The notes under the pieces: generated by a model
Told to the model about the DNA's origin: nothing
Database searches by the model: none
The model's input: only the letters and a program-made list of their open reading frames with translations
NCBI GenBank assembly: GCA_963930775.1
Contig: OZ005697.1
Location: forward strand, 6,160,292 to 6,224,291
Direction of reading: 5' to 3'
DNA from: Cliona cf. orientalis
Taxonomy: Eukaryota; Porifera; Demospongiae; Clionaida; Clionaidae
Length of the DNA: 64,000 nt
Position numbers and translations under genes: made by a program
Shown: positions 1-64,000 of the stretch, piece after piece
How positions within the stretch are numbered: the first letter of the stretch is position 1
How the letters are laid out: the number at the start of each line of letters is the position of its first letter

Positions 1-115
1 GTGTCCTTTGTTCGGAGGCTCGACTGTACGGCTATGTAGAATCACACAGTATCATATGATTGACATTACAAATACGGAAATGATTATGTACATGTACTGA
101 ACACATTGTTTGCAG

Positions 116-707
116 AGGGTCTAGCTGACAGTGCTACTCAGTTCAGACACAGTTCAAGGAGGCTGAAGCAGAAGGCGTGGTGGCAACAGTGCAGGCTCAA
201 GCTCATACTAGCATCAGTAATACTCATTATTCTGATTGTCATCAGTAAGTTTCATTGTGGTGTGTGTGTGTGTGTGTGTGTGTGTGTGCCTGGTGGCCAG
301 TGGTGGACTGGGGGTAAGCAAGGTCACCTATGATATGTCATGTGTGGTAGGCTGATGGGCAGAGGGTATGGCACTCTCTGCTCACACAATAATTATTATT
401 GAAGGTGGCTGATGTCATTATTGTAGTATCCTGGGCAAGCGCCCACTCCTGGGTAAGTGCCCATGTACCGCATTTCAGGGGTCAATGTAGCAGCTTCTAT
501 ACTAATGTATGGAATTTATATACGGGATAAGCGCCCATGCAGGCCAAGATCAGAAGTTACATTAAGCGCCCATGGGCACTTGTATACCTGGGACACTACA
601 GCATTATAATAATTATTATTTTACTGATTAATTAACCCTGTGTCATTCACTCTCTCTCTCTCTCTCTCTCTGCAGTTGTTGTCATTGTTTTAAAAGCCCG
701 AAAATGA
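116..707 (+). CDS. VAMP/synaptobrevin (R-SNARE), last two exons
   Basis: Partial gene: the 5' exons lie left of the window. Exon 116-244 follows a TTTGCAG acceptor and encodes the end of a SNARE helix, a Lys/Arg-Trp-Trp juxtamembrane stretch (LKQKAWWQQCRLKL) and the start of a hydrophobic anchor. It ends at a GTAAGT donor. The last exon, 676-707, follows a CT-rich tract and TGCAG, completes the tail (IVVIVLKARK) and stops at TGA 705-707; the split codon is in phase. The order helix, WW, single C-terminal anchor is characteristic of vesicle R-SNAREs, which pair with syntaxin/SNAP25-type Q-SNAREs to drive membrane fusion. The intron carries a GT microsatellite and a MITE. The VAMP subtype cannot be set from about 50 residues. 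Confidence 0.85.
260..288. repeat. (GT)n microsatellite in VAMP intron
   Basis: Uninterrupted GT dinucleotide run just after the VAMP donor site. A second simple repeat, (TC)n at about 648-670, forms the polypyrimidine tract of the last VAMP intron. Confidence 0.95.
422..600. mobile_element. MITE with TGTAGT-type ends, in VAMP intron
   Basis: The ends are inverted copies (TGTAGTATCCTGGGCAAG against the reverse complement of the right end, TGTAGTGTCCCAGG). The body is built from repeated, inverted GGGTAAGTGCCCATG / AAGCGCCCATG blocks. A second copy of the family, in the opposite orientation, lies at 31526-31700; both share an internal GTAGCAGCTTCTAT segment. No coding capacity: a non-autonomous DNA element. 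Confidence 0.75.
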
Positions 708-1159
708 GTAATTTACTGCAAAAGAGCTAATTTTTATGTGCTGTACATGTGCTGTGTATAATGAAGTAACAATACAAAGTATGCAATGTTACCATAAGCC
801 ACTGTTCTGTTATTATTTTGGAGCACTCATATCCCGGACTTTGTCCTATCATAATTATTAATATTTTTTGATCGTCTTGTCATGAATTTCACTCTCTTGT
901 CTGATATAATACTGATACTCTGCTTAAGATGCGATACATTCTGAACTCACAGTACAATGTCATGTGCATGGACAATACAATGGTCACATTCCAGAAAGCT
1001 TATTGTATCAGATATGGACATGTAAAGGGTCGATCGTCGTTTACTTGATTGTAAGCAGGGAAGCACAATGTCATAATAATTGACATGTTATTATGGTTAT
1101 GAGGTGTAAATGTACCATAATTTTCTGCTTGCAGACCTTTTTGGGTATACACGTGGTGA

Positions 1160-1412
1160 TGGATCGATAAGGAATTTATGTAGAGCCCGCATGTGCTTGT
1201 GCACTCATGCACTGATCTGAATTTTCCCCAAATTTAACAATAAAAAGTTATTATTAAAGAGCCACTCTCTAAGATTAGATTTGAGGGAAATTCAGACCAG
1301 TGATAAAACCTGCATGAGTATGTACACAAGCATATGCAGGCTCTACATAAAATTCCTCATCTACCACGATCTTATTCTGAAAGAGAGTGGCTCTAAATAA
1401 TAACTTTTTCAA
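1160..1412. repeat. Interleaved inverted repeats (A-B-A'-B')
   Basis: Segment A (about 1160-1229) recurs as its reverse complement at 1287-1367. Segment B (about 1240-1275) recurs as its reverse complement at 1369-1412. Because the order is A, B, A', B', this is not a simple palindrome. Open frames on the minus strand here follow from the repeat and are not taken as genes. Confidence 0.7.
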
Positions 1413-1556
1413 TGGGTAGTAAACTCCTGTTTGAATACCACTACCCCCCCCCCGCAAGCTGTTTCTGTGCGCGCATGCGCAGCACCAGGTAAAGGTCGTG
1501 ATAAGCACATGTATCATTCCAAGATGCTAACCACAAGTCCTACAATCCCCCACTGG

Positions 1557-1565
1557 TATATAAAG
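1557..1565 (+). promoter_or_regulatory. TATA box of the U4 gene
   Basis: TATATAAAG lies 31 to 23 bases before the first base of the U4 RNA, the usual TATA spacing. A TATA element next to an RNA polymerase II-type snRNA gene is not the vertebrate arrangement, where TATA marks polymerase III U6. No other upstream element was recognised. Confidence 0.55.
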
Positions 1566-1587
1566 AAGGGGTTGCCAGGGCGAAGTT

Positions 1588-1735
1588 AGCTTTGCGCAGT
1601 GGCAGTACCATAGCCAATGAGGTCCAACCGAGGCGTGGTTATTGCTAATTGAAAACTTATCCCAATACCCAGTGATGACGACGTGAAAGATCGTCGGCTT
1701 CACAATTTTTGGAGGCTACCACGGTGGCTGCGGTC
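1588..1735 (+). ncRNA. U4: U4 spliceosomal snRNA
   Basis: The sequence follows metazoan U4 in order. The 5' end AGCTTTGCGCAGTGGCAGTA forms U4/U6 stem II. Next comes the 5' stem-loop with its kink-turn (CCAATGAGGT ... CCGAGGCG), which binds the 15.5K protein and PRP31. ATTGCTAATTGAAAACTT supplies U4/U6 stem I, followed by CCCAATACCC, a central stem (GACGACGTG ... GATCGTCGGC), an Sm site AATTTTTG at 1704-1711, and a final hairpin GCTAC-CACG-GTGGC. U4 chaperones U6 into the tri-snRNP before spliceosome activation. The 3' end near 1735 is estimated by comparison with the roughly 145-nt family length. All core elements look intact. The terminal hairpin is duplicated directly downstream. Confidence 0.95.
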
Positions 1736-1803
1736 ATAATGTATAAATGAGATTGCTGGAGGCTACCACGGTGGCTGCGGTCATAATGTATAAATGAGAT
1801 TGC
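1710..1803 (+). repeat. Tandem duplication of the U4 3' stem-loop and flank (2 x 47 bp)
   Basis: Bases 1710-1756 and 1757-1803 are identical 47-bp units. Each contains the terminal U4 hairpin and about 20 bases of downstream sequence (TCATAATGTATAAATGAGAT). The second copy lacks the Sm site, so it should not form a separate snRNA. It may extend the precursor or duplicate a 3'-processing signal. Confidence 0.9.
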
Positions 1804-4255
1804 TTAGCTAGGGTATGATTTAAGTCTATGGGTGTCCACAATGCTGTTTCAATGTGTGTGTGTGTGTGTATTATTTCTGCATTAGTCTACCTAGGTGATA
1901 CCATAACCTCTGTAGCTATCACTAGCTCTTAGCCAGGGTTTCATCTAGCAACAAAAGTTTGGGGTGGAAGCGCGATAAACGAGTGGGCATATTTAACACA
2001 CCAAGTTCTTGGGACGTATTTATAGGAGAATTTCTTTAATTCCTCCAGGTGGTTTCGGGTAGTTTTTGATCAAAAACAAAATTAATGCTAGTGGTTTCAT
2101 TTGGTGACTTACGGCCCTCGTGCTTTACGTCACTACTGTGCCAATATCTGCCGTGTGGCACGAGAGAAGCCCGTGTAATAACTAATTTGTTGCATGAACA
2201 ACTAGCGAAGGACCTCTTTCCATGCTGTGTGCCCCTGAGAGAAACTAGACTCCTCGAAAAAGCCTATCGCGCGGCGAGTGTACTCGGCCGCGCTCTAAAA
2301 AGAACGGGGCTGCTCGATTTCAAAACTTACTTTGACCGAAGGCAGAGCTGGATTGTCTCCAAGACCAAGACCAAGACCGAGTTACTACCGATCCATAAAC
2401 AGACATTTGGCGAGGTATGGCTACGATAGGCCTCGCTAGGTAGCTTGATTTTGCCATATGTGTGCTTCGTGAACTTTGACCTGTGCCATATTCTGCGTGA
2501 ACTGTGCTGACCCGTGCCAGTATCGCATATTATATTGGCATAGCGGCGCCTTTGATGTTATACGGCTTCATGCAACATTTCTTGCCTTGGGAGAGTATGT
2601 TAAACCATAAGCAGCTTATTAGGGACTGTACTTTAGATATTATTATAGTATAATAATATTATATTATATTAGACATTGCTAAAGATTGTAGCAAGCTAAA
2701 TATGGAATACAGAGGGTGCAGTGTGTAAATTCATGCCGAACCTGTGCCTAGCATGAATCTCCTAACATGCAGTAGCTATGTAGCTAAATTTTTACCCATA
2801 GAGTTACTACCCAGTACTAAAGATAATTCTCAGTGCAATAGCCACTATTCACACATAGTTACCCAAAGGAATGAATTAGGGCCCAGCTATATGCTTCCAT
2901 AATATTACTATGATAATATTATTTCATATTATTATTTTCACTTCCTTGCCTTGTGTTAGTGACCAAAAAGTATTCAGTATGTAGCTAGCTACTACTGTAA
3001 CAATGATCATCTATATTATGTACACAAATTAATTTGAATCATGACACTGGCAGCAAAGAGAGTTTTTAGCAGCTATAGCTACATTAATTTTTCTCTACAG
3101 GTCATGTCTACAAGATGCATAATAATTAATTGATTGTTTTAACCACAGTACTGCCTTAATTTGCAGGTGACATGTGAACCTCTTTTCACAAAGTTGGACC
3201 AGCATGAGGTACTGAGTTGAGAGCAACCCTGCGTGGCCATTGCGTATATACACACCCTCTGTAGAACTGAAAATGTGTAATTTTTTTCCTCTATCAATAA
3301 TTGCTTGAAGAATAGCACGTCCATCAGTGAAGCTGTCTTCTTCTAGTGCTACAACACCACAGGGAATGACGCTGTATCTTCTTTGTGGCACACACGCAAA
3401 TATTCCATTCAAATTGAGAAACACAGTGCTCAACCTGCTATTCCCTGTGTGAGCATGAATGTAACTTACATTTGGTCGATAGGCTACGTAGGAGGTGTGT
3501 GAACTTCTGTTGTAGGTGGTTTAGATCTATAGAGGTTATTGTATATTCCCAGTTGCTGCCCGACAACGGTAGCTATAGCTACTTCCCCAATAACAATTCA
3601 TGATCACTTACTCTTGCTTTAAGTCAGATTCAGGTTATGCAACAACACTTACTATAATACTTTATTTACGTTCAAAGTGCATGTCAGTATTATGGTCAGA
3701 TGTAGCTAAATAATTACTGTCAGAAACTTATTATCATTTTGCTAACTTGGGAGTTCCAAATTCTGAGTACAGTGCATTCATCATGCAACCAACATTACAT
3801 AAATTATGTTTCCCAACAAAAAGCAATTCACATTGAATTTCTGAACAAAAGTTGTTTTTGCTTTCTGAATTGAAAGCACTAGTGTTGATTATTGCTGTGA
3901 ATAACAATGGAGTTAACCAGTTGATGGGTGTTTGTGCGCTCTTCCTGCATGGTGACAACTACATCATAATGTAATAGTATGGACTTGCATGATCATGGTT
4001 GCCGTATGTGCATGATTGTGTGTACTCTAATACAGTGTGTTTATTATGAAGAGTACATGTTATGCTTGTATAAACTGATGGTAATACTATTCTGTATTAC
4101 TCAGTGAAACTTGATCGAGTCACTTATTTTCAGTACAGAACTGTAGCCAGCTGGTTTATCTCTGTATAATAGCAGCGTGTGTACATTTACTGCATGCGCC
4201 AACTACCTATGTTATTATTTAATTTACCAGTCACAAGTAACCATATGTAGCTACA
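1804..4255. other. Intergenic, no gene recognised
   Basis: Mostly AT-rich. The 2050-2430 stretch is GC-richer (AAGACCAAGACC repeats, GCGCGGCGAG) and looks like transposon-derived sequence without a recognisable product. Open frames at 3095-3433 and 3734-3958 (minus) show no recognisable domain. Confidence 0.5.
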
Positions 4256-5935
4256 ATGATGGAGCTTTCGAGTGACTCGGAATCTCAGCCTCTCATTCAA
4301 ATACCTGGCTCGCCTCCTCGTCGAGGTATACACTACCTATGGTCTCCAAGGCAGTTCCTCTACTTGCCTTCTAAGGGAGCTGTGCTCATCTTATTCTGGA
4401 CACTTGTGGTTGGGATACTGTACCAACTCATCACAGCTGGATCCATACTAGGACTGAATACACAAATGGAGATGAATACAACATTTTACCAAGTTAGTGT
4501 TGATATTGGAGTTCGTACAGTCTTTGCCATAGCTTCCTGCTTGTATCCGCTCTCTGGGTTTGTTGCTGACGTCTATGTTGGGCACTACAGGATTATCATC
4601 TTCAGTTTGTTGTTACTTCTGTGTGGATGCATCAGTCTTTCTGTTGGTTCAGTTCTTTATTTCTCCAATGTAATTGAGTCACAGGGGCCAAAAATCATCA
4701 GTGGAAAGAAGGGTTTTTTTGCTGTCCTTTCCCTTGGTTTTTCACTAATTTTTGTAGGCTTCTCAGGGTATCGATCCAATTATATTCAACTGGGACTTGA
4801 CCAGCTTCAGGATGCGCCCAGTTATTCGCTTGGCCTTTTCATCCACGCTGTCGAGTGGTTCATGATAATTGGAAGAACACTTTTACTGTTCATTGTTTCA
4901 TGGACTACATGTCGGTACGAAAAGTCTGTCATAAGATTTTTGGTCAGTCTTCCTTTATTACTTGTGTTGATGCTGCTAGTGTTAATAGTAGTTGGATGGT
5001 GGAAACATAAGTGGTTTCACACAGAGCCAGCTCAACATAATCCTTACAGAACCGTCATCCAAGTAATCAGTTTTACATTAAAACGCAAATATCCTATTCA
5101 ATGTAGTTCATTCACTAGCAGCAGCGAGGAGCAGCACTCCAAATTAGATCACGCCAAGAAGAAATATGGTGGACCATTCACTACTGAGCAAGTTGAAGAT
5201 GTCAAGGCTTTCTTTAAGATAATAAAGATTTTGATTTCTTTGGGACCTGTGTTTGTGCTTGTTGTACCTGCTGGTCTGTTTTATGCCAAGTTTGTTCAAC
5301 ATGTCACGAGGCCAGATGTTTTCAATGACTCCTGCAATTGGAAATGGATCATCTTGGACACCGGAGGACTCAAATTTTTGGCAGCTACGCTCTTCTTTCC
5401 CATCTATATCTGGTTGCTCTATTCAATGCTACGAAGCCGGATTCCAAGGATCTTTACTCGACTGAAGATATGGATAATCATTCTTGTGATTTGTGTGTGC
5501 AGTATCACTGCAATAGACCTCATTGGACATCTTCTCTACCATCATCGCAAACATGTCGGAGCGGTGTGTATGCTTACTACTCAAGAAAGTGTGACGCTAA
5601 ATCTTTCATGGGTTGTCGTTCTATTACCAGCAACTTTGCAGGCACTTGCCCCAGCGATGATAGTTACAACAATCCTCGAGTTCATCACTGCTCAGAGCCC
5701 ATATTCCATGAGAGGACTTCTTGTTGGATTATTTTTTGCAATTATGGGATTCTTTCAGCTTCTTGGTTCGCTGATACTTCTACCGTTTTATTTGCCACAC
5801 TTTTGGTCCACAGAAGGAAACACTCCTGTAGTGAACTGTGGCTTTGGATACCTTATCACCCTCTGTTCCATTGGAATTGGGGGTTTTCTTCTCTTTTTAT
5901 TAGCATCAAGACGATACCAGTATAGAGAAAGATGA
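4256..5935 (+). CDS. POT/PTR (SLC15-like) transporter 1, intronless
   Basis: 559 residues in one exon; starts at the first of two adjacent ATGs. About 12 membrane segments of the major facilitator fold. SLC15-family marks: GFVADVYVGHYR (101-112) after TM2, the POT-type GLDQLQDAP (180-188), a conserved cytoplasmic loop HNPYR...KYPIQ (261-282) leading to YGGPFTTEQVEDVK (304-317), and EFITAQSPYSMRG (475-487). The loop resembles the same region of SLC15A3/A4. The canonical TM1 ExxER motif for proton coupling is absent; TM1 reads KGAVLILFWTLVVG. An N-terminal acidic dileucine-type signal, ESQPLI (9-14), suggests endolysosomal sorting. Family members move di/tripeptides or histidine with protons; the substrate here cannot be inferred. 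First of five tandem paralogues, closest in sequence to the copy at 7755. Confidence 0.9.
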   Translation: MMELSSDSESQPLIQIPGSPPRRGIHYLWSPRQFLYLPSKGAVLILFWTLVVGILYQLITAGSILGLNTQMEMNTTFYQVSVDIGVRTVFAIASCLYPLSGFVADVYVGHYRIIIFSLLLLLCGCISLSVGSVLYFSNVIESQGPKIISGKKGFFAVLSLGFSLIFVGFSGYRSNYIQLGLDQLQDAPSYSLGLFIHAVEWFMIIGRTLLLFIVSWTTCRYEKSVIRFLVSLPLLLVLMLLVLIVVGWWKHKWFHTEPAQHNPYRTVIQVISFTLKRKYPIQCSSFTSSSEEQHSKLDHAKKKYGGPFTTEQVEDVKAFFKIIKILISLGPVFVLVVPAGLFYAKFVQHVTRPDVFNDSCNWKWIILDTGGLKFLAATLFFPIYIWLLYSMLRSRIPRIFTRLKIWIIILVICVCSITAIDLIGHLLYHHRKHVGAVCMLTTQESVTLNLSWVVVLLPATLQALAPAMIVTTILEFITAQSPYSMRGLLVGLFFAIMGFFQLLGSLILLPFYLPHFWSTEGNTPVVNCGFGYLITLCSIGIGGFLLFLLASRRYQYRER

Positions 5936-7754
5936 TCATAGTGGAAGAATAACTATCCATTGTTTTTCGAGTTCTCCAAACTTGGGACAAATAACAACCC
6001 TGCCAATAGCAAGTGTGTATGTAGTATTAGCTATTATGATTGAAGCTGGTGTGATATGCAGCTAATGTAGTATTTTAAGTTGCATTTAGTGTGTATATTG
6101 GGGCTGTGACTTTCATAATCGGATATTCACAAACAAAGATGACTTCACAGTTTGTCCTCCATAGGTCTATGATAATATGCAGTAGCTATAGGACATGAAT
6201 ATGTTATGTAGCTAGTTACTATACATGTAGCTAATATTATTACATGTTCTGTTTGAGGGGGACCACTTACCACAGCATAATTTATCCTTGGGGGACCACT
6301 TGTGGTAAACCATAAGTAGTCCTGGGGAACTAGACCTATGGCACAACAATTATAGCCACAGTACTCTACCGCATTTATGTAGCTATAGTGTAGCTATATA
6401 CAACAGCTTGCAGTCAGACCTTACGTTTAATTTATGACTTTAGGTCACTCCAGTTGAAATAAATGAAAAGGAAGGGTAGCCTAGCATATGACTGTTATGA
6501 TGAAAGAAGGATATAGCTATCATAGAATGTCATGATTCCAAGCCTCGATCTCAAACATTCACCAGCTCAATGTACATAGCAACTGGCAGAGTTTATGATA
6601 GCTTTGTTTTTCACTAGTACATGTAGCTCCCCTACATCAAATACACTCGACCAATAGTCCATCCATGCATCCAAATAACTGCCACATTCTGTCCTACAAA
6701 AGTATCCGAAAAAAATGAAAAGCAAAGGGTGTTTTTAACTGTTTCATAATATTCGTGGCGTGTGATATCTATAGTTTGAGAAGATGTCACTTGACCAACC
6801 AAGAAAGTCCCTATTAAAAGAAGAGTCAGATATGCTCAATAATGTCCTCAATCTTATGATAGCGGATCAGAATGCCAAGTCTAACTCCATGAGAAGGGCC
6901 TAGTTACTGATTGCCACCACTAATAATAATATTATAATAGTGCATGATAATCTGAAGTGTATGATACAGTAGCTATATATGTAGTATGGTTTTCAGTGTG
7001 CCCCATAGATTTGGAGTAGGTGTTGCTTACTCAATACTCACTGGCATGTCATGAGATGCAACATAGCTATAGCTACACATGTACACTGCATTGTGCGTTA
7101 TCATACTTGGGAATTTGATTCTAATAGATACGCTGTGTATACGTAACTATTCCATTGAGACTGAATGTTTGTTTAACTCTATCCCAACTGCTTTCAAAAT
7201 GGCACAGCTGTTTATCACACACTTTCATCTCCCAACTCAAAACTATCATTGATTTCGTGCACTTTGTTTATTACCTGGAAAATAGTTTGGACAACATAAT
7301 ATAATATATATATACCACCAGGAGATTATACTAGCTATATACTACCTGTATGTACTGACTGAGTTACTTAGTAGTCGAATACCAAAGATTCTCTATAGAT
7401 AATAATAATATTATTCTGGGTGCAGTGTTTGTTTATAGTCAGCATGGGATTACCTCCAACTGATTCTCAAGTACACAGATTGTGTAAAACAGCAATGATG
7501 AAAATATCATACTGCATGGTATAAAACTACTCATTGACAAGCATATCCCAATTGTAATCTTTTCAAGCTTTTCTTCTCCCAGTAGTATTCGAATTGTAAT
7601 AATATTATTATCGTTATGATTCAGTGAAGCATACACACTTAGAGTGTTCAAAAAACTCTGAGTGTAATAATCTAACACACACAAAATTAATGATGTATAA
7701 GGTGTAGCTGCAACATCATAAAATTATTGTATTATCGTATATAGCTGGTCAATA
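5936..7754. other. Intergenic between POT genes 1 and 2
   Basis: AT-rich with many TAGCTA runs. No domain, RNA gene or clear repeat recognised. Open frames here are short and unsupported. It must contain the promoter of the 7755 gene, but no TATA-type element is convincing. Confidence 0.4.
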
Positions 7755-9479
7755 ATGGAGCCAACAAGTGACTCAGAAACGCAACCACTCATTCGCCTAC
7801 CTGGCTCTCCGCCTCATCAACAAAAGCAGTTCCACTTATTCCCCCCAAAATTCCTTTGCTTGCCTTCCAAGGGAGCTGTACTCATCCTATTCTGGACACT
7901 CATTGTTGGAACAGTTTATCAGTTAATCACTGCTGGCTCAATACTTGCTACTCACAACATTGCCGCATCACAATCGAAGGTAAATGATAGCGATGATAAG
8001 GGGGCACTCTTTGAAGTGCAGACATTCTCTATCATAGGTATCATTTTTTGCCTTGTTTCATTTTTGTATCCACTGGCTGGATGCATAGCAGATACCATCA
8101 TTGGGCGATACAGAATGGTTCTCTATAGTTCAATATTTCTTTTATGTGGGTGTATCAGCTTTTCAGTGGGTTCTATTCTCTATTTCACTAAGACAATCAG
8201 AACAGAGCAAACCACTGTTGTTCATGGATTAAAGGAGCTTGCTGCTCCATTGCTTGTAGGTTTCTTACTTGCTTTCATGGGTTTCTCAGGATATCAATCC
8301 AACTACATTCAATTAGGCCTTGATCAGCTTCAGGATGCTCCTAGCTATTCTCTGGGTCTCTTTGTTCATGCTGTTGTGTGGTTTTTGACAATGGGTTTGA
8401 TGTTAGTGCAGCTTGTCGTAGCCTGGGCCACATGCAGCTTTGATCACTATGTAATACATTTCTTGGTTAGTCTTCCCTTTGTGTTCATTTTGGAATTATT
8501 GATATTGATAACTATTGGACGATGGAAGCGGCAGTGGTTTCATGCTGATCCTGTAAGGCATAATCCCTACAAAACAGTGTTTCAAGTCATCAATTTTGCC
8601 TGGAAATACAAATATCCCATTCAGTATAGTGCCTTTGAATCAGATGATGAGCAGCCTTCCAGATTTGATTATGCCAAACAAAGGTTTGGTGGACCATTTA
8701 CCACGGAACAAGTTGAAGATGTCAAGACGTTCTTAAAAATTATCTCTGTCCTATTATCACTAGGGCCGGTGTTTATCCTCACTTCACCTACCATCCTGTT
8801 TTATGCCAATTTCGTGGAACATGTGACAGTATTCGACAAAACAAAAAATTCCTGTACCTGGAAATGGATCATCTTAGATATGGGAGGACTGAGGTATTTG
8901 GTAGCTATTCTATTCTTTCCAGTGTACATCTGGCTTCTCTATTCGGTATTAAGGAACTGCATCCCCAGGATCTTTACTCGGCTGTCCATATGGATCCTTA
9001 TTCTTGTGATCTGTGTTGGCAGTATGATTTGCATAGACCTCACAGGCCATACTCTGTACTACAGTCACAATCATACAGGTGCTGCATGCTTGCTTAACCA
9101 CAATGTTATGGCGGATGATGACAAAGCTGCTACACTAGAGCTTCCCTGGGCAGTTGTTCTCCTGCCCACTTCCCTGGCATCAGTAGCCCCAGTCATGATT
9201 ATTACAACGACTTTTGAGTTTATCACTGCTCAGAGCCCTTATTCCATGAAAGGATTTCTCGTTGGGATATTCTTTGCAATCATGGGCTTGTTTCGGCTTA
9301 TTGGCTCACTGTTACTTTTACCATTTTATTTGCCACACTTTTGGTCTACTGAACGAACTTCCATTAATGTTATCAACTGTGGGTTCGGTTATCTTCTCTC
9401 CATCTGCACAGTTGGAATAGTAGGATTCGCTCTGTTTTTGCTGGCATCAAAGAAATATCGGTACAGGGAGCGAAGATGA
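7755..9479 (+). CDS. POT/PTR (SLC15-like) transporter 2, intronless
   Basis: 574 residues, single exon. Nearly collinear with the 4256 gene: the same N terminus (SDSETQPLIRLPGSPP), the same TM1 lacking ExxER, GLDQLQDAPSYSLG, HNPYKTVFQV, a GGPFTTEQVEDVKTF loop and EFITAQSPYSMKG. It ends in a basic tail (KKYRYRERR). It differs mainly in the first luminal/extracellular loop and the loop after TM9, which has several N-glycosylation sequons. A candidate AATAAA polyadenylation signal lies at 9552-9557, about 75 bases after the stop. Membrane transporter, probably organellar by the ETQPLI dileucine-type signal (inference). No lesion seen. Confidence 0.9.
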   Translation: MEPTSDSETQPLIRLPGSPPHQQKQFHLFPPKFLCLPSKGAVLILFWTLIVGTVYQLITAGSILATHNIAASQSKVNDSDDKGALFEVQTFSIIGIIFCLVSFLYPLAGCIADTIIGRYRMVLYSSIFLLCGCISFSVGSILYFTKTIRTEQTTVVHGLKELAAPLLVGFLLAFMGFSGYQSNYIQLGLDQLQDAPSYSLGLFVHAVVWFLTMGLMLVQLVVAWATCSFDHYVIHFLVSLPFVFILELLILITIGRWKRQWFHADPVRHNPYKTVFQVINFAWKYKYPIQYSAFESDDEQPSRFDYAKQRFGGPFTTEQVEDVKTFLKIISVLLSLGPVFILTSPTILFYANFVEHVTVFDKTKNSCTWKWIILDMGGLRYLVAILFFPVYIWLLYSVLRNCIPRIFTRLSIWILILVICVGSMICIDLTGHTLYYSHNHTGAACLLNHNVMADDDKAATLELPWAVVLLPTSLASVAPVMIITTTFEFITAQSPYSMKGFLVGIFFAIMGLFRLIGSLLLLPFYLPHFWSTERTSINVINCGFGYLLSICTVGIVGFALFLLASKKYRYRERR

Positions 9480-10815
9480 TCCCTGACTCATAATCTTTTG
9501 GTTTCCACAATCAACGCTCTACATAACATGACAGGCTTATTACAGAACAACAATAAATTATACCTAGTAATAATAATTATTATTAATATAGCTAGCTATG
9601 TGTGCATTATATCCTGTTGCATCATATCCATTTCACTGTAATTCTTAGCTGAGTTTAGTCATAGAATGTAGCTACTGCGTCAGTTGTTTCTGTTCAGATG
9701 TGTAAACTATTCTGCTGCACGTATTATGATCATACTTGTAATAATCGCTGTTAACTTCCTATAACACATGTGAAGTATCAATGAGTACCTTCATTGCATC
9801 ACTTCATTTGCTTTCCGTAGCTCCCTTTGCTACAAATTTGCACGGTACCAGCTGTTGTTTTCAGGCTTCCTGACAACTCTCTTGTAGCTATACTATTGCA
9901 TGTGAAGCCTTACAGGAAAGCTTCAACAAGTAGTTCAATACGTTTCCTTCATTGAACATATGGTGTAGCTATTGGTAATGAACCTGGTTTGTATTGGTCG
10001 TTCATCACGGTGACCTTGTTCTATGCATGTTATGTGGGAATAACTAGTTTCAATTGTATTTATTGAATTTGTCATTCCACATCTAGTCTGTCTCTTTGTT
10101 GTCATACTGATTTGTGTATTAATTTTAGTATAAAATTAATGGTACTGTTGTGCCATGCAGATATTGACCATAATGACCATAAATGGGTTGGTTTAATAAT
10201 TTATTATGGTGCTTTTTTTCTGAAGCAAGTGTATGAATGCATGCTATTTTGTGGTCATATGCGCCTAATAGTAATAGCTACCCATTAAGGATTATACATT
10301 GAATTTAGTCAATCACATTATTACAGTCAGTGTTGTTGATGGTAAACTTGGTATCATAACATGCATGTATTTTGTTTAGTAACTATACTATCACCAATGC
10401 TTTCCCAAAACTATTTTCTAGTTCAATGTAGTGAATTAACTTTATCAGTGTGCAAACATTGCGCAAATTAATTACATGTATAGTGCATTAATTCATTCAT
10501 ACTCAAAATGAATACGTAAATTGTCCCAGCTCAATTCCTTAGTAGATTGATTGATAGCTACATATAGCTATCACTGACTGTCACATTTCCTTCATTTCAT
10601 AATAATGCTATTTAGTAAGCTTCCTTGTTTTCTATATGGGATTCAGAAACCATATCGGACTAGCCACACTATTTGCTACCTGGCATATTATTGCCGTGAG
10701 CTAGTGTTTTTGGTGTGGCTATACTACTACTATAACAATGGATATACTGAGCTCATAGCTATGTATTTATAGGCTAGAATAGTGTAAAGACGAGTTAGTA
10801 GCTATCTCACTTAAA
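9480..10815. other. Intergenic, no gene recognised
   Basis: AT-rich spacer holding the polyadenylation signal of the 7755 gene and upstream sequence of the 10816 gene. No repeat family or RNA recognised. Confidence 0.4.
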
Positions 10816-12669
10816 ATGTGTCCGCAAAAGTTATACTGTGTCACTATTGTCATAGTTCTTTCTCTGTTACTGAACAACCTCCATGAGTCTCAGTCTCTTC
10901 CAGAAGAATACTACAATATTCAACATGGTATTATTTCTAGTCATCAATATCGTGGTGCAAACCAAAGCAACTGTCCACCTTGGTTCATTTACAACAACGC
11001 TACAAAACAGTGTGAGTGTGGGAGTAATCTTGATGGACGGGTGAACTGTAACAATGAGCACAAAACTGTGTATACCATCGTCTGCAATTGCATGACACAG
11101 GATGACCATTTAGGAGTTGCTGTTGGTAGCTGTTTCATTAACTGCTATTTAGGAAAGTCTAATAGTACATTTGAAATGTACTATCAGCTCCCAGCTAATC
11201 CTAACGAATTGAATGCTGTCCTATGTGAAAACCGCTGGAATCGTGGGGGAAGATTTTGCGGCAAATGTAAAGATGGTTACTATCCTCTTGTCTATTCCTA
11301 TGATATGAAGTGTAAGAAATGTACGTGTACGGATAGTAAGTACAACTGGCTGAAATTCATCGTAGAAGCATTTGTACCACTGACTGTATTCTTTATTTTC
11401 ATTGTCAGTACTGGAATTAGTGCTAGCTCTCCTCAACTAGATGCTTTTGTTGTTTATGCTCAAACAGTTGCAACACCTGCAAATGTTCGGATGATTCTTC
11501 AGGCAATACATGATCGTCCAACTACTGCACTTCTCTGTCGATTAGTTGTAGCAATGTATGGTGTTTGGAACTTGGACTTTTTCCGTACACTCCTACCTCC
11601 AATTTGTCTGAGAGTTAGTACACTTCAAGCTCTGGCTCTAGACTATCTCATAGCTGTTTATCCTCTTTTCCTCATTTTTGCAACTTACGTTGTAATTGAT
11701 CTCTATGATCGACGCTTCTTCCTGCTGGTTTGGATATGGAAGCCGTTTAAGAAGTGTTCCAGGTCTGTTTATAGTAGTGTTAATGTCAAGTCTTCCATCA
11801 TCAATGCATTTGTTACCTTTCTGCTTCTTTCTTATGTTAAATTTCTTAGCGTTTCTTTTGATCTGCTTGCCTTTGTTTATGCTTATGTTCCAAGTGGAAA
11901 AGTTGCTGGAACCTATCTTTTCTATGATGCATCGATTGAGTATTTTGGAAGAGAGCATCTTCCATATGGCATTCTTGCAATCACAGTCCTGATTATATTT
12001 ATCATACTCCCACTGGTGCTGAGCTTATTGCATCCCCTGAGGTGTTTAAATAGATGCATAGGAAGGTGGCCATCTCTTCGTATCTGCCTTGACTCTTATC
12101 AAGGTTACTACAAGGATGGCACTGAGGGTACTCGTGACTATCGCTGGTTCTCTTCGCTGTACCTGTTCTCTCGTATAGCTCTCTTTTTGGTATACGCTTT
12201 CATCAAAAACAGCTTCTTTTATCCTTTTGCATCATTCTTGCTTTTACTGGTTGTTGTTCTAATTGTTATCTGCCAACCATTTAAGTCACGTTTCAAAGTG
12301 TATAATACCATCCATGCTTTACTCATTCTGAATCTGGCCATGTTCTTTATTACCATTATCTGTTCTAGTATCTCATTACTAAAAGCATCTTATCTTGATA
12401 AATTTTCGCTTGTTCTCTGTGGATTTGTTGCTATTCTTCCTTTACTCTATGTCACAGGCCTGGTTTTAAAATGGATCTACAAACAGAAAGTATTTAGAAA
12501 GCTTTCTATGACATTTTATCACTTTAAGAATGTGCACCAAGATGATCAATTTAATTCCATTGAATCAGATTCACTTCCTTACAGAATGGAACATTCAGAA
12601 CACCCAGTGCAATGTCAACACTTCAGTAATTTCACTAGTTCAGAGTATGGAACATTCCTGGACAATTAA
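10816..12669 (+). CDS. Secretory-pathway cysteine-rich multi-pass membrane protein, intronless
   Basis: 617 residues, one exon. A signal peptide (about 1-26, VTIVIVLSLLLNN core) precedes a glycosylated, Cys-rich ectodomain (about 27-175). The ectodomain ends in a CGKCKDGYYP...CKKC block like the short cysteine repeats next to membrane segments in beta-helix receptors. About nine hydrophobic segments follow (roughly 180-555), then a Ser/acidic cytoplasmic tail. Landmarks shared with the 38-40 kb pseudogene: AMYGVWNLDFF, LLSYVKF, HPLRCL and YYKDGTEGTRD followed by SSLYL. The membrane part of the 14404 gene is related (ATLILLSYAKLLEVCFNSLSV, YHVPHTPKHRYWTG). Function unknown; the layout suggests a receptor or channel-like surface or vesicular protein. 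A candidate AATAAA lies at 12903-12908. Confidence 0.8.
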   Translation: MCPQKLYCVTIVIVLSLLLNNLHESQSLPEEYYNIQHGIISSHQYRGANQSNCPPWFIYNNATKQCECGSNLDGRVNCNNEHKTVYTIVCNCMTQDDHLGVAVGSCFINCYLGKSNSTFEMYYQLPANPNELNAVLCENRWNRGGRFCGKCKDGYYPLVYSYDMKCKKCTCTDSKYNWLKFIVEAFVPLTVFFIFIVSTGISASSPQLDAFVVYAQTVATPANVRMILQAIHDRPTTALLCRLVVAMYGVWNLDFFRTLLPPICLRVSTLQALALDYLIAVYPLFLIFATYVVIDLYDRRFFLLVWIWKPFKKCSRSVYSSVNVKSSIINAFVTFLLLSYVKFLSVSFDLLAFVYAYVPSGKVAGTYLFYDASIEYFGREHLPYGILAITVLIIFIILPLVLSLLHPLRCLNRCIGRWPSLRICLDSYQGYYKDGTEGTRDYRWFSSLYLFSRIALFLVYAFIKNSFFYPFASFLLLLVVVLIVICQPFKSRFKVYNTIHALLILNLAMFFITIICSSISLLKASYLDKFSLVLCGFVAILPLLYVTGLVLKWIYKQKVFRKLSMTFYHFKNVHQDDQFNSIESDSLPYRMEHSEHPVQCQHFSNFTSSEYGTFLDN

Positions 12670-14403
12670 TACTTATTTTGGAGAATTATTATGCTGAAGA
12701 CTTAATTTAAAAAATATGCTGAATTATATATTTCAACAAAATTAATGTCGTTTTAGATTTTAGAAAAATTATTGATAGTCATAATATTTTATTATAACTA
12801 ATTTTGAGTGTGCAAATTGATAGCTACGCTGAGGTTGAGCATTCAGTGCATGAGTGCGTAATGTGGAGTAACCTGGAGCTTGCAATGCGTTGAATCACAA
12901 AAAATAAAGTTCATTACATGTTAGCTATATTAATTTTAGTGCTACGATGATTCCGAGTAGCTAAGTGAGGGCAATGTCACGAGAGCAGCTAGTGAGTGAC
13001 TTAGTCATACAAATTAGGGATGTACACATGAATTGCTATAATATTATATACCGGCCAGGAACTTGGTAATTTTCAATAATATTGAACGTATTCAATAAAT
13101 TGTATGTTTTAGCTACTTGCTATAATAATATTAAATATTATTATAACAAGTAAAACGCACAATTGAATGTAATTGAAGGATGACGTAGGGATGGCGGTGC
13201 CAAAAAGGGCATATTAACAAAGATTTGTAGAGATAATCACATCCACTATTATTATATAAAAATAATATTATTATACATCTGGTACATACTCAGCAGATAG
13301 CAAAAATGTTTACGTAAATTTTGCAAGCAGCAAACTGTGTAACACGTGCAGGGTGTATGCTTTAGAGAGCTCTAGTTATCAATGACACTGGGAAAACACC
13401 AGGAGATTAACTTATGCTAGCTACATCTAATTGGATGTCTGTTGATCACGCAAATTAAACAAAAGCACTAAATGCCATATTAGCTAGTAAGTTTTACTAG
13501 TAGAGAATTATGACCATCTTTAATATTATGTGGTGCTGACTACTATACAAGATTGTTTATCATTCATGGGTCTGGGTGTTGTCTTTATTGAGTTATAATA
13601 GTCACAGCTACATTTGTAGCAAAAAATACAAGCTAAGTGCAAACCACAGCTGGTAATACATTATTATACAGCTATAATGTGCCTTCCTCCAGCTAATATA
13701 TATGTAGCTATCTGCTGGTCAATAATAAGTCAGATGTATGTTATGATTGTTGTAGTTAGTCCTCATGGGGGTATATTTAAATAATTATTATGTACATCCT
13801 GTAGGGAAATCTTTTAGTGTGTGAAGTTGTTTTTAGCACATGTCAGCATCCTTTGAATCGCTTGGCTTCATACTATGAAGTGATGGCTTCTACTTGCTCC
13901 CTGTGGTCTATACTACATAAACACTCATGAGGTCTCTGATACACCCACATATAGTTGCAGTAGGATATTGCATGAAGCCAAACAATCCGGTTTTAATAAT
14001 ACTGAAAACACTAATATATAAAACTAGGAGAGCCTCATGGTTTTGAATGCCAGAAGCAATCTGAAGACCATGTGTAGGCTATCAGTTTAATACCAATGTA
14101 TACTATCATAGTGTAGAGTTCTACGGCTTAGAATCTTTAAAAAGGCTTCGCCATATACAACTCATAGGTATTCCAATGTGTAAAGGCCTGCCAAATTGTA
14201 AGCTGTTTACAATAAGTGTCTAAGGTTCTTAGCTAATTGAATCACAGCAATTGGAACTAGTACTTGTATTTCAATTGGCAAATCACTGAAAGCTGAAACC
14301 ATAATCTTCTTGAGCATTCTGAGTCACTATAGTACAACAAGTTATAGCAAAAAAGGGTCTACTTATTGTGCTGGCAAAGAATCTCAATTTCAAGTCGGAC
14401 GGC
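12670..14403. other. Intergenic, no gene recognised
   Basis: AT-rich. A segment near 13343-13380 (GTATGCTTTAGAGAGCTCTAG) resembles one end of the MITE at 33683-34300 and may be a decayed copy. Nothing coding recognised. Confidence 0.4.
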
Positions 14404-17400
14404 ATGGCTCACTTTGGGCTCTTGATTCTATTGATTGTTCCCTACTTTCTAACTCAAGCAGCAAGTGAGGTCTATTACATTACAGGCAATTCACCTGATC
14501 TTTGCACTGTGCAGCCATGTCTAACCTTCTCCCATCTTGCTGCTAACTCTGGCCATTTTGTCCACTCCAACACGACACTAGTCTTCCTCCGTGGAACACA
14601 CCACCTCAACCACGTCAGTTTGATACTGTCAAGCATGGAGAACTTTATAATGATGTCTGATAACTCAATAGCACAAATTAAATGTATAGGTGACTCACAT
14701 TTCTATTTCAATCAATCACAGTATGTTCGTATCACCAATCTGGTGTTCATTGGATGTGGAGGCAATCAAGTGAATCATGTGGAAAAATTGGTGGTTGAAG
14801 ATACAAAGTTTGAAGGTGAAGAGAATACTATTAGTGGAGCGGCACTGGAACTGACAGACACAAGAGCACAAATTGTTAACAGCGTATTTTTGGCAAATAG
14901 AAAAGGATCTTACAGGCATTGTCCAGTGTATTTCCCTAAGATGCATAGTTGTCTAGCAGCCGGATTCATTGGTGGTGCCATTATTGTCACCAATAGTACA
15001 ATTGATATTAGTCACGTCAAATTTGAGGACAACAGAGCAGCAAACTATGGTGGAGCAATATTTGCGAAGCAAAACAGCATCATTCACATGAGCACTAGTG
15101 TATTTATTAATAATGTTGCTAACTTTGGCGGAGCACTGTTTCTATACAATAGTACTATCACAGTAAATGCAAGCAAGTTTCAAAGTAATGCTGCCAGTGC
15201 ATCAGGAGGTGTGCTGTCATCCTTTAGTAGTACTATCATGATAGAAGCTAGTGAATTTCATGGTAATACCGCCTATACAGGAGGAGTGCTTGTATTATCT
15301 ACCAACAGTGTTATCACTATAGAAGCAAGTGAATTTGATAGCAATATTGCCTCCTTTAGCGGAGTACTGTATTCTGATCAGAGCAATGTCACAATAGAAG
15401 CAAGTGCATTTCATAGCAATGTTGCCAAGTGGAGAGGAGTATTCAATTTTGTTAACAGTACTACTACAATTAAGGGAAGTGAATTTCATAGCAATAGTGC
15501 CTTCAACAGAGGAGGTGTGATGAATTCTCACTGCAGTACTATCACAATCAAAGCAAGTAAATTTCGTAGCAACACTGTTGCCAGAGGAGGTATAGGAGGA
15601 GTGTTATATTCCTTTACTAGCACTATCACAGTAGGTAATAGTACCTTCATTAACAACAACTCTCCAAAAGGAGCAGTTATTTTTGCAATGCGTGGCACTA
15701 AAATATGCTACTACAGCTCTCTTTTGATTCATAATAATACAGCGGATGACTATGCTGTGATATATTTAGCTGATTCAGAACTCAGGGGACACAACACAGC
15801 AAATTTTATATTCTCAAGCAATACTGGATCAATAGTGGTTTTTAACAGCAACATAAGTTTTAGTGGCTATGTTGCATGTTTGAACAATCAACCACCATCT
15901 AGTATGACCGGTGATTTACAAAAAGGAGGTGCAATAACCCTATTCCAGAGCAATGTATTCTTTGATGGAACGTGCAATTTTGAATACAATCGCGCTGAAA
16001 GTGGAGGAGCAATACTTTCTATTGACAGCAAGATCTATGTAAATGGGAATGTGACCATAGCACACAATACAGCCACTAGAAATGGTGGAGGTGTCTACCT
16101 TTCCATTAGCGGATTGTACTGCCAAAAAGGAAGCACCTTAGAGCTTTACAACAATACAGCAATGACCAAAGGGGGAGGAGTCCACGGTATTAGCTCTATG
16201 ATCAAGGCGTCTTCTAACGGCATGGAACATCATGGCTTTAGCGACTATGGCAACACGGGATACATTGGTACAAGGTTGAAGTTTGCAAGCAATGCAGCAA
16301 AGTTTGGAGGCGGATTATCATTGGAAGCCAATGCAAAACTCTACGTCCTAAGATATAATTCTGATAGTGATATCAACACGACAATATTATTTAGAGCCAA
16401 TAGTGCAGATTATGGTGGAGCAGTGTATGTGGATGATAATTCCAACTCTGGTACATGTGTTAGTGAACCAAAAACAGACTGTTTCTTTCAAGTACTTGCT
16501 CTATATGAGATTTTTGCTCATAACCTCAAAACACTACAGAGCATGTTATTCTCACAAAATTATGCCAGTATTTCAGGCTCCACTCTCTATGGAGGACTAC
16601 TGGACAGATGTGCTGTGAGTCAGTTTGCAGAAATGCACGAGAAATATACACCTCATGATATACATAGAGGTGGAGGGATTGCTTACTTCAGAAATATTTC
16701 AGCCACCACAACTATTTCGATATCTTCGGGTCCAGTTCGAGTTTGTCTTTATATTCATGGTGTAGATGACTGCTCGCACCATCACCAATATTATGTTAAG
16801 AAGGGAGGAGCATTTACGGTATTGCTTGCTGCCGTTGATCAGGTTGGCCATCCTGTCAGTGCAACCATCCAAGCCTCTCTCAGCTCGGCTGAGGGTGGTC
16901 TAGATGAAGGCCAGCTAGCTCAGAACATATCCGCGAAGTACACAAACATAACATTCAATATTGTTTCCCCCCACGATTCAGAAACTCTTGCTTTATACTC
17001 TTCAGATGGTCCATGCGGAAATGTAGAATTGTCGAAGGCAATAATAAAAGTCCATTTTCTCCCATGTAGTTGTCCAATTGGATTACAAATCTCAGACGTG
17101 AACAGCACAAACTGCACATGTAAATGCCACAACGATATCAGTCAATACATGAAACAATGTGACAGCCATACAGGATCATTATTTAAATATCCTAAAACTA
17201 GGGCCTGGATTTCTCACATCAATGACACAGATTTAACTGGTTATTTAGTCTACCCCAACTGTCCTTTTGATTACTGCCTACCAACCAGTCCACCGATTTA
17301 CCTCAATAAACCAGGTGGAGCGGATGCTCAGTGTGCCTACAATCGATCGTCTCTTTTGTGTGGATCTTGTCAACCTGGTCTCAGCCTTTCTCTTGGTAGT

Positions 17401-18741
17401 TCATGCTGTCTCCCATGTCCTAGCTACTGGCCGGCATTACTCATAGCCATCACCATAGCTGCAATCCTAGCTGGCATAGCACTGGTGGCGATATTGTTAC
17501 TACTTAATATGACTGTTGCAGTTGGTACTCTAAATGGGATAATCTTTTACGCCAACGTTGTGTATGCAAACAAAAGTATTTTGATTTCATTTGAAGAAAC
17601 AAATTATGTTACTGTTCTTATTTCATGGCTGAACTTAGAACTGGGAATTGACACCTGCTACTTTCCAGGAATGGACACTTATATCAAAGCATGGCTACAG
17701 TTGGCTTTTCCTGTTTATGTCATACTTCTTGTAGTCTTAGTTATCATCGTCAGCTCCTATTCTACCAAATTTTCTAACCTGATTGGAAAGAAGAATCCAG
17801 TGGCAACTCTAGCTACACTGATCTTACTATCCTATGCCAAGCTTCTTGAAGTTTGCTTTAATTCTTTATCAGTTGGTACTCTTGAATATCCCGATAGCTC
17901 AAGAGAAATGCTGTGGCTCCCTGATGCAACTGTCAAATACCTCTCTGCAAAGCACATTCCTCTATTCATTTCAGCTGTTGTCATTCTCCTGGCTGGTTTG
18001 ATCTACACAGCCCTTCTCTTCTCTTGGCAGTGCCTTCTCCATCTTCCAAAGTGGAAGATTTTCAAGTGGTCAAGAAATCCAAGGATACAGACATTTGTTG
18101 AAACCTACCATGTGCCCCATACTCCCAAGCATCGCTACTGGACAGGATTGCTGCTTATTGCTCGAGTAATTTTACACCTTGTAGCTTCAACCAATGTTTC
18201 AAATGACCCTACCGTAACACTCATATCAATTTCTATTGTAGTAGTCTTTCTCATCTTTCTTAAGGGATTCACTATGACTAAAGTATACAAGAACTGGTCA
18301 GTAGATGTACTTGAGACATTTTTATTCCTTAACATCTTCATATTCACAATATCTACATGGTACTCTCATGGAAATGAACAAAATTTCAAATGTGCCTTAG
18401 CCTACACTTCAGTCACTATTGCAATCTTAGCTCTCCTTCTCATCATCCTCTACCATATGTACACATACACAATCGTTTTCTCAAAGATTAAAAAGACAAA
18501 GTTTGGTGGAGTAATGGGACTATTCATAGACACTAATCCAGAACCAAAGCATGGGCAGCATCGCTACAGCCCCCCACCTGATAACGACATTCACAGGTTT
18601 GATGAGCTATTGGATGAGCTGGACTGCCCTGTGAACACTGATGACTATAATGCAACTCCTCTTCTTGAACCAGTTGAGCCAACCTTCTCTGTGGTAGAGT
18701 TGCCCAAGGTCCACAATTGTTCACCACCAGATCCTGTCTGA
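14404..18741 (+). CDS. Pmp-type beta-helix repeat receptor-like multi-pass protein, intronless
   Basis: 1445 residues in one exon. The ATG at 14404 is chosen because a signal peptide follows directly (MAHFGLLILLIVPYFLTQAA); the frame is open further upstream but without an ATG. Residues about 115-750 form a parallel beta-helix with many short repeats, alternating FxxN (FEDN, FINN, FQSN, FHSN, FRSN) with GGA/GGV/GGAI turns. This is the signature of chlamydial polymorphic membrane protein (Pmp) repeats, also found in some eukaryotic surface proteins. Two cysteine blocks follow, the second (about 980-1005) reading LCGSCQPG...CCLPCP. About eight membrane segments (1010-1360) and an acidic tail with NATPLLEP complete it. 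The membrane module is related to that of the 10816 protein. Likely a large surface or endosomal receptor; ligand unknown. Rapid repeat turnover is expected. Confidence 0.85.
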   Translation: MAHFGLLILLIVPYFLTQAASEVYYITGNSPDLCTVQPCLTFSHLAANSGHFVHSNTTLVFLRGTHHLNHVSLILSSMENFIMMSDNSIAQIKCIGDSHFYFNQSQYVRITNLVFIGCGGNQVNHVEKLVVEDTKFEGEENTISGAALELTDTRAQIVNSVFLANRKGSYRHCPVYFPKMHSCLAAGFIGGAIIVTNSTIDISHVKFEDNRAANYGGAIFAKQNSIIHMSTSVFINNVANFGGALFLYNSTITVNASKFQSNAASASGGVLSSFSSTIMIEASEFHGNTAYTGGVLVLSTNSVITIEASEFDSNIASFSGVLYSDQSNVTIEASAFHSNVAKWRGVFNFVNSTTTIKGSEFHSNSAFNRGGVMNSHCSTITIKASKFRSNTVARGGIGGVLYSFTSTITVGNSTFINNNSPKGAVIFAMRGTKICYYSSLLIHNNTADDYAVIYLADSELRGHNTANFIFSSNTGSIVVFNSNISFSGYVACLNNQPPSSMTGDLQKGGAITLFQSNVFFDGTCNFEYNRAESGGAILSIDSKIYVNGNVTIAHNTATRNGGGVYLSISGLYCQKGSTLELYNNTAMTKGGGVHGISSMIKASSNGMEHHGFSDYGNTGYIGTRLKFASNAAKFGGGLSLEANAKLYVLRYNSDSDINTTILFRANSADYGGAVYVDDNSNSGTCVSEPKTDCFFQVLALYEIFAHNLKTLQSMLFSQNYASISGSTLYGGLLDRCAVSQFAEMHEKYTPHDIHRGGGIAYFRNISATTTISISSGPVRVCLYIHGVDDCSHHHQYYVKKGGAFTVLLAAVDQVGHPVSATIQASLSSAEGGLDEGQLAQNISAKYTNITFNIVSPHDSETLALYSSDGPCGNVELSKAIIKVHFLPCSCPIGLQISDVNSTNCTCKCHNDISQYMKQCDSHTGSLFKYPKTRAWISHINDTDLTGYLVYPNCPFDYCLPTSPPIYLNKPGGADAQCAYNRSSLLCGSCQPGLSLSLGSSCCLPCPSYWPALLIAITIAAILAGIALVAILLLLNMTVAVGTLNGIIFYANVVYANKSILISFEETNYVTVLISWLNLELGIDTCYFPGMDTYIKAWLQLAFPVYVILLVVLVIIVSSYSTKFSNLIGKKNPVATLATLILLSYAKLLEVCFNSLSVGTLEYPDSSREMLWLPDATVKYLSAKHIPLFISAVVILLAGLIYTALLFSWQCLLHLPKWKIFKWSRNPRIQTFVETYHVPHTPKHRYWTGLLLIARVILHLVASTNVSNDPTVTLISISIVVVFLIFLKGFTMTKVYKNWSVDVLETFLFLNIFIFTISTWYSHGNEQNFKCALAYTSVTIAILALLLIILYHMYTYTIVFSKIKKTKFGGVMGLFIDTNPEPKHGQHRYSPPPDNDIHRFDELLDELDCPVNTDDYNATPLLEPVEPTFSVVELPKVHNCSPPDPV

Positions 18742-19208
18742 AGAACTTCATGTTAGTGACTATGTAGAATTTACTTGCTAACTACATTATTGTGAAAGTT
18801 CGTACATTATACTGACTGTAAATATGAGATGATTATTACTGTAGTTAATAATATCAACTCTGTATCCCACTAAGTTGTCAATAATTTTATTGGAACAACT
18901 ATTCATTTATCCGTAGAGTCATGTAGTTAAGTTTGAATTGTATCATGGTATCAATGGAAATTTTGCCATATTTTTTTTATTGATCCTATAATCTCAATGT
19001 ATCAGTTGTACCATGGAATTAGCATGCATAGTGGTTGTTTAATAGGATCAAAATTAATTTGTTATAGCATTTATTCACCTTGATCAAAAATCTAATTCTT
19101 CAAGTAGCTAGTAAAAAAATTAATAGCCTAAATGACATAGTCAAAAAATTTAGAACTGTTCTCCACCTAAATTGAGTTCAAAAAATCTTGATTGACATCT
19201 TGAATTAA

Positions 19209-19852
19209 TTAGCAGCCATTGTTCACTGGAATCACCTCAATATCAAAAATGAGCCAACTAGAGCCGGAGACATGTTGGACAGAGCACCTGCCACTGCTGC
19301 AGATTGGAAACGACTCAAACGGAATCAATACCTCATCGCGGCCACAGTCGCTATCCAATACTCCAATGCTTATTGACCTCCACTTGTCGCAACCGAAGTT
19401 TAGTGTCTCATCAAAGACAGGATCATGAGTGCCTTGCTCCACTGCAGTACTCTTGCTAACACTGCTAGTTCCAAAGTACCTGAAAGCAGTGACAATTGCA
19501 AATGGGTCAGAGCGACCTTGAAAGGCACCATCTGTGTCAGGAAGGCTGTGGGCTCTCAGGACATGAACCTTCAGTACACCTTCGATTGGTGCACTCAAAT
19601 TTGAGCATGTAGTCAGACAAGCACCAGTGTAAGATTGACGAAGCACACGAGCCTATAAAAACATAATGATTGTAAAATTGTTGCACATAGCTACTCTATT
19701 ATTATAATATTTAACAGAGGATGCTCAAGAACACAACTGTAATACTTGATCACTGTCTTGCTTACATGTGCAGATTGGTCAGCATCTGGAAGAGCTGAGG
19801 TCAGCACAATAAAACTTGCAAATAGGAAGAACGCTACAGTTGAGGGATGCAT
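19209..19852 (-). CDS. Secreted single C2-domain protein, two exons
   Basis: Exon 1 (19852-19766) begins ATGCATCCC and encodes a signal peptide (STVAFFLFASFIVLTSALP). Its GTAAGC donor joins in phase 0 to exon 2 (19652-19209, acceptor TTTTTATAG), for 176 residues in all. After a short Cys-containing linker comes one C2 domain. Its first strand is VLKVHVLRAHSLPD; calcium loop 1 holds Asp residues and SDPF; loop 3 reads LDSDCGRD. Both Asp-bearing loops are kept, so Ca2+-dependent lipid binding is plausible. Extracellular C2 modules are known next to perforin-like domains, but none is present here. A TATAAAAG box on the minus strand at about 19944-19951 supports this start. A relative, frame-broken, lies at 53209-53684. 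Role unknown. Confidence 0.8.
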
Positions 19853-21376
19853 CTTCTTTGGACTTTGATGATAAACTTCTTCTAGTGATGAACTTCTTCT
19901 TGCTTGACAACTGATGGATAATTTCTCTATCTAGCTCACCAGCTTTTATAACTTTTAGGCATGGAATCACTTCAATCCTTGATATACAAGTACCACGTGC
20001 GTGATGGAGATCCCGCCACATAAGTGCACTGCATGCATGCATACATGTTATCCGAATCCATCAGTAATTCACATGAATGGAAAATTGACTTTATTGAAGA
20101 CATTATAGGTAGCTAGTATCACCAAGTAGTGATAAAACTTGTAATTATTCATTAACCAACATTAATGGCAAAATCTTTGAAGTAGGCCTCATGAAGTTCA
20201 CTTAAGTTTCTTCATTGAAGTCCACCACTTCCTATGTGTTGAATGATCTCAACTACCCGCGACAAAACTCGATGACATGCAATCATGATTATATCAATTT
20301 TAAGCATGAAGCTTCAAGACATTTATGGCGAACTCACATGTATGCATCTCAACCATTGGGTTTATCCCTACAGTAGTTTTAAGGAAGTAGCTATGTATGG
20401 TATGATATAATATACAGGGTTTCTCAGATCCAAGATACACCGAAATCTCTGATGTTATTTGACTTCTGGGCCTCTGTTATTATTATGGTAGCCCACGACT
20501 ATAGCCAGTGCAAGTTGCCCCATGGTGTATGCTGCTATTGTCCTTGGATGTATTTGTATCTCTTCTTTCCTTCCTAATGATAAGGTCCCTGAAATCGTAT
20601 ATAGATTACCATCAAACTTTGCATGATGCTAGTTCCTGCATACAGCTCTATAACAGCATGCAGCTAGATAGCAATATACTAGTGGATACACAATATAAAT
20701 TACTGAATATCATTGCTGAGCAAATAGCACCGTTTCGAAATCCGTGGCTTCAAGGATTGGTTGCAAATTATTCAAGTCACCTTAATAGCCATATATAGTT
20801 TAAGTTGTGTCACTGTGCATTTGTACAGAATACAAAGCTCCTTTGTTAACTTGCATGAGGAATCTCCCCCACTATAATAAGTCATCTTCTTGATCTTGGA
20901 CTCAATCTGGCGCCATGGCATTGGCATAATACTATATTGAAGGCTACAATATATTACGTATGTGGAATTGTGTACAAGATGTAGATTTGATTGATGATAA
21001 CACAGTTCCTACTGGAAAGCAAACAGTAAACTGTTTGTGATTTACATTGGAGCTGTTGTCTTCACTCAATGTGATCACCATCTCCAAATTCAGACCCATT
21101 TTCATTATCTCTTCTTTGGGACTGGAGAGAGCTGATAAACCCATTAACATAACCAAAACATAGGTAGTATACTATGGTTCTATCAATAGCAAGACTATAT
21201 CTATAAGAAGAGACATCTCCATGCGTTTTGCATTGGTATACAAAGAACCAAAAGGCTGATAACATGTTTTATTTGCACAAACTGTAATGTTATGCTGCGA
21301 ATTACTTCCTGGCCAGCAGTGATGAAGTCTTTACCAGCATAATATTATCGGCTAGTGGTCAACAATACTAATTATT
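19853..21376. other. Intergenic, no gene recognised
   Basis: Contains the TATA region of the C2 gene on the minus strand (about 19944) and the upstream region of the 21377 gene. Several weak open frames on both strands lack any domain or splice support. Confidence 0.4.
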
Positions 21377-23305
21377 ATGGAATCTACGAATTCAAACAGT
21401 AGTGTTCTTACTCTTCTTGTGAGCTCTCAAGATGAAACTCGACCGCTGTTGTCTCCAATTGAGGCACCATCTATGAGGAAGAGGATCTCTCAAGCTTGTG
21501 TCTCACCAACACATTTATGCCTTCCATCGAAAGCCGCTATCCTCATTCTCATTTGGTCTGCCATTGTCGGTGCAATGAACACCCTGGGAATGGATACTAC
21601 TGTTGCAGTTGGAGTAGCCTTAAAAGAAGTTGAATTTTTTGGGCAGAAATTCAATAATATCTTGCTTAATGTTCTGGTCCCATATCTGTGCACTGCCCTT
21701 GTCATGCTCCTCTATCCTTTGGGTGGGTTCGTGGCAGACATTTGGTGTGGTCGATACAAATCTGTAATGTTAAGTTTATGTATTCTTGCTTGTTCTTTCG
21801 GATGCCTTACAATTGCTTGTACATTAGTAATTATCAAGAATGCTGGTGGTATTCACCTACAGTCAGGAGGGGATATAGCAGGAAAGAGTATTTTTGCTTT
21901 GCTCATTATCGCTGCATTCTTCCTGTTCATTATTGGATTGTCAGGATTCCAAGCCAATTTCATCCAGCTTGGCCTTGACCAGCTCCAAGAAGCCCCAAGT
22001 GAGTACTTAGGTCTTTTTGTGCACTGGGCCATGTGGGCAGGCTGCATCAGTGCACCAATTTTTCACATATTATTTGCAGCTTATGGCTGCAACCGGAGTA
22101 AACAACTGCTTTACGGGCTCTTTTCAGTTCCATCTGTATGCTTCCTTGTGATATTATTTGTTGTTGCGTTTAGCTACAGAAAACGTTATTGGTTCTATAT
22201 AGAGCCTGGACAGCATAATCCCTATAAGATGGTTTTGAAGGTGTTAATGTTTGCTAAGGAGCACAAATATCCACTTCAACGTAGCGCATTCACTTTCAAT
22301 GATGTAGAAAGACCAACAAGAATCGATTTTGCTAAGGAAAGATTTGGTGGACCTTTCAAAACGGAAGAAGTTGAAGATGTGAAAACCTTTCTGAGGATCC
22401 TCGCTGTTTTACTGGCTCTTGGCCCAATTTACATTCTTGAAGTTCCAACGTCTTATTTCATTTTTCCATCATTCACGCTGCATACAGGGTTAGGACCACA
22501 GTTTGAAGAAGATCACTGTACTACTCGCTGGCTTCTTCTTGAGAGTGGGACTCTGGCATATGCCATTACAGTTATTGTGTTTCCAATATATACGTGGGTG
22601 ATTTACTCCCTGCTTAGGAGGTGTATCCCCAGAATATTCAGTCGTGTATTACTGGGAGGGGTCTTGCTGTTCCTGACTGTACTTTTTATGCTAGTAATAG
22701 ATGTGGTAGGTCATTTAAAATTCGACAGTGATGTTCTTGGTGTTGGTGGGTACCATAGTAACAATGACAATGGAACCTTGACATATTGCATGTTCAAAAT
22801 CAGTGTTACTGCATCATCTAATGACACAGGTGCCACAGGTGCTCTAGATTTACCATGGGGTGTTCACGTAATTCCAAACCTTTTTATCGGCTTAAGTCCT
22901 ATGCTTATCACAACCTCTGCTTTTGAGTTCATCTCTGCCCAAAGCCCTCACTCTATGAAAGGTCTCCTGGTTGGTTTACTATTCGCTATAAAGGGACTTT
23001 TTCAGCTTTCTAGTGCATTTCTTCTGCTACCCTTTTCTCTTCCACACTACTGGGGTACTATTGATCCAAATACTGTCAACTGTGGCTTTGGCTACTTTGT
23101 AATCATAATCGTGTTGGCATTCACTGGTCTGGTGGTTTTCTTGGGTGTGGTTAAACGGTACCAGTACAGGGAGAGAGATGACCCTCCTTTTGATCAGATG
23201 GCTGTTGAGGAAGTATTTACTAGAACAGTGAATCAAAATACATACCAAGTGTACAGTCCCGAGAACAATGTGGAGTTTGCAAACAGTATTCCGCTTGATA
23301 GTTGA
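21377..23305 (+). CDS. POT/PTR (SLC15-like) transporter 3, intronless
   Basis: 642 residues, one exon. Longer than the first two copies, mainly through a longer N terminus, a larger loop before TM10 (ending in TYCMFKI) and a cytoplasmic tail (RERDDPPFDQMAVEEVF...). It keeps the family marks: GFVADIWCGRYK, GLDQLQEAPSEYLGLFVHW, HNPYKMVLKVLMF, ERFGGPFKTEEVEDVKTFLRIL and EFISAQSPHSMKGLLVG. TM1 again lacks ExxER. The N terminus carries DETRPLL, an acidic dileucine-type signal. It is closer to the 23636 gene than to the 4256/7755 pair (shared tail DDPP...VEEVF.RTV.QNTYQ), so the array has at least two sub-lineages. Predicted MFS transporter; substrate not inferable. Confidence 0.9.
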   Translation: MESTNSNSSVLTLLVSSQDETRPLLSPIEAPSMRKRISQACVSPTHLCLPSKAAILILIWSAIVGAMNTLGMDTTVAVGVALKEVEFFGQKFNNILLNVLVPYLCTALVMLLYPLGGFVADIWCGRYKSVMLSLCILACSFGCLTIACTLVIIKNAGGIHLQSGGDIAGKSIFALLIIAAFFLFIIGLSGFQANFIQLGLDQLQEAPSEYLGLFVHWAMWAGCISAPIFHILFAAYGCNRSKQLLYGLFSVPSVCFLVILFVVAFSYRKRYWFYIEPGQHNPYKMVLKVLMFAKEHKYPLQRSAFTFNDVERPTRIDFAKERFGGPFKTEEVEDVKTFLRILAVLLALGPIYILEVPTSYFIFPSFTLHTGLGPQFEEDHCTTRWLLLESGTLAYAITVIVFPIYTWVIYSLLRRCIPRIFSRVLLGGVLLFLTVLFMLVIDVVGHLKFDSDVLGVGGYHSNNDNGTLTYCMFKISVTASSNDTGATGALDLPWGVHVIPNLFIGLSPMLITTSAFEFISAQSPHSMKGLLVGLLFAIKGLFQLSSAFLLLPFSLPHYWGTIDPNTVNCGFGYFVIIIVLAFTGLVVFLGVVKRYQYRERDDPPFDQMAVEEVFTRTVNQNTYQVYSPENNVEFANSIPLDS

Positions 23306-23635
23306 GTGTGTTTTACCACATGTGTAAACTCTGTATGTACTACATCAATGTGTATTATGCATGTTTGTATTTCTATATAAGGATAACAGAAGGAAACTGC
23401 TGATGTACATGTTCAACAATAGTGTTTCACTGTTACAGTTGTTCAGGGTTCAGTTTATAAACTCTATATAATTGTGTATAGTGACAGCATTGCTTCCTTG
23501 TTCCTTGCTCTACGGTTTCCTATACCGTATGATTCTTTTTGCATACGAAGAGCTATAAGTGAGCAAGTAGCTACGGAACTCATTTCAAAAGAGAATATCA
23601 AGTCTGTAGCTTACTAAAAGTCCGGCTTTTAGGTA

Positions 23636-25576
23636 ATGGAATCGATGAGTTCAAGCAGTACAGTGATGACTCAGCCTGTGAGCTGTTCTGAGAGGCAGCC
23701 CCTGCTCAATTCACCAATCACTACCCCATCACTCCGAGAGAGGTTTGTTCTTGCCTGTATCCTTCCAAGACACCTCTGCCTCCCATCTAAGGCAGCTATT
23801 TTCATCGTGGTATGGTCAGCCTTAGTGGGAGCAGTGGGCACACTAGTGCTGGATTTCTCGATTGCTCTTGGTGTCTATGGGAAGGACTTTAAGTTTAATG
23901 GACGCAAATATCACTTCAATATGTTTCTGAATGTCTTTATTCCATATGCATGTGTTGCTCTGGTTTTGCTTGTCTATCCATTCAGTGGACTTGTGGCTGA
24001 CGTTTGCTGTGGGCGATACAAGACAGTCGTTGCTAGTATGAGCACACTCCTCGGTTCTGTTGGCTGTTTTGCTTTCGCTGGTATCCTATCCATGATCTGT
24101 ATCGACCACCTTAAGGAGATTCCCCACCGTTTGCGCACATTTGGCGAATATTCATTAGCCTTGATAGTAGTTGTCGCATTCATATTATTCATTATTGGTC
24201 AAGCCGGATTTGAAGCAAATTTTATTCAGCTTGGTCTCGACCAGCTCCATGAAGCTTCAAGTGAGTATCTAGGCTTATTTGTACACTGGGCAATTTGGGC
24301 TGGCAATATAGCTACTCCTATCCTCCACCTGATATTTGCTACCTATGCCTGCACTCGAAGTGACGAGTTACTATATGGAGTATTTTCATTGCCATGTCTT
24401 TTATTCATACTGCTCTCATTGATCATACTACTAAGTTGCTTAAAGAATCGATGGTTTTATTCTGAACCAGGTCAACACAATCCTTACAAGACAGTTGTCA
24501 AAGTGCTTCACTTTGTAAGGAAACACAAATACCCACTCAGACGCAGTGCCTTTACGTACCAAGACAATGAAATTCCAACCAGGATGGATTTTGCCAAGGA
24601 AAGGTATGGTGGACCTTTCACAACAGAGCAAGTGGAAGATGTCAAATCTTTCCTAAGAATTCTAGTTATTTTGTTTGCACTAGGTCCCATGTTTTTGTTG
24701 GAGGTGCCTGCGTCATATTTTATCTTTGCCTCATTTACTTTACACACCGGACAAGGGCCTGAATTCAAAGAGAAAAATTGCACAGCTCGATGGTTAATTC
24801 TTGAAAGTGGAACTTTAGGACAGTTGTTTTGCGTTATTATCTTTCCTGTTTACATATGGCTAATCTTTTCCTTTCTTCGGAGATGTATTCCCAAAATCGT
24901 TACTCGATTATTTGTTGGTGGACTGCTGCTACTTATTGGTGTATTGAGTATGTTTGCAACGGACCTTCTAGGACACCTCCTTTTGAAACTCAATGATACT
25001 AGTGTTCCCCACTATTATCACACTGGGAAAGCAAGCTATTGTATGTTTAAGATTGATGTGACCAGTAAAGATGTCAAGGCACTACGCTTGCACTGGGGAT
25101 TCCATATCTTACCAAATCTTCTCATTGGATTTAGTCCAATGTTGATTATAACTTCTGCATTGGAGTTCATATCTGCCCAAAGCCCTCACTCTATGAAAGG
25201 TCTCCTGGTTGGAGTATTCTTTTCTATTAAGGGGCTGTTTCAGCTCACCAGCGCTATCCTTCTCCTTCCCTTCTCCCTACCCCACTCTTGGGGAAGGGGA
25301 CAGTATAGCAGTTCCCCTAGGGCTATGAATTGCGATTTTGGATACTTTTTCATTATCTGTGGGCTTGCACTTATTGGTCTTATTATATTTGCGATTGTTG
25401 CTAAGTACTACCAATACAGGGAAAGAGATGACCCACCCTACAATCAAGCAATTGTTGAGGAAGTGTTTGGCAGAACTGTTGGTCAAAATACCTACCAAGA
25501 TTTCAGTCCTGATACTCAACATGACATGCAGTATACTGTTAGCTTTCCCATAAACGCTGGCGTACAACAAACTTGA
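23636..25576 (+). CDS. POT/PTR (SLC15-like) transporter 4, intronless
   Basis: 646 residues, one exon, about 330 bases after the 21377 gene. Same plan: SERQPLL near residue 20, GLVADVCCGRYK, GLDQLHEASSEYLGLFVHW, HNPYKTVVKVLHFVRKHKYP, ERYGGPFTTEQVEDVKSFLRIL and EFISAQSPHSMKGLLVG. A tail DDPPYNQAIVEEVFGRTV matches that of transporter 3. At nucleotide level the stretch encoding EFISAQSPHSMKGLLVG is almost identical to transporter 3 (about 22930-22975 and 25166-25210), which suggests recent duplication or gene conversion there. No frame lesion. Predicted 12-TM transporter of the SLC15 type without the canonical proton motif. Confidence 0.9.
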   Translation: MESMSSSSTVMTQPVSCSERQPLLNSPITTPSLRERFVLACILPRHLCLPSKAAIFIVVWSALVGAVGTLVLDFSIALGVYGKDFKFNGRKYHFNMFLNVFIPYACVALVLLVYPFSGLVADVCCGRYKTVVASMSTLLGSVGCFAFAGILSMICIDHLKEIPHRLRTFGEYSLALIVVVAFILFIIGQAGFEANFIQLGLDQLHEASSEYLGLFVHWAIWAGNIATPILHLIFATYACTRSDELLYGVFSLPCLLFILLSLIILLSCLKNRWFYSEPGQHNPYKTVVKVLHFVRKHKYPLRRSAFTYQDNEIPTRMDFAKERYGGPFTTEQVEDVKSFLRILVILFALGPMFLLEVPASYFIFASFTLHTGQGPEFKEKNCTARWLILESGTLGQLFCVIIFPVYIWLIFSFLRRCIPKIVTRLFVGGLLLLIGVLSMFATDLLGHLLLKLNDTSVPHYYHTGKASYCMFKIDVTSKDVKALRLHWGFHILPNLLIGFSPMLIITSALEFISAQSPHSMKGLLVGVFFSIKGLFQLTSAILLLPFSLPHSWGRGQYSSSPRAMNCDFGYFFIICGLALIGLIIFAIVAKYYQYRERDDPPYNQAIVEEVFGRTVGQNTYQDFSPDTQHDMQYTVSFPINAGVQQT

Positions 25577-25744
25577 ATTCTTCAGTGAATTGTATAAGCA
25601 ATAATATTATGATGGAGGCTTGATATTCAATTATATACAGCCATTTAATACATGTATTTGCACAATTAGTCTATCCGAGTGACATGTAGCTGTGTGTCTG
25701 TATCTTACAGTGATTGAACTAATTTGCGTGCCATGTTACTATGT

Positions 25745-26022
25745 CACAGTGGAGTAGGAACCGGGGGGGCCAGGGGGGCCACTGGCCCCCCCAATATTTC
25801 AGAAGGGGGGGCCTGGCCCCTCCAATAATCAGGCTTGATACAAAACCCTTGTGTATGTTTTCTTTCAATTTTCAATATATACTAGACTTTCTTCGTAAAG
25901 GTCTGCTAAAATATGACCTCTACAAAAGCATAATTGTGGTCACAAAATTCAGCAATCAAAGCCACACCCACAACTTGTATCGGTGGCCCCTGCAACACAC
26001 GAGTGCTTCCTACTCCACTGTG
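25745..26022. mobile_element. MITE, 16-bp terminal inverted repeats, GC-rich core
   Basis: CACAGTGGAGTAGGAA at the left end is perfectly inverted at the right end (26007-26022). The core has runs of G and C (CCGGGGGGGCCAGGGGGGCC, GGCCCCCCCAATA). The element at 62666-63029 has the same GGAACCGGGGGG / CCATGGCCCCCT motif and looks like the same broad family. Confidence 0.75.
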
Positions 26023-26190
26023 TCACGATATTCCTTAGCTACCATTTAAGGATCTATGTTTTCAACTGTGTACATCATGCAATCACTTCACTATTTTACT
26101 TCATGTGACAAGTGTATCCACATGGGAATTTAAATATTTACACTACAGCCCAGTGCGACTCAATGTATTGATAACAATATCATCATGAGT

Positions 26191-26200
26191 TATATATAAG
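26191..26200 (+). promoter_or_regulatory. TATA box of the POT transporter 5 gene
   Basis: TATATATAAG lies about 90 bases before the chosen ATG (26289). With the usual spacing, transcription would start near 26220-26230. That places the upstream in-frame ATG at 26205 outside the mRNA and supports the 26289 start. Confidence 0.5.
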
Positions 26201-26288
26201 ACTTATGATTCAATCCACTACTTATTTGAGTAGCGTGCACGCTACAAGAAAGTTATCTTTCATGATAATTATCATCATAGCCAATAAC

Positions 26289-28061
26289 ATGGATCAGTCC
26301 GTTAGTTCTGATTCAGAAACAGAGCGTCTTCTCTCTAAAGTGAGTGTTCCAATTCGCAGTAGACTCTTTTATGTGAATCTGCGTCCACGAGGCCTGTGCC
26401 TGCCATCCAAAACAGCTCTACTCATATTACTCTGGACGCTTGTTGTGAGTGCAATATATTCCACTGTCACTGATAGTGTTGCAGTAGCAGTGGAAACTGT
26501 GGGCTATAAGATACACATTAATGTCTTAGATGCAGGAGAAGGTGGCACCAGTAAAGCTGTCTTTCTTACATACCTCAGCTTTGTGCTAGCCTCTCTCTTT
26601 TATCCATTCACTGGATATGTGGCCGATGTACACATTGGACGCTACAAAGCTGTTGTCGTCAGTTTGATTTTGCTCCTTTGTACAGCTGTATGCTTCTCAA
26701 TGGATGCAATTTTGTACTTATCACGTGTCATAACATCAGATATTAATGGCTCTATTGTAAAGAATATTGTTCCTTACATAGTACTCGGTGTCATTGGATA
26801 CATCTTCAGCGGTATTGGATTGGCGGGATATCGAGCCAATCACATCCAGTTTGGACTCGATCAGCTGCTGGAAGCACCTAATGAGTATCAAGGATTGTTT
26901 GTGCACTGGATACAAATGTTTACTGTATTGGGATTTGCCATTGTAGAAGCCTTGATGGCATGGTACAAATGTCAATACACAGTAGAAGCAAAGGATACTG
27001 TTTTAGGTTCACAGATCGTCATCGTTTTCCTATTGATCCTTTTACTACTCGTCACTTATTGCCTGCGGGGATCATTTTATTCCAGAAATGTGAAACATAA
27101 TCCATACAAAATGGTGTGTAAAGTGCTACACTTTGTCAGAAAACATAAGCACCCCTTCCAGCATAGAACCTTCAATTACTTTGATGATGAGTATGCTTCC
27201 AAAATTGACTTCGCTAAAGAAGCATATGGGGGACCATTTACCACTGAACAAGTTGAAGATGTAAAGACCTTTCTGAGGATGCTAATTGTATTACTAGTTC
27301 TCGGACCAGTGTTTATTTTGGACATCCCATCCACTGCAGTATTCAGTTTGTTTGCTCAGCATTTCACGACTAACAGTGTCCCTAATATAAACTCAAACTG
27401 TACACTTACATGGGCTATATTGGACAGCGGAGCTTTGAAGTACCTAAGTGCGGCAGTGTTTATGTTAACATACATTTGGTTTATCTACTCGGTGTTGAGA
27501 AACTGTATTCCCAAGATATTTACTCGGCTGTGGATAGCTCACCTTCTGTTTGTGATTGGAGCAGTCAGCATGTTACTGATTGATCTAACTGGACACATTA
27601 TGTATTATTTCCGGGAAAAGAAAGGAGCCTTGTGCATGTTTTATACCAAGGCTATCAATTCTCCAGGAATTGAATTGGGAATGCACTGGGGAGTTCTCAT
27701 TCTCCCTAACCTTTTGATGGGAATTGGTCAATTGCTAATAATGACTAATGCATACGAATTCATCTCAGCTCAGAGCCCTCACTCAATGACTGGGCTTTTC
27801 ATTGGACTCTTTCTTGCCATTAGAGGTTTCTTTCAGTTCCTGGGTGCCGTTGTACTCTTTCCATTTTTCTCCATCAATGAGTTCTGGAAGTCCGATCAGC
27901 AACCAGTGCTTACTTGTGGATTTGGCTACCTGCTCTTTACCTGCAGTGTAGCGATACTGAGCCTGATTCTACTCACCATTGTGGCAAAGAGGTACAAATT
28001 CAGGGAAAGAAATATTCCAACCATCAACCACATGTATGTGGAGGGAGTGTCTGTACAATAA
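26289..28061 (+). CDS. POT/PTR (SLC15-like) transporter 5, intronless
   Basis: 590 residues from ATG 26289. An in-frame ATG at 26205 would add 28 residues with no counterpart in the paralogues, whose N termini align with MDQSVSSDSETERLL. Family marks: GYVADVHIGRYK, GLDQLLEAPNEYQGLFVHW, HNPYKMVCKVLHFVRKHKHP, EAYGGPFTTEQVEDVKTFLRML and EFISAQSPHSMTGLFIG. TM1 (LCLPSKTALLILLWTLVVSA) lacks ExxER, as in all copies. The tail is shorter than in transporters 3 and 4. The ETERLL dileucine-type signal sits near residue 15. It ends the transporter array; the next gene is on the other strand. Confidence 0.9.
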   Translation: MDQSVSSDSETERLLSKVSVPIRSRLFYVNLRPRGLCLPSKTALLILLWTLVVSAIYSTVTDSVAVAVETVGYKIHINVLDAGEGGTSKAVFLTYLSFVLASLFYPFTGYVADVHIGRYKAVVVSLILLLCTAVCFSMDAILYLSRVITSDINGSIVKNIVPYIVLGVIGYIFSGIGLAGYRANHIQFGLDQLLEAPNEYQGLFVHWIQMFTVLGFAIVEALMAWYKCQYTVEAKDTVLGSQIVIVFLLILLLLVTYCLRGSFYSRNVKHNPYKMVCKVLHFVRKHKHPFQHRTFNYFDDEYASKIDFAKEAYGGPFTTEQVEDVKTFLRMLIVLLVLGPVFILDIPSTAVFSLFAQHFTTNSVPNINSNCTLTWAILDSGALKYLSAAVFMLTYIWFIYSVLRNCIPKIFTRLWIAHLLFVIGAVSMLLIDLTGHIMYYFREKKGALCMFYTKAINSPGIELGMHWGVLILPNLLMGIGQLLIMTNAYEFISAQSPHSMTGLFIGLFLAIRGFFQFLGAVVLFPFFSINEFWKSDQQPVLTCGFGYLLFTCSVAILSLILLTIVAKRYKFRERNIPTINHMYVEGVSVQ

Positions 28062-28703
28062 CGTTAATTCTATACGTGATACATTTTGCTACAGTAACTA
28101 TAGTATTATAGTGTATATGTATGCACTTTAAGCTACAATCATGTACTGCATGTGCCAGCTGTAGGTTTATAATATTATTAGCATGCTCAAATTAATCAAA
28201 TCACTATAATAATAATTATTATGGTGAATGATAATCATTTCTAGTAAGTTAGATCAGATGAGGTCACTTAGCAAGCTGCAAATTTCACAGACACATGATT
28301 TACACAATGTGAGTACAGCCCACTATCACGAACTGTAATATATGACATTGTATATGTAGCTAGCTATATCTATTGCTAGTATCATACTTTTAGAAGCTGA
28401 TTATGTAGTCCATGCAAAGCATGGCAGTGATGATCATGATAATAATAGCAGCCCATCCCTCAGTTTAACTACAAGATAAGACACACCATTCGAATTCATA
28501 CTCCCTTTTTCATGACACTACGTATATATACAGTGTAAGAAAGCTTCCCAAAATATATGTATTGTTTAATACCAACAACTTTAAATCCGGTCACGGATGT
28601 TAATGGCAATAATTGTTATTAAAATTTCATATGAATGTCATAAAAATGAAACAGTATGGCTTGTAATAATCAATTGAACTGCATGGGAATTACAAAAATC
28701 ATA
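28062..28703. other. Intergenic, convergent gene ends
   Basis: Lies between the ends of the POT transporter 5 gene (plus) and the GABA-B-like gene (minus). AT-rich; no repeat or RNA gene recognised. Confidence 0.4.
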
Positions 28704-31700
28704 TCACAAACTTGTTGATTCATTCTGAATTTGTTCCTTCAAATGGCTCTCCTGTATCTTTTGTCTTGCTGGCTCAATCTGGGATTGGGAGTCGGAATTA
28801 TCACAATTGGTGGAAAGTGCTCTATCTTGTTTTGGTGCTCTTCGGCGTCTCATCTGAAAGTTTAGAACATGCAGAATTATTATTTGGATCAGTAATGAAG
28901 AGTTGAGAAGAAAATCCTTAAGCCCCTAATCATGAAATTCCAGAATTTTATTATCCCACATCAATCATTATGTGAATGCTTACACTACAATGTCATGTTA
29001 AGTAAGTAGTGTACCAATTATCTATTACCTACATGAACCTTCCCATGTCTCTTTTTATATCTAGCAGTTACAGTAATAGCACTAGCTACTTTGATCTACT
29101 GACCTCAATCTGTGAACAGAGTGATTGAATTGTCTCTTTGAGCTCAGCAATAGTTTTCTCATCCTTAGCCAGGGCACTGTTATCATAAGGCATGTACACT
29201 GAAGTCATTTCTGTTTGATCTCCTGTCACAGCAGAAGTAGCTGAAGCTAGCTGTACCTCTCCACTTGGATCACGAACTAGTTCAATCATCTATTGTAATC
29301 GGACGATATTATTCATATCATAACCAAGTCTGTAGCTACATTGTCAATTAAAGTTTTACTATAATAATTATACTCACTCTAGTCACGAAGAGTAAGAAGA
29401 GTACACCAGTGACGAGTGGCATGATGAAGGCACCCATCACTGCATAGTCAGTGTTCCGGTTGGTTGGCAGCAAGAGAGTGATAAGAGTGAGGACAACACT
29501 CACCACACAAATACCAACCACACTGGCCATGATAAGCTTGGAGTCCCTTAGCTCCTTGATCTTGACCCTGTATGTCCGTGCTGCTAGCCACAGACCAATG
29601 ATGAGATAGAGACCCTTGTAGGCAAGGAGCGCAGGGAGCCAGTATGAGGATGCTGACGACTGACACTGATCGATAATGAGAGGTATATCCCCTCCCTATG
29701 TGTGTATGACATTGTGTGTGTGTGTGTGTGTACACTGTATATGTGCATGTGTACAACAAGCAGATACACAATATCATAATTTGTAAAGCGTACATAATCT
29801 GCTCTGAAAGTGTCTATAAGTGGAGGGGACAGGGAGTGACCATTACTATGTCCTCAGAATTCATTGAACATCCCAAATAATAGCACTTACACTTCTAATC
29901 AACAGGATTCGCTCCAAACGAAGCCTCCATCTGTCGATAGTTATAGTGATAAGAAGCACAATATCAAGAGACACAACGACTGCAACCATGATGAACAGAG
30001 CCCAGTCCTTTATCGGCTGTATGGAGTAGTACACATGGATGAAGACAAAAATTCACAACAGTTACTTGATTAGGTCCTATAACCTTTTTCTTTAGTTGAA
30101 CATTTCTGAAGATATAATACACCCTCCATGTTTTAGCCAGTATTGTCCCAAAGAAGAGTGAGAATCCAATTGAAGCTAACCAAATGGTAGCCTAATCACA
30201 CATTAATGATAATATTATTATAAATGAACAAAGTTATAATATTATTACTGGGGCATATACCTGACAATTTATGTCAACAATCGGGAAAGTAGCAACATTT
30301 TCATCAACTCCGAATAATATCACATCAACGTAAATGAGAATGGCTCCTACGCAAATGATAACGTTAAGGTATGGGCTGGACAGCTTTATGATTCTGCATG
30401 GATTATAAAGATAATTAACAAATCAGTGACACTATAATTATCATGCAATGCTCAAAATTTACCTTTTCTTTCTGAAGACAATGTTGAAGATTAGACAACC
30501 AATGGCAAAGATGATCCCAACACCAGCCAGTATGGTGTACAAAGCAAACAGAGCAGGGTGGATGAAGTTCTCCTTGGCAGCAAGAGGTGTCCCATCTGCA
30601 AGTGAAGAACGGAAAATAATATTAGAACTCACACAATATTGGAACTCAAGGATGAATTCTACTTTCCTGGAAGTGGAAATACTGTCTCTATATTCTCTTT
30701 GTCCTCGTAAATAAGTCTTCCAGTTGTTGGATTGATTCTAGAAAATGGTGCCAGGGGAGGGTCTGGAGGATTCTCAGGATCTATCAGCATGGTATCTAAA
30801 GAAATAGTACCAAGATATATGGTGATTTTGCAGCATGAGCCTGAAATAATTTGCTATACACTTGGTAGTGGCTACTTTGCTTACATCTGTATTGGTAGAT
30901 CTGTCCTGTTGGCTCTCTATCTCCATACTCATTAAATGATACCTTACCCTATATCAGTGTAATATTAATGAGGCACTATGCATATTATAGTGGTGTGACT
31001 CTATAGTATGGCTATCCAATATTGCTACGTACTAAGTATGAGTATTCTACTTACGGAGACTCCTTGGTACTTCAGACTCCTAGCAGAATTCAGTATGACT
31101 TGGTTGATGTCCTCACGGCTGTAATTAAAGTCTCCTAATGAAAGGGGTTGCCCTTTGATAACTCCGTCTCTTAGGAGCTGTGATGCATTGTGAAGAGCGA
31201 AGGCAGCTGCCCATATTGCATCATAGACATAGATGGCTTGTCTCAAAGCCTCTGATCGAAGATAGTTGAGAGACGAGAGGTTACCAAGAAAATCATTCCA
31301 AAACTGCCTTGGGTAGTCCTATTGTATGTATATAGATCAGATGTATGTTAACACGCCCATGCACATACACCCACAATCATTATTAATTGGTGATCGTGAG
31401 ATCATGAATGGTCAAGATTTAATGCACAATCTTAAATTGTGCATTAAATCTTGACCATTCATGATCTCATGATCACCAATTAATTAATGTCAAGAGTCAG
31501 TCAGTAACACATTATACACACACACATACCGTAGCGTTCCGGGTAAGTGCCCATGGGTGCTTAAACATAACTCACGATTTTGGCCAGCATGGGCGCTTAC
31601 CCGGGATCACAATTTCATACGTTTGCATAGAAGCTGCTACAGTGACCCCTTGAAACGGGGTACATGGGTGCTTATCCGGGAGTGTGCGCTCACTACGGTA

Positions 31701-34700
31701 CCGGTACACTACGGTACATACATATTAAAATATAATAAAGTTCGTTATAAACTATTTGCATAAGTAGCCAGCATTCTTTCCCTAGCTTGTAATAATTGTT
31801 TGTACTATGTCAAACACATAGTACTACTAGCACCTTTTAACAGCCTGAAATGAGTACACTTGAAAGGAAAACTCACAATGTACTTATACAATGTATGTAT
31901 ATGCAAGCACACAAAACTAATGCATGTGCATTGAATTCAAACTCACATATCCTACATCAGTAGTTGCATTCTCTTCTGCAGAGCTAGGCACAGGAAAGTA
32001 GTCTATGGCGAGTGACCTGAAAATGGCAAACGTTAGCTCAAGAGCTGTGCACTCGGGAGCTGGGTAGGCAGAGACATTTCTGATGGGATCTGTCCACCAA
32101 TACTCTGAGTTTTGATAGTAGGAAATGTAGAGGTAGTTCGGATAAATCATACCACGACGATATGCCTACGGAAAAAAAGATATTGCAAATAGTACTCGAT
32201 ACAACTTAAGAGTTAGTATAATGTGCTATAGTCCGTAAATACATGGCATTGCTTTATAATCACAACAATTACTATTTTACTATTATTAGTATAAAGTTGT
32301 AGGAACATGTCAAACTTCATACCGGTAGCCATTATACTGTAATTTAAAACTATTTGCATTAGTAGCCGGCATTCCTTCCCTAGTTTGTAATGACTGTTTG
32401 TACTATGCCAAATACATAGTTACTAATAATATAGTACCTTTTATAGCCTGTAATGAGTACACTTAAATGGAATTCAAAACTCACAATGCAAAATATCTCT
32501 CTGGCAGTGTCTTCAAATACATTTAGAATCACAATTCGTGCACCAGATGTCTGTGCAGGGAAACATGATGCAATCGTGAACACTGGCTAATTGGAATGAA
32601 TAATAATATGGTACTGAGAATCCCTGTAATTTAAAAGCCTTCCAAACACTTTAGAGACATGACATTCAGGAGTAGTCTTTATGTAGCTGGGGCAATGCTT
32701 AGTGCTGTGATTAAGGGAGATATTTGTGCAATCAAGCAGTATTTCAGGGTATTGCTATAATTGTTATACCATAGAGGGGAATATATAATCTATGGTTATA
32801 CAATAGTCAATAATCCAGGATAGGGACAAACTTTGGATACAATGACATTAACGTTCGCCACAAAGTTTAGGCAGAGGGTTACTGTAATTGTTTGGCGATT
32901 TTGTCTGTCCATCCGAACCCTCCTGTGCTAAAATTAATGGTAAGGGTTGTCTGAGAGAAAGTACGTATTCAAGGTATAATCGGCATAAGGGAATAGTGAT
33001 CATGTTAAGTCTTGCCCAGTAGTGTGCAGTCTGTGTTTACATGGCAGCTACATGACTGATTGCCATTCTGTGCTTCGCTGGTCAGTTATCAATGCATAAA
33101 CAGGCAGTGGCTCTCAAGTGCATAATTCAGTTTAGATGTATGTCACAAAGGCTTTCAGTTTAGCCTCGTCCCCAGGCCACTCCCACGTTTTCAATGTTGC
33201 ATGCAGAAAACGTCAGGTGCAGGGTATGTAGTTCAATACTCCTGATATGCATACACAGTGAGCCATGCTATATACGCGCACATGAGTCATGCATACATGT
33301 AGCGGTGAGGGTTCTGCACTCAAGCACATTCCTTAATTAATTTGCATTTGACTGGTTGTGATACTGAAGGGTGACATACATTTAGTTGTTGCATCACAAT
33401 AGCTGGATCATCCACTCTTGCTTCCAGTGATAGCCTCTCTGTGATCACTCTCACATTTTCTGCTTCAAGTGCATCACTCAACACCACAGACAGCTAGTTT
33501 AGAAAAGCAATGCAATGCCAACATTAATATTCAATCTTTAGCCTAATAGGGGGCATGACATCACTGTTCCTAGCTCTTATTCATAAGCCAATTCCTGACT
33601 TACTGCAGTATCATTAGCTATGGAATAATATATGGCTATATATCATTAATGGTGATGGTATGACTAGAAGCATATCTATAATTACCCCGCGCGCATGCGC
33701 AAGGGGTAAAGTAATCGGTTGTGTCATTGTCGTCGTTGTTGTCGTTGTCGTCGTGAGCACAAAAATCGCCATATTTCGAGATGTAGGCATCTAAGCGACT
33801 CGTAAGCATAAGGAATCAATCGAATTCGGCGAAAAACTAGCTTCAGTGTGCTTCAAATCAATGGATACGGTCCACGGGCGTCACAAATCGTGCTTTTTTG
33901 TTGGCTAACGTAGCCACGCCTATCGACAATGCCTACTCAATGCATAATGCATGCCCATTGTGTTTTTTGCTCATGCGCACAACTCAGTAGCCAAGAATAT
34001 GACTGGTAAAGATCGTCGACATTAATAATGTGAAATCTATAGTCCATCCGCATCCGCTGACGGAGCTGAAATCTGCAGGCCCTATGCATGGCTATACTAT
34101 TACAACAAAAATTAATATTAGAAGTATCAGTTCATATCTCCTAGTAGTCTTGATCTGGTGCAGAGAGAGTACTTTTTGTCACCGGGACCTCTGGTAGCTA
34201 CATACAATTAAGCAGCACTTCCACTAATTTTCTGAAATCCACAAACATAGCCATGCATACAAAAGCAATTCTATAGATTGCACAATGTGCGCGCGGGGTA
34301 TGTGCTCTACAGAGCTCTAGTATTGTTTATGACATACATTACAATCATTAAATTTGATGACATACATTAGAATACAGTGGGCTTCTTTCTGTAATGATGG
34401 CCACCTGTTGCCATGCATACTCCCTGATCACAGCAGTGATGGTAGCTATGCTCGCATTGTCTGAAGGAATGGTACGAAGAAACGTCGGGAAGAGACGCTT
34501 GTCTGAGAGGATGATAGATGTAGCTGTAGGACTGATCTGCATGAGTCAGGCAGAAGAGTGAGGGAAAGAGACTCTGAGAGAGAGAGAGAGAAACTTCAAA
34601 AATGGAAAGAGAAGTTCGAGCAAAGAGAGGACAAAATAACTGTTGATAATGTACGTAAGCACAAGCACCATGCAACACTTTCAGTTTACGTTTATAGAGC

Positions 34701-35505
34701 TTAAAATAATGGTCGGAAAATAATCAATAAGCCATCCAAACTATAGTATTGATACGTACGTTGACTACAGCTAATTTAAATATATGCTGATCGATACCTG
34801 AGTGAGGCTCCTGAATGGTGCATTCTCAGCCACTGTCACAGCACCACTAGAACACCCAGGACCAATTATCATGTGACGAACATCCCTCTCTCCAAGCTGA
34901 GTAATAAAGGCTCTAGTTGCACTAATACGACCACACTGCATTCAAGGTTTGTGTGTGCGTGCATGAGTATTAGCATGAATGTGTGTGCAAGATAATGATC
35001 TATATCAACACTAGGCTAAATCCCCTTGGACTTCCAAATGCACATTAAAATGCAAAAGCTCGGCACTACATAATAATCATTAAAATTTTCCTTGGCCACT
35101 GAGTATGTGATTTCTTGGCGGCAGCAGCTGCAATGCCTCCTGTCAGAGTTTACAGAGCAGCTTCCCACTGTAGACATTCAAGTCCTGACTAACCATGGTA
35201 TTATTGAAAGAGAGACGCATACTATAGTTCGGAAGGATGCTGTTGTTTTTCTCCACAGCCCTGATTGCCATCTGCGCAGCCACAGTGAGCCCCCTGGCCC
35301 TCACCCTAGTGTTGCACGGGAAGAAGCCCATCAAATACAGAGGAGTCTTGTTGGAGCTGCCAAATGGACGACATATCTCCAGATCCGTGTTATTTGCGCA
35401 GTCACTCTCATCGCAGAGATCGAGGGAGAGAGATGGAGCAGCGAAGAGAAGCAATAGTGAGCTAACCAGCATTGCAGCAGTTGCCCGAGCCCTCATGTTC
35501 GCCAT
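28704..35505 (-). CDS. GABA-B-like class C G protein-coupled receptor, 16 exons
   Basis: Exons (minus): 35505-35194, 34935-34798, 34536-34366, 33493-33380, 32550-32485, 32165-31947, 31318-31055, 30948-30885, 30795-30663, 30595-30463, 30393-30261, 30191-30084, 30016-29891, 29695-29378, 29289-29104, 28853-28704 (stop TGA). All but one junction are in-phase GT-AG; the 30663/30595 junction is unresolved. Exon 1 gives a signal peptide (AAMLVSSLLLLFAAPSLSL). Exons 1-9 form the periplasmic-binding-protein-like ligand domain (MIIGPGCSSGAVTVAENAP, LFPTFLRTIPSDNA, VSFNEYGDREPTGQI). Exons 10-14 give seven membrane helices with GABA-B marks: IIKLSSPYLN, FGTILAKTWRVYYIFRNV, KDW, and Cys near YWLPALLAYKGLYLIIG...DSKLIMASV. 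Exon 15 holds a short coiled-coil. No cysteine-rich domain separates ligand domain and TM1, as in GABA-B rather than glutamate receptors. The ligand is unknown; sponges have many such receptors. The ATG at 35505 starts only about 17 bases from a MITE end. Confidence 0.92.
31382..31484. repeat. Near-perfect 49-bp palindrome with 5-base loop
   Basis: Arms 31382-31430 and 31436-31484 are inverted copies with a single mismatch, around the loop CTTAA (31431-31435). It lies in intron 6 of the GABA-B-like gene. It could extrude as a cruciform or give a miRNA-like hairpin if transcribed; no host family recognised. Confidence 0.9.
31526..31700. mobile_element. MITE with TACCGTAG ends, in GABA-B-like intron 6
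   Basis: The left end TACCGTAGCGTTCCGGGTAA and right end CTACGGTA are inverted. Internally, GTAAGTGCCCATGGGTGCTTA and TGGGCGCTTACCCGGGA blocks are inverted relative to each other. Same family, opposite orientation, as the copy at 422-600. Confidence 0.75.
33683..34300. mobile_element. MITE with TACCCCGCGCGCAT ends, in GABA-B-like intron 3
   Basis: Left end TACCCCGCGCGCATGCGC; right end ATGTGCGCGCGGGGTA, about 14-16 bp inverted. About 618 bp, with a CpG-rich left part containing GTCGTCGTTGTTGTCG repeats. No coding capacity. Confidence 0.7.
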
Positions 35506-35541
35506 GCTAGCGGCTTCTAAGGCCATTCCAAATTGATAAGT

Positions 35542-36428
35542 TGTTTATCGGGCAACCTTCTCAAAAATTTAGGGTCGGTAGGTAGGCTTAAAAAAGAAAA
35601 CAAAATATGAATATCATTACTAGAGTTACACTTTGTGCAGCAGTCCTCGCTCAGCGAGCCACTATGCCAATATCCTGTATTGAATATTTTAGGGTTTCCC
35701 CTTCCCAGTAAATTAAATTTGTGTTGCATATGTAGATCACGTGACAAGGGAGTGGTTATGCTGCAGCATTAGCAACAAAAGGAGCTCCATTTTGTCGTCA
35801 GTCTTGGAAGAATAAAGCCAAGAGTAGGCCAATTGACAGGCCACGGGTAGCAACATCTTTGCCATCAGCGACAGGACGAACAACTTTGGGCCAAGAAGGT
35901 GCGATCGTTTTTGACCGCGCGAACATTGATTTTCCCGGTAAGCACAGTCCAGCAGAACCGTAGAGTTTGTAGGCCTTGCATGACCATCTTGAGGGAGGCC
36001 ACAGCTTATGACTCAGCAACACATGGCGACGTGGCCTGAGTCGCCGAAGAGAGTAAGAAAGAAAATTTTGACGCACGCGAAAGATACGCCCAGAAGCCAT
36101 ACGAAACGACTCTCGAGCCCGAGTAGAGACCTCGCTTCGCTCGGAATAAAAGGATGTGATGTCATACATAATACATACAAAACGTCACAGATTTCTCCAA
36201 CTAGGCATCAAAGTTGTCACTCCAATTGCATTTTACGATCGTTCGCCTCTTCGCTACTGTAGCTCCCCTATAAACCACCACACTGGGCCATGCATAACTG
36301 CTAGCAGCAGCCATCTCTTCTTTCTCTTAGGCAAATGCTTGAAACCGTGTATCTGTTTTATAATTACCCAAAAATTTCATTTGTAAATTGAAATATCAAA
36401 AGTTAGGGTCGGTCGGGCCCGATAAACA
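35542..36428. mobile_element. MITE with TGTTTATCGGGC ends, upstream of GABA-B-like gene
   Basis: The left end TGTTTATCGGGC is inverted at the right end (GCCCGATAAACA), and both ends continue into an AGGGTCGGT block. About 887 bp, mostly non-repetitive inside. A 213-bp relative with TGTTTCTCGGGC ends sits at 55486-55698. The element begins within 40 bases of the GABA-B-like start codon, so it probably supplies or interrupts that promoter. Confidence 0.75.
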
Positions 36429-36570
36429 AGCAATCTAGCCTAAGTTCTTGATGATGAACTCTGAGCCCCACTGGTTCTTGTGATGTCACTATTAGGGCAT
36501 GGGGCATATGCGCATGCGCGCATGGCCCCGGGCACACGCAAACTCAAACTGTGTGACTACAAAATAAAAT

Positions 36571-37593
36571 TTAAGGTACCATTTAATTGCGTGGGCGTGA
36601 GCGTCAGGAATGGCTAATTCAATTAGCGAATCGTGAAGGGGCGTGGCCGAAGAGGCCATACGAGTGCTTTTGGTCGAAGGTGGGCGTGTCCAGAATCGGC
36701 CAGGGATGATTATGCGCGTGTAATTAGCGACCGGAAGTGGCCCCTGAAGAAAAGGCCGGTAATTGCCCACATCAAAGCAAGATCAAAGCATTCTTTCTTA
36801 ACTATTAACCGCAACGACTTAAAAAAAAAAAAAAAAAAAAAAAAAGCCTTATTAGGCCTAATTAAGCATGTGGGCGTGTTCCTGGCACTGTGTGGAGTGT
36901 GTGCGTGTGCGTTAATGCAGGTTTTATTGCTTCCGATTGGGCGTGGCTTCACGGGCCAGTGCTTGGACATCGGCGCCTGGGACTTGGCCTCGGCGATAGG
37001 TGGGCGTGTCCCGGAAGCGGTGGTGACCTTTGAACCCCGCGAGGAGGCTTTGGGGGCGTGGCAGGAGGTCAAAGGTGAGGCCATGTCTGTTAATGAGGCA
37101 CTGTACGGCGGTGCGATCGAGGGGCCTGTACGGCTGGACGGAAGCTGACGATGGTTTGAAGCGGATGTGGTTGCGATGACGTGTTGTTACCCCGCCCACA
37201 CAGGAAATGAGGTGAGCTCTTGCGTGGGCGGTGTGGCAGAACGGCCTCCAAGTGTTTGTGTGTGTTTTGGCCTTGAGGAAGCTGTGTGTTTTAATTGGGA
37301 TTGATTGTGGGCTTCCGGTGGACATCCGGTGGTTAGTAGGCACTTGATTGAGAATGGTGGTCCTTGGGGAACAGGGTGGGGCTGTTTTGGGCGTGGCCTG
37401 GCCCCTCCCTTCCGGCTCGGCTTCCGGTCCATGGAGGATGTTAAATGAACACTTCCGGCTCTAGCAGCCACACCCCTGAGACCTGTGCAATTAAAAGGGC
37501 GTGGTTACACAACATGCACCTCACTAATGACTTTGATGTGGTTTAGGTGTCATATCCCCCACCTCACGCCCACGCAATTTAATGGTACCTTAA
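36571..37593. mobile_element. MITE with about 28-bp inverted ends and TTAA flanks
   Basis: TTAAGGTACCATTTAATTGC and the following GTGGGCGTGAG at the left are inverted at the right (CTCACGCCCACGC...GGTACCTTAA). TTAA at both edges fits piggyBac-type target-site duplication (inference). The core is GC-rich with many GGGCGTG motifs and an A run at about 36822-36845. Long frames on both strands have low-complexity composition and are not taken as genes. Confidence 0.75.
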
Positions 37594-38222
37594 CATTATC
37601 TCCCCAGTAGCAATTTACTTTTCTGTGGTTATGAGGTAATTATGGTGTAATTATGATGAAACCTATGGTGTAATCTATGAGGTAATTATGAGAAAATTCA
37701 GGGCCTCGCTGGAGCCTTTCTGGGACTTGAAAATCAGTAAATATGTAGAGTATCTTACGCGTGTATCCAGCGAATACATTACAAGCTGAGCGCTACTTTC
37801 TCTGAGAAGTACTGTTTGTTGAACTTTACGTGTTTTCTTGGCTTACGTAATGCCGTGGATAAATAAAGCTAGCCTTGCGCTATATATAGCACGCATTGTC
37901 ACAAGGGGCTGTCCCGCGCGCGACTGCAGCAGCGTGACCAACCTGAAGTTCGGAAGGAATACTGTACTGTCGAGTTCGTCTCTGTGATTGAAGCATCGAA
38001 ACTTGTCGCTGTCAAGGCTGAGAGTCGATCTTAGACGCCATCTCCATGATTTCTGGGGCGAGCATCGATCGATGTGTACGCATTCTATTGACGACCTTTT
38101 ACCACATGCACATTACACTATGCAGCTACTGGGGAGATGGTCAAGGGTTCATTACAATGTCATACCAGTGAACATTAATAAAAAAAAGAAAACACCCTCC
38201 CTTCCAGTTTGGCCATGGCTTG
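37594..38222. other. Spacer, no gene recognised
   Basis: Begins with repeated GGTGTAATTATGA / GAGGTAATTATG units (about 37630-37690), then mixed-composition sequence without a recognised domain or RNA. Confidence 0.4.
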
Positions 38223-40523
38223 CTAGTTGCAGAGGTTCTTGCCCACTGGTTGAATTAGAGGTTGCTTTTCTGCATCTGAGATGGAATTTTGAGTTATGGC
38301 ACTCCTTGAGGACTGCTTGGGTGTTAATACTTTCTTCAGTTTTAAGCAAGTGGATTTAATGTTAAATTTATTGTAGAAAATTATCAAAAGAAAGCCAGCG
38401 ATCGGAGACAGAAGTAGTATCCTGGTAACATGTAACATATACGGAACACTGGTTGCAAAGAGATACAGCATCAATGCAAGGTTGGAAAGCAGGAAGGTGT
38501 CTAATAAGCTCATGTATGTTACTTTGTAAGGTTTGATTAATGCTATAAAAAGAGCCATAATGAAGAAAACAGTGCCTGCAGAGACCCAAACACCAGCAAA
38601 GGATCGATAGCTTGATCTACTCTGGATCTTTCGCCCTATATACGCTATCAGGCAGATTGCCATCCTTAGGATAAAGTAGAGACTTGAAAAGCTCCTCATG
38701 TCTCTGCCTTCTTCTAAGCCATCCCTGTAGCAACCTTGCAGCTTGTCAACAAAGATATTCACGACAAAATAGTTCAACCGACATCTTGATAAACATGAAC
38801 TGAAAATCTTACAAGGATGGAGAATCAGCAGTATAGGTGGTGCAATGTTGAATATGATTAAAACGATCAGAGCAGGAATTAAAACAAAGAGATGACCTTT
38901 GCTACCATAGGCTACTGTTAAATCGATCGTTATTCGGTTGTGTGCATTGATCAATTTGCCACTTTCTGTGTAGTTAAAAACTCTTTGATTTAACAACAAA
39001 AGAACTGTCTGGTTAAAGTACTTGCTGTAAGAAAGGAGTAAGAATGTAATAAACACATCAATAATATCATTCTTTGTATTCCAGCTCCTTCTCAAGGAGA
39101 CAAAGCATCTGTGGAATGGTCTCCACAACCAAACTAGTCAGGGCCGCCGGAACCGGTCAGGCTGGTCAGGCCAAAACCGGACCACTTTTTTCAGCGTTTG
39201 GTTGGGTAATGGTCGTTTATTTTATTTATCGAATGGTAAAGATCGTCAGACAATAAATCGCGCATGCATGATAAACAGTGCAACCAGCACAAATGAGCTT
39301 CCTAAGGTATTGTATATTTTGGTTCTAGTTCAACAGTCTTTATAGCTTAATACAGGTGGAGGGATTGTTTAAATCATGAGGCTGCCTTCTGCTATCAAAA
39401 ATTCTCTGCCTTAAGCTTACCTTGGGATTTGGGCTATACAATGAAGTCTAAATATTGGCCATTGAAAGTAGTCTCAAAAGCCATCAGAAGCAATCTCTGT
39501 GGTTGCAAATTACAAAATTTTCTTGGGGGAGCATGCCCCCAGACCCCCCCTGGTTTTGCATGCTTACGCACACATTTGCTCCACATTCTGACTTAAAGCT
39601 GGCCGGACCACATGTAAATTGCTTCCTCCAGGCCTGCTAGTGGTCGATAGTTACGCCCATGTAGCTCAACGGAGATCCAGGTCAGACTGATTAAAAAAAT
39701 CGGATACAAAGCTGAGATATAGCCGAATGAAACAATGTGGATGAATTTAATTTTGCTATTTATGCAGAGCGGAGGCATAAATAGCTGAAAGAAGTCTAGA
39801 TTAAATACTCCATAAATCGTAGCAATGATTTTTATGTCTAACCCGAGATTTCCACCATGTTCAAACAGTACATCTTTCAAAGAAGCACTGTCGCTTGACA
39901 TACACAGGCCGAGTGAGGCAACAATGAACTGAGCATACATGATAAAGCAAGGCATAGGTGCAGTAGCAAAGCTGATCTGAAATACCAAAATGATGAAATA
40001 GAAGATAGTGATTGGAACGAACTCGAGACAAATGAAAAGAGGTACTCCATACCAAGTATCACTGCAGCTGACGCAGTTGTACCATAGTGATGTAAAAGAG
40101 GGACCAAAACCATTGGCACATTCACTGCAGGCTATGCCCTTTCTATTCATTGGATTGCACATGTAGTCATTGAGTTGATTATAGTTTTGTGGAAGCAATA
40201 TCCTCCTCCTTGTGCTCGTCAAGGTGTAGTTACTGGATTGAATGTTAGGACAAATGCTGTATGACACACTATGCGTTTCATTGTCATATGTTATACAGTT
40301 ACCAAATGCAAGTGATGGTCCATCACAGGAACATATAAGACTAGAAAGGTAGCGATCAGATTGCTTCAAGCTGTGGCAGAATTGCTGCAGCTCATGGCTG
40401 GAATAATTGTTGTTAGCTATCTGGGTTTGTGGATGTGGGCAATTGTATAGCCAAAGTAAAGTTTATTTCATCCATAGCAGCTAAACACAGCACTAGAGTA
40501 CCTATAACCAGACAGAGTTTCAT
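38223..40523 (-). pseudogene. Cysteine-rich multi-pass protein, paralogue of the 10816 gene, interrupted
   Basis: Reads right to left. ATG 40523 begins a signal peptide (MKLCLVIGTLVLCLAA). A frame change near 40450 moves into the frame of the ectodomain (NCPHPQTQ, then ICSCDGP, CSECANGFGP, CVSC). Membrane segments follow with IYGVFNLDFFQLFMPPLCI, the counterpart of MYGVWNLDFFRTLLPPICL in the 10816 protein. Inside HGRNYRPL...VWLWRPF the gene is split by a 499-bp insertion (39138-39636). Coding resumes with FLLLSYSKYF, HPCKIF, CYRDGLEEGRDMRSFSSLYF and a tail with EKQPLIQP. The two lesions make a full protein unlikely. Outside them the frame is open and family landmarks are well kept, so inactivation looks recent. 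A MITE abuts the start codon. Confidence 0.8.
39138..39636. mobile_element. 499-bp insertion interrupting the 38-40 kb multi-pass gene
   Basis: CTAG is present on both sides (39134-39137 and 39637-39640), and exact coding continuity is restored if the segment is removed, so the borders are well placed. The left end TCAGGGCCGCCGG and right end CTCCAGGCCTG share only a weak inverted CAGG...GAA pattern. Superfamily not assigned. Confidence 0.75.
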
Positions 40524-40530
40524 CATAATC

Positions 40531-41615
40531 TACGGTGGCCCAGAAGGGCCATGTCCATTACCCGATACAATATTTCCCATTACCAATTTCGACTTTTCTC
40601 ATTACCAGCTTCCAATTTGGTTATTTCTCGTTTCCAATTTTGAGTTTTCTCATTACCAACTTCCAATTTGGTTATTTCTCATTTCCGATTTTGAGTTTTC
40701 TCATTATACTAGCTAACTTCCAATTTGGGTTTTTCTCATTTCTGTTATTAACTGGGATATTTCAATGTGGATTCTCTTTGCAAGTATAGTTAACTATCAT
40801 AGGCGCCAGTTGTATGCATGTGCCATGTGCTCTGATCCACATTTGTGCAACATGGAGGCTACATGTTAGTCTTGTGCCCAGCCCCCTTCGTGCATGCAAC
40901 AGTGAAGGGGGCTGGGCACAAGACTAGTGATATGTCTAGCTAAACATCCGTAGACCTTTTTATACGATGACTGTTTAGCGTCATTATAATAATAATTATG
41001 ATATTAAGGGGGAAGAGGTTGATAGTCAGTGCCTGTCAGGTATGACAACAGCCTGGCCTTTGGAGCCACCCACACCCCTCTATGCTTAAATTGCATTACA
41101 GGTGTGTGGCTCCATGACTGCCATGACGCTAACTTAAAGGGGGAGAGGGGAGGGTGTCCAAGATTTAATGTCATAATGATGTTAGTGCCCCCTTAATCAA
41201 GGGTAATTCAGAAAGTTGTCAGAAGAAAAGGGTCTTTAGGTAGCTATAACATAGGCAGTACTGTGTGACCTCAGCCATAGGGTAGCTATACTGTATAAAT
41301 AGTATTTAACGACCAGTTTCCGCCTTCAACGCATACCTGTCCACCCTCTCTTGTGTACACGCCTATCAATACTATGATACTTCACTAACCCCGCAAAGAG
41401 TTCCTACCCAAATTTAAATAATTATCCAAGTTAGTTATAAAACGAGAAAATTTGAAATTGGAAATAAGAAACACCCAAATTAGAAGTTAGTAATGAGAAA
41501 ACTCAAAATTGGAAATGAGAAATAACCAAATTGGAAGCTGGTAATGAGAAAAGTCAAAATTGGTAATGAGAAATATTGTATTGGGTAATGGACATGGCCC
41601 TTCTGGGCCACCGTA
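40531..41615. mobile_element. Foldback-type MITE with internal tandem repeats, TSD ATAATC
   Basis: Ends TACGGTGGCCCAGAAGGGCC are perfectly inverted, and ATAATC flanks both sides (40525-40530, 41616-41621). Behind each tip, about 200 bp of tandem units (ATTACCAACTTCCAATTTGG, TTATTTCTCATTTCC) are inverted between the two arms, giving a long potential stem. The centre holds the 60-bp hairpin at 40867. The left border lies 2 bp (TSD included) upstream of the broken multi-pass gene's ATG. Confidence 0.85.
40867..40926. mobile_element. 60-bp hairpin with TAGTCTTGTGCCCAGCC ends
   Basis: TAGTCTTGTGCCCAGCCCCC is perfectly inverted at the other end, with only about 20 bases between. The ends match those of the 640-bp element at 57987-58626 (TAGTCTCGTGCCCAGCC), so it looks like a minimal internal-deletion derivative. 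Confidence 0.8.
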
Positions 41616-41621
41616 ATAATC

Positions 41622-42281
41622 ACTACTGCATACATAGCTGATAATTAACTCTAGTAGCTAGAGTCGACTTATCCCAAACTTAGGTGAGCACCTGCTTAAA
41701 GTATATATCCTATAGCTCACTCTTACAGTAAACATTGAAACTGTAGCCTAGCAGCTATCATCACATGCAGTGCACGGTAATCTGTCCCAAGCATCCACTT
41801 AGCATGTGTCATTGCTAGCATTCAGCTACTATAGCAACAAGATTAATTTTTATTGGAACACATGGGGGCGCAGCATGCATACAATATGGAGTCTCGTAGG
41901 CGTAGGTGAAGTTCCTTTCAGAATGATAGCTTCAACTGATGTACATGTAGTCAGTAGTCAAATTGTGTAGTAGATTGAGGACTGATAATGGTTTGATCGC
42001 TGTTGCAATTGTTCTTATGTCTCCAGATTGGGCTGTTTTCGTGCATTCAAGGAGGATGATGCCCTAATTGCACGTGTGTGTAGGAGAACTAGCTGTTGGT
42101 AGCTACAGCATTGTCTTAGCTATCTGAACAATGTCGCTGAAAATTGTGGTTGTGACACATAATTCATTGTATAATTGTATTCCACCCCTTCACTTTACTA
42201 TCTAGCTAGCTAGTTAGTTAAATGGCTGTAAGAGCGACATTAACTGCCTCCAGGGTGACTGGAGTAAAAGTAACAGCTTGA
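41622..42281. other. Spacer, no gene recognised
   Basis: Mixed AT-rich sequence between the foldback element and the kinase fragment. No domain or RNA gene seen. Confidence 0.4.
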
Positions 42282-42706
42282 GAGCTGGGGCATGGGTCCT
42301 ATGCTACTGTACTAGAACTCGAATATATGGGGCTGAAATGTGCTGGCAAGAAGATACATGAATTACTACTCAGACAAGGAGACACAGGCTATTCTGTTTG
42401 CAGGTTTGATGAAGAGTATCGAATACTCAGTGAAGTACGCCACCCAAATATTATAATTGTCCAATTTTTGGGAATCTATTTCCAGCAAGGTGTACAAATA
42501 CCCATCTTAGTCATGGAGTTTCTCCCCACCAAACTTATTTTTTGCATTGAGCAATACAGTAATCTCCCAAAGCACCTAGCTACTCCATTCTTTATGATGT
42601 GGCTTTAAGCTTATGCTACCTCCACAGCCAAAATCCTCCCATCGTTCATCAAGATCTCTCTTCCAATAATAATATTATCCTTCTCACCCCCAACATGATA
42701 GCCTAA
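42282..42706 (+). pseudogene. Protein kinase N-lobe and catalytic-loop fragment (tyrosine kinase-like)
   Basis: Begins at the glycine-rich loop (ELGHGSYATVLELEYMGL). It continues through the lysine strand (CAGKKIH), helix C (EEYRILSEVRHPNI), the hinge (ILVMEFLPTKL) and, after a +1 shift near 42590, LCYLHSQNPP and the catalytic loop HQDLSSNN. The loop Arg of HRD is changed to Gln and the frame stops at TAA 42704-42706 before any DFG. A stop codon also lies just upstream of the glycine loop. Non-functional relic; the active family would be a cytosolic signalling kinase. Confidence 0.75.
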
Positions 42707-43194
42707 AACAAGGAGTCTACCAGACATCAAGCTAATTATAATATAGCTAGGTGTTTGTTATCCATTGTGACGAAGAGATCATGTGTATGTTGGACCCCGA
42801 GTGGGAAAAGGTATACATGCTCAAATGGGTTGGAGTCTGCACCACAGTGGTGCCACCTCAAATGACAATCATTTATCTTGTTTTTACAAATGAGGATTCG
42901 CTATTGCATACCTGCGAGACTATACCACCCCTATTAAACTTTGATCATTATGGGATTCAAGCAATTAGCTATATTTATAAACGCAGGTGCAAGTCCTAGA
43001 GCCGAAAAATCTGGAAGTATATATTTCAGGCGCTGATCCAGAAAATTTGCATATAAGGTGGCTGGCGGGGTGGCTACCCATAGTAAACCATACTGGTGCA
43101 AAGGGGTGGCTGATTGATATCTCCTATACTACGTTGCATAAAAGAACTGGTGAAGGGGGTGGGTAGCCACCCTATCCACCCCACCTGGATCAGC

Positions 43195-44470
43195 CCCTGT
43201 ATTTGCTGATTGGAACCGTGCCTGTGAGGCTATTGATTAAACAGATTGGGATTCTATAATTATGATTGAAAACATTGATGATGCTGGAAGCTTGGCTACA
43301 GCAATTTATGTCAATTATGAGCCAGTTTATACCCATTGCAATTATCCGCAAAGTAGACAAAACCTGCGCAGGGCTCACAAAGTCCCTGATTAAATCGATT
43401 AAGAAACGAAATTTGCTCTATAAAATCTGGTAGCTGTAGAAGTTACAAGCTTGCCCGCAATAAGACTAGCAGATATCCAATCAGCTAAACTTTCCTACTT
43501 GTGCAAATTATACCCACAAGATCCAAAGAAATTTTGGAAAGCCAAGTGTCTCAACAAAAGACCCAAATCGATGACTCTTGGTGACACAGCTGCAGTAACA
43601 GAAAGTGAGAAATCAAATCTTCTAAACTCCTACTTCACTTATGCTTCAACATGTCTCATACTCCGATAACACCCACAGCTCGTTTGCGTCTTTCTCCTGC
43701 ACAGATGATTGGCTAAAAGCTTAGAAAATGGAAATGATACCTTTTCTTTGGCTACCATAAAGAATTTGACTCTGTCCCTCATTGCCCACTGATAATGAAA
43801 CTATGTATATGATCTCTTTGTGTCAGTGATTGCATTGTCAAAACTACTTAGCTGAAAGGTATCAAATAGTTGCAGTTGATGGAATCGGATCCACAGAAAC
43901 TATCTCAGTGCTTCAACACATATAAGTGCAAATATAATTATCTCTCGCAAGACCAATCCTCTGCCAGATATTCCAGTTATTTGGAAGTGCCCTGGAAACA
44001 GTCAACAGCTAGAAAGTATCTTGGAGTGCTGCTTCTTGTGAGCTGTCCTAGTCCCTGCATGTTGAGTTTGCACATGCTTGTCAAAAAGCTCAGCGAGTAC
44101 TGCATGGACGTGCTCTTTATGGTCAAGCATCTCAGGAATCACTGAAGCAGCTATATCAATCTTTTGTACGATCGCACTTGGAATATGCTAGCCAGGTGTG
44201 GGATCCTCACCTTCAAAGACAGAAATGCCTTGGAAAATTGCAAAAGCTGCTGGATTTGTCAGATTTAAAGCCCCTCCAGGACAGAAGCTTAGAATCCAAA
44301 CTAGGACTAGGCTATCGAAATTGGTTCACAATCTCTGCTTCTTTCTGGACAACTCATGGTCATTCCGGGAACTCCAATTCCTTGCAGTTGTTGAGACTAT
44401 TTGCTCGTACTAATTAATGCCTACATGGTCTCCTTTTCCCCCACACTGTGGCAAATTGGGATCTGTTGGA
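43195..44470 (+). mobile_element. Decayed non-LTR retrotransposon (LINE) remnant
   Basis: Frame-broken pieces in plus order: DWNRACEAID...TDWDSI, DPKKFWKAKCLNKRPKS, an ESEKSNLLNSYFTYAS segment, SRPCMLSL-type spacer, MEYASQVWDPHLQ and LQDRSLESKLGLGYR. These are typical of the linker and C-terminal region of CR1/Jockey-like ORF2 proteins. The catalytic core is largely lost. The last part recurs at 61875-62224 on the minus strand. Confidence 0.65.
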
Positions 44471-44998
44471 CAACAACGCTGTAATGACATCATCATAGCT
44501 ACAAGTCTTTTATGCAAACTGTTAGTAATTAATTCAATTTATTGCTTATTAATTTAAAGTACGCACTTGTAGCTATTAGCTTGAATATTGTGTGTCCATC
44601 GTACATATATAAAAAGTATCCACTCCAGAGTCCAATTTATATGATTTCAGCACATTCACACACCCATCTCTCTCCTGCGGATAATACAAATCAAAGTCGG
44701 ACTGCATGCTGATAAACTACAATGCAACATACCCTTGTGACAAAGGTTTCACGAAGAGAGGTAGGCCCCTCCTACTTTTATTGGTTTGGATAACAACCAT
44801 GTCACATGACACTGTAATAGAAGCCCAGCCACTTTGGAGGAATGGTGCATGTGGATGGAGGTGTAATTTCACCACATCCCCCCTCTAGGGACAGTGGGGG
44901 GATATCCCTGGAGGAAATGAGGGAGCACTGGTCAAGGCTAAGGACAATCTAGAAGAGAGAAAGAAGTAAGTATCAACCAAGTTTTATTGTATGATTAT

Positions 44999-45303
44999 TG
45001 TAATAATTATTTACTTCCTTGTATCAGGTTATTAATGATTATTGTATCATGCATGTATTAACTATTATTTCCTGTCATTGATTTTTGTAGGGCATTGCGC
45101 CTTAGCGCAACCGACCCCATTGTCTTTTAATTAGCGCCCTTGCGCATACGGACTCTTTGTTTTGTGTTTTCTCATATGTATGTACTGTGTGTATGTATCC
45201 TCGGGCATTGCCATATCTTGAATCTCAATAATAATATCTTTATGCTGAGATCGCCACCCAACTAAGTGTGCAGCTCGGTCGCTAGGAACTAACAAACCTT
45301 ACA
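44999..45303 (+). repeat. Left LTR
   Basis: 305 bp from TGTAATAATT to CCTTACA. It contains the shared stretches GGGCATTGCGCCTTAGCG and TACGGACTCTTTGTTTTGTG. Confidence 0.9.
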
Positions 45304-45319
45304 ATTGGCGACGAGGATC

Positions 45320-46170
45320 ATGGCAGATGAAAGTGGCAACGGTACGGGTGCTGGGAGTGGCACTGGGGACTCCAGCTCTACTGCTGCAGCTACCGTGGCT
45401 ACTGCGCCCACCGTTCGGGTAGCAGGAGTCATTGGGGTCGTAGCTCCCTTCAACAGTAAAGAGGAGGAGTGGATCGACTATGCGGAGCGACTGGAACATT
45501 ACTTCATTGCGAACGACATAACTGATGTCGCTAAAAAGAGAGCAATTTTGCTCAATGGAGCAGGGGCGTCTACCTATCATTTGATCAAAACCCTGGCACT
45601 ACCTGGAGTACCCAAAGACCTCACGTTTGAACAGATTGTTGAGAAGGTCACTGCTCACTACAACCCCAAACCGTCGGTGATTATCAAACGCTTTGAATTC
45701 AACACGAGAGTTCAAAAGGAAGGGGAGTCCGTAGCCGAATTTGTAGCGGCTCTTCGAAAGATTACGGAGCATTATGAGTTCGGTACGTTTCTGTACGACT
45801 TATTACGCGATCGTCTAGTGTGTGGAGTGCTCGACAAGAAAGTTCAGCACCGTTTCCTCCAAGAATCTAAACTCACCTATAAGCAAGCATTCGACATGGC
45901 TATAGCGGCAGAAGCAGCCCGCAAGGATGCGAAGCGACTCCAAGAACACAGGGAGGAAACATGTTCAGGGGAAACACGACCCCCTGAGACCGACCCCTGT
46001 CAATCGAGTGACAAAGAACGCACCTCGAACCGATGGTCGTGGCAAAACCGAATGCCACAGGTGTGGTGGGAAGCACCCAGCAGCTCGCTGTAAATTTAAG
46101 GATTACGAGTGTCACTTCTGCAAGAAAAAGGGCCATTTAGCCGCTGTTTGCAGAAAGAAAAAGAAACTTG
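45320..46170 (+). pseudogene. gag of the LTR element (capsid plus nucleocapsid), frameshifted
   Basis: Starts at ATG 45320 (MADESGNGTGAGSG). It contains a gag core (WIDYAERLEHYF, YNPKPSVIIKRFEF, SVAEFVAALRKI, YEFGTF...LRDRLVCGV). Near 45925 the frame moves by +1 before two zinc knuckles, CHRCGGKHPAARC and CHFCKKKGHLAAVC. Whether the shift is a mutation or an ancestral feature cannot be told from one copy; the other frame breaks favour mutation. Confidence 0.8.
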
Positions 46171-48663
46171 CAGCGAGGAGTGAGCCTAAACGTGAACAGA
46201 CCCACCACATCACAGATAACTCCGACGACGATAACGACGATGAATACAACTTGTATCGAGTTAGTAGTGGTTCAACAAAGCCACTGCTTGTAACCGTGAA
46301 ATTGAACAGTGTCGATACGGAAATGGAAGTTGATACTGGAGCGTCAGTCTCCACAATGAGCGAGGAGAAATTTCAGCAGTTCCGAGGGAGCACCTCTGTT
46401 ACACTCCAGCCGTCCAAAGCAAAATTGTTCACTTACACAGGAGAATCTATTGGAGTTCTCGGCTCCACAGAAAGTGACAGTGGAGCACAATCAGCAGGTT
46501 GCTACCCTACCTTTGATCGTGGCGAAGGGTACGGGACCATGTCTACTTGGCCGAAACTGGCTAGCCAAGCTACGATTGGACTGGCAGCAAATATTCTCCG
46601 TCAGGTCTGGTCGCACATTATAGACGGTACTCGACAAGCATCCCGATGTCTTCAAGGACAACTTGGGGACAGTAAAAGGGCTCAAGGCGAAAATTCACGT
46701 TGATCCGAAGGCCACGCCCTTGTACCACAAAGCGAGATCAGTTCCCCTGGTGCTAAGGGAGAAAATTGAGACAGAGTTGGATCGGCTCCAAGCACAAGGC
46801 ATCATAGAGCCCGTGCAGTTTTCGGAGTGGGCGGCTCCGACTGTCCCTGTCATCAAGAGCGACGGAAGTGTCAGAATCTGCGGTGATTATAAAGTTACTG
46901 TTAACAGGGTGGCCAAACTTGACAAGTATCCTCTTCCGCTCATCGACGATCTGTTTGCCTCGTTGGCAGGAGGCAAGCGATTTACGACACTTGACCTTTC
47001 CCATGCTTATCAGCAAATCGAGTTGGACGACGAGTCTCGACACGGTACGTCACAATCAGCACCCATAAAGGATTATTCCGTTACAACCGGTTACCGTTCG
47101 GAGTGGCGTCAGCCCCCTCAATTTTCCAGAGGACGATGGAAAACCTGCTCCAAGGCATCCAAGGTGTCTGCGTCTATATAGACGACATTCTAATCTCGGG
47201 TCGTACCGATGAAGAGCACCTGGAGCATCTCGATGAAGTTCTCCGCCGACTAGCAGAAGTGGGAATGCAACTAAAGAAAAAGAAATTGTGCTTACCTACT
47301 CTCAGCAGTGGACTATCTAGGCCACGTGATCAACGCTGAAGGCCTACGCACATCAGATTCCAAGGTTGCAGGGATTATGAAGGCTCCTGCTCCTCGAGAT
47401 GTTTCAGAGTTGAGATCCTTCCTGGGACTCGTAAATTATTACGGAAAGTTTCTCCCAGACCTTGCAAACACACTCTCACCCTTGTATGCATTGCTGCAAA
47501 AGAAAAGAAGTGGTCATGGGGTGCCAACGAAGAGGAAGCCTTCCAAGCAGTGAAAAAGTTGCTACAGTCGTCTCGCGTACTGGTTCATTTCGACCCCAGC
47601 CTACCTCTCATTCCATCTTGTGATGCGTCTCCGTATGGGTTGGGAGCGGTGTTATCCCACAAGATGCCGAATGGAGAGGAAAGACCTGTGGGATTTGCAT
47701 CTCGTACACTGACAGCTACTGAGCTGAAGTACTCACAGTTGGACAAGGAGGCTCTCGCGATCGTTTTCGGAGTCAAAAAGTACCACTCGTACCTCTACGG
47801 TCGACAGTTTGTGTTGAAAACCGACCATAAGCCCCTAACACACATCTTTAAGGAGACTCGAGCTATTCCTACTCTCGCTTCGGGCAGGATCCAACGCTGG
47901 GCATTGATCTTAAGTGCCTATAGTTACACGATTCAGTACAAACCTGGCAAAGAAAACTCGAACGCGGATGCATTGAGTCGGCTCACTGCACCAGGATCAA
48001 AGAAGGAACCACCGAAACCTCCCGAAGTCGTGCACTTAATGTGTGGTGGCCAGGTATCGATGAGGAGCTTGAAAAGTGTGCTAAGTCTTGTGAGACATGT
48101 CAAATCAATAGGAAATCCCCACCAGCAGCACCGATGCATGCGTGGTCCTGGCCCAACAAGCCGTGGTCAAGGGTGCACATAGATTACGCTGGGCCATTCA
48201 TGGGGAAGATGTTTCTGGTGATCATAGACGCCCATTCGAAGTGGATGGAGGTCCACAAGACAGCCTCTAGCTCATCTACTGCTACTGTTGGTTTACTCAG
48301 AACCATATTTGCGACACTAGGCCTGCCTGAGGTGATTGTTTCAGATAACGCAGAAACTTCACGTCAAAGGAATTTTCAGAATTCCTGAAGCACAACGGAG
48401 TGAGACATGTCCGAACCCCTCCATATCACCCCGCCTCAAATGGCCTCGCGGAGCGAGCGGTTCAGTCGTTCAAGGAGGGAATGAAGAAGCTGAAAGATGG
48501 CTCAATTGACACTAAGTTGGCTCGCATTCTTTTTAAGTACAGGATGACGCCTCAAAGTAGTACAGGCATCTCTCCTGCTGAACTCATGTTTGGTCGTCGT
48601 CTGCGAACACAATTCGATCATTTACATCCCGATATGAGCAAGAAAGCATGTGATGCTCAACTT
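46171..48663 (+). pseudogene. pol of the LTR element (PR-RT-RNase H-IN), multiple frameshifts
   Basis: An aspartic protease motif (VDTGASVST, near 46330) is followed in a new frame by reverse transcriptase: EWAAPTVPVIKSDGSVR, TLDLSHAYQQIELDD, then YIDDILISG (near 47180) after another shift. RNase H-like segments (DASPYGLGAVL, LDKEALAIVFGVKKYHSYL) and DHKPLTHIF follow. The integrase keeps CETCQ, the catalytic-core start HIDYAGPFMG and SDNA, but its first zinc-binding part is missing and it breaks again near 48360. At least five frame changes or deletions are visible, so no active polyprotein. No host gene is fused. Confidence 0.85.
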
Positions 48664-49222
48664 TGACAAGCCAAGGGGCACGATGTTCGTACAAAGCCGA
48701 GAGAATTTAATGTTGGAGAGCTAGTGTATGCACGGAACTACAGTCCTGGTCCAATGTGGTTACCTGGAGAAATTATGGAGAAGCACGGATCCACCTTGTA
48801 CACTGTGTTATTGACAGATGGCCGGAGAGTTAGGAAACACACGGATCAGTTGATGACTCGAGTAAGGCCAGCTGAAACTGCTCGTACTGCGAGTAATGGA
48901 CCAGAAGAGTGTGATCCAGTTGAGTATCCAACGGTAATTTCGCCTACTGAGACTGTTCCAAGTGCAGAGACAGGGAGTAGAGATACTCTTCCTGAAAGTG
49001 AAACACTATCTCCTGATCCTGAGCCAAAACCGAATCCGGACTTGACTGCTAATGGTGCACGCACACCACCCCGAACCTGAACAGGAGCAATCTGCACCTC
49101 CTGAGATATGACGTTCTAGTCAATCTAGACAACCTCCTACGAGGTATGGTGATTATCGCACTTATTGAACTGAACAGTTAACTTTTGTTTTAGTGATTTG
49201 TGTTCATTTAATAGGGAGAAAT

Positions 49223-49516
49223 TGTAATAATTATTTACTTCCTTGTATCAGGTTATTAATGATTATTGTATCATGCATGTTATTTCCTGTCATTGATTTT
49301 TGTAGGGCATTGCGCCTTAGCGTAACCGGCCCCATTGTCTTTAGCACCCTTGCGCGTACGGACTCTTTGTTTTGTGTTTCTCATATTATGTATGTACTGT
49401 GTGTATGTATCCATTCGGCATTGCCATATCTTGAGTCTCAATAATAATATTTTTATGCAGAGATCGCCACCTATCTAAGCGTGCAGCTCGATCGCTAGGA
49501 ACTAACACACCTTACA
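49223..49516 (+). repeat. Right LTR
   Basis: 294 bp. It matches the left LTR with scattered substitutions and small deletions, notably after GTATCATGCATG and in the GTCTTT...AGC region. Confidence 0.9.
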
Positions 49517-49644
49517 ATTATTACAATGGTACAATTAAAATCCTTACACATAATTACATGTATATAGAGTCATGCGTATGTGGAGGGGAGAGGGGGAGGG
49601 GAAGGGGAGGTACACTGCAAGAATAGTATCGCTCTTAATCTATA

Positions 49645-49670
49645 CCCCCCCCCCCCCCCCCCCCCCCCCC
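49645..49670. repeat. Poly-C run
   Basis: About 26 uninterrupted C. A similar run lies at 51089-51110. Such tracts are common assembly break points, which matters for the dynein rearrangement around them. Confidence 0.95.
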
Positions 49671-50833
49671 AAAAGTGTTTGATACATAATATCTTACCTT
49701 GAGAACCTTTGAGCCACCACTAGCCACCTGCTTGGAGACATTTTGCAGCTGCTTGATACGCTCGCTGAAGTCAGTGACCCACTGAATGACAGTCAATCCA
49801 GCTGGAACAATGTAGCGACGCCAGCTCCGAGGAATGATACCTGAACAACAAATCACAGTACATAGTATCATCCTTCTATACCAATAGATTAAGTAGCTGC
49901 TCGTGCCCCCTTAGCTAACATCAGTACTGTAAGCATCAGTTTCAAATACTTCCACACCAATCTCGGTTGGGGAAAAAAATTTAATCATCATTTGCATAAC
50001 CATAGGGTAACATAGCCACACACTGCATATACACCTTTGGCCAAGTCACTAATCAGAGATCTCAAGTAGTTGGTCTGCTTCTTCTTGGCTTCACAGACAA
50101 GGACAACATCAGCCAGGTCATTCCTCACCACTCGCAACAGACGAGCACCACTGTTCACCTGCAGTGTAAGATGCGGATAACAGGAGTATTCTCTTCATGA
50201 AGAATAGAGTTTGGCAAATATATCAAGCAACTCTTCACACCAACCCTCCCAAGTTAATCATGCACAATAGTGCATCAATATGTATGTATGATGATACTTT
50301 CAATATTCAGCCAAGCAATCCCACCTCTCTCTCAAAGAAGCGGAAGAGCGGATCTTTGATATTCTCAGCAGTTCTGACCAGCATATCAAGGACCTACAGA
50401 GTAATACATTCGTGATGTACATTGTTCATAACCACTGAAAATATGTAGTGTACTGAGGGATCACGGAAAGCCATTCAGTGGCAGTTGTGTGCAGTGTACG
50501 CATCCAAGCTGGATCAAAACAACATGTAAAGAGAGAGAAAAGAGGGGAGGGGGGCAGAGAGAGAGAGAGAGAGAAAAAGAGAGAGAGAGTGAATGAGCTA
50601 GCTACATGTAGATAACGTTGGTATTATTGGGATCATAGAGGAGACAGCAGTGGAGAACTCATCATCATCAAAGCTCTGCATCTTCAGCAGCTTAGCAATC
50701 ATAGTTAAGGCTGTAGTATAGTTTAGGCGTGTATGCATGAGCAGGGGCTAGGTTTGCTGAATCTATTCATCCATATAATATGTTAGCCAGTCTAAAAATT
50801 TCAATGTCAAGGTTTTTCATTTTACTTGAACAG

Positions 50834-50937
50834 ACGTGAGCAATTTCTTCAATGGATTGAGAATCTTCCCGATTCTCAGACCCCATCCTGGCTTGGCCTA
50901 CCCAATAACGCAGAGAAAGTGCTACTGACCAACAAAG
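50834..50937 (+). pseudogene. Dynein heavy chain exon in inverted orientation
   Basis: Plus-strand exon with its own acceptor (TTGAACAG) and donor (AAAG-GTACAC), encoding [20 protein letters not shown] and then [14 protein letters not shown]. In dynein order this belongs exactly between exons 51372-51149 and 50710-50606. Its phases fit both neighbours: AG joined to A on the left, G joined to CC on the right. It cannot be spliced to them from the opposite strand. Confidence 0.9.
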
Positions 50938-51088
50938 GTACACACATCTGACATATTAAGATGCAACAGTTACTGATTTGTAACCACACTTGTTCATATC
51001 CAGGATTCTCTATCTGTTGGAACCACAAAAAGATTCTCGAGGGGGGGGTGGTGGAGGGAGGATTGCATTATTGCAAAATATTCCCCCT

Positions 51089-51110
51089 CCCCCCCCCCCC
51101 CCCCCCCCCC
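51089..51110. repeat. Poly-C run within dynein intron
   Basis: 22 uninterrupted C followed by A7, between the inverted dynein exon and the exon ending at 51149. Preceded by a G-rich stretch (CGAGGGGGGGGTGGTGGAGG). Confidence 0.95.
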
Positions 51111-53208
51111 AAAAAAACTGATGCACCTGTAGCTAGCCGCCCACTGACCTGATGCCCTCTGGCATGTTGACCTTCCTGCCAGGCTGTCCATCAAGGTTGC
51201 TCATGAGAGGGAAGGTGGAGTCAAAGCTCTGCAATGTGAAGAGTCGGTTGACAAATGAGTTGAGCAGTCTCTGGTCAAAGTCATTGTCGATCCTCCCACC
51301 ATAGATGCACTGAGAGAGGAGAGTCCGCAGAGCACTCCACGGCACTTTGTCAGGGGATAGGTTGGTACGACCCTAGCAATTATAGTAAATTATGTAGATA
51401 TCAGTATTATTATTGAGGGATAATGTATGCTGTATTATAGCAAATTCAGAAACATTGAGAGTAGCCATATCCTTTATACAAATGGTATGCCACATACTTG
51501 GAGTGGAATTATATATGTACATGCACAATATCATCATAATAATGCAATACTAAAGTCGAGATACATGTAGCAAAACTCAGAAGGGAAACGTTTGCTGGAA
51601 GTGGAAACTAGTTGCACTGTTGTAATCTTTTTTAATAGCATTTCACAAACTATAGATTTACCCCTGCCACAGTCTCCAGCCAAGTGTCCAGTGTATCACA
51701 GCCCATTCGGAGGTCAGACTCATTGAATTCGTACTTCTTAGCCCATCCTAGTGGAGCGTAGCGGAGCCTCTCCTGGATGATGGCGTGGAGCCAGGCCAGC
51801 AGGAAGTAGAGCCTGGCTCTCTCATGAGGCTCCTTGCACATCCTCGGAGCTGGCACAGTACTGAAGGTACGAATTAGGTTAGACTTCACACCAGGTGGGG
51901 GTTCAAAGGTGAAGATACGAGATCTTCTGAGAAGATTGACAGGCACCTACACGGATTAGTAGTGACATGTGATACAATTTATACCAGAGTGTGCACACTT
52001 CCCAATTAAGTGAGCAACCCTTAGGCTACCAGATCATGGGTGAATACAACTACACAATACACATACATACATACACATGTCAACAGATACACACATACAT
52101 GTATAAGTACATGTACATGTAAATACACTCCTATTAACAGCAAATCCAACAAGAGTAGCAGCATGCACCCACACCAACCAATTGCAAGAAAGGTTCCTGT
52201 ATCTGCCACAGATTATCTACCTACCTTAGGGTTGATCTCCATGGTGAGGAAGAGCCTGAAGTTGGTGTGAGGAGTGAGAGAGTGGAACTTCTTCTCCAAC
52301 TGCACTAGCCATTGAGGAACAAGATGGACATTCTTCAGTAACACCCAGCAACCAGCCTTAGAGGCAGAGGAGATGGCCTTCTCAGCCAGACTGAAGCCTT
52401 CAGCAGAACCTGAGGGAGGGAGAGAGAGATCAATTATCAGGAAAGGCATTACAATAATATTCTGTGACTCACCAATAGCAATGGGTGTACACTGTTTCCC
52501 CATCTGGGCCGCTAGGTCATCCACTCTTCCACTGGCATCATAGCCAGAAACAGAGCACAGCAGGATGGGGGTGTTGAATTTGATCTATAGAAACAGTAAA
52601 GGTAGGAAAAAGCATGCACGCCTCTGTAACATCTTTATATTCTATACACATGTACTACATTACATACATGTAGGTACATGTACAGGCATGGGAATCATAA
52701 ATGTTACTATTGGATATCATATCCCAGTAATGTATCAACCACACCCAGCAATGTAGATATTACCAGGGCCTACCTCATTGGTGACAATCTCAGCCAGGTT
52801 TAGCTCTTGCTCAGCACTGTGAACAAATGTCTCTCCAAGAACAGTGGCCACAAAGATGGAAGCCATAGCAATGAGACGATCAGCTCGGAAAGCTTGGATC
52901 ACCAGCAACTTATACAGGGCTTTTCCGATAGGAGCTGCGGAAAGAAATCAGTACACAATGTCAGTGATGCATATACATTTGTATACGTACATGTATATAG
53001 TGTGTGCAATAATTGTGATAATATTCTCTCTGTATAATGCTTTGACATCACAGGTAGGACATGAGATCAGATTAGACCAATGCAAACCGCCAGGCCCTAC
53101 AAACATAAACTCCCCTTCTCTACACACAAGCACACTCACAGGCCGAAAGCAGATACTGCACTAGGGCATACAACAAGCCAGAAGAATCGATTATCATGAT
53201 CAGCTAAA

Positions 53209-53684
53209 ATGCAGCTCATTGGAATTGCAGTGGTCATCCTTACCTGCACCGTGCTGACATGTGGAGCAACTTCAAACAACACCAAAGCCAACAGCATGGT
53301 GCCATTTCCCTCATCAAATCGAATCAAACGCAACGTACCTGTTTCTGGTACTATGCTAGATATGCACATGGATTACCTGACAGAGATCCCTGGGCTGGTC
53401 GATCAGACCCCTATGTCTCCGTGACTGCTTATGACGACTATGGAAGACATGTGACACTAAAGACACGGCACATTAAAGGGGACCATAGTCCACATTGGTA
53501 CCAGTGGCTGAACTTTGGTACTCGAAGTAACTGGCATCACTTCGAGATGAGTGTCTGGGATAGCGATAATAATTCTGACGACCGACTCACACATACTCAT
53601 AGAGTCAACATTAGAGCAGGTTACCACTCAAGCCTCTATAACTGTGGTGCTGGTTGTGCAGTGTATTATGACTACACCATATAG
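53209..53684 (+). pseudogene. Secreted C2-domain protein, frame broken near the first strand
   Basis: ATG 53209 opens a signal peptide (MQLIGIAVVILTCTVLTCGA) and a linker to about 53345 (KRNVPVSGTM). The C2 domain continues in a different frame: YARYAHGLPDRDPWAGRSDPY, WYQWLNFGT, VWDSDNNSDDRL and AVYYDYTI, stop at 53682-53684. It is clearly related to the 19209-19852 protein (RAHSLPDTDGAF...RSDPF). Loops 1 and 3 keep their Asp residues. No GT-AG intron of plausible size restores the frame, so a small deletion or a sequence error is likely. It sits in the dynein interval whose exons are missing. Confidence 0.7.
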
Positions 53685-53811
53685 ATATTGATACATCTTA
53701 TCATGTGAACTCATCCACACATATTATAGCATTTACTCTCAATCACCTGAGATATGTTTCTAATACATGTAGTTGTGCTATCTGTGACTGTACATGTATG
53801 CATAATCATTA

Positions 53812-54366
53812 TACCGTATCCTCCCGAAAATAAGCCCCCCCCCCCCTTTTTTGCAGTAGACATGACCTAGACTGGTCCCCAAGTGGAGGGGGCTTATTTT
53901 CGAATATGCACTTTCCCTCGAATATAAGCCCCCCTTGGCCAGTGGTTAACTAGCTGTTGTAGCTAAGAGTGGCAGCGAGATGACCTGTCAAGTAGACGGC
54001 AACAGACGACGATCGGCGGTGGGGAAAGGACTTGTTGTTCCATGTGTGTACGTCGCCAGAGGAAAGCAAAAGCATCTTGACCGGCTCATAAGTGTCTTCG
54101 CCAAGCTAAAAGTGCCATCATAACAGAATGACTTCTTCAAGACAGGCTTTCTAAACGCTACCACCATAGCTATACAAAAGATTCCTCTTTGTACTCGTAG
54201 TCAATTGAAGGGCGGGGTTACGTACGTACGTTTGCGCTCGCATGCGCGTGTATATGCGTGTGCACTCTACTTGGTGGGAGGGGGGCTTATAATCGAGGCA
54301 AACATACCTGTGCAAGAACTTGACGGTCAAAGAGGGGAGGGGGCTTATTTTCGGGAGGATACGGTA
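53812..54366. mobile_element. MITE with TACCGTATCCTCCCGAAAAT ends
   Basis: The 27-bp end TACCGTATCCTCCCGAAAAT plus AAGCCCC is inverted at the right (GGGGCTTATTTTCGGGAGGATACGGTA). Total 555 bp, with AATAAGCC/GGCTTAT modules inside. It shares the TACCGTA tip with the elements at 31526 and 58648. Confidence 0.85.
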
Positions 54367-54764
54367 TCTATTAGCTACTACATAACTGCAATTATATGAA
54401 CATTTTTGTATAATTCAACAAGACACTATAATGACCAATCAGATTGCAGTATTTGTAACAGCTATATTCCAAAATAATATAGGTGCAGGTTGTTAAGTGC
54501 AAGCGCCTATTACATAATCAGCAAGAAACTATGTGCTTGAATCTTGCATGCAAAAATATCAATTGACTACTGTAGATGGATAGAGGTAATCACTACACTG
54601 TGCACATTGTCATGATTGAAAAATCTCGCCACAAACGGTGCACTGACTACTGTGACTCAGCATGCACGTGTACACTTGACTAAGTTTTTCCTTACTTGTA
54701 TAATTTTATTATAACACAGTTGTACTGATTCAACAGATTTTGCTCTGACATACGTATGACATTA

Positions 54765-54923
<159 letters not shown>

Positions 54924-54994
54924 CTACAGTGAATGAGTATGCATCAAGGCAGGAAGCGTAATAATATTATGATATTATAGGTTCGTTCTTGTTA

Positions 54995-55090
<96 letters not shown>

Positions 55091-55463
55091 CTAGTAAACC
55101 TCATCGGCTTAAAATATTATATACTTCAAAAAATAATTGCCAATATTATGTGCAAGTTTTAATTACACTGTATGCACATGTATGCTGGGGAGAACAGTAC
55201 AGCTAGAGATATTATGATTATCATACAGCTCCACTATCCTGCAAATATCTGTTTACTGATCAGCAAGTACTTTAGGAAAATATATGTATTCCTGACCTGA
55301 TCTTAGTGATCTTCCTGCCCCTGTACTCGTTCATGATGAACTCAGTGGCCTGTCCTGATGGGTCAATAACGAGACGATAGCGGTTGAACCGCTTGATCAT
55401 TATGGCATTCTCAATACAGAGGTCATCAGAGGGCAAAGCATTGGCCTGCCACGCTAGACGCTC

Positions 55464-55720
55464 AGGCCACTTCAATTTAATATTCTGTTTCTCGGGCTGG
55501 CCTTTCCTCAGGATAGGGTCGGTAGGCCGGCTTGTAAATGAAAATAAATTCAATTAACTGGGCGTGTCCTAGGTCAATAATCGAGATTTATCTCGAAAAA
55601 CCTATTGCGCATGCTCAGAACGTAATTAAACCCGACCTCTGACCTCAAAACTAACAAAAGTTTTCTCTGAAAGTAGGGTCGGTCGGGCCCGAGAAACAGA
55701 GTATTAAGTTGAAGTTGCCT
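55464..55720. mobile_element. MITE abutting the first recognisable dynein exon
   Basis: AGGCCACTTCAATTTAATAT plus TCTGTTTCTCGGGC at the left is inverted at the right (GCCCGAGAAACA, GAGTATTAAGTTGAAGTTGC). Internal AGGGTCGGT blocks match the 35542-36428 element. The left terminal repeat contains the apparent splice acceptor (TTGAAG) and the first six bases of the dynein exon. Confidence 0.75.
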
Positions 55721-56413
55721 CATCGGCATTTGATAGGTACTGACAGTGTATAGAGAGGAGGGCAACACAGTACTATAATTTTTTTTCTTTTTTTCAAGGA
55801 GACCACACACTAAGCAGAAAAAAAATGTCCGGAAACCTCCACATAGTCAAGCTGGATGCATAGTAGAGCCATACAATGCAAGCGGGCAGCCTATACTTCA
55901 ATTTGATGAAATTGGGTAAAGGTCGTCACGGTTATGTGCGCGCGTGGCCCCGCCCCTCACGTAGCGCGTGGGCGGAAAACATTGCAAACGCATGGCTTCC
56001 CTATACAAACATATGGATAAACACTTAAAGTGTGATATCGTTAATTCTAAGGTGTGAATCAAAATTCCGCTTCCAAGAAATTTCCAGGTGCGATCCATTC
56101 TGCGTGCTCATATGAATAGTTTGTCGTGAATGGCTCCCCAGAGTCTCAAACATTATTTAATTACATTAAATTCTTTTTTTTTTCTACTTAGTGTATAATT
56201 AGTGTATAATTAGTGTATAACAAGCTAGCGTGCACACTAAGCAGAAAAAAAAATTGTCCAGAAAACCACATGCATAATACACCTAGGATGCACAGTAGAG
56301 CCATACAAAGCAAGCAAACAAGCTATACTCCAATTTTGAGAAATTTTCTAAATAACGCACACCACGGGTATTCCCCGTTTTTCACGTAGCGCGTGGACGG
56401 AAAACATTGAATC

Positions 56414-56791
56414 CCGTTATGTACCGAGAAACCCGCGCGTCAAGATGACGTTCTATTGATCACGTGTGGCGCGCGCCTCCCTCACTTGGAAAATTTCCAG
56501 AGTATAAGGAAAAAAAAAGAAATTGAATGAATAGAGCGAGGATCGAACTGGGGTACATGAATCCATACACCAGAGCCCTAACCACTGCACCACCGTGAAC
56601 GCCGCTGCCAGGTGCTCTTTTGTCACGACTTTAAAGACAATAGTAGTACTAACCCTTGCGTGTCAAACCCTACCCTAAACCAAAACCCTACCTACCCTTA
56701 GCCGTTCATATAATACTATGCAATTTAGCCCAGCCCCCTACGGGGGCTGGGCCGTGCGCCTATGGCGCGCGTGTTTCTCGGTACATAACGG
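56414..56791. mobile_element. Palindrome-ended insertion carrying tRNA-like sequence (copy 1)
   Basis: Ends CCGTTATGTACCGAGAAAC are inverted at the right (GTTTCTCGGTACATAACGG). It sits inside an otherwise continuous repeat unit (AAAACATTG is repeated on both sides). It contains the tRNA-like stretch listed separately and a CCCAGCCCCCTACGGGGGCTGGG hairpin. The second copy is at 57236-57613. Confidence 0.75.
56533..56600 (-). repeat. tRNA-derived sequence with A and B boxes (copy 1)
   Basis: Read on the minus strand: TGGTGCAGTGGTTAGGGC resembles a polymerase III A box and GTTCGATCC a B box, spaced as in tRNA. The acceptor stem does not close, so this is a tRNA-derived SINE head or tRNA relic rather than a tRNA gene. 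An identical stretch lies at 57355-57422. Confidence 0.55.
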
Positions 56792-57235
56792 AATTCGAAA
56801 ACATTGCAAACGCATGGCTTCCCTATATAAACATATGGGGAAACACTTAAAGTGTGATATCTTTAATTCCAAGGTGTGAATCAAAATTCCGCTTCCAAGA
56901 AATTTCCAGATGCAATCCATTCTGCGTGCTCATATGAATAGTTTGTCGTGAATGGCTCCCCAGAGTCTCAAACATTATTTAATTACATTAAATTCTTTTT
57001 TTTTTCTACTTAGTGTATAATTAGTGTATAATTAGTGTATAACAAGCTAGCGTGCACACTAAGCAGAAAAAAAAATTGTCCAGAAAACCACATGCATAAT
57101 ACACCTAGGATGCACAGTAGAGCCATACAAAGCAAGCAAACAAGCTATACTCCAATTTTGAGAAATTTTCTAAATAACGCACACCACGGGTATTCCCCGT
57201 TTTTCACGTAGCGCGTGGACGGAAAACATTGAATC

Positions 57236-57613
57236 CCGTTATGTACCGAGAAACCCGCGCGTCAAGATGACGTTCTATTGATCACGTGTGGCGCGCGCCT
57301 CCCTCACTTGGAAAATTTCCAGAGTATAAGGAAAAAAAAAGAAATTGAATGAATAGAGCGAGGATCGAACTGGGGTACATGAATCCATACACCAGAGCCC
57401 TAACCACTGCACCACCGTGAACGCCGCTGCCAGGTGCTCTTTTGTCACGACTTTAAAGACAATAGTAGTACTAACCCTTGCGTGTCAAACCCTACCCTAA
57501 ACCAAAACCCTACCTACCCTTAGCCGTTCATATAATACTATGCAATTTAGCCCAGCCCCCTACGGGGGCTGGGCCGTGCGCCTATGGCGCGCGGGTTTCT
57601 CGGTACATAACGG
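57236..57613. mobile_element. Palindrome-ended insertion carrying tRNA-like sequence (copy 2)
   Basis: Same as 56414-56791, copied by the 822-bp tandem duplication. Its tRNA-like part is at 57355-57422 on the minus strand. Confidence 0.75.
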
Positions 57614-57986
57614 AATTCGAAAACATTGCAAACGCATGGCTTCCCTATATAAACATATGGGGAAACACTTAAAGTGTGATATCTTTAATTCCAAGGTGTG
57701 AATCAAAATTCCGCTTCCAAGAAATTTCCAGATGCAATCCATTCTGCGTGCTCATATGAATAGTTTGTCGTGAATGGCTTCTCAAACATTATTTAATTAC
57801 ATTAAATTCTTTTTTTTTTCTACTATTTCTACTTACTTAATTACATTAAATTCTTTTTTTTTCTACTTAGTGTGTAACAAGCTAGCTAGCATGCGGCACA
57901 CTAAGCAGAAAAAAAATTGTCCAGAAAACCATAGGATGCACAGTAGCGCCATACAAAGCAAGTAAACTACCTAGGATGCACAGTAG

Positions 57987-58626
57987 TAGTCTCGTGCCCA
58001 GCCTCTTTATCGCACGCGGAAAAAGAGTCTGGTGAAACGCGTATTCAATTTTGGTTCCGCGCGGTGAGATTGGCCGCGTCCAATCAGATTGCAGAACGGT
58101 GCCACGTCATCAAGAAAAGATTGCGACGCTTCACCGTGTACTTTGCACTTTACTTGTAGGAGATGGCTACATGTAGTTGTTGGACAGCGAAACTGACATT
58201 CAGCAAGCGATCATCGAAACTATCCCACGTTTGAATCATGCTAGTGCTTATGAAGTTTAGGCGAAAGTGGTAAGCTACATTTTAGCCAGCAAGAATGTGT
58301 TTATCTCTCTTAGTCTACCAGGAGAAATTTTTTCCTGTTTTTGAAAGCTTACCGCCGTCCTTTTGGGTACAAATCAGGCATCGAGACAAGCATAGTACTC
58401 GGACTCCACTGTCCAAGGATCCCGCTGGCGCCATAGCCTACGGTGGGTGCTTTTCAAACACTTTGCGCGAATAATAATATTAAACAGTGATTGTGCCATC
58501 GCTTATAATAACATTCATTGTGCCCGTGTCAGAATACGTCACGTACGTCACTATGGAACCAAAATTGAATACGCGTTTCACCAGACTCTTTTTCCGCGTG
58601 CGATAAAGAGGCTGGGCACGAGACTA
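57987..58626. mobile_element. MULE-like MITE, about 70-bp inverted ends, 9-bp TSD
   Basis: TAGTCTCGTGCCCAGCCTCT and the next 50 or so bases (through GAATACGCG / AATTTTGGTTCC) are inverted at the right end. GCACAGTAG flanks both sides (57978-57986, 58627-58635). Long inverted ends with a 9-bp duplication fit the Mutator superfamily (inference). No transposase frame. The 60-bp hairpin at 40867 has the same tips. Confidence 0.85.
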
Positions 58627-58647
58627 GCACAGTAGAGCCATACAAAG

Positions 58648-58874
58648 TACCGTATCCGATCTAATTAACGCGCCTCTCTAATAGATGCGCCACCTCGGCC
58701 TAAAGTGCAATTTTCACGCTCTATTTAAACGCGCCCACCCACGCATCCCTATACTTTTGTGTACAAATTTTGCGCGCCACCTGGTCGCGAAGGATAGTTT
58801 TCAGGCTCTAATGGCGCGCCACCCAGCACTCGTAATTATTTTTTCATGGCGCGTTAATTAGATCGGATACGGTA
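58648..58874. mobile_element. MITE with TACCGTATCCGATCTAATTA ends
   Basis: 27-bp ends (TACCGTATCCGATCTAATTA, ACGCGCC) are inverted; the core repeats GGCGCGCCACC modules. It is inserted in the sequence ACAAAG/CAAGC known uninterrupted from the neighbouring array units, with an AG duplication. Confidence 0.85.
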
Positions 58875-58990
58875 AGCAAGCAACCTATACTCCAATTTTG
58901 AGAATTTTTCTAAATAACGCACACCATCGACATTCCCAGTTTTTCACGTAGCACGTGGGTGGAAAACATTGCAAACGCATGGCTTCCCTA

Positions 58991-60044
58991 TACAGACATG
59001 GGAAAATTAAGGCATGAATCAAAATTCCCCAGGGTCAAATCTCTAGTTTCGACCCATTCTTATGTGAACTAATGTGTAGAGCAGGTCCAGCTGATCACAC
59101 TGATATGCATATGACCTATGTTAGTGTTAATATTATGCCACATTCGATATATTCCTGGGCTATTTTGCTCTATGGTTTCTCCTGAATGAATAAATACAAG
59201 GAATTTTATGCATACAAATAAAATAAAGCCACTGTGATGCTAAATACACGATGTGGAATCATGTCTTATATGTATTCTAGCTTTTTGGTTATGAGTTGGT
59301 CAAAAATATATGCCCCTTCCTCACCAAACCTTACGACTTGATAGTAAGCTATCATGCTGCATTAGTTTCTGTAGAAGTTTACATGATGCTAACACCAGAA
59401 GAACTGCACTTTTGACGAAAAAACTACTAAAACCATTGTCTTCAGCACCCTAAATTACTCCCAGAATGATCTTCATGCATTATCCGTTGGTCCACTGTAC
59501 GCGAAGCTTTCTGTGCCATTTTATGAACAGAAATATGCGGAGAAAATTTTTAGCGAATTCAATGGATATTTGATATCACTATTAATAGCTATATACGATG
59601 CATGGAATGAACAACAAACTTATTAAATACCCAGTATTATAATGTGATCACTTATTCTTTTGCTAGCTAATAAACTGAACTAAAATATAATGTAGACTAC
59701 AAAACATTCACTGAAGAGTTCAGTAACTCACTACTTAACTTTTGTAACAAATACTGTGATCTGATTGGTTAAACTGAAGTATCTATCCTTCATAGAAAAT
59801 CATGTAAGCTCTGTAGAAAATCATGTAAAGCTCTGTAGAAAATCATGTAAATTTTCTTGCCTGTGGTTAGGGTTGTTGCTAGGCAGCAGTTTATGTGTCA
59901 AGCTTTTGGGCATTGTTGCTAGGATCTAAACATGTTAGACACTGTTTAGGAGGTTTCTACGTGATTTAGAAGACTGAAGCGCTGTATGTAGAATCCCGAG
60001 TGAATATATAATGCATGTGAACATTGTATTAAAACTTGTGATCT
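58991..60044. other. Spacer, no gene recognised
   Basis: AT-rich. It includes three tandem copies of TAGAAAATCATGTAA (about 59797-59850) and no recognised gene. Confidence 0.4.
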
Positions 60045-60506
60045 TTAATCAACAAGTATTGAGATGAACTTTTGAATAATACTATCATCTAACATGTCAG
60101 CTTCTTCACGCTGTACATCTTCAACTGCATTTTCAATGATGTTTTTGAAATCATTATAGTGATCACTGTTCACTCTGTACCACTCTGTGCCACCACCGTA
60201 GTTAACTCTGTAGTCTCGTGCAGCATTGTGAGCTGCGCTTTCTCCATCACGACAGCTATTCACTGCATATCTCTCCTTCACAACCAATTGACGGGGGTTA
60301 CCAGTTTGAAGTTGACCTCGGCGCCTATCCACTTCGTCACTGTTTCCTTGCACTCCACCAACCTTGTAGTAAATACCAGCAGCTCCAGTTGTTTGCCTCT
60401 CTTGTATGATATAAATGTGTCCAGCAACATTGGTACAACTTGCATTGGCTTGCTCCAGCACAATGATTGCACAAATAGCCATCATAATAACAGTGGCGAA
60501 TTTCAT
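60045..60506 (-). CDS. Small secreted GIY-YIG-type (T5orf172/Mug113-like) protein
   Basis: 153 residues in one exon with a clear signal peptide (1-22, FATVIMMAICAIIVLEQANA). The rest is a compact GIY-YIG-like domain of the T5orf172/Mug113 kind. The GIY strand is GHIYII (29-34), the YIG strand YYKVGG (46-51), followed by RRRGQLQTGNP (61-71), a helix with E89 and AH (92-93), and GGTEWYRV (105-112). The QLQTGNP and EWYRV blocks are the most diagnostic. Related domains occur mainly in phage, bacterial and fungal proteins, usually intracellular; many are presumed nucleases. Secretion is unusual. Catalysis is not certain: Arg61-63 and Glu108 are present, but the spacing should be checked on a model. 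Start chosen at the ATG directly before the signal peptide. No paralogue in the window. Confidence 0.8.
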   Translation of the reverse strand: MKFATVIMMAICAIIVLEQANASCTNVAGHIYIIQERQTTGAAGIYYKVGGVQGNSDEVDRRRGQLQTGNPRQLVVKERYAVNSCRDGESAAHNAARDYRVNYGGGTEWYRVNSDHYNDFKNIIENAVEDVQREEADMLDDSIIQKFISILVD

Positions 60507-60893
60507 TGTACAGTAGACAATTATCCAGTGACTGCAGGTTAATTATGTGATAAAGTTCTTGCAAATGCCGTTAGTAGTAATAATTAAGGCTTGCTTTAAT
60601 TATTAGTTTGGCAGCTACCAAATAGGAGACTCTCTGCTACAGAAGATTTACTACTCCTTGCAACAGCAAAAAGTGAAAAGTGTAAAGCGTAGAACTACTA
60701 TAACTGAATTAGACTAAGTGGTTGTCTGGAGTCTTTGTAGTGTTTATACAAGTGTGACTAAATCAAAGGCAGTTACTCTTAGAATGCTTTACACTTTTTG
60801 CTATAGCCATTGCAAGATTGATATGGAGTAGGAAAATTTCTGTATACAAAAGAATACAGTCATTTAAAATAATTATAAACACTGCATGATTAC

Positions 60894-61016
60894 CTTTACT
60901 ACCTTGAAAAATTTGGCCTTCTTTAGCAAAGGATACAAGGATAGGTTGAACTTTCTTGAACTCACTTAGAGCAATATTTATTCTGTATACACTGGACTGG
61001 AAGCCACCAATGGAAT
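60894..61016 (-). CDS. Possible internal exon, product not recognised
   Basis: An open 123-bp segment between a good acceptor (GCTTTCAG) and donor (AAAG-GTAATC), encoding SIGGFQSSVYRINIALSEF followed by KKVQPILVSFAKEGQIFQGS. It has amphipathic, protein-like composition, but no neighbouring exon could be joined to it with confidence. It might belong to an otherwise unseen gene, or be chance. Confidence 0.3.
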
Positions 61017-61874
61017 CTGAAAGCATTCATATCACAACAAGGTAAAATTCAATATGAAACCTTTCATAAAGGAAACCTGGTACCTGAGCCAAACATTAGT
61101 TGTAAAGTGTGTAATTGCTTGTATATGTACCAAACTGAAATCCAACTACTATAAATGTAGTTCTTTGAAAACTAAGGAACTTTGCATGCCACTTCCTATA
61201 TGTATGAAACACTATAAATCAAACGGTAGCTATTATTTTTTGTGTAGTCAGTAATTCCTAAGGTTTAGCGGTAGTATAATATTTTTATAAAGCCTACATA
61301 TGCAAAGCTACCGCCAGGGCAATATACCCGGTAGCTATGCCATACACACACTGTGGTTAGGGCAATACATAATTATTACAATAACGAGCAATTTCCCTCC
61401 AGCTTCAAGTCTGACTGAGTACTAATAGCTAAGCATCCCAGGCAAATTCCATATTACAATATTGCTATTGGTGCTAACAGCATAGTACTGTTGTAAAGGA
61501 AGTGACGTGCTTTATAATATATAAATTTTATTTTATTACAACGTATAATGCTAATCTTGAAGTGGCATTTTAAAGAAATTTCTGGGTGACCTCTTGTAGC
61601 ACAACTATGCTGATCCTGATAATCCAGGGAGGCTTTTAACTTTGATAATGGAAATCTTCAGCTTCTGCATACCTGACTTGTCCGCATAATATTATAATAT
61701 AAATGAACCATCTCACAGACCCTAAGCTGAACAGCCATAGTTACAGTGTTGGAGAGAATGATGGGTGGCACTTTTTTTTTTGCTTATAATACTTCATGCA
61801 TAAGCATGGGATACAGATATGGGTAGTTGACAAACTAATACACATGTGTATACCCTAGGAATGAATAATTCAAA
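61017..61874. other. Spacer, no gene recognised
   Basis: AT-rich, with a short T run at about 61771-61780. No supported gene or repeat family. Confidence 0.4.
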
Positions 61875-62224
61875 CTACAGGTGATTAATGTGTACAAATA
61901 TATTGCATAAAGCACTTGTATGATGTAGCAGTGACAGTAGTATGGTCCAATAGATTCCAGTTAGCCATAGTGTGAGGGAAGAAGGATGCAAATAGGCATT
62001 AGTGCGAGCAAAAGGCCTTGACAACTGGAGAGTGTTGGAGTTTCTACTGCTCCTGATGTTGGAATGGAATGACAAGGAGTTTCTGGGAAGAAACAGAGTT
62101 TGCAATTGTGCACCAACTTGAACATGAGCCCTAGCTTCGAGTCCAGACTTCTATCCTGGAGAAGTGGTAGATCCAACAGACTCAATAGCACATTGAAGAA
62201 CCTTGATAAACTGGCAACAGTCAA
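61875..62224 (-). mobile_element. LINE 3' fragment
   Basis: Frame-broken minus-strand pieces (LPLLQDRSLDSKLGLMFKLV, LCFFPETPCHSIPT, RPFARTNAYLHP) match the end of the LINE remnant at 43195-44470 (LQDRSLESKLGL, FARTN). Only the last part of ORF2 is present. Confidence 0.6.
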
Positions 62225-62665
62225 TATGCTGAGAGACAGATGATGACAGCAATGGCTTTGAAGGAAAAGAATAAAGAAAAACTTGATGAGTTTGCAGCAA
62301 TGGATGAGGAAATATATTACCTACAGGTAATAAATTATAGCATAAAGCCACAAAATTCATATTATTCTTTATTACATAGACTGTTAACTTTATGCAATAT
62401 CAAGCCAAGATACTTCCCAGGGATGAAAAAATGCAGCAAAAAAAAAATCTCAAATAGAGCAACTGCAGGTGCATAGCTATCTCTGCAGGTATATATCTCT
62501 CCTTCTCTCTCAACTGAGAGAAAAGGAGAGACAGAGGCAGAACGATGAAGAGTGCCGATCGATATCATGCATGCAGCGCACCGTACAGAGAGAAGTAGCT
62601 ACACAGACTGCGAGTTGGTATACAGATTAAGTTACATTCATGGATCTAGATTGTGCATACATATC

Positions 62666-63029
62666 ATAGGTGGCGGAAGCATCTTGAAGGTGAGGGGGCC
62701 AAGGTAGTGTAACATTTCGCGCACAAAGTGCGCGCGCAAAAATTTAAGCCACGTCCACTAACTAGCTAGGGTAAACGAGTTCGTGAAACATGGCGAAGTT
62801 TAAGAAGCAACGATGAATGGCAGGCAAAAACAGTCCATGACAAGGAGAGCAGCAATGAATCTAGCATATTTTTGACTCAGAACTGACAGAAGGCTTGTAC
62901 CGACAGGTAAGTTTCAGTTTTTTTTTTTTTTTTGCTGAGCATAAGGCAAGAGTGGGTGTCAGCCTTGAAAAGTGGGGGGCCATGGCCCCCTGGCCCCCCC
63001 CCCCCGCCCCCCGGTTCCGCCGCCCATGC
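62666..63029. mobile_element. MITE with ATAGGTGGCGGAAGC ends
   Basis: The left end ATAGGTGGCGGAAGC is inverted, with a few mismatches, at the right (GGTTCCGCCGCCCAT). The G/C-run core (GGGGGGCCATGGCCCCCTGG) resembles the element at 25745-26022. Confidence 0.65.
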
Positions 63030-64000
63030 ATATATCAGTCACTGCATGATAGCTTACTCTATTGTGAGAAACTTAGGTGAGGCTTTGTAGCTGGTGATTT
63101 GGCATTTTTTTTTTTTTGAAATTGCCAAATTTAAGAGTTAGCTACTTAACCTTGCAAATCGGTTGCGCGGAATCGCCGCTAGCTTCATTTTTGCTTGTAT
63201 TAGGTTTCTATGGATAAAGTTTAGGTGGGCGTGGCTTCGTAACGGTTTTGCCTACGATCGCGTAACAAGCGCCGTTGGATAGAGCTCGTGGAGAGCTAGC
63301 TACCTTCTGATACTCGAACATTGATATTCCACTGAGAGAAGTTCCGCGGAAAAACTGGTGAAACTTGGAGGTCCGTAATCGCTACTTGAATATACACATA
63401 GCTCAGATCTGATTGGTCAGCAAGGCTGTGTAGGCAATTTAAATATAGCTGGCAATGGCACTGTTACATTCCTGTGGTTTGCAAATTATATAACTGGGTT
63501 AAAGCTATAATCTGATTGGTATAAGCAAAGTCCTCCATTGGTCATCAACTGGATCAAGCTTTTTGCCCAAACATCATGATCAGATCTTTTTCCTCCTTGA
63601 AGATGGGGTCTGCAGTGGGGATGTGATTCCTCTGTAGATGAAAATGTCCTAGTGCACAATGGAGTAGTCTCGTCACTGCCTTTCAGAGTGGCATGCTTGT
63701 TGTAAGCGGAAAGGCCTGGATTTCATTTGTTCGATCATGCACCTTTACTTTATTGAAAGGCAGCTACATTTTATTATATTCGCTAGCTGGATATACGTAT
63801 GTGCGAGTTGCTCTACATATCTAGTAATTTTAATAGTACCGTGACAGTAGCTCCAGAGATGCTTAATTATATAAATAGTTTACCTCATAATCACATCATA
63901 ATTATCAAATAGCTAATTGCAGAAATCAGTGCTATACACTAAGCATCTAACTAAAACAGCTCACTAAGAACAACCCCATAACTACGTAGATCACATAAAT
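63030..64000. other. Unannotated right edge
   Basis: Contains T runs (about 63106-63117) and GGTGGGCGTGGCTTCG-type repeat sequence. No gene or RNA recognised. Confidence 0.4.

Follow-up and report, generated by a model that had tools for sequence, protein, structure and literature searches.

On the minus strand of the window, the 64,000-nucleotide stretch of DNA analysed here, positions 60045..60506 hold an intronless ORF for a secreted-type GIY-YIG (MUG113/T5orf172) protein of 153 amino acids, identified by ORF reading, Pfam and genome search. We put at roughly 55% the probability that this gene encodes a small nuclease of the secretory pathway, a stand-alone GIY-YIG domain that acts on microbial or extracellular DNA and comes from an old, expanding animal family. 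The gene belongs to a family with no fewer than 21 loci in the genome, including forms without a signal peptide; this family was overlooked in the preliminary description of the DNA, which had reported a secreted GIY-YIG-like protein and read it as an effector acquired by transfer.

The coordinates given there are borne out, and the strand, which had been left unstated, is minus. From 60506 to 60045 the frame is open throughout; the ATG is the first in its frame, with an in-frame stop 13 codons upstream, and of 300 dinucleotide shuffles of the 4.2 kb around it, one gave an ATG ORF as long. The ORF is a real gene of a real, expanded family. That the host is an animal follows from Wnt matches on three contigs of the source genome (best E 3.6e-40), as none were found in 14 control genomes; by its genome size, the three Wnt loci known also from demosponges and the published sponge precedent, it is probably a sponge. 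All the blocks named earlier are present, IYII (with Tyr32), YYKVGG (with Lys48), QLQTGNP and EWYRV, and sequence comparison supports what was described, an animal genome encoding a signal-peptide-like start followed by a near-minimal GIY-YIG (MUG113/T5orf172) domain. The proposed HMM check gave a match to Pfam MUG113 (PF13455) over residues 54-120, at 31.6 bits against a cut-off of 22.3. T5orf172 (PF10544) was not listed in the Pfam scan of the window protein; in the 16-row family alignment, from which the second of two copies on contig C4 was left out, 13 rows match PF10544 and 12 match MUG113. No second Pfam domain rises above its cut-off in the window protein, whose mature form would have about 131 amino acids. 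None of four proteins was matched by NCBIfam, and the best PHROGs match is a family of unknown function (E 3e-8).

The GIY-YIG-like core, delimited by alignment, residue table and modelled secondary structure, spans residues 29-109 (60180..60422, minus strand) and is followed by a C-terminal tail, residues 111-153 (60048..60176, minus strand), that is mostly one long helix in the structure model. This model, of residues 24-153, has a pLDDT of 88.2 and predicts the core as strand-strand-helix-strand-helix (E6-13, E22-30, H34-44, E51-59 and H62-72 in model numbering). It is matched by T5orf172/GIY-YIG models in BFVD with E values down to 3.7e-7, giant-virus T5orf172 proteins standing at the head. 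Against the PDB, none of 244 Foldseek matches reached an E value of 0.001 or below, and in a second look the top six rows were all Slx1. Searching for solved relatives by sequence returned one chance-level match for the protein (E 1.4) and none for the family profile.

The conserved residues are placed along the core as follows: Tyr32 in strand 1, Lys48 in strand 2, Arg62 in helix 1 and Glu89 in helix 2, followed by Glu108-Trp109. We predict from the alignment that Tyr32, Lys48, Arg62 and Glu89 form the active-site set, corresponding to the GIY-YIG catalytic Tyr, Tyr (or Lys), Arg and Glu. Gly29, Lys48, Asn70, Glu89 and Trp109 are invariant in all 16 aligned rows, and the four putative catalytic residues occur together in 13 of them, the window protein included; Arg62 is lost in L004, L015 and L018, and L015 has lost Tyr32 as well. 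The same residue set is kept by six prokaryote or viral relatives aligned with six family members. The His or Tyr that sits one turn past the Arg in helix 1 is absent from the window protein, which has Leu66 there (helix 1 is modelled as residues 57-67).

Residues 1-22 (MKFATVIMMAICAIIVLEQANA; 60441..60506, minus strand) are a likely signal peptide, with a hydrophobic core (Kyte-Doolittle mean 3.30 over 11 residues) and an ANA cleavage site; here and in the paralogues the call uses hydropathy and cleavage-site residues only, with the sites placed by hand. The pattern recurs in the family. A signal-peptide-like start is present in 12 of the 17 intact loci (L001-L007, L010-L012, L015 and L021), where the best 11-residue hydropathy mean ranges from 1.94 to 3.47 and is followed by Ala at the would-be cleavage site: AQA in L004 and a cluster on contig C1, ATA, VxA or LHA in other paralogues. 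The other five intact loci (L008, L009, L013, L017 and L018) have no hydrophobic start, with best means of -0.22 to 1.42. Comparison with the paralogues thus makes export of the window protein probable. It had also been stated that known relatives, mostly phage, bacterial or fungal, are not secreted. This agrees with a reading of 15 ORFs from prokaryotes and viruses, of which about 12 are distinct: with start codons picked mechanically, and L043 left out for want of a usable ORF, none has a signal-peptide-like start. The sole hydrophobic stretch among them, in L047, covers by our reading its first core strand.

A pair of cysteines accompanies the putative signal peptide. Cys24 (codon 60435..60437, minus strand) is the second residue past the predicted cleavage site, and Cys85 (60252..60254, minus strand), placed by the model and the residue table, lies at the start of helix 2; they are the proposed partners of a disulphide that is probably present in the mature protein and would suit the oxidising secretory route. 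Such a pair, with one Cys at most four residues past the cleavage site and one at the start of helix 2, occurs in 7 of 11 secreted-type rows (window, L003, L005, L006, L007, L010 and L015) and in none of the five others, related rows being counted separately. Because the alignment does not hold the first Cys in one column, that residue was scored by its distance from the cleavage site. L004 has the first Cys only, and L011, L012 and L021 lack the pair.

Searching the genome (216.8 Mb, 149 contigs) with the window protein gave 22 rows on eight contigs of 7.8 to 37.5 Mb. L014 and L022 come from a single broken gene, so the rows represent 21 loci, a minimum count, of which 17 are intact over the domain, three broken (L014/L022, L016 and L019) and one partial (L020). 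L013 is counted as intact because its reported stops fall past its 133-amino-acid ORF. Two further loci encode the window protein at 99% identity, and the remaining rows are 27-49% identical. Searches with the paralogues L012 (14 rows) and L009 (20 rows) added no loci. Profile searches of the genome returned 17 rows for PF13455 (16 over the cut-off) and 10 for PF10544 (9 over the cut-off); one place outside the protein-search rows, near C7:2471.8 kb and below the cut-off in both searches, may be a further family fragment. Of the members that lack an export signal, L009, L013 and L017 make up a clade starred by the tree tool, with dN/dS of 0.15-0.33 and dS near saturation. An old animal family that is expanding and partly decaying is the best reading of these data.

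The expansion continues. Sequence comparison shows that positions 58872..63080 of the window are shared with contig C4, at 96.5% identity to one copy (60007-63080), 97.8% to the other (60007-62430) and about 89% over 58872-59740. The C4 copies (L023 and L024, within C4:4860001-4880000) are the arms of a 4.7-kb inverted pair, 99.9% alike and about 1.2 kb apart, with one gene per arm. On C1, a 36-kb stretch contains three genes of the secreted group and, between them, a broken fourth. The C4 pair and the C1 cluster thus display birth, duplication and decay. Beside the 3' end of the window gene, a 266-bp insert (59741-60006) is absent from both C4 copies; it is a dispersed repeat, at least 42 of 91 rows (its own included) covering at least 230 bases at 95-100% identity in a count that scored 40 of 1723 first-look candidates. 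A stretch of about 1 kb at 36570-37594 of the window, 97-98% identical to stretches flanking both C4 gene copies, is probably another dispersed repeat.

Substitution rates were computed as dN/dS for eight pairs. In the three pairs of the C1 cluster the values are 0.87, 1.17 and 1.23, which cannot be told by eye from relaxed constraint, and a reading as positive selection was set aside. Three cytosolic-type pairs give 0.15-0.33 at a dS of about 1.5 or more, and the window gene gives 0.11 against L004 and 0.27 against L005 at a dS over 2. Between the window gene and one C4 copy there is 1 difference in 462 coding positions (stop included) and 19 in 1931 non-coding positions (one-sided Fisher P 0.08), too few differences for a conclusion on purifying selection. 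L005 and L007 differ at 54 of 174 residues and at none of 14 core positions; the hypergeometric P of 0.004 is optimistic, as the core positions were chosen from an alignment that holds these rows. L006 against L007 behaves likewise, and the closer pair L005 and L006 (13 of 177 residues, none in the core, P 0.33) is uninformative. As the differences spare the core positions, the shell of the protein appears to change fast while the core is kept, which may reflect either conflict or relaxed constraint.

Where does the family come from? Phage and plasmid matches of the window protein have E values of 0.03 or worse. Pattern scans found six loci in prokaryotes and, for each query, seven in viruses, 25-38% identical to their query in these scans and up to 41% in later comparisons of the same genes; relatives in a collection of genome contigs are 29-36% identical to the paralogue L008. 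Two bacterial phyla were sampled as whole genomes: at E 0.01 the window protein has matches in 5 of 292 genomes of one and in 2 of 398 of the other, the best at 41% identity over 86 residues, and no prokaryote or viral relative found exceeds 41% overall. Among the seven loci from these samples (L056-L062), L057 is the same gene as L048, L061 was included in the tree, L058 gave no ORF at the place read, and L062, with an internal stop, was omitted from translation. L056, L059 and L060 are long proteins without an LQTGNP-type core, presumably membrane channels by their look. Because the pattern scans catch relatives that bear LQTGN- or GGGTEW-type words and the whole-genome samples cover two phyla, closer relatives may exist.

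The tree holds 28 rows, 13 prokaryote or viral and 15 animal, with all animal rows drawn from this genome's family and no other eukaryotes. Those from prokaryotes and viruses all lie to one side of a weakly supported branch (68/17), and 14 of the 15 animal rows group apart with support 90/92, unstarred by the tree tool; the long-branched L021 stands apart. The secreted-type rows require three changes on this tree, so it is compatible with one origin of the signal as well as with several. A tree with phage, bacterial and fungal homologues had been proposed as a check; in the present one the animal copies are not nested among bacterial relatives. Together with the weak prokaryote and viral matches, this speaks against a recent acquisition by transfer, which is not borne out; an old transfer would fit this sampling of one animal, prokaryotes and viruses as well as descent does.

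The closest known counterparts are in the T5orf172 (PF10544)/MUG113 (PF13455) branch, whose core runs in the same order as in the window family: Tyr, Lys-Ile/Val-Gly, Arg, LQTGNP, Glu and EWF/Y. These are treated as closely related profiles, T5orf172 being a GIY-YIG subfamily (PMC10448857). Unlike the phage proteins of this branch, members of the window family often have a predicted N-terminal export signal and a Cys pair; the phage T5orf172 proteins carry, as described, a zinc-finger or RepA-type DNA-binding part that the window protein lacks (PMC10448857, PMC8263062). The T5orf172 nuclease Odn (Gp88 of phage ICP1) is reported to cut DNA and to fail once its conserved Glu is changed; like the window protein it has no helix-1 His or Tyr, but it differs in its RepA-like DNA-binding half and in its target, a replicon inside a bacterium (PMC8263062). 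In R.Hpy188I, Lys replaces the YIG Tyr (PMC2630997), as Lys48 would in the window protein, whereas R.Hpy188I is a site-specific restriction enzyme of another GIY-YIG branch. Slx1 and ANKLE1/LEM-3 share the modelled fold of the window protein, and Slx1 structures are its best solved matches. They act in the nucleus and are not known to be secreted. Unlike the window protein they bear a RING, or ankyrin and LEM parts, and animal GIY-YIG proteins with such parts have been linked to repair (PMC1564403).

In animals, a precedent comes from the sponge Spongilla lacustris, in which a T5orf172 gene of unknown origin appears in Table 1 of a published study as a mesocyte marker, among hydrolases (PMC10176882). 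The same table assigns a bacterial origin to several genes, the authors consider transfer the better explanation for genes of this kind, and putative homologues of each marker gene are reported in other sponges. By its description, the Spongilla T5orf172 gene is a possible counterpart of the window gene. A GIY-YIG gene under balancing selection in Ircinia sponges is counted among mobile elements (PMC7990798), and a GIY-YIG transcript is on record in mussel (PMC6215123). A secreted animal GIY-YIG/T5orf172 family was not found among the literature matches listed, as judged from titles and abstract openings; none of six terms sought occurs in a study of prokaryotic genes in Amphimedon (PMC4784904), and neither "nuclease" nor "GIY" occurs in the Ephydatia genome paper (PMC7385117).

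How would such a protein work? Removal of the signal peptide would leave a stand-alone GIY-YIG domain, probably braced by the disulphide and lacking the DNA-binding domains that its phage relatives carry. Its active site would consist of Tyr32, Lys48 (substituting for the YIG Tyr), Arg62 and Glu89, the last as metal ligand, and the enzyme would cut DNA with little sequence specificity, either outside the cell or in phagolysosomes (food vacuoles). Its substrate would be the DNA of bacteria or algae taken up by the filter feeder, for digestion, defence or both. A secreted or phagolysosomal nuclease is thus the probable identity of the protein on the strength of its predicted features, and digestion of microbial or extracellular DNA its most likely role by analogy, as suggested by the biochemistry of the family, the export signal and the mesocyte precedent.

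A domain kept outside the cell as a nucleic-acid-binding or structural module, with cutting lost, would account for the missing Arg62 in three paralogues and Tyr32 in one of them, for a helix 1 without His or Tyr in the window protein and for the dN/dS of 0.87-1.23 in the C1 cluster. We consider this unlikely: all 16 rows keep Lys48 and Glu89, the full set survives in 13, the window protein among them, and Odn is described as cutting DNA without the helix-1 residue (PMC8263062). There is rather little probability that the hydrophobic start is instead a membrane anchor or an organelle-targeting segment and that the enzyme acts on the animal's own DNA, for example in mitochondria. The case for export does come from hydropathy and cleavage-site residues, and the animal GIY-YIG proteins tied to repair (PMC1564403) would fit such a role; against it, 12 of the 17 intact loci share a hydrophobic start with Ala after it, and the Cys pair, found in 7 of 11 secreted-type rows, is missing from the five loci without the segment.

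The preliminary description's reading, in the form of a recent gain from bacteria or phages whose product now serves as an antimicrobial or symbiont-directed effector, seems to us similarly improbable. It would fit an intronless gene and a family whose best-known members elsewhere come from phages and bacteria, and the Spongilla T5orf172 row stands in a table with genes of bacterial origin (PMC10176882). The phage and plasmid matches are, however, poor, the genome-contig relatives distant, and the hits in the two sampled phyla few, at least three of the first five being long proteins that lack the LQTGNP-type core. In the tree, 14 of 15 animal rows stand apart. Least probable of all, in our view, is a remnant or passenger of mobile DNA without a host role, be it a homing gene, a giant-virus insertion or transposon cargo. 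Recent spread by segment duplication with an inverted pair on C4, broken copies in the family and giant-virus T5orf172 proteins at the head of the model matches would all fit a passenger. Homing genes, though, do not require export; no second Pfam domain lies beside the nuclease part, the core residues are kept while the remainder changes, and dN/dS is 0.11-0.33 in five older pairs, with dS near saturation.

The secretory-pathway nuclease that we favour can be taken a step further, to a reading that we hold as possible but doubtful: a set of secreted GIY-YIG DNases, specific to the lineage and braced by disulphides, that is diversifying in conflict with microbes. If so, a fold otherwise known for homing, restriction and repair would have been turned into an animal extracellular nuclease arsenal. 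In the literature passages on animal GIY-YIG proteins, those with a discussed role are mostly tied to repair or mobile elements; a secreted branch that has expanded, and goes on duplicating, in a filter feeder would be a new class of animal extracellular or phagolysosomal DNase and would hand a testable function to the T5orf172 gene that marks sponge mesocytes. The finding would matter less if the proteins were inactive or the branch already catalogued in other databases.

Elsewhere in the window, five long ORFs of 564-649 amino acids between 4241 and 28061 (at 4241, 7722, 21356, 23633 and 26175) are mutually alike by eye and by their look multi-pass membrane proteins, perhaps peptide-transporter-like; the one that was scanned had no Pfam match at E 0.001. 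At 14323-18741, an ORF of 1472 amino acids carries repeats of the Chlamydia-type polymorphic membrane protein (PF02415; whole-protein E 3.4e-10), here in an animal genome, and its C-terminal part looks hydrophobic. Positions 45293-49080 contain retroelement pieces in several frames, with an RNase H of reverse transcriptase by Pfam and parts that look gag-like and integrase-like.
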